Virus record (IMG/VR): IMGVR_UViG_3300024255_000194
Span: 1 to 21,203 of that record
Direction: 5' to 3' (one strand)
Source: a virus
Length of the DNA: 21,203 nt
In this document: piece by piece, positions 1 through 21,203 of the stretch
How the letters are laid out: every line of letters begins with the position of its first letter
Position numbering within the stretch: position 1 is the stretch's first letter
Program-made: the position numbers and the translations under genes
Notes under the pieces: model-generated
Seen by the model: the letters and a program-made list of their open reading frames with translations, nothing else
Databases searched by the model: none
What the model was told of the DNA's origin: nothing

Positions 1-204
1 GATGCCGTCACCGGTAACACCGGAACCGAAGGTTTGTATGAAGAAGTCGAGCTAGGCGAACTAAAGGTGAAGTACAACACAGATAGCCAGGCAACTGGAT
101 CCGTGAACAACATTTTTGATGTCTACCCGTGGTTACAGTCTTACCTTGGAGCCTTCACCTTGGGCGGTTCTGGGGGTTATCAAGTGCGCGTTGTTAGAGG
201 ATGA
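1..204 (+). CDS. Head-tail connector (DnaT-like family), C-terminal part
   Basis: The gene is open from the first base in frame 1 and ends at TGA 202-204, so only its last 67 codons are present. Seen: an acidic stretch, then 'LGELKVKYN', a short linker, 'VYPWLQSYLG' and a basic end 'YQVRVVRG'. This pattern (strand, then hydrophobic helix with Y-L, then a V-R-x-V-R-G end) is what I recall from phage proteins annotated as DnaT-like single-strand-binding proteins, which sit at the head-tail connector position in many siphophages. Its place just before the head closure gene supports an adaptor role on the portal ring. The DnaT label probably does not describe its function. An alternative is another gp6-like adaptor family. 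Confidence 0.5.
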   Translation, partial: DAVTGNTGTEGLYEEVELGELKVKYNTDSQATGSVNNIFDVYPWLQSYLGAFTLGGSGGYQVRVVRG

Positions 205-205
205 A

Positions 206-583
206 ATGTCAAAAATAGACGACACCTTTTCACCAATTCCAGCCCAGATCTTCAACGACTGGGGCCAGGACATCACGTACATCAAGACCACTACACCCCG
301 CGCCTACGACCCAACCACAGGGGCTGTGACTGGAGCGGATACCAATGTCACGGTAAAGGGCATCATCAGCCGCCTTACCCCACGCGAATCCGAGGGCTTG
401 TACCAAAGCACGGACGTAAAGATCTTGATTGGTACGGCAGAACTTGGCGATTACTACCCAACAGAAGCCGACCGTGTGCAGTATCCGCAGGCAGGCGAAA
501 CCCGCGAAGCCAAGATCATCGACATTTTGACCTATCGTGGTGACAATCCCATATACCACACCCTGATCGTGAGGCCACAGTAA
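206..583 (+). CDS. Head closure / head-tail joining protein
   Basis: 125 residues from ATG 206, one base after the upstream stop, with a purine-rich 'agagga' just before it. An in-frame ATG at 116 exists but lies inside the upstream gene, so 206 is preferred. The N-terminus holds 'FNDWGQDITYIKTT', followed by strands such as 'VKGIISRLTP' and 'DVKILIGTAELG', then 'YPTEADRVQY'. The C-terminus ends in 'IYHTLIVRPQ'. Small all-beta proteins with this layout, an internal D-x-V near the middle and a terminal L-x-V-R, are typical of the head closure (Hc1, stopper) family that seals the portal after DNA packaging. Position between connector and neck genes fits. The stop overlaps the next ATG by one base (TAATG), implying translational coupling. 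Confidence 0.55.
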   Translation: MSKIDDTFSPIPAQIFNDWGQDITYIKTTTPRAYDPTTGAVTGADTNVTVKGIISRLTPRESEGLYQSTDVKILIGTAELGDYYPTEADRVQYPQAGETREAKIIDILTYRGDNPIYHTLIVRPQ

Positions 584-1122
584 TGGCAAAAAGAGACCTT
601 AAATTTTTTGTTAAAGACCTAGAAAAGGCCACAGTAGAGGGTGTTAGAACTGCCTGTGTCGAAATACTGAATGACCTCGTTGCTGCAGGACCAGCCTATT
701 CAGGGGAGTTTTCTTCCTCTTGGTATGTAGTAACTCCTGGCAGCGGTCCAGGCAAAGCACGTAGCTCTACAGGTCTCTACAGATATGATTTAAGGAATGT
801 ACCAAAAGCTAAATTCAATAAAACAGGTCAATACACGATACTAAACACAGCCCCACATGCAGCCGTGGCTATGGACCTTGTTCCCTACGGGAGAGCAACA
901 GAAGATTTTGGAGAGCGTGTAGTAACCACTAAAAGTTTAGAGTTTGGTAAAAGAAATGAAGGCGACACTCGTGGACAGGTAAGTGGTGACGGGCCTAATT
1001 CAAGCTCTGCACCACCTGATTGGTGGCCAACATTTGGTACGGGCGGAGCTTTAAGTTCAGCTGTGTCAAAAGGTTTTTCTAAAGGCTTTGTTAGGTTCGG
1101 TAAAGCAAGAGGATTCGGTTAA
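583..1122 (+). CDS. Neck / tail completion protein (HK97 gp10-like)
   Basis: 179 residues. The N-terminal helix ('FFVKDLEKATVEGVRTACVE') and the following 'GPAYSGEFSSSWYV' motif are typical of the HK97 gp10-like neck or minor capsid family, which links the head closure ring to the tail terminator. The family usually has a helix followed by a P-x-x-[TS]-G-x-[FL]-x-x-[SG]-W segment, seen here around residues 37-48. The middle and C-terminal parts are Gly/Ser-rich, with a 'PPDWWPTFGTGGALSSA' stretch that I do not recognise. Base composition is visibly AT-richer than the flanking genes, with many AGA, TTA and AAA codons, which suggests a separate origin. It overlaps both neighbours by one base. 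Confidence 0.6.
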   Translation: MAKRDLKFFVKDLEKATVEGVRTACVEILNDLVAAGPAYSGEFSSSWYVVTPGSGPGKARSSTGLYRYDLRNVPKAKFNKTGQYTILNTAPHAAVAMDLVPYGRATEDFGERVVTTKSLEFGKRNEGDTRGQVSGDGPNSSSAPPDWWPTFGTGGALSSAVSKGFSKGFVRFGKARGFG

Positions 1123-1553
1123 TGAACTACCAAGCGATCCGGGCATCAATGGAGAACCCGTTACTGACGGCGTTTAACAACCTTGTGCCAGCAGTACCTG
1201 TTTATTTCGACAATATCACTGCCGTACCACCAAACACCACTACCGAGTACGTCCGCATCAACATTACGTTCGGTATAACCAACGAACCAACGCTGACCTC
1301 AAGCGTGGACAATGCGCGTGGTGCGTTAGTAATCCGTTTGTTTACAGAGAAAGGGCGTGGTCCGGCCCGCAATCAAGAACTGGTAACGACTGCTGTAAAC
1401 GTGTTAGAGACAATTAATGACACATCCAAAACTACTACAGGTGTATTTGTAAAAGTGGGTGAAATAAACGGCCCAAGTTTTTCAGCGACTGATGAATCCC
1501 CGCACTTTGTAGGTCGTATTGATACAGGCTATGTAGCAACTGTCCTGTCGTAA
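1122..1553 (+). CDS. Tail terminator protein
   Basis: 143 residues. The N-terminus 'MNYQAIRASMENPLLTAFN' is a helix preceding 'VPVYFDNI' and 'TTTEYVRINITFG', followed by 'NARGALVIRLFTEKGRG' and a helix 'NQELVTTAVNVLETIN'. This alpha/beta layout, with a G-x-x-x-I-x-x-F/Y strand then 'G-x-G' before the last long helix, is typical of phage tail terminator proteins (lambda gpU-like, DUF4128-type). These form a hexameric ring that stops tube growth and contacts the neck. It begins inside the stop of the neck gene (TAATG) and is the last gene before the tail tube gene, the expected place. The N- and C-terminal sequence GC content differs from the preceding gene. Confidence 0.65.
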   Translation: MNYQAIRASMENPLLTAFNNLVPAVPVYFDNITAVPPNTTTEYVRINITFGITNEPTLTSSVDNARGALVIRLFTEKGRGPARNQELVTTAVNVLETINDTSKTTTGVFVKVGEINGPSFSATDESPHFVGRIDTGYVATVLS

Positions 1554-1576
1554 ATAGTCGCTAACCTGTAGGTAGC

Positions 1577-1589
1577 CGGGCAGTGCCCG
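1577..1589 (+). promoter_or_regulatory. Stem-loop in the leader of the tail tube gene
   Basis: A 5-bp perfect stem CGGGC/GCCCG with an AGT loop lies in the 63-base gap between the tail terminator and tail tube genes. A T5 run follows only at about 1602, so it is not a canonical terminator. It could protect or shape the 5' end of the highly expressed tube mRNA. No clear ribosome binding site stands before ATG 1617. Confidence 0.3.
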
Positions 1590-1616
1590 CAGAGACCCTT
1601 AATTTTTGGCGTAACA

Positions 1617-2387
1617 ATGGCCACCACCGTTCTGTCCGGCACTTCAGGTGCCCTCTACTACAAGCCTGCTGGCACAACCAGCAGTTTTGCCGAGTCTAAC
1701 GTCGATACTGGCGCAGACACCATTACTGTTGGAACCTACTTGAACTTGAAAGTAGGTGATCCTGTGCAGTTTAGTGTGATCAACACTCAAACTAACGGCG
1801 CAGGCACAGGCACACTTCCCGCAGGCATTGCCCTGTCCACCACCTACTACGTTATCGCCTACACCGCTAGCACCGGAGTGCTGCAGGTGTCTGCAACCCT
1901 GGGTGGCGCGACAATCACCATTACCGATGACGGTACAGCTGTTAGCCCCAACGCCTTCCAAGTCGCCTACGCCGCCTTTGCAGTAGTGGGACAAGTTCGT
2001 GACTGGAGCTTTGAGATCAACCGCGCCGAAATCGATGTAACCACCATCGGCCAAACCCCTGGTCAGTACGTTCCATTCCGCAGCTACATCTCCGGCTTCG
2101 GCGATGGTACGGGCAGCGCAACGGTCTACATGACCGACGAAGACGCTTCCCTCAGCAACCGCATGATCGAGGACGTGCTTCAGCGCAACCAAACGGGTGC
2201 TGCATTCAAGCTTTACACCGACCAAGTGTTCAGCAGCGGTTCAGTGAACGAGGCCGAAAGCCGTTCCATCGAGTTTGAAGCAGTGCTGACTTCTGCCAGC
2301 ATGAACGTCACCCCTGACGACGCACAATCCGTAAGCGTAAGCTTCCGTCCATCCGGCACCCCAAGCTTCGACTTCAGCCAGACCTGA
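1617..2387 (+). CDS. Major tail tube protein with an inserted beta domain
   Basis: 256 residues. The tube core is split. Residues 1-28 hold the first strand ('SGTSGALYYKPAGTT'). Residues about 115-256 carry the rest: 'VGQVRDWSFEIN', 'IDVTTIG', a 'YISGFGDGTGSATVYM' strand pair, a long helix 'ASLSNRMIEDVLQR' and the C-terminal strand 'DDAQSVSVSFRPSGTP'. G-x-W-x-[FL]-[ED]-[IV] followed by D-x-T-[ST]-[IV]-G is a hallmark of siphophage tail tube proteins. Residues about 29-110 are an inserted beta domain also found in the fibre gene at 18383-18619. The gene has no overlap with neighbours and is bounded by a hairpin upstream and a terminator downstream, consistent with separate high-level expression. 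The protein polymerises as stacked rings to form the tail tube. Confidence 0.85.
   Translation: MATTVLSGTSGALYYKPAGTTSSFAESNVDTGADTITVGTYLNLKVGDPVQFSVINTQTNGAGTGTLPAGIALSTTYYVIAYTASTGVLQVSATLGGATITITDDGTAVSPNAFQVAYAAFAVVGQVRDWSFEINRAEIDVTTIGQTPGQYVPFRSYISGFGDGTGSATVYMTDEDASLSNRMIEDVLQRNQTGAAFKLYTDQVFSSGSVNEAESRSIEFEAVLTSASMNVTPDDAQSVSVSFRPSGTPSFDFSQT
1701..1946 (+). other. Inserted beta domain in the tail tube protein
   Basis: Residues about 29-110 of the tube protein interrupt the tube fold. Key positions: D-T-I-T-V at the start, 'GDPVQFS', 'TLPAGIALSTTYYVI' and 'VLQVSATLGGATITI'. The same order (D-T-F-T, N-D-Q-V-T-F-S, G-T-L-P-T-G-V, T-T-Y-Y-V-I-A, F-K-V-S-A-T-x-G-G) is found in the large fibre protein. 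It is probably surface-exposed on the tube, in the manner of decorating domains on other tubes. Confidence 0.65.
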
Positions 2388-2414
2388 TAAAGTGCTACTT
2401 AAGTAAACACATAG

Positions 2415-2437
2415 CCCCGGTATTACCGGGGTTTTTT
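2415..2437 (+). terminator. Rho-independent terminator after the tail tube gene
   Basis: A 6-bp GC-rich stem CCCCGG (2415-2420) and CCGGGG (2426-2431) with loop TATTA is followed directly by six T residues (2432-2437). This is a canonical intrinsic terminator, 28 bases after the tube stop codon. It probably lowers read-through into the chaperone and tape measure genes, which are needed in far fewer copies. Confidence 0.85.
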
Positions 2438-2449
2438 ACTGCGCTACGC

Positions 2450-2469
2450 TATAGTCAATTTATAGTCAA
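2450..2469 (+). promoter_or_regulatory. Direct repeat TATAGTCAA, possible promoter or operator
   Basis: The 9-mer TATAGTCAA occurs at 2450-2458 and 2461-2469, spaced 11 bases apart, between the terminator and the chaperone start at 2479. TATAGT resembles a bacterial -10 element, so a weak promoter restarting transcription is possible. No convincing -35 is visible, and the second copy is very close to the start codon. Function is a guess. Confidence 0.3.
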
Positions 2470-2478
2470 GTACAAATC

Positions 2479-2826
2479 ATGCCCGCTGGATCTACTCGCG
2501 CCATTGATCGGCTGCGTAAAGCAGCAAATCTCCAGCCAAGCAAGCGCAAAGTTGAGCTGTCTGACGGCACCACATTCGAGATGTGGATCAGCCCGCTAAC
2601 CATGGCTGAACGTGAACGCGCCCAGAAGCAAGCCAAGTCTGACGACGCTGGAGCGTTTGCACTACAGCTGCTGATTGGCAAAGCACAAGACGAAAATGGC
2701 GCCAAGCTTTTCTCTGCCGGTGAAATCGATATTTTAAAAAACGAAGTCAAGGACAGCGATCTGCAATCTTTGATGCTGGCCATTCTTACTGACGAAGACG
2801 AAGAGCCGATGGACCCAAAATCCTAG
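2479..2826 (+). CDS. Tail assembly chaperone, short form (gpG-like)
   Basis: 115 residues ending at TAG 2824-2826. After a basic start come 'KVELSDGTTFEMWISPLTMA', a helix rich in E, R and K, and 'DLQSLMLAIL' before an acidic end 'TDEDEEPMDP'. This layout (beta N-terminus with D-G-x-x-[FV]-x-[IVL]-x-x-[LM]-T, then helices) is typical of phage tail assembly chaperones. Place before the tape measure gene is diagnostic. The protein coats the tape measure and recruits tube subunits, and is absent from the mature virion. A minority of ribosomes shift frame near the end to make the long form. There is no Shine-Dalgarno motif before ATG 2479. Confidence 0.8.
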   Translation: MPAGSTRAIDRLRKAANLQPSKRKVELSDGTTFEMWISPLTMAERERAQKQAKSDDAGAFALQLLIGKAQDENGAKLFSAGEIDILKNEVKDSDLQSLMLAILTDEDEEPMDPKS

Positions 2827-3011
2827 TTGCGGAACTTCGCAAAGACAACTGGCTCATGCTGCAATTTGGCGTCGCCAAGGAGCTTGGCATGAGCTTGACC
2901 GAAGTCCGTACCACGATGACTCCCGAAGAACTACTGGGCTGGAGCGCCTACTTCCAGATCCTTAACGAGGACCAGGAAAAACAAATGGAAAAAGCCCGCA
3001 GACGGCGTTAG
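2479..3011 (+). CDS. Tail assembly chaperone, frameshifted long form (gpGT-like)
   Basis: A -1 shift at CCCAAAA (2814-2820) skips the TAG at 2824 and continues in the other frame to TAG 3009-3011. The fusion is 177 residues: 114 codons of the short form plus 63 new ones. The extension has no start of its own at the junction and reads 'ILVAELRKDNWLMLQFGVAK', then 'LGMSLTEVRTTMTPEELLGW', then 'FQILNEDQEKQMEKARRRR'. Helical segments with a W and a 'M-T-P-E-E-L-x-x-W' motif match what I know of gpT-type extensions, which bind the tube subunits. The uninterrupted extension right after the slippery site and before the tape measure is strong evidence that the shift is real. Confidence 0.88.
2814..2820 (+). 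promoter_or_regulatory. -1 frameshift slippery heptamer CCCAAAA
   Basis: In the zero frame it reads C CCA AAA, the canonical X XXY YYZ form. After slipping back one base the tRNAs re-pair with CCC and AAA, and the next codon is ATC at 2820. The zero-frame stop TAG lies two codons on, as in other G/GT chaperone genes. Confidence 0.85.
2827..2842 (+). promoter_or_regulatory. Frameshift-stimulating hairpin
   Basis: TTGCGG (2827-2832) pairs with TCGCAA (2837-2842), five Watson-Crick pairs plus a closing G-T, around a 4-base loop AACT. It begins 6 bases after the slippery site, the distance usual for stimulatory structures. The short stem suggests modest stimulation; a pseudoknot with downstream sequence was not resolved. 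Confidence 0.55.
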
Positions 3012-3038
3012 ACTGGAAAAACAGTAGGGCAACGGTCA

Positions 3039-6000
3039 ATGTTTGATTATGATGCCAATATAAGAGTAAATATAAATGACACCGCAGCTTTAGCGGCGCT
3101 TAAAAAATTAGAAGATAGAATAGCACAGCTATCTGATCCTAGAACAGCAGCATCTTTAAAAAATTTAGTAAACACTCAAAGAGCTAGTCAAGAGTTTAGT
3201 GCTTTAAAACAAGAAAGAGCAGAAGACTTAGCGTATAGAAAAAGAAAAACTCGCCAAATAGCAGACGAGTTACGTCTAAGCAATGCTTTAGAGCTGCAAG
3301 AAGCACGCCGCATAAAGCTGCAACGTGCTGGTGCTCTAGACGTACCAAGCCGAAAAAAAGCAATTGCAAAGCTAGACAAAGTAGCTGTTGCTAACCCAAA
3401 AAATGCTGAAATACAAGAACGTGTAGCTACTGGCCTTGCCCGGATTCTTACAACACAAAACGAAATAAACCGAGCAACCAATAAAAATATCGGGCAAAAG
3501 CAGCGTATTGCTGACTACAACAAGCAGATAGATAGGTTACGTGAACTAGGTGCTACTGAAGGGCAGCTAAGGAAAATACAGAAAAGAAAGTACGAATTTG
3601 TAGACGCTGCTGAAAGACGCCAGACCTCTCTTTCTGACCGGCGTGAGCTACAACTAAAACGCGAAATAAAACTACTTGGCGATGCACAGAAAGCAGCTAG
3701 AGATGCAGCCACAGCAGTAACACGCCCTGGAACGTTAAGCGGAGGAGCCAGTTCTGCCTTAAGCAGCGGTCCAGCTCGTACCGCACTCGGCACACCAGCT
3801 GCAAACAAAGCTAGGTTTGATTTTTACGAAAAGAACTATAAAACCGCTTTAGCAGAAGTATTTAAGACAGAACAAGCTTACGAAAAGCAATTACAGTCAA
3901 ACATTTTAAACAACATAAAAGCAGAAGAAGCAGCAGAACTAGCTTCTATAAACAGAGTAGCCGACGCTGAAAGAGCACAAAACAAACGCCTTAACGACGA
4001 AGTAAAACAAAACGACAGGTTACAAAGAGCTAAAGAAGCAGGTATAGCAGCAAGTGCAAAAGCAGGTGGGCCGTCTTCCGCAATAGGTTCCGGCCCAGCT
4101 AGATCCATACTAGGTTCTCCTAAATCAGATCAAGCTAGGTTTAAATTTTACCAAAAAGCATATGATAAAGCTTTAGCAGAAGTAGCTAAAACAGAACAAG
4201 CTTACGAAAAACAACTACAAACAAACAAGTTAAACAATATAAAAGCAGAAGAAGCAGCAGAACTAGCTTCTATAAACAGGGTAGCTGCTGCTGAAAAAGC
4301 ACAAAACAAACGTATTAACGACGAAGTAAGGCAAAGCGACAGGTTACAAAGAGCTAAAGAAGCAGGTATAGCAGCGAGTGCAAAAGCAGGCGGACCTTCT
4401 TCCCCGATAGGTGGAAACAAAGCAACTATTGGTTCACCCGCTTATACCAAAAACCTACAAAGCGCAGGATTAGCTTTACGGCAACTGGCAAAAGGTTTTG
4501 ACAGTACTATAAGAAAAGCAGACAAAGTTAGTGGTAGCAAGGGTGCCACTGGTCCGTTAGCACTGCCCGATTCCAAGACGCTAAAAGCAGCGACTAGGGG
4601 TATCCAAAGGATTGAAACTTCTGCAGACAAAACACAAAATTTTGCTCAACGCAGAGCACAAGCACTCCAGCGATCAGAAGAACGCTCCAAGAGCATCCTC
4701 GAAGCCAATAAAGCATCCGTAAAAGCAGGAAAAGCAAATGCAGCAGAGGCAGCAAAGACAGCCAAGAGTGCTAAGAGAACCGAACTATCTACCAGAAACA
4801 CAACTAAAAACGTCAAAGCAGGAACCAAAGCAACTAAAGCAGCACGCAAAGGCCAGGGTCTATTGGGTTTCGGTCAAACAGCAACTAACCTTTCCGCAGG
4901 TGCAGGCTTCCCGCTGTTGTTTGGTGGCGGTCCCGGCTCCGTACTTGGCGGCTTAGGTGGCGCACTGCTCGGCGGATTCGGCGGCTCAATCATCGGTGGA
5001 GCGCTCGGCCAGCAGCTCGACGCACTAGGCGCAGCAGCAATAAGTACAGCTAAAGCATTTGAAAAACTAGGAGCAACAGCAAGCGATCTAATCCCGTCAC
5101 TGGGACGTGGTCGCGGTGATGGTTTTGGCGGCCAATCTGAATTTCTAATTAATCAAGGCCGTTCATCTCAAGTAGCAAACATCTTACGAGATCGTTTTTC
5201 AGAAGTTTATGGAGATCAAGCACTAAGAGATTTTGAAAAACTAGCACAGGTAAACAAAGAATTTGAAGAAACTTGGCAGGAAATTGGGGTAGAACTTCAG
5301 CTATTGATGGCCGGTCCTTTAGGCGAATTCCTCAAAGCCTTAAAAGGAATATCAAACGGACTCAGAGGTCGAGAAAATGAAGGCGTAGAGGATCGCCAAG
5401 CGCTAAGCCAGAGATTCACAGAACTGAAGTCAAAAGCAAACGCAATAACCTCAGCAGGCGGACAATTAAGCCTCAGTGAAAAAAATCAACTAGAAAAAGC
5501 TCGACTAGCTTTTGCTAATGCAAGCCCCGACAATCAAACACCAGTAGGCGTACAAGACGACCTAAAAACAGCAGCACAGAAAAAGCAAATCGATCTACTA
5601 AAACAAGAGACAGACATCCAAGCCGCTATAAATACAGACAAGCTCGCCGCAGTAACTCAAGCTTTAACAGCACGCCGAGACGACCTAGCAATACTAAATT
5701 CCGCTGCAGGGATCACTAAGGCTGTAGCAGACCTGGAGCGTACAAGGGCACAACTAGCAGCCGAAAGAGCAAAGTCAAATAAGGACAGTTTGACCATACT
5801 AAAACTAGAAAAAACAGAAGCAGAACAAGCCGCAGCCCTAGAAAGACAGCAAATAGCTCAAGCCAATGCAAGAGCACTAGCCGAGCGCCGGATCCTACAA
5901 GAACGCCGCGCACTATCCATACAAGAATTCCAGCTAACGCAGCAAATCTCAAACGAAAAATCAAAATTTAATGCTTTATCAGGTACAGAACTAAAACAAT

Positions 6001-7304
6001 ACGATGAAAAAATACTTTTAATTGAATCAGAATATAAAACAGCTATAGACATTCTAACAGTGCAAAAAGCAGTAGCTTTAGAAGGTAAAAATGAGCTAGA
6101 AGTAAGAAACCAAATAACTGAAAACTTTAAAAAACAAGAAGAGCTAGCTTTAAGAAGTGCGCAAACTCAATCAAAAGAAGTCTTCCAAGCCGAAGTACTG
6201 AGACAGGATAGGTTACAAGCAATCGCAGACCAAAAAGAACTCAACAAACTTACCGCTGAAAATGCAGCCATTAAAGCTATAGACAGCAATAACCCTGAAC
6301 GTACAGCGAGTTTCTCTGGAGCGGGCTTAGGTTTCTTTGCAGAGAGCGCACTAATCGAAGCCAACGTTACCCGGGACAGTGCCGCCCAGCTAGAAGCCTA
6401 CAACGAGCAAATCGGTGCCCTACAAAAACGAATAAAAAATCTTTCTAAATCTAATTTTGGTGGCATCAATGATGGCCGCTTAAGTATCAAACAAGAACAG
6501 TTAGACAGACTTACACAGACGCGAGATCTATACGCACAGCTACAGCCTCAAATTGACGCGGCACGAATAAAGCAAGCACAGTTTAATGACGCCCTTGCAG
6601 CTGTAACCCCCGGTGTGAATGCACTGGTAGGTGGACTACAGGAAGTAGTCGCTGGAACGAAGAGCGCCGAAGAAGCCTTTGCCGATTTCTTAAACACGAT
6701 TGCGGACCAGTTGATTCAGACTGCAGCAACATTGATCGCTCAGTATATCGCTATTGGTCTGGCCAAAGCTTTTGCAGGCTTAAGTAGCGGCGGTGGCAGC
6801 AGCCCCGGAATCCAGCGAGCATTGGACGTGACTCCAAAAACGGGAGCAGCGGCAACCTCGACGCTAAACAACTTTTTATCACCTAGAGCAAACGGCGGCC
6901 CAGTTAGCGCAAATCAGCCTTACGTGGTGGGAGAACGCGGTCCAGAACTCTTTATACCTGGAGCGAACGGTTCAATTACCAACAACGACCAGTTTGAGGC
7001 AGCCCGTAAAGCAATGGGCGGCAGCAACAACAGCTCTAACGACGCCTTTGCCGACAATGCTGAAGCCATCGGCACCTCAACCTCTTACACTAAGGAAAAA
7101 GTGATGGAGCGTGAACGCATCGCTTCAATAAACAGCAACCCAATTGATGTCCGAGCTGAAACTACTGTTATCAATAACGTTGAGTATGTCACCGTTGAGC
7201 AGTTTTCACAGGGCATGAAATCAACAGCTCGGGATGCACAAGCAAAAGTTTTGAGTGATCTTCGCAATCGTCCCGCCACTCGCGCACAGGTGGGTATCAG
7301 ATGA
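3039..7304 (+). CDS. Tape measure protein
   Basis: 1421 residues, the longest protein here. Residues 1-600 are highly helical and charged (Lys/Glu/Ala/Gln-rich), with a two-copy 108-residue tandem repeat at 235-342 and 343-450. Residues about 607-660 form a glycine-zipper-like hydrophobic stretch ('GSVLGGLGGALLGGFGGS'), the usual membrane-active part. Residues about 690-1200 are long coiled coil. A second hydrophobic segment, near 1213-1250 ('LIQTAATLIAQYIAIGLAKA'), precedes a C-terminal signature 'GGPVSANQPYVVGERGPELF' at about 1286-1305, which is very common at the end of tape measures. At about 0.15 nm per residue the tail should be roughly 210 nm long. Composition in the first half is AT-richer than in the tip genes. 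No lysozyme or peptidase motif was recognised. The start ATG 3039 lies 27 bases after the chaperone stop, with only a weak purine-rich element. Confidence 0.92.
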   Translation: MFDYDANIRVNINDTAALAALKKLEDRIAQLSDPRTAASLKNLVNTQRASQEFSALKQERAEDLAYRKRKTRQIADELRLSNALELQEARRIKLQRAGALDVPSRKKAIAKLDKVAVANPKNAEIQERVATGLARILTTQNEINRATNKNIGQKQRIADYNKQIDRLRELGATEGQLRKIQKRKYEFVDAAERRQTSLSDRRELQLKREIKLLGDAQKAARDAATAVTRPGTLSGGASSALSSGPARTALGTPAANKARFDFYEKNYKTALAEVFKTEQAYEKQLQSNILNNIKAEEAAELASINRVADAERAQNKRLNDEVKQNDRLQRAKEAGIAASAKAGGPSSAIGSGPARSILGSPKSDQARFKFYQKAYDKALAEVAKTEQAYEKQLQTNKLNNIKAEEAAELASINRVAAAEKAQNKRINDEVRQSDRLQRAKEAGIAASAKAGGPSSPIGGNKATIGSPAYTKNLQSAGLALRQLAKGFDSTIRKADKVSGSKGATGPLALPDSKTLKAATRGIQRIETSADKTQNFAQRRAQALQRSEERSKSILEANKASVKAGKANAAEAAKTAKSAKRTELSTRNTTKNVKAGTKATKAARKGQGLLGFGQTATNLSAGAGFPLLFGGGPGSVLGGLGGALLGGFGGSIIGGALGQQLDALGAAAISTAKAFEKLGATASDLIPSLGRGRGDGFGGQSEFLINQGRSSQVANILRDRFSEVYGDQALRDFEKLAQVNKEFEETWQEIGVELQLLMAGPLGEFLKALKGISNGLRGRENEGVEDRQALSQRFTELKSKANAITSAGGQLSLSEKNQLEKARLAFANASPDNQTPVGVQDDLKTAAQKKQIDLLKQETDIQAAINTDKLAAVTQALTARRDDLAILNSAAGITKAVADLERTRAQLAAERAKSNKDSLTILKLEKTEAEQAAALERQQIAQANARALAERRILQERRALSIQEFQLTQQISNEKSKFNALSGTELKQYDEKILLIESEYKTAIDILTVQKAVALEGKNELEVRNQITENFKKQEELALRSAQTQSKEVFQAEVLRQDRLQAIADQKELNKLTAENAAIKAIDSNNPERTASFSGAGLGFFAESALIEANVTRDSAAQLEAYNEQIGALQKRIKNLSKSNFGGINDGRLSIKQEQLDRLTQTRDLYAQLQPQIDAARIKQAQFNDALAAVTPGVNALVGGLQEVVAGTKSAEEAFADFLNTIADQLIQTAATLIAQYIAIGLAKAFAGLSSGGGSSPGIQRALDVTPKTGAAATSTLNNFLSPRANGGPVSANQPYVVGERGPELFIPGANGSITNNDQFEAARKAMGGSNNSSNDAFADNAEAIGTSTSYTKEKVMERERIASINSNPIDVRAETTVINNVEYVTVEQFSQGMKSTARDAQAKVLSDLRNRPATRAQVGIR
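3741..4064 (+). repeat. Tandem repeat copy 1 in the tape measure gene
   Basis: First of two 324-bp units (108 codons, residues 235-342). It begins G-G-A-S-S-A-L-S-S-G-P-A-R and ends A-A-S-A-K-A. Protein identity with copy 2 is high across the whole unit, with identical blocks such as 'KAEEAAELASINRVA' and 'DRLQRAKEAGIAASAKA'. Confidence 0.9.
4065..4388 (+). repeat. Tandem repeat copy 2 in the tape measure gene
   Basis: Second 324-bp unit, residues 343-450, directly abutting copy 1 in the same frame. A degenerate start of a third copy (G-G-P-S-S-P-I-G, then T-I-G-S-P) follows from 4389 and fades after about 20 codons. Long DNA stretches are identical between copies, so the duplication is fairly recent. 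Confidence 0.9.
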
Positions 7305-7771
7305 CAATTGCAATTGGCACATACATAAAGTTGTTGGACCACGCTGGTGATCCAGCTGGATATGGATTCCAAAATTTTCACCACGACGAAACAAGAACCT
7401 ACAACAGCGACAGTTATGTATTTGCAGCGTTTGGGTTTTCCGGTGGCACGGTTGACTTGCAAGCTGGAAACATCAGTGCCAGCCTTGTCTTTGCTGTTAA
7501 TCAGCTTGACCTATTAGTTTTCCAGCAAGCCGTTCAAGACCGTTGGTTAATTCAAATCCGCACGGTTTGGTTGGACCCGGATACGCTGGAAGAAGGCAAT
7601 ACCTATGGAGAGGAAGTGTATGCGATCACGGGTTTGGAACACGATAGCAGTCGTTTATCCGTTCGCCTTGGCAGTCCATTGGACGCTGTAAGTCAGAACG
7701 CTCCACGCAGGTTGTTGACACAAGACCTTGTTGGCAGCCTTCCATCTACCGGAAACATAAACCTCCAATAA
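7301..7771 (+). CDS. Minor tail protein, gpL / distal-tail-like
   Basis: 156 residues, overlapping the tape measure stop (ATGA) and the next start (TAATG). After an N-terminal 'IGTYIKLLDHAG' come 'SYVFAAFGFSGGTVDLQAG' and a helix-strand region 'LLVFQQAVQDRWLIQIRTVW'. The C-terminal signature 'LSVRLGSPLDAVSQNAPRRL' is what I recall from minor tail proteins of the lambda gpL / distal tail type, where S-P-x-D-A and P-x-R-x-L recur. These proteins form the ring that joins the tube to the tip hub. Location between tape measure and J-like gene fits exactly. A DUF1833-type label is a possible alternative. Confidence 0.6.
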   Translation: MTIAIGTYIKLLDHAGDPAGYGFQNFHHDETRTYNSDSYVFAAFGFSGGTVDLQAGNISASLVFAVNQLDLLVFQQAVQDRWLIQIRTVWLDPDTLEEGNTYGEEVYAITGLEHDSSRLSVRLGSPLDAVSQNAPRRLLTQDLVGSLPSTGNINLQ

Positions 7772-10700
7772 TGCTGACCCCGAACCGCCAGATTGCTTTA
7801 CTGCCGCAAGATCGACAGATCATGCAGCTTACTGGAATGAGCGAAAAGGACTATCGCTTTTTCATGCGGCAGGCGATCCTGCATTCAAAGTTGCGACCTG
7901 GGGAGCCAACAGCATTTATTGACCCAGTATCAATTTTGATTCAGCTAGTCATTGGCATTGCCTTGACTTACTTAGCGACACTGTTGATGCCAAAGCCAAA
8001 GGCACCAGAAGCGCAAAACCTAGATGTCAATACAGTTCAGGGGCAGAACCTTGTCAACGGTGCGCGATTTACGCCAAAAAGCGGTTTTGACTCTGTTCAG
8101 AACGTAGTTGAACTTGGATCGGTTGTACCACTTGTTTATGCAAAAAGGCAGGTTATTGACGGTATTGCTTATGGCGGAGTAAGAGTCAATACAAATTTAA
8201 TCTGGTCACAGATCTATAGCATTGGCGGCGGACAATTACTAAGAGCGGTTTTCTTGGTCGGTGAAGCCAACATTACAAATTTAGATGCCGAACAGTTTGC
8301 TATTGGCAACAATTTAATCAATGGGTACGACTTAAACAGTGATTATGGACGCATAACAATTTACTCAAGCCCTGATGGTGGGCGTCTTAGGTCTTCTGAT
8401 CGTATTGCTGGCCAGCTTGCTGCAAATGATACAGGTAACGCTGAAATTTCTGGCGGCAGTGACGTGTTTCAAGTTCGTGGCGTAGGCAATGCTTGGACCA
8501 CTGATTTTTGTTACGTCTCCACCCCAAGCAACCAGACGACGTTTGGCCTGTATGGGTTTATCGGGAATAACTTCCTATACAGGGTCAACCCGGTATTTCG
8601 TACAGCCCGAAAAGCTGAAACCAGGTCTGACGGTGAATTAAATTGCGCTACTGACGACCAACAACGAGCAGAACGCAACAAGCAAAACTATAAGTTTCCT
8701 GGCCGGGCTGGAGCTATCACCACAGGAACAGAAGGATTGCAGACGTTAGCGGTAGGTAGTGACGTAGAAGTAGTGATTTATAGCAGCACGGATGTTGAGC
8801 GATTGTTTACTTATGGTGATGACGGCGAAGTCAGTTGCGGCGACGTAGGCCAAGCCGTCGCTTCTCGTCAGCGATCCAATGATGAACAGATTAATTATGG
8901 CGATTTGTATCGAATTGGTAGCGCATTAGCAATTTGCAAATCTCGATCAGCTGACGTTTTTGTGTCAAATGCGGACAATGAGCCTGTTGGGAACGGGGTT
9001 ACAACCACGGCAACATTTGAAGTTATTCGCGCTGGTCAGGCAAATTTATGGGCTGCTGGGACGGTGCAGGCGGCTGGTGGTTATAACGCCACACAGAGCA
9101 GCCACATTATGCAGGCAGCGGAAGCAATCTTTTCTACTGAACGCCAAGGACGTGTTGTTGAAGTCGGAATCCGCAGCAATCTACAGGTCAACATTGCAGG
9201 GTTGTGCAATTTCAAGGATGCCAGAGGGTATGAGCGAATTGATTATGACGCTTGCGACAAAGACGACGGCAAAGACATTGGTGATGCAAACCTAACTAAT
9301 TTCACCAGCGGCCAATACAGCACTTTTGAAACGCGCTATTCATTTTTTCGCGTTGGTTATCGTGTTGCAGGATCCAATGACTCTTATACCGATCTGAGTC
9401 AACTGTTTGGCGTCAGGAGCACAACAGGTGTTGCGGTTTACAACTACTTGCGCTTTGAGTTTCCCGATGTTCGCCGCTGGGAGATTCGCATGACCCCGAT
9501 CAGCGGCTGGGAGGTAAGAAACAATATCGCAACGGGTGATCTTGAGGTATTAGATCCGCACCTTGGCAATCTCAGGACTGTAACGAGTGGCAGCGTCAGT
9601 GTGTCTTACACAGGCGAACAGGTGGCTCGGAGCCAAGATACATTTGCTATTCAAAGCTTGTCACCACTAGAAACAGAAATTTCTGGTGTTGATACAGCCG
9701 GAATGACTGTCGGCAAGGGTTATCAAGCTGGGACGTATAACGTAATCCTCGATGCCACGACTGGTTCTGGCCGAAACGCACAAGCCACAATTGTGGTGAC
9801 AGTGCCATTGATTGGGGGGTCACCTGATCCCGCTGGCGGCAGCATTACAAGCTTCACTCTCACAGACGGCGGCAGCTTGTTCCAAGTAGGTAACACGCTA
9901 CAGATTCGTGATCCACTTAGTGTGTCTGGGTTGATAGACCCAGCGGTTGCGATCAGCCCAGTATTCCAAATTAACGTTACAAGCGTTATTAAAAAAGATC
10001 TTGGGACAGGTTTTGATGATGGTGAGTTTTATGCAGACGCCTACGCACGTTTAGCTGAAAGTTTTATCCACAACGAAATCAGCGCAAGTACCAGCCAACC
10101 CGAACATCAGGTTGTTTATATCAATACGATTACTGCCAATACAAGCACACCGAATTACGAAAACATGGCAATTGTTGGCATGAATATTCGCAGTAGTAAA
10201 GAGATTAAAACATTGAATCAATTTAGCGTTTATGTAAACAGTGGTATTAATGCCACGTCAAGTTTCCCCGAAGTGCTGCTTGACCTGTTGACAAATGATA
10301 GGTACGGGACCGGGCAGGTTTTAAGTTCTGCTCAAGTTGATCAGGCTAGTTTTGCCGCTGCGTCCACATTTACTTACAACCGCCGATATTTCTTTGATGG
10401 CGCGGTCAGTGACAAGATCAATATCAGGTCATGGGGAGCGCAGACAGCTGCGAACTATTTACTTGACCTTGTGATCCGCAACGGTAAGTTTGCTTTGGAG
10501 CCTGTAGCCAGCTTCGATGCACCCGAGCCTATTACGCAGTTGTTTACAAGTGGCAATATTCTCGAAGATTCATTTTCACTTTCATTTTCTGACGATCAAG
10601 AACGGATACCGCCAAGGATTTCTGTTATCTGGCGTGAAGAGCGCGAGACAAGCGGCACTGTCAGCAAAGGTCTTTTCCCAGTTTCGCGGGAGGTGACAGT

Positions 10701-11250
10701 AAGGGAAAACAGTACGCCTGAAGACGCTCCAGTCGAGAAAATAGATATGAGTGACTACTGCACCAGTCAGCGCCACGCAATCGACCGCGCCAAATGGGAA
10801 TGCTTAACGCGGCGGCTTGTCACCCACAGCGTGAGTTTTAAAACCACACCTACAGAAGCAGCATTAGACATTGGAGCGGTTTTCAAGTTAGGCATGGAAA
10901 CAATCAGCTACAACCAACCACAAAACGGAGCAATTGCAGCTGATGGAGCAGTCACGTCATGGCCTGAAATGGCAGATGGCACTTATGACGTATTGCTTTG
11001 GGACGGGAAAGACAATGTAATCAAGGAGGCATCGCTGACAATTGCTGGCGGGAAGTGCAGCCAGAGTCCTGCCGTTTTCTGTTTAAAAAATTCAATCAGC
11101 AATGTCCAAAGCTATAAAACTCAGTCCCTGTCATTTGATGAAGACGGTAACATAGATGTGGTAGCGACTTACTATCCAACTGCTGACAGCGGTTACTCGC
11201 AAATGGTGGTCGAATTTGACGACAGCAACTTTGTAATTGAGGGGACGTAA
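7771..11250 (+). CDS. Central tail hub / tip attachment protein, J-like
   Basis: 1159 residues. Residues 1-50 are a soluble head, and 53-73 are a clear hydrophobic segment ('ILIQLVIGIALTYLATLLMP') followed by 'KPKAPE'. Residues about 110-135 hold 'VVELGSVVPLVYAKR', the G-x-x-[IV]-P-x-[VL]-Y-[GA] hallmark of lambda J-type hubs, then 'GIAYGGVRV' and 'WSQIYSIGGGQ'. Residues about 625-742 look like an inserted beta domain ('SITSFTLTDGGSLFQVGNTL'). Residues about 944-1046 ('RIPPRISVIWREERETSG', then 'CTSQRHAIDRAKWECLTRR') match the hub domain that follows in J proteins. The protein ends soon after, without a long fibre, so receptor binding has probably passed to the downstream genes. Several Cys are scattered in residues 245-500. 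Confidence 0.82.
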   Translation: MLTPNRQIALLPQDRQIMQLTGMSEKDYRFFMRQAILHSKLRPGEPTAFIDPVSILIQLVIGIALTYLATLLMPKPKAPEAQNLDVNTVQGQNLVNGARFTPKSGFDSVQNVVELGSVVPLVYAKRQVIDGIAYGGVRVNTNLIWSQIYSIGGGQLLRAVFLVGEANITNLDAEQFAIGNNLINGYDLNSDYGRITIYSSPDGGRLRSSDRIAGQLAANDTGNAEISGGSDVFQVRGVGNAWTTDFCYVSTPSNQTTFGLYGFIGNNFLYRVNPVFRTARKAETRSDGELNCATDDQQRAERNKQNYKFPGRAGAITTGTEGLQTLAVGSDVEVVIYSSTDVERLFTYGDDGEVSCGDVGQAVASRQRSNDEQINYGDLYRIGSALAICKSRSADVFVSNADNEPVGNGVTTTATFEVIRAGQANLWAAGTVQAAGGYNATQSSHIMQAAEAIFSTERQGRVVEVGIRSNLQVNIAGLCNFKDARGYERIDYDACDKDDGKDIGDANLTNFTSGQYSTFETRYSFFRVGYRVAGSNDSYTDLSQLFGVRSTTGVAVYNYLRFEFPDVRRWEIRMTPISGWEVRNNIATGDLEVLDPHLGNLRTVTSGSVSVSYTGEQVARSQDTFAIQSLSPLETEISGVDTAGMTVGKGYQAGTYNVILDATTGSGRNAQATIVVTVPLIGGSPDPAGGSITSFTLTDGGSLFQVGNTLQIRDPLSVSGLIDPAVAISPVFQINVTSVIKKDLGTGFDDGEFYADAYARLAESFIHNEISASTSQPEHQVVYINTITANTSTPNYENMAIVGMNIRSSKEIKTLNQFSVYVNSGINATSSFPEVLLDLLTNDRYGTGQVLSSAQVDQASFAAASTFTYNRRYFFDGAVSDKINIRSWGAQTAANYLLDLVIRNGKFALEPVASFDAPEPITQLFTSGNILEDSFSLSFSDDQERIPPRISVIWREERETSGTVSKGLFPVSREVTVRENSTPEDAPVEKIDMSDYCTSQRHAIDRAKWECLTRRLVTHSVSFKTTPTEAALDIGAVFKLGMETISYNQPQNGAIAADGAVTSWPEMADGTYDVLLWDGKDNVIKEASLTIAGGKCSQSPAVFCLKNSISNVQSYKTQSLSFDEDGNIDVVATYYPTADSGYSQMVVEFDDSNFVIEGT
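9643..9996 (+). other. Probable inserted beta domain in the J-like hub
   Basis: Residues about 625-742 are rich in Thr, Val, Gly and Ser, with a strand-like 'GTYNVILDATTGSG', 'AQATIVVTV', and a 'FTLTDGGSLFQVGNTL' unit. The T-x-T-x-G-G-S-x-[FY]-x-V-G-[ND] pattern recurs in phage structural proteins as a small beta module. Limits are approximate and the assignment rests on composition and pattern only. Confidence 0.4.
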
Positions 11251-11252
11251 GT

Positions 11253-11627
11253 ATGGCCAGCTTTCCAGCAGTAAGCCCGACACGGCGCAGTTTTACGCCT
11301 GGTGAGTACCAGACCAAGCGTTTTGACAGTATAAGCGGCGCAGGTACAACCCGGCTGTATGGCAGCAAGGCGTCAAATGCAACTCTAAATCTTGAGTTTT
11401 TGCTTGACGATACTAAGACTGCAGCAGTCCTTCAAAGCTGGCACGACAGTTTGGGCGGAGCAAAAATCTTGACGTTACCGGCGACAGTATTTGAAGGCAT
11501 GAACGGACCAGAAAATCAAATACCGAGTTATTTGAATTGGAGATGGGCAGAAATGCCAAACGTCGAGTCTTTAGTGCCTGGTCGATCTAGAATACGGGTG
11601 ACGTTGGTAGCAACACTGGACGGCTGA
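11253..11627 (+). CDS. Small minor tail protein of the tip
   Basis: 124 residues, two bases after the hub stop. It opens 'FPAVSPTRRSFTPGEYQTKR' and continues with 'TTRLYGSKASNATLNLEFLL', a helix 'TAAVLQSWHDSLGG', 'LTLPATVFEGM' and the end 'RSRIRVTLVATLDG'. I recall related proteins with P-x-S-R-x-[FY]-x-P-G near the start and Y/W-x-G-S/N plus a L-x-L-x-F strand in cyanophage tail-tip clusters. The beta-helix-beta layout resembles the small ring proteins of siphophage tips (for example the lambda gpM position). The exact role is unknown. It is coupled to the next gene by a one-base TGATG overlap. Confidence 0.5.
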   Translation: MASFPAVSPTRRSFTPGEYQTKRFDSISGAGTTRLYGSKASNATLNLEFLLDDTKTAAVLQSWHDSLGGAKILTLPATVFEGMNGPENQIPSYLNWRWAEMPNVESLVPGRSRIRVTLVATLDG

Positions 11628-12022
11628 TGGGAGTCTTAACAGGAAGCGATGGCCAATTAAGATTTAACGGCAGTGCTGTAGGTAAGTGCCGAGAGTGGAC
11701 TCTTAACGTTTCAAAAGACGCTTTAGAGGATACATCAATCGGCAGCTACGACAAAACTTATGTTGAAGGCATGAGGGGTACAACTGGATCGGCCACTGTT
11801 TTGTATGACCCAAGCAACCGAACTGCGGCTTCATTGCTTAATTCTATTTTCAGCAATGAGCAATCAAATTCTCAAGTAGATTTTGTGCTTCGCCGTCAGG
11901 ACGGCACAAGTCTTAATTGTTATGCCTTTGTAACTAGCATCAGTCCAAGTGTTGCGGTTGGTGCGGTCCAAGCCGTATCTGTTAGCTTTCAAGTGAATGG
12001 GAAGCCTGTAGGGAATTTCTAA
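11627..12022 (+). CDS. Second tail-tube-like protein (tube paralogue in the tip cluster)
   Basis: 131 residues. It aligns by eye with the core of the major tail tube protein without its inserted domain: 'VGKCREWTLNVSKDALEDTS' against 'VGQVRDWSFEINRAEIDVTT', then 'TTGSATVLYD' against 'GTGSATVYMT', a shared helix (S-L-L-N-S-I-F against N-R-M-I-E-D-V-L), and the ends 'AVQAVSVSFQVNGKP' against 'DAQSVSVSFRPSGTP'. The level of similarity indicates common descent, not just a shared fold. It may form a ring at the tip or a specialised tube ring at the distal end. Overlaps on both sides by one base (TGATG, TAATG) tie it to the tip operon. Confidence 0.72.
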   Translation: MGVLTGSDGQLRFNGSAVGKCREWTLNVSKDALEDTSIGSYDKTYVEGMRGTTGSATVLYDPSNRTAASLLNSIFSNEQSNSQVDFVLRRQDGTSLNCYAFVTSISPSVAVGAVQAVSVSFQVNGKPVGNF

Positions 12023-13158
12023 TGGCTGTACTTGGTATAGGTGGGAAATTGCTCTTAAAACGAGCAGCACCAGAGCCATTCCTTATTGCGGACTCGACTC
12101 TTGATTTCGGGAATAATCTTTACACTGCTTGGCAAGCAGACTATTGGAATGGAGATCATGTAAGCGTTGATTGCTTGCCAACATCGACTGGCCCTTTTCC
12201 TCCAAGAGTTAGCGGGTACGGAAGTTATGTAGGGAGTAAGTGGTTTCTGGGGCCAAACAGATCGCAAATAAGCACAAATGAAGACACTTTTTATAAAACT
12301 GGTGCAGAAAATTATCCAGACGGCGCCCTAGGCGATGCTTCACAATTCTATTCGCGAGAAGGTGACACTTCTGGCGGCGATGTAATTCCGTCTTGCAAGT
12401 CTGTCAACTACTACATACACATTGATAACCTAGACCGCGTAAGCTTTTACCTTGACCGGTGTGCGGCTCTTACAGGATCTCCAACTAATCGAATTAACCT
12501 GTTCTCTGTTGCAGGAACACTTACCGTCTCTCCTCACGGGGCTACTGACTATCTAAATGCTATTTGGGAATGCGTTTCTAATTTAGGTGAGTTTAATTTT
12601 AGTGACGCTCAAGATACCGTGACCTTGATAAGTATTTGCGCCGATGCGCCTAGGTATCAAATACCCGAAGCCAATCCAAACAACGAAACTTTTTCTTATA
12701 ACAATGCGGACTTATTACCGAGAGAAGAAACGGCAGAGCCGCTTTGGCAACAGCTTTGCGATATCGCTCAATGGTCGCTTGAATTAAACGCTCCAAGCGT
12801 AGAGACCACATCAGTTTCAGAAAAATTCGGCAACGCAGTTAAATCGTTAATCACAGGCGGTGGTTCTGCTGAGTTTCTCATTGACCGGAAGTGTTACGCC
12901 GATGAGAAAGACAACGGACTTGCACTATTGCAACTTCTTATGATGACAGAAAAAGGATGTCAAGCCACCGCGCAGTTCTGGATGGTTGATCGGGAAGGAA
13001 GCCCGGACGCCAGTCTTGGGGCGCTCCAAGGCGGCTTATATTACGAGGCAAATATTTTGGTCACTGCAAGCGCCGTGAATTTACGTCCAACGGAAATCGT
13101 TGCGGGGACGGTGCAGTTTGTGACGACAGAAGACATTAAACTATTGGTATCATCATGA
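12022..13158 (+). CDS. Tip protein with a C-terminal tail-tube-like domain
   Basis: 378 residues. The N-terminal ~240 residues begin 'MAVLGIGGKLLLKRAAPEPF', with 'ADYWNGDHVSV' at about 39-49, and contain several Cys; I do not recognise a named domain. The C-terminal ~140 residues look like another tail tube core: 'WSLELNAPSVETTSVSEKFG' aligns with 'WSFEINRAEIDVTTIGQTPG' of the tube protein, followed by 'GGGSAEFLID', a helix 'GLALLQLLMMTE', 'ATAQFWMVD' and 'LYYEANILVTASAVNLRP'. A three-dimensional ring made of this domain could extend the tip, with the N-terminal part protruding. The family recurs in cyanophage tip clusters as far as I recall. Translation is coupled to the upstream gene (TAATG). 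Confidence 0.55.
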   Translation: MAVLGIGGKLLLKRAAPEPFLIADSTLDFGNNLYTAWQADYWNGDHVSVDCLPTSTGPFPPRVSGYGSYVGSKWFLGPNRSQISTNEDTFYKTGAENYPDGALGDASQFYSREGDTSGGDVIPSCKSVNYYIHIDNLDRVSFYLDRCAALTGSPTNRINLFSVAGTLTVSPHGATDYLNAIWECVSNLGEFNFSDAQDTVTLISICADAPRYQIPEANPNNETFSYNNADLLPREETAEPLWQQLCDIAQWSLELNAPSVETTSVSEKFGNAVKSLITGGGSAEFLIDRKCYADEKDNGLALLQLLMMTEKGCQATAQFWMVDREGSPDASLGALQGGLYYEANILVTASAVNLRPTEIVAGTVQFVTTEDIKLLVSS

Positions 13159-13168
13159 TTTCAAGAAC

Positions 13169-16100
13169 GTGACTGAAATAAATCGCGCTGGCCAGGCTGG
13201 GTCTCTAGGGCATATTGACACGACCCAGGCAGGCTTCCGGGGTCAGGTTGATGCGGTTGCAGATGAGCTAAGGCAGTTGGCGGGCAATGCAGATCTTCCA
13301 TCGGATCCGCTGTCTGCCCCTTATGTTCTGTATGTAAATGGATACACCGGGCAGGACACCTTTGTCGGTGGTGCATATCAAGCGACTGAGGTTGAAATCG
13401 AGCGGCGCATAAGCCTTCAAAAACTTGAATGCGGATATTCCGAGGCCCGTCCATTTAAAACCATCAACCGCGCTGCAATTGAAGCAGCCATTATTACCAG
13501 CCGCGACTGGTTCACGACACAACGCCAAAAGGACCGCGCCCTAGTTTCAATTGTTGTAGCGCCAGGTGAATATATTGTTCTGAACGACGATGGCCAAGTA
13601 TTTAGCCCTGCCGACTTCCCAGCACGAAGCAGTTCTTATGAACCAACTGATGCAGATCTAATTAGCTTTAACGATCCATCAGGCGGGGTAGTGCTGCCCA
13701 GAGGGTGCAGTGTCGTCAGCCTGGATCTTCGCAAAACACTATTGCGTCCCAATGCTGTACCGGCACCTGCTGATGAAGCAGCGGATTACAGCAACCGAAG
13801 AACAATTTTTAAAGTCAGTGGAACGGGTTACTACTACGGCTTTACGTTCAAGGATAAATTAAACGCCAGCCAAAGTCACCATTTGCTGCACGCCTTTGAA
13901 TTTTGCAGTCAAGCCGAACTTGATTTGTTCTATCAAAAAATTCTGGCAAGTTTTGCAGCTGCTGACCTATCTGCAAGCAATACAGTTTCAAGCGAAACAG
14001 AGTATCAAATTGTTGGACCGTTACCCCCTACACCCACGTCAGCTTCAGACACCGTAGGTTCCGCAAGCCCATATATCTACAACACAAGTGTTCGCTCAGT
14101 GTGGGGGATGGGCGGTGTTTTCGCGAATGGTGCCAAGCCCGAAGGCTTCCGCAGCATGGTGATTGCCCAGTTCACATCGGTGTCTCTTCAGCAAGACATG
14201 AGCTGCTGGCAGCTTTATTCCAGTGGAACATGGGGAGCAGTTGCTGATTACACGACATATATCAACGCCAGTCCAGACAACATCAGGATGAACCCTGATC
14301 GGCGTTCATTCCATATAAGAGCAATTAACAATGCTGTTATCCAAGAAGTAAGTGTTTTTGCAATTGGGCAAGGTGTTCACCATTGGACTCAATCTGGTGG
14401 TGAACTTACGATCACTAATAGCAACTCTAATTTCGGAGGTTGTGCAGCTTTATCTGAGGATTACAGGACATACGCATTTAACAACGACCAGGACTGGACG
14501 ACAAGTCGTTTGCGTGTTGCAGGTAACCTTGCAGAAAAAAGAGGAAACGTAGTTAAAATTTATGTTGGTGATGTTGCTGACGGTCAAACCGATGCTGCAA
14601 TACAAAGCCAAGATTGGTTTAATCTTGAAGAAACTTTGGAGGAAAGTGTTGCAGCACCTGGCGAACCCCGTATTTTACGAGAACGGAATTATACGTTCCG
14701 CCAAGGGTCTTGGCTATGGATTGAAAATCCTATAGGCGCTGATTACAGAGTACAGCTGCCTGCTAACACTTGGGACGTAACTGATCCTGATAAATTAAAT
14801 TTCTTGGGAACAGTAGAAAACGAAGACGGCATTCAGCCTGGTCAGGCCATTTTGACACCTTCGGGAGTACCAACTGGTCAATACTATCCATCGCTTGCAG
14901 GCCGTCGAGTTTACATTCGTCGTTTGCGGGATAACCGTTCCAGCGAGGCAAAACGCTTCAGTGTAGTTCTGAACAACACAAACAATCAGTGCCGGTTGCC
15001 TGTCCGTGATTATGTAGCACAAACGCCAACATCAGGTATTCCAAATACTGACATACTTACAGTCTTGCAAGTTGGCGGAGAACCAGCAAGTGACGCCGGA
15101 GTAAAGAGAACCGCAAGTGTTGTACTACGCCGTCAGAATCCTGCGGCACCGTGGACTTCTGGCCGGTATTACCGTCCTGGTGACAATGCTACGGCAAACG
15201 GAAAGCATTATATGTGCGTCAAGGAAACAACTGATACCTCATTCTTAGACGCCGAATGGCAAGAATCATTTGTCCACATGGAAGAAACTTATAACAACGA
15301 AGATTTCCTGCCTAATGCACAGCCAGAAATTGCTTTTGACAATGACACTGATGGCAGTGGAACATCCGTAACTTGTGGCTATGACCTAGCGACTGTATGG
15401 AGCACTGACCCGCTTGTCATTAACCAATACCGCACAGCCACTGATTACTTAGGGATACATTCGTTTCTTGTGAGCATAGGTTTTAGTGCTAGCGATGCAC
15501 ACACAATTCTGCTGCCAAGAGCATTTGACGACCGCGACCGGAACCCTGGAACGCAGCTAGATGGTATTGCCCCACCAAGCGGAGCTGCTACTACTTGGGC
15601 AAACTGGCCACTTGAGTTCCGTCGCCCCAGCATTATTAGGTTGTTTGGCCATGCCTGGGAATGGGCCGGATATTTGAACTATACAAAGGCAATGCCTCAG
15701 TATCAGCAAGAGCTGGGCAACATCAACCGCTTTACCTATTACTTCACCCATCAAAACGGCGGACGAGTATACGCATCAGGATTTAACCAAGAGGGATTCC
15801 TCGTTAATAACCGTGGCTTGGAAGACCTAGCAACCGGATCAGTCTTAAGTGTCGATCAACTCGGGAGTGATGAGTACACAATTGACTTTCCTACCTATTA
15901 CGAAAACCTTTCTGTTGACAATATATCCGTTAATTCTCAATTAAATTTAACAAGCTCTGAAATAATTGGCAGGCCAACATGGCAAGAGAGCGGCTCTAAG
16001 CCCTATCTGGCCACTGTTGACAAAATCAGCATGGGACCGTTCGGTGGACCGTTACCTGAATTACCACTATCCACCCAAACACAAGAAGGTGTAATCCGAC

Positions 16101-17086
16101 TAGCCACTGAGCAGGAAGCGCAGGCATTTGTACGCGATGACCTAGCAATTAGTCCCGCCACGTTGATTGAAGCCCTAGGCGATGCAGTCAAGAGTGTGGT
16201 CAATGCTCGTATTAGCTTAAGTAGCACAAGTGCTGTTCCTGACGGCAATCAAGGCGGCAGCACACTTTACCTGCATCCATATAACGGCAACGAAATTGCT
16301 CTTTACAGCTCAGTTACTCAACGCTGGGGTGTGCGTCGATTTGGCGATGTTAAGTCGTTCTCACTGTCTGGGGCAGGAACAGCTAATACAAACTACGACG
16401 TTTACATCAGGGACACTGATCCAACAAACCCGACCACTCCAACAATGGCATTAAGTTTTGTTGCTTGGGGTGGTGATCGCACACCACCGGCAAGAGATAG
16501 TCAAGACGGTATTCTGGTCAGGAGCGGCGACCCAACACAGAGACTGTTCGCAGTAGTTCGCACTACAACAGCAGGGAACAGCATTGTGGACCTAGGCGGT
16601 GTCATTGATGGCGTAGATTCAGCGAACTACCCAAGGATGTATGTAGCAAACCTCTACAACCTTTATGACGTAAGCAGCCGTTATTTCTTCGGCAACAGCT
16701 GGCAGGTTGCATCCGCTGACTGGGCTCCTGTACCCGCCAGTGTGTATTCAACAACACCTCGCTGTTCATTCGTGCAAGCTGGCGAAACGCTGGTAACAGC
16801 CTTCTTGGACATTTATTCAAATTATTCCGGGCAGAATGGCCTTACTGATAAGTCGATATGCTATGTCGCACCTGGAATCAATTCAACCATTGCCCCACCA
16901 GACGATGCTTTTTACGGTGAAACAATGGGTATGAATGACACCGTTGGGTCGCAATGGGCAAGAACTTTAAGTCCAGGTCTGAACGATATTTACTACTTAT
17001 ACAAAATGACGGTGGATGGAGCCGTGACCACTAACGTGGTCAATGAACATGAAGCCCACGGCACGATAATTACAACTAAAGCCTGA
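13169..17086 (+). CDS. Large tail fibre / appendage protein with beta-helix-like N-terminus
   Basis: 1305 residues from GTG 13169. An ATG at 13155 is out of frame and stops after five codons, and no ATG fits the conserved-looking start 'TEINRAGQAGSLGHIDTT', so GTG is chosen. Residues about 45-135 have 'DPLSAPYVLYVNGYTGQDTF', 'RPFKTINRAAIEAA' and 'VSIVVAPGEY', typical of pectin-lyase-like beta-helix entry segments. Around 658-685 'WTSGRYYRPGDNATANGKHY' resembles a small carbohydrate-binding pattern (W-x-x-x-x-x-Y-x-x-G-D-x-x-x-x-x-G-x-x-Y). Around 972-1000 is the fibre motif 'EGVIRLATEQEAQA' followed by 'ISPATLIEAL'. The end, from about 1031, begins 'TLYLHPYNGNEIALYSS' and has 'LSGAGTANTNYDVYIRD', a C-terminal module seen in many siphophage fibres. 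It probably contacts the host surface. Confidence 0.75.
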   Translation: MTEINRAGQAGSLGHIDTTQAGFRGQVDAVADELRQLAGNADLPSDPLSAPYVLYVNGYTGQDTFVGGAYQATEVEIERRISLQKLECGYSEARPFKTINRAAIEAAIITSRDWFTTQRQKDRALVSIVVAPGEYIVLNDDGQVFSPADFPARSSSYEPTDADLISFNDPSGGVVLPRGCSVVSLDLRKTLLRPNAVPAPADEAADYSNRRTIFKVSGTGYYYGFTFKDKLNASQSHHLLHAFEFCSQAELDLFYQKILASFAAADLSASNTVSSETEYQIVGPLPPTPTSASDTVGSASPYIYNTSVRSVWGMGGVFANGAKPEGFRSMVIAQFTSVSLQQDMSCWQLYSSGTWGAVADYTTYINASPDNIRMNPDRRSFHIRAINNAVIQEVSVFAIGQGVHHWTQSGGELTITNSNSNFGGCAALSEDYRTYAFNNDQDWTTSRLRVAGNLAEKRGNVVKIYVGDVADGQTDAAIQSQDWFNLEETLEESVAAPGEPRILRERNYTFRQGSWLWIENPIGADYRVQLPANTWDVTDPDKLNFLGTVENEDGIQPGQAILTPSGVPTGQYYPSLAGRRVYIRRLRDNRSSEAKRFSVVLNNTNNQCRLPVRDYVAQTPTSGIPNTDILTVLQVGGEPASDAGVKRTASVVLRRQNPAAPWTSGRYYRPGDNATANGKHYMCVKETTDTSFLDAEWQESFVHMEETYNNEDFLPNAQPEIAFDNDTDGSGTSVTCGYDLATVWSTDPLVINQYRTATDYLGIHSFLVSIGFSASDAHTILLPRAFDDRDRNPGTQLDGIAPPSGAATTWANWPLEFRRPSIIRLFGHAWEWAGYLNYTKAMPQYQQELGNINRFTYYFTHQNGGRVYASGFNQEGFLVNNRGLEDLATGSVLSVDQLGSDEYTIDFPTYYENLSVDNISVNSQLNLTSSEIIGRPTWQESGSKPYLATVDKISMGPFGGPLPELPLSTQTQEGVIRLATEQEAQAFVRDDLAISPATLIEALGDAVKSVVNARISLSSTSAVPDGNQGGSTLYLHPYNGNEIALYSSVTQRWGVRRFGDVKSFSLSGAGTANTNYDVYIRDTDPTNPTTPTMALSFVAWGGDRTPPARDSQDGILVRSGDPTQRLFAVVRTTTAGNSIVDLGGVIDGVDSANYPRMYVANLYNLYDVSSRYFFGNSWQVASADWAPVPASVYSTTPRCSFVQAGETLVTAFLDIYSNYSGQNGLTDKSICYVAPGINSTIAPPDDAFYGETMGMNDTVGSQWARTLSPGLNDIYYLYKMTVDGAVTTNVVNEHEAHGTIITTKA

Positions 17087-17107
17087 GCACAGTTGTGGCT
17101 ATCATAA

Positions 17108-17130
17108 GGGCACGGCGAATGTCCGTGCCC
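17108..17130 (+). promoter_or_regulatory. Strong stem-loop between the two fibre genes
   Basis: GGGCACGG (17108-17115) pairs perfectly with CCGTGCCC (17123-17130) around a 7-base loop. No T run follows, so it is not a canonical intrinsic terminator. It lies in the 60-base gap and ends 16 bases before ATG 17147. It may stabilise the mRNA end, slow transcription or affect initiation of the second fibre gene. Confidence 0.4.
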
Positions 17131-17146
17131 CCTCGACTGGATAGTC

Positions 17147-20100
17147 ATGGCAGTTCAGTTAATCCTCAAAAACAGCAATGTCGAGGACAAGCGTCCTCTT
17201 GCCTCACAGCTTGCTGATGGCGAGCTAGCACTTAACTACAACGAAGAAGGCGCATTTCTTTCTTGTAAGGATTCAGCTGGCAACGTTCAACAGGTTGGTG
17301 GCGTCAAGATTTCTGAGGCGCAACCGAGCACACCTTTACAGCAAACAATATGGCTTCAGCCATCAACACAGACCCTGTTTGTTTATGACGGTTCTGAATG
17401 GTTGACCATTTCGGCGGATGGAAGCATAGATTTTTCAGCTCTGGCCTCCTACACAAGCCCAGAGAATGAGGACCAAATTGCAATACTCGACACCGCTTCA
17501 AACACAGTAAAAAAAGTAAGCCTTGAAGATTTAATTGCAAAGCGGGCTCGTGATAGCCGCCGGATCTATCTCAGCAAAGATACCAAAGCAAATGACAGCA
17601 ATAACGGGACTTCTCCTGAAGAGCCGCTATTGACGTTTGCGGCTGCAATTGCAGCGGCAGAGCCCGGTGATGTCATCGAGGTTTCTCCTGGAACGTATAC
17701 CGAGGCATCGCTACCGCTTCGCGTTCCAAGGGACGTTGGAATTTTTGCCAAGTCCCTGCGTCAAGTGAAGATCCAACCTGCTGCTGGGCAGGAAATGAAC
17801 GGCTTTTTCAAAGTCGATTCAGGTTTCTGGGTGTGGGGCCTTGAGTTCGCTGGGCATCAGGCTGACCTCGCTAACAACCAGCAATCATGGGCGATTTCAT
17901 TTGATGATCAGGCAGACAACACCGCGGCGCCACTAAATGCCAGCGGCTTAGGTGCTTTTATCCTGAAGTCACCGTATGTGCAGAACTGCTCCAGCGTTAC
18001 GGCTGAGGATGATGCTGGTACGGCAGGCTCAGTCTCTGTTGGTGATACTGGCGGTGGCATTGAAGTTGATGGTGATAAGTGCGCGGCGAATAGCCCTATT
18101 CGCTCAATGGTGGTGGATAGCTATACGCAGGTGAACTTAGGCGGTCCTGGGTGCAGTATTAAAAATGACGGATATGCTCAATTAGTATCATTTTTTGGCA
18201 CATTTTGCACGTTTCATGTTAAAGCAGAGAGTGGCGGTCAAGCTAACTTAAGCGGCGGTGGAACGACTGACTTTGGCGATCAAGGATTGGTTGCTGATGG
18301 ATATAGCCGTTTGCCTAATTTCACTGGGTCTGCTCGCGTTGCAGCTTATGGCGCTGACAGGGCTGAAGCCCCAGTCGTAATTGACCCAAGTCTGGACACT
18401 TTTACGACTAGTAGCGCTCACACCCTTGTCGCAAACGATCAGGTTACGTTCAGCGCAACTGACGGGACGCTGCCAACGGGCGTAACGGTAGGAACCACCT
18501 ATTACGTGATCGCGTCAGGGTTGACAGCTACGGTTTTCAAGGTTAGCGCGACTGAAGGCGGCTCATCAATTGACGTTACTGGCAGCGCAACTGGGACATA
18601 CCAGTTTGTCCGTCAAGGTCAATTAACTGCTGACGTGATCAGCTTAACCACAAACAGGATTGGCAGTAAGTCAAGGCCCAATCCGGGGCAACTAATGTTC
18701 CCACGCCAGACGTTCCCGTCTGCTGGGCAACCCGGTTCTGCTGGCAATGCAGTTGGCGTCACGGCTGGGGTCGGTTCTACGTTTACGGTAATTCTCAATA
18801 CGTTCAGTTATTCGCACGAATATGTTTCTGGTGGAACGGTAACAGTTGGCGGCACTTCTTACAACATCGCCACTGCAAGTTATGACCATACGACTGGAAT
18901 AACAACACTGACGGCAGCTGGATACTCGCCGACAACAGGGGACTCAGCTGTACTGTCTGGCCTGGAGTTTATTTGCCCTACGCATGGGGTGTATACAATT
19001 ACCGGCAGCGTACCAATCGACGCAAGCGGAAATGTTGTTGCAGTAGACAGCCCAAGCCTTGCAGGTTACAGGCTCAATTTTTACAACACGGTGAACGGCG
19101 GTCTTCGCTCTCCTATTGCTGCAAGTCAGGTTATTGATTTTAGATTAAGGTCTCAAGTTTCTTGTGCGTTGCATACTATGGAGTATGTAGGTTCGGGCAC
19201 TAACTACAATGCGTTGCCATGGAATGGAGGAGTGCCTGTCCCTGCAAATCAGCGTGTTGAGTTAAATAACGGCAGAGTATTTGGTGCAACAATTAACGAG
19301 AAAGGTGACTTTGAAATCGGTGATGACACGTTCAGTATCGATGGCACTACTGGCGAAGCAACGATTAACACAAGCCAGTTTAATATTTCTGGGCTGAACT
19401 TTATTGGGCCATTTTCTCGCAATGGCGGGTTTAGTACTGTCGGTGTTCAGCTAAAAGAAGTCAGTGCCAACACATCACTAATCGCATCAACGGGGTCTGC
19501 AGATGGAAACACTGCACCAACTCAGAGCGCAGTAAAAGCTTACGTTGACAGCACTACTGTTCAATCTGTCGATTTAAGCGCACCAACTGGATTTACATCA
19601 ACCGGCGGACCAATCACAGGTTCAGGCACGCTTGCCCTTGGGTACGACACGGGTTACCAAGGCTATTTAACAACGGAGGCAACTAAGCTTGCAGGGATTG
19701 CTGTTGGTGCTGAGGTCAACGTTAATGCTGATTGGAACGCTTCAAGCGGTGACGCTCAGATCCTAAACAAGCCAACAATCCCGTCTGGAGATCTCGTTGA
19801 TGACACAACGCCTCAACTTGGGGGGAATTTAGATCTAAACGGTAATGACATTGTTACCACCTCCAATGGCGATGTTAATTTAGATCCCAATGGATCCGGC
19901 GTTGTCGTTGCTAAGGGTAATGCCACTCGCGGCTCAGGCCAAGTCAAGCTGAATTGTGAGCAAAACAGTCACGGCATCACGCTTAAAGGTCCGGCGCATT
20001 CTGCTAACGCAAATTACACGTTGACGTTTCCGAGTACAGACGGGAATAATGGCGAAGTTTTGCAGACTGATGGTAGTGGAGGTTTGTCTTGGGCTACGAC

Positions 20101-20635
20101 TGGGAGTGGAACGGTTACAAGCGTTGGTTTTGTTGCGCCAATTGGCTTTAGCGTTGCCTACAGTCCTGTCACGACATCTGGCGCGATAGAACTTGGTTAC
20201 GCTGCTGGATACCAAGGTTTTTTAACATCTCAATCAACAAAACTTTCCGGGATTGCTACTGGAGCTGAGGTAAACAACAGCGATCTATACATTATTGCTT
20301 GCAGTGATGAAACGACAGCTTTGACTACTGGCACCGCCAAGGCAACATTTAGGATGCCTGCTGCTGGTACGCTAACAGCTGTTCGCGCTAGCGTTACGAC
20401 AGCACCTGCAGGATCCGCTTTGCAGATAGATATAAATGAAAACGGGGCAAGTGTTTTGAGCACTAAGCTCAGTATTGATGCAACAGAGAAAACAAGTACG
20501 ACTGCTAGCACTGCGCCAGTTATCTCGGACAACCAGTTTGCCTCTGATGCAGAGATTACAATTGATATTGATCAAGTTGGTTCCACTACCGCTGGAACTG
20601 GCCTCAAAGTTCAACTTGAAATCACCCGGAGCTGA
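17147..20635 (+). CDS. Large modular tail fibre / appendage protein
   Basis: 1162 residues built from modules. Residues 1-60 are a phage fibre attachment-type start ('KRPLASQLADGELALNYNEE', then K-D-S-A-G-N-V). Residues about 139-190 are a beta-helix entry ('RRIYLSKDTKANDSNNGTS', 'PGDVIEVSPGTYTE'), continuing as beta-rich sequence to about 400. Residues 413-491 are a beta domain shared with the tail tube protein. Around 675-745 come 'MEYVGSGTNYNALPWNGG' and 'TFSIDGTTGEATINTSQFNI', a module I recall from fibres of T4-like cyanophages. Two 54-residue repeats (805-858, 990-1043) frame 'DWNASSGDAQILNKPTIPSG' and 'PQLGGNLDLNGNDI'. Residues about 1047-1162 form a C-terminal beta domain ('ATFRMPAAGTLTAVRASVTT', 'LQIDINENGASVLSTKLSID'), common in cyanophage fibres and probably a surface-binding tip. 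Confidence 0.75.
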   Translation: MAVQLILKNSNVEDKRPLASQLADGELALNYNEEGAFLSCKDSAGNVQQVGGVKISEAQPSTPLQQTIWLQPSTQTLFVYDGSEWLTISADGSIDFSALASYTSPENEDQIAILDTASNTVKKVSLEDLIAKRARDSRRIYLSKDTKANDSNNGTSPEEPLLTFAAAIAAAEPGDVIEVSPGTYTEASLPLRVPRDVGIFAKSLRQVKIQPAAGQEMNGFFKVDSGFWVWGLEFAGHQADLANNQQSWAISFDDQADNTAAPLNASGLGAFILKSPYVQNCSSVTAEDDAGTAGSVSVGDTGGGIEVDGDKCAANSPIRSMVVDSYTQVNLGGPGCSIKNDGYAQLVSFFGTFCTFHVKAESGGQANLSGGGTTDFGDQGLVADGYSRLPNFTGSARVAAYGADRAEAPVVIDPSLDTFTTSSAHTLVANDQVTFSATDGTLPTGVTVGTTYYVIASGLTATVFKVSATEGGSSIDVTGSATGTYQFVRQGQLTADVISLTTNRIGSKSRPNPGQLMFPRQTFPSAGQPGSAGNAVGVTAGVGSTFTVILNTFSYSHEYVSGGTVTVGGTSYNIATASYDHTTGITTLTAAGYSPTTGDSAVLSGLEFICPTHGVYTITGSVPIDASGNVVAVDSPSLAGYRLNFYNTVNGGLRSPIAASQVIDFRLRSQVSCALHTMEYVGSGTNYNALPWNGGVPVPANQRVELNNGRVFGATINEKGDFEIGDDTFSIDGTTGEATINTSQFNISGLNFIGPFSRNGGFSTVGVQLKEVSANTSLIASTGSADGNTAPTQSAVKAYVDSTTVQSVDLSAPTGFTSTGGPITGSGTLALGYDTGYQGYLTTEATKLAGIAVGAEVNVNADWNASSGDAQILNKPTIPSGDLVDDTTPQLGGNLDLNGNDIVTTSNGDVNLDPNGSGVVVAKGNATRGSGQVKLNCEQNSHGITLKGPAHSANANYTLTFPSTDGNNGEVLQTDGSGGLSWATTGSGTVTSVGFVAPIGFSVAYSPVTTSGAIELGYAAGYQGFLTSQSTKLSGIATGAEVNNSDLYIIACSDETTALTTGTAKATFRMPAAGTLTAVRASVTTAPAGSALQIDINENGASVLSTKLSIDATEKTSTTASTAPVISDNQFASDAEITIDIDQVGSTTAGTGLKVQLEITRS
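18383..18619 (+). other. Beta domain shared with the tail tube protein
   Basis: Residues 413-491 of the second fibre protein. Key positions: 'LDTFTTSSAHTLVANDQVTF', 'GTLPTGVTVGTTYYVIASG', 'VFKVSATEGGSSIDV' and a closing 'GTYQF'. The order and spacing match residues 29-110 of the tube protein, apart from a short insertion (N-T-Q-T-N-G-A-G) in the latter. Confidence 0.65.
19559..19720 (+). repeat. Fibre module repeat, copy 1
   Basis: A 162-bp (54-codon) unit. Shared pattern with copy 2: V-x-S-V, A-P-x-G-F, G-x-[LI]-x-L-G-Y, G-Y-Q-G-[YF]-L-T, T-K-L-x-G-I-A-x-G-A-E-V-N. Copy 1 contains 'YQGYLTTEATKLAGIAVG'. Confidence 0.8.
20114..20275 (+). repeat. Fibre module repeat, copy 2
   Basis: Same length as copy 1 (162 bp, 54 codons), 393 bp downstream of its end and in the same frame. 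It contains 'YQGFLTSQSTKLSGIATG'. Protein similarity is clear, but the DNA has diverged, so the duplication is older than the one in the tape measure gene. Confidence 0.8.
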
Positions 20636-20640
20636 TCATC

Positions 20641-20910
20641 ATGACCAACTACGTCTGCTACGACAAGATGCTTGGCAGGGTAACAGGATACCCTCGCATT
20701 ACAGATGACGAGCCTATCTATAACCCGGATCCTGAACTCTGCGTTTGCTTGACAGTTGTTGAGCAAGCAGAACCGGCAGACCGCGAAGGATACTATAAAT
20801 CTGTTTTATGGGAAGTGGACCTGGATACTGAAGAGTATCGCCAGGTGTGGTCCGAGTCCGAGATTGTTGATTTGCCTGTGATTGGCGACGGCAGCGGAAC
20901 GGGGGTTTAA
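20641..20910 (+). CDS. Small protein of unknown function
   Basis: 89 residues, five bases after the fibre stop, with GGAG 9 bases before the ATG. It is acidic, with an aromatic N-terminus 'MTNYVCYDKMLGRVTGYPRI', then 'CVCLTVVEQAE', 'YYKSVLWEVDLDTEEYRQVW' and a glycine-rich end 'GDGSGTGV'. No signal peptide or membrane segment is present. I do not recognise it. Its place between a fibre and a LamG-like gene suggests a fibre accessory: a chaperone, a trimerisation or attachment factor, or a minor virion protein. These are guesses from context only. Confidence 0.7.
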   Translation: MTNYVCYDKMLGRVTGYPRITDDEPIYNPDPELCVCLTVVEQAEPADREGYYKSVLWEVDLDTEEYRQVWSESEIVDLPVIGDGSGTGV

Positions 20911-20913
20911 GAA

Positions 20914-21203
20914 ATGGCAGTCATTGTAATCAACCCGTACCAGTACGCAGCGCCTTTTGATCCTTTCGGGTCTGCCTATGAAAATGTTTCACTGTTGTTG
21001 TTTGGCAACGGCCCTAACAACGGCACAACTTTTACGGATTTTAGCAGTTATGGTCATACTGTGACTCCTGTTGGTAATGCAAAAATCTCCACCACGCAAA
21101 GTAAGTTTGGTGGAGCATCAATATATCTTGACGGGAGTGGTGATTGCCTGTCTCTACCAGACAACGCAAGTGCTTTTGACTTTGGGACTGGGGATTTTAC
21201 GAT
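20914..21203 (+). CDS. LamG / concanavalin-like structural protein, 5' part
   Basis: Starts at ATG 20914, three bases after the previous stop, and is open to the window end (96 codons seen). 'NVSLLLFGNGPNNGTTFTDF' followed by 'TVTPVGNAKISTTQSKFGGA', 'SIYLDGSGDCLSLPD' and 'FDFGTGDFT' is the typical start of a LamG-like jelly-roll repeat found in phage surface proteins. The S-x-x-L-L-L/H-F-x-G start, the S-K-F-G-G-A-S and the F-x-x-G-x-x-D-F-T end are the usual markers. Such domains often bind carbohydrates, so a role in cell-surface binding is likely. The rest of the protein lies outside. Confidence 0.8.
   Translation, partial: MAVIVINPYQYAAPFDPFGSAYENVSLLLFGNGPNNGTTFTDFSSYGHTVTPVGNAKISTTQSKFGGASIYLDGSGDCLSLPDNASAFDFGTGDFT

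Follow-up and report, generated by a model that had tools for sequence, protein, structure and literature searches.

Gene order and tail proteins of the window

The stretch of DNA analysed here (the window) is a virus fragment of 21,203 bases from IMG/VR. It carries, in this order, genes for head closure, tail completion, the tail terminator, the major tail protein 1617, a chaperone and the tape measure 3039, followed by 7301, the J-like 7771, 11253, 11627, 12022 and the fibres 13169 and 17147 (genes are named by the position of their first base). The host of this phage is likely a cyanobacterium because the nearest isolates infect marine cyanobacteria; one scan of bacterial genomes in search of the host found no relative. 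The major tail protein 1617 is flanked by the tail terminator (phrog_179) and the tail assembly chaperone (phrog_344), and members of its family match phrog_158 "major tail protein" (up to 3.7e-6). The starts of 11253, 11627 and 12022 lie on the last base of the preceding stop codon or at most 2 bases from it, so that we read these 3 genes as one tightly packed unit. The tail features relevant to this work are:

1617-2387, + strand: major tail tube protein 1617 (256 aa), with the tube core at residues 120-256 and a decoration domain inserted at about residues 17-119
1665-1973, + strand: decoration domain in the first hairpin of 1617, missing from 11627 and without profile similarity to the insert of 12022 (0-2%)
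6900-7304, + strand: C-terminal ~135 codons of the tape measure gene, which travel with the tip cassette (87% nucleotide identity to loci L021, L014 and L027; no nucleotide match for the N-terminal part)
7301-7771, + strand: small tip protein 7301 directly 3' of the tape measure, probably a gpL-like hub component (family profile matches)
7771-11250, + strand: J-like central hub or host-specificity protein 7771 (phrog_31 central tail fibre J, 2.7e-5; phrog_27845 tail protein, 2.6e-25)
11253-11627, + strand: probable distal tail protein 11253, gpM/DTP-like (PHROG matches of its family; S-H1 gene at the gpM position, 1.3e-6)
11627-12022, + strand: undecorated single tube domain 11627 (131 aa), proposed tip ring (phrog_10528; profile match to the 1617 core)
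12022-13158, + strand: tube domain with a large insert, 12022 (378 aa), proposed decorated tip ring (profiles, PHROG matches of relatives, AlphaFold model and structure searches)
13169-17086, + strand: tail fibre 13169, companion of long-form 12022 (phrog_529 tail fibre, 6.8e-93)

The coordinates and lengths that a previous sequence-only reading had given for 1617, 11627 and 12022 were confirmed. For the proteins surrounding them, the family profile of 7301 matches KBS-S-2A gene 61, which lies at the gpL position (2.4e-5), and S-CBS1 gp16 (7e-17). All 36 members of the 11253 family match phrog_15525 (minor tail protein) and 7 of the 36 match phrog_1302 (distal tail protein), and 11253 is the best distal-tail candidate in the window.

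Several minor features were observed along these genes. The translation of the tape measure 3039 contains 2 near-identical segments of ~110 residues in tandem (about 3700-4430), and the tape measure of L014 is split across 2 frames near its end (L014:1370-3277 and 3385-3675), by a frameshift or a sequencing error. The J-like protein 7771 has a hydrophobic stretch close to its N-terminus (7915-7990, residues about 50-75), within the part that matches tail-assembly PHROGs.

A tube domain common to 3 tail proteins

Sequence comparisons indicate that one tube domain is common to 1617, 11627 and 12022, with a similarity far beyond chance. The sequence-only reading had aligned both 11627 and the C-terminal part of 12022 with the core of 1617 by eye. 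Proteins 1617 and 11627 share 25% identity over 130 aa (BLASTP E 1e-9) with a Smith-Waterman Z of 13.9 (0 of 1000 shuffles), and this alignment therefore stands. The C-terminus of 12022 gives weak signals when single sequences are compared (E 0.005 and 0.028; Smith-Waterman Z 7.0 and 4.1), and the shuffle control pair of 11253 and 1617 reached a Z of 3.0.

Profile-profile comparison of families gathered from IMG/VR found the proposed similarity at 96-98%, with 5 tail or head families as controls (11253, 7301, chaperone, terminator and head closure) staying at or below 6%. The profile of the 1617 core matched those of 11627 (98%, 5e-15) and of the core of short-form 12022 (97%, 2e-11), the latter also matched 11627 (96-97%), and the cores of short and long 12022 forms matched each other at 100%. 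The core of the long form, which is the type encoded in the window, reached 64-84% against 11627 or the 1617 core when used alone. The profile similarity to known tube proteins is significant for 11627 as well as for 12022, where it is strongest via the short-form relatives.

In the curated PHROG library, which is independent of our profiles, protein 11627 matches phrog_10528 "major tail protein" (1.3e-11), and it looks like a complete, ordinary tube protein, and its matches to PF18906, PF06199 and PF16460 fall below the family cut-offs. From this homology, it is expected to adopt the tube beta-sandwich fold. The same PHROG is matched by 23 of 70 members of the 12022 family (best 9e-6), and no distal-tail PHROG is found among the matches of these 70 proteins. 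Two features of axial tube proteins, a hairpin at the N-terminus and a conserved loop region, are retained in both 11627 and 12022. Among searches against solved structures, profile A2 matched PBSX XkdM (E 0.028) and the R4C tube (0.53), profile A6 gave a single weak match to a minor tail protein, and only chance matches were obtained with profile A5 and—all of them to antibodies—with profile A1. A tblastn search with 12022 found no match in the phage isolate collection.

Protein 12022 is a tube domain with a large insertion

In 12022, a complete tube domain is interrupted within its first hairpin by an insert of about 225 residues:

12022-12069, + strand: first hairpin of the tube domain, residues 1-16, in register with residues 1-16 of 11627 after splicing out the insert
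12070-12747, + strand: insert, residues 17-242; the short forms have a homologous one of ~120 residues (short versus long insert 94-96%)
12541-12738, + strand: dispensable section of the insert, residues 174-239, missing in L003, L005, L010 and L018, which retain the remainder
12748-13155, + strand: main part of the tube domain, residues 243-378, predicted as strand-long loop-helix-strand-helix-three strands, with profile match

The length of the insert is about 225 residues in long forms and about 120 residues in short forms of the family. When it is removed, the 12022 profile aligns with 11627 from residue 1 through the end (residues 1-16 joined to the core), and the hhalign score against 11627 rises from 54.6 to 64.9 for the short forms and from 35.2 to 42.6 for the long forms. 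Because of this spliced alignment and of structural alignments that span residues 4 to 378, we view the extra domain as an insertion in the first hairpin and not, as the sequence-only reading had it, as a new N-terminal domain to which a tube copy was fused. The likeness of the C-terminal part to the tube core holds, via the short forms, but the tube domain is not confined to the C-terminus since its first hairpin is formed by residues 1-16.

An AlphaFold model of 12022 built from 70 sequences is of middling confidence (mean pLDDT 66, pTM 0.63), after an earlier run with 22 sequences had been poor (pTM 0.43). It predicts a brief hairpin at the N-terminus, followed by a large central region and then the succession of strands and helices listed above for the main part. 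A Foldseek search with this model placed tail chains of 80alpha, Sf11, SaPI1, NF5 and lambda on top (E 0.005-0.05, none below 0.001). VIA-align gave Z scores of up to 7.5, mostly for tube, Hcp and baseplate chains aligned over model residues 4 to 378, and thus all below 8, the range where the tool warns of common arrangements; the list of structure matches also includes some non-phage folds (PilZ-like VCA0042). These structure scores alone would not prove a tube fold of 12022, and they agree with the profile evidence.

In the major tail protein 1617, the same hairpin is interrupted by ~100 residues that belong to a different sequence family than the insert of 12022. Since the 2 inserts look alike by eye and share this position, we considered that they might be the same domain, which the profiles (0-2%) reject at this sensitivity. 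A copy of the decoration domain of 1617 is present in fibre 17147 at residues 412-483 (18380-18595; phmmer 2e-10).

A tip cassette exchanged independently of the tube gene

The C-terminus of the tape measure, 7301, the J-like 7771, 11253, 11627 and 12022 constitute an exchangeable tip cassette. Across 272 loci, 12022 directly follows a gene of the 11627 family in 198 of the 199 cases with a visible upstream gene, and in the single exception it is preceded by another ORF of its own family. The adjacency of the 2 genes, already noted in the sequence-only reading, was also seen in 17 out of 17 loci that had been found via the tube gene and form an unbiased sample for adjacency.

The same cassette is joined to at least 4 kinds of tube gene in related contigs. 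With 11627 and 12022, it occurs together with 1617-type tubes at 18 loci; L021 and L014 have a tip nearly identical to that of the window, yet an S-CBS1-type two-domain tube; and the tip pair is also found on contigs with a single-domain tube of the S-H1/MED4-184 type (L280) or with an S-2L-like tube (L282). The joint in L021 and L014 lies inside the tape measure gene, of which the last ~135 codons match the window (87% at the nucleotide level) and the remainder is unmatched. Relatives of 1617 at 77-99% identity come with tips whose 11627 protein has diverged to about 30%, and the isolate KBS-S-2A combines a tube protein 72% identical to 1617 with a lambda-like tip. Among the KBS-S-2A genes tested, the 11627 and 12022 profiles matched none except its own major tail protein. 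It follows that tubes and tip cassettes are exchanged independently of each other.

Because the cassette with 11627 and 12022 joins several tube types and KBS-S-2A has a 1617-type tube without a detected pair, we favor the view, with some reservation, that these 2 tube-fold proteins encoded in the exchangeable cassette form rings in the tail tip and not in the tube body. Neither gene has the position of a major tail protein, as both are located after J and 1617 sits between terminator and chaperone. The shared domain and the resemblance of 11627 to a complete, ordinary tube protein would also suit a place of both proteins in the tube body. This is improbable, however, given that they travel with the tip cassette instead of the tube gene and co-occur with several tube families whose interfaces cannot all match theirs.

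Additional copies of 1617-type genes were seen in some contigs. One of them, a second full-length major tail protein of the 1617 type that is slightly extended at its C-terminus, is encoded after fibre 13169 at L178:11862-12791 (the same as L278:6123-7052, minus strand), and the gene at the normal position of that contig lies at L279:5508-6293. Two different 1617-type tube genes are found at opposite ends of one 43 kb contig (L277:6294-7115 and L044:442-1254), which may reflect a mixed-strain assembly instead of a real second copy.

Origin of the 3 families

The sequence-only reading had proposed that duplication of the tube gene supplied the additional rings. In our tree, 11627, 12022 and the 1617 type are separate families, all of them old. 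The 11627 profile scores the major tail proteins of other phages (S-H1, 97 bits; MED4-184, 76; DSL-LC06, 71; CRP-811, 53) above that of KBS-S-2A, a member of the 1617 type (43 bits). These results do not support the idea that the phage recently duplicated its own tube gene. A very old tube duplication is possible because AU tests leave the deep branching order ambiguous, with a grouping of 11627 and 1617 not rejected (p 0.31) and neither one of 11627 and 12022 (p 0.06). We rejected the use of a single tree to date the duplication, as the deep order is ambiguous and mEp235 is misplaced by its long branch.

A scenario in which the own tube gene of the phage gave rise to 11627 and to 12022 as a fused copy could draw on the significant similarity of 1617 and 11627, on the AU result for these 2 proteins and on one tree that groups the cores of 12022 and 1617 with 92/88 support. 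It is nevertheless very improbable in light of the old separation of the families, the preference of 11627 for tube proteins of other phages, the independent swapping of tube and tip, and the anatomy of 12022 as an insertion instead of a fusion. Synechococcus phage S-H1 encodes 2 tandem single-domain tube genes at the major-tail-protein position (L032:14582-14995 and 15001-15420).

Variation of 12022 and its association with a side fibre

On either side of 12022, locus L003 and the window share 97-100% identity, which drops to 70-85% inside the gene. The L003 copy of 12022 shares 98% identity with that of L013, and the L003 copy of 11627 is 99% identical to that of the window and 84% to that of L013. 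This is a whole-gene allele exchange of 12022, and the only clean swap of a 12022 allele that we found. The idea that 12022 is generally hypervariable was dropped since this was seen in only 10 of 58 close pairs and the median identity equals that of the flanks.

Fibre 13169 lies directly 3' of long-form 12022 in all 58 non-identical cases and directly 3' of short-form 12022 in 0 of 74. This association may go back to a single historical event, given that all long forms fall into one clade.

Proposed tip rings

The tail tube of T5 continues through the tip via rings of the same tube domain that differ in their decoration (PMC10038345). One of them, p140, is an undecorated tube-fold ring between the tube and the distal tail protein that is encircled by the fibre-bearing collar p132 and has been proposed to stem from a duplication of the tube protein (PMC10038345). 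Similarly, 11627 is an undecorated tube-domain protein that is encoded in the tip region beside a probable distal tail protein. However, p140 comprises 2 fused tube domains (forming a trimer) and shares 9% identity with the tube protein pb6 (PMC10038345), whereas 11627 has just one such domain and is 25% identical to 1617. Moreover, p140 and p132 have been called a landmark of T5-like phages only (PMC10038345), and no p132-like collar gene was identified here.

For 12022, the closest parallel in architecture would be distal tail proteins such as R4C Dit, whose tube-like core has a barrel-like insertion domain protruding outward (PMC10276861), and T5 pb9 with a tube-fold core decorated by an OB domain (PMC10038345). 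Unlike these, 12022 is encoded after J and beside the better distal-tail candidate 11253, and it matches "major tail protein" PHROGs rather than distal-tail ones. Additional tube-fold rings between baseplate and tube are also known as gp48 and gp54 of T4 (PMC10038345, PMC8718954), but this is a contractile phage and no link to an exchangeable tip cassette has been shown. Of the annotated isolate proteins tested, those closest to 11627 are the single-domain major tail proteins of Synechococcus phage S-H1 and Prochlorococcus phage MED4-184, whose genes have the standard position before the tape measure, in contrast to the location of 11627 in the tip cassette.

The analogy with T5 p140 and R4C Dit suggests 11627 as a bare ring and 12022 as a decorated ring near 11253, each of them on the tail axis beside the distal tail protein. 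As a bare ring, 11627 would give the tip its own fixed interface so that one tip could cap several kinds of tube. The insert of 12022 would point outward and hold or surround the base of a side fibre, which in this lineage would be 13169. Beyond the domain, the insertion, the gene linkage and the module exchange documented above, we infer ring formation, position in the virion and fibre contact from these known systems, and the fibre-facing role of 12022 is a guess. Wider still, and rather doubtful, is the reading that the tips of a widespread group of marine siphophages rest on 2 dedicated rings, with 11627 as the bare adaptor to unrelated tubes and 12022 as the partner whose insert varies, is swapped as whole alleles and selects the side fibre.

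Alternatively, 11627 and 12022 could be a fibre adaptor or a collar around the hub instead of rings lining the channel, as might be expected from genes that lie after J and directly 5' of the fibre genes, from the constant succession of long-form 12022 and fibre 13169, and from the large insert. We regard this as unlikely, since both proteins retain the hairpin and the loop region typical of axial tube proteins and since their neighbor, 11253, resembles a distal tail protein. It is also conceivable that the 2 proteins are no virion components at all and, for example, initiate tube growth. Yet the tube-fold initiators gp48 and gp54 of T4 remain in the virion (PMC8718954), and such a role as pure assembly factors seems extremely unlikely.

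Most tail-tip proteins with a tube fold have been recognized through structures, their sequence similarity having vanished, as in the case of p140 and pb6 with 9% (PMC10038345). The signal found here is real and uncommon, as the sequence-only reading had stated. Such proteins were known to exist, and the novelty lies more in how clearly their sequences are related, in the constant pairing of 11627 and 12022 and in their inclusion in a tip cassette that moves independently of the tube. Since the relation can be read from sequence in about 200 contigs, it becomes possible to trace how tip rings evolved. One tip cassette with at least 4 kinds of tube and one joint inside the tape measure gene amounts to a testable statement on the sites of exchange between tube and tip, and it suggests how phages mix and match tails with host-binding tips. 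If true, the presence of 2 tip rings would explain this recombination of tails and tips.

A different arrangement was observed in S-CBS1, where the neighboring gp18 and gp19 (L276:11028-11396 and 11393-11917) both match the distal-tail-like profile of 11253. This pair occupies the place taken in the window by 11253 and, after it, 11627.
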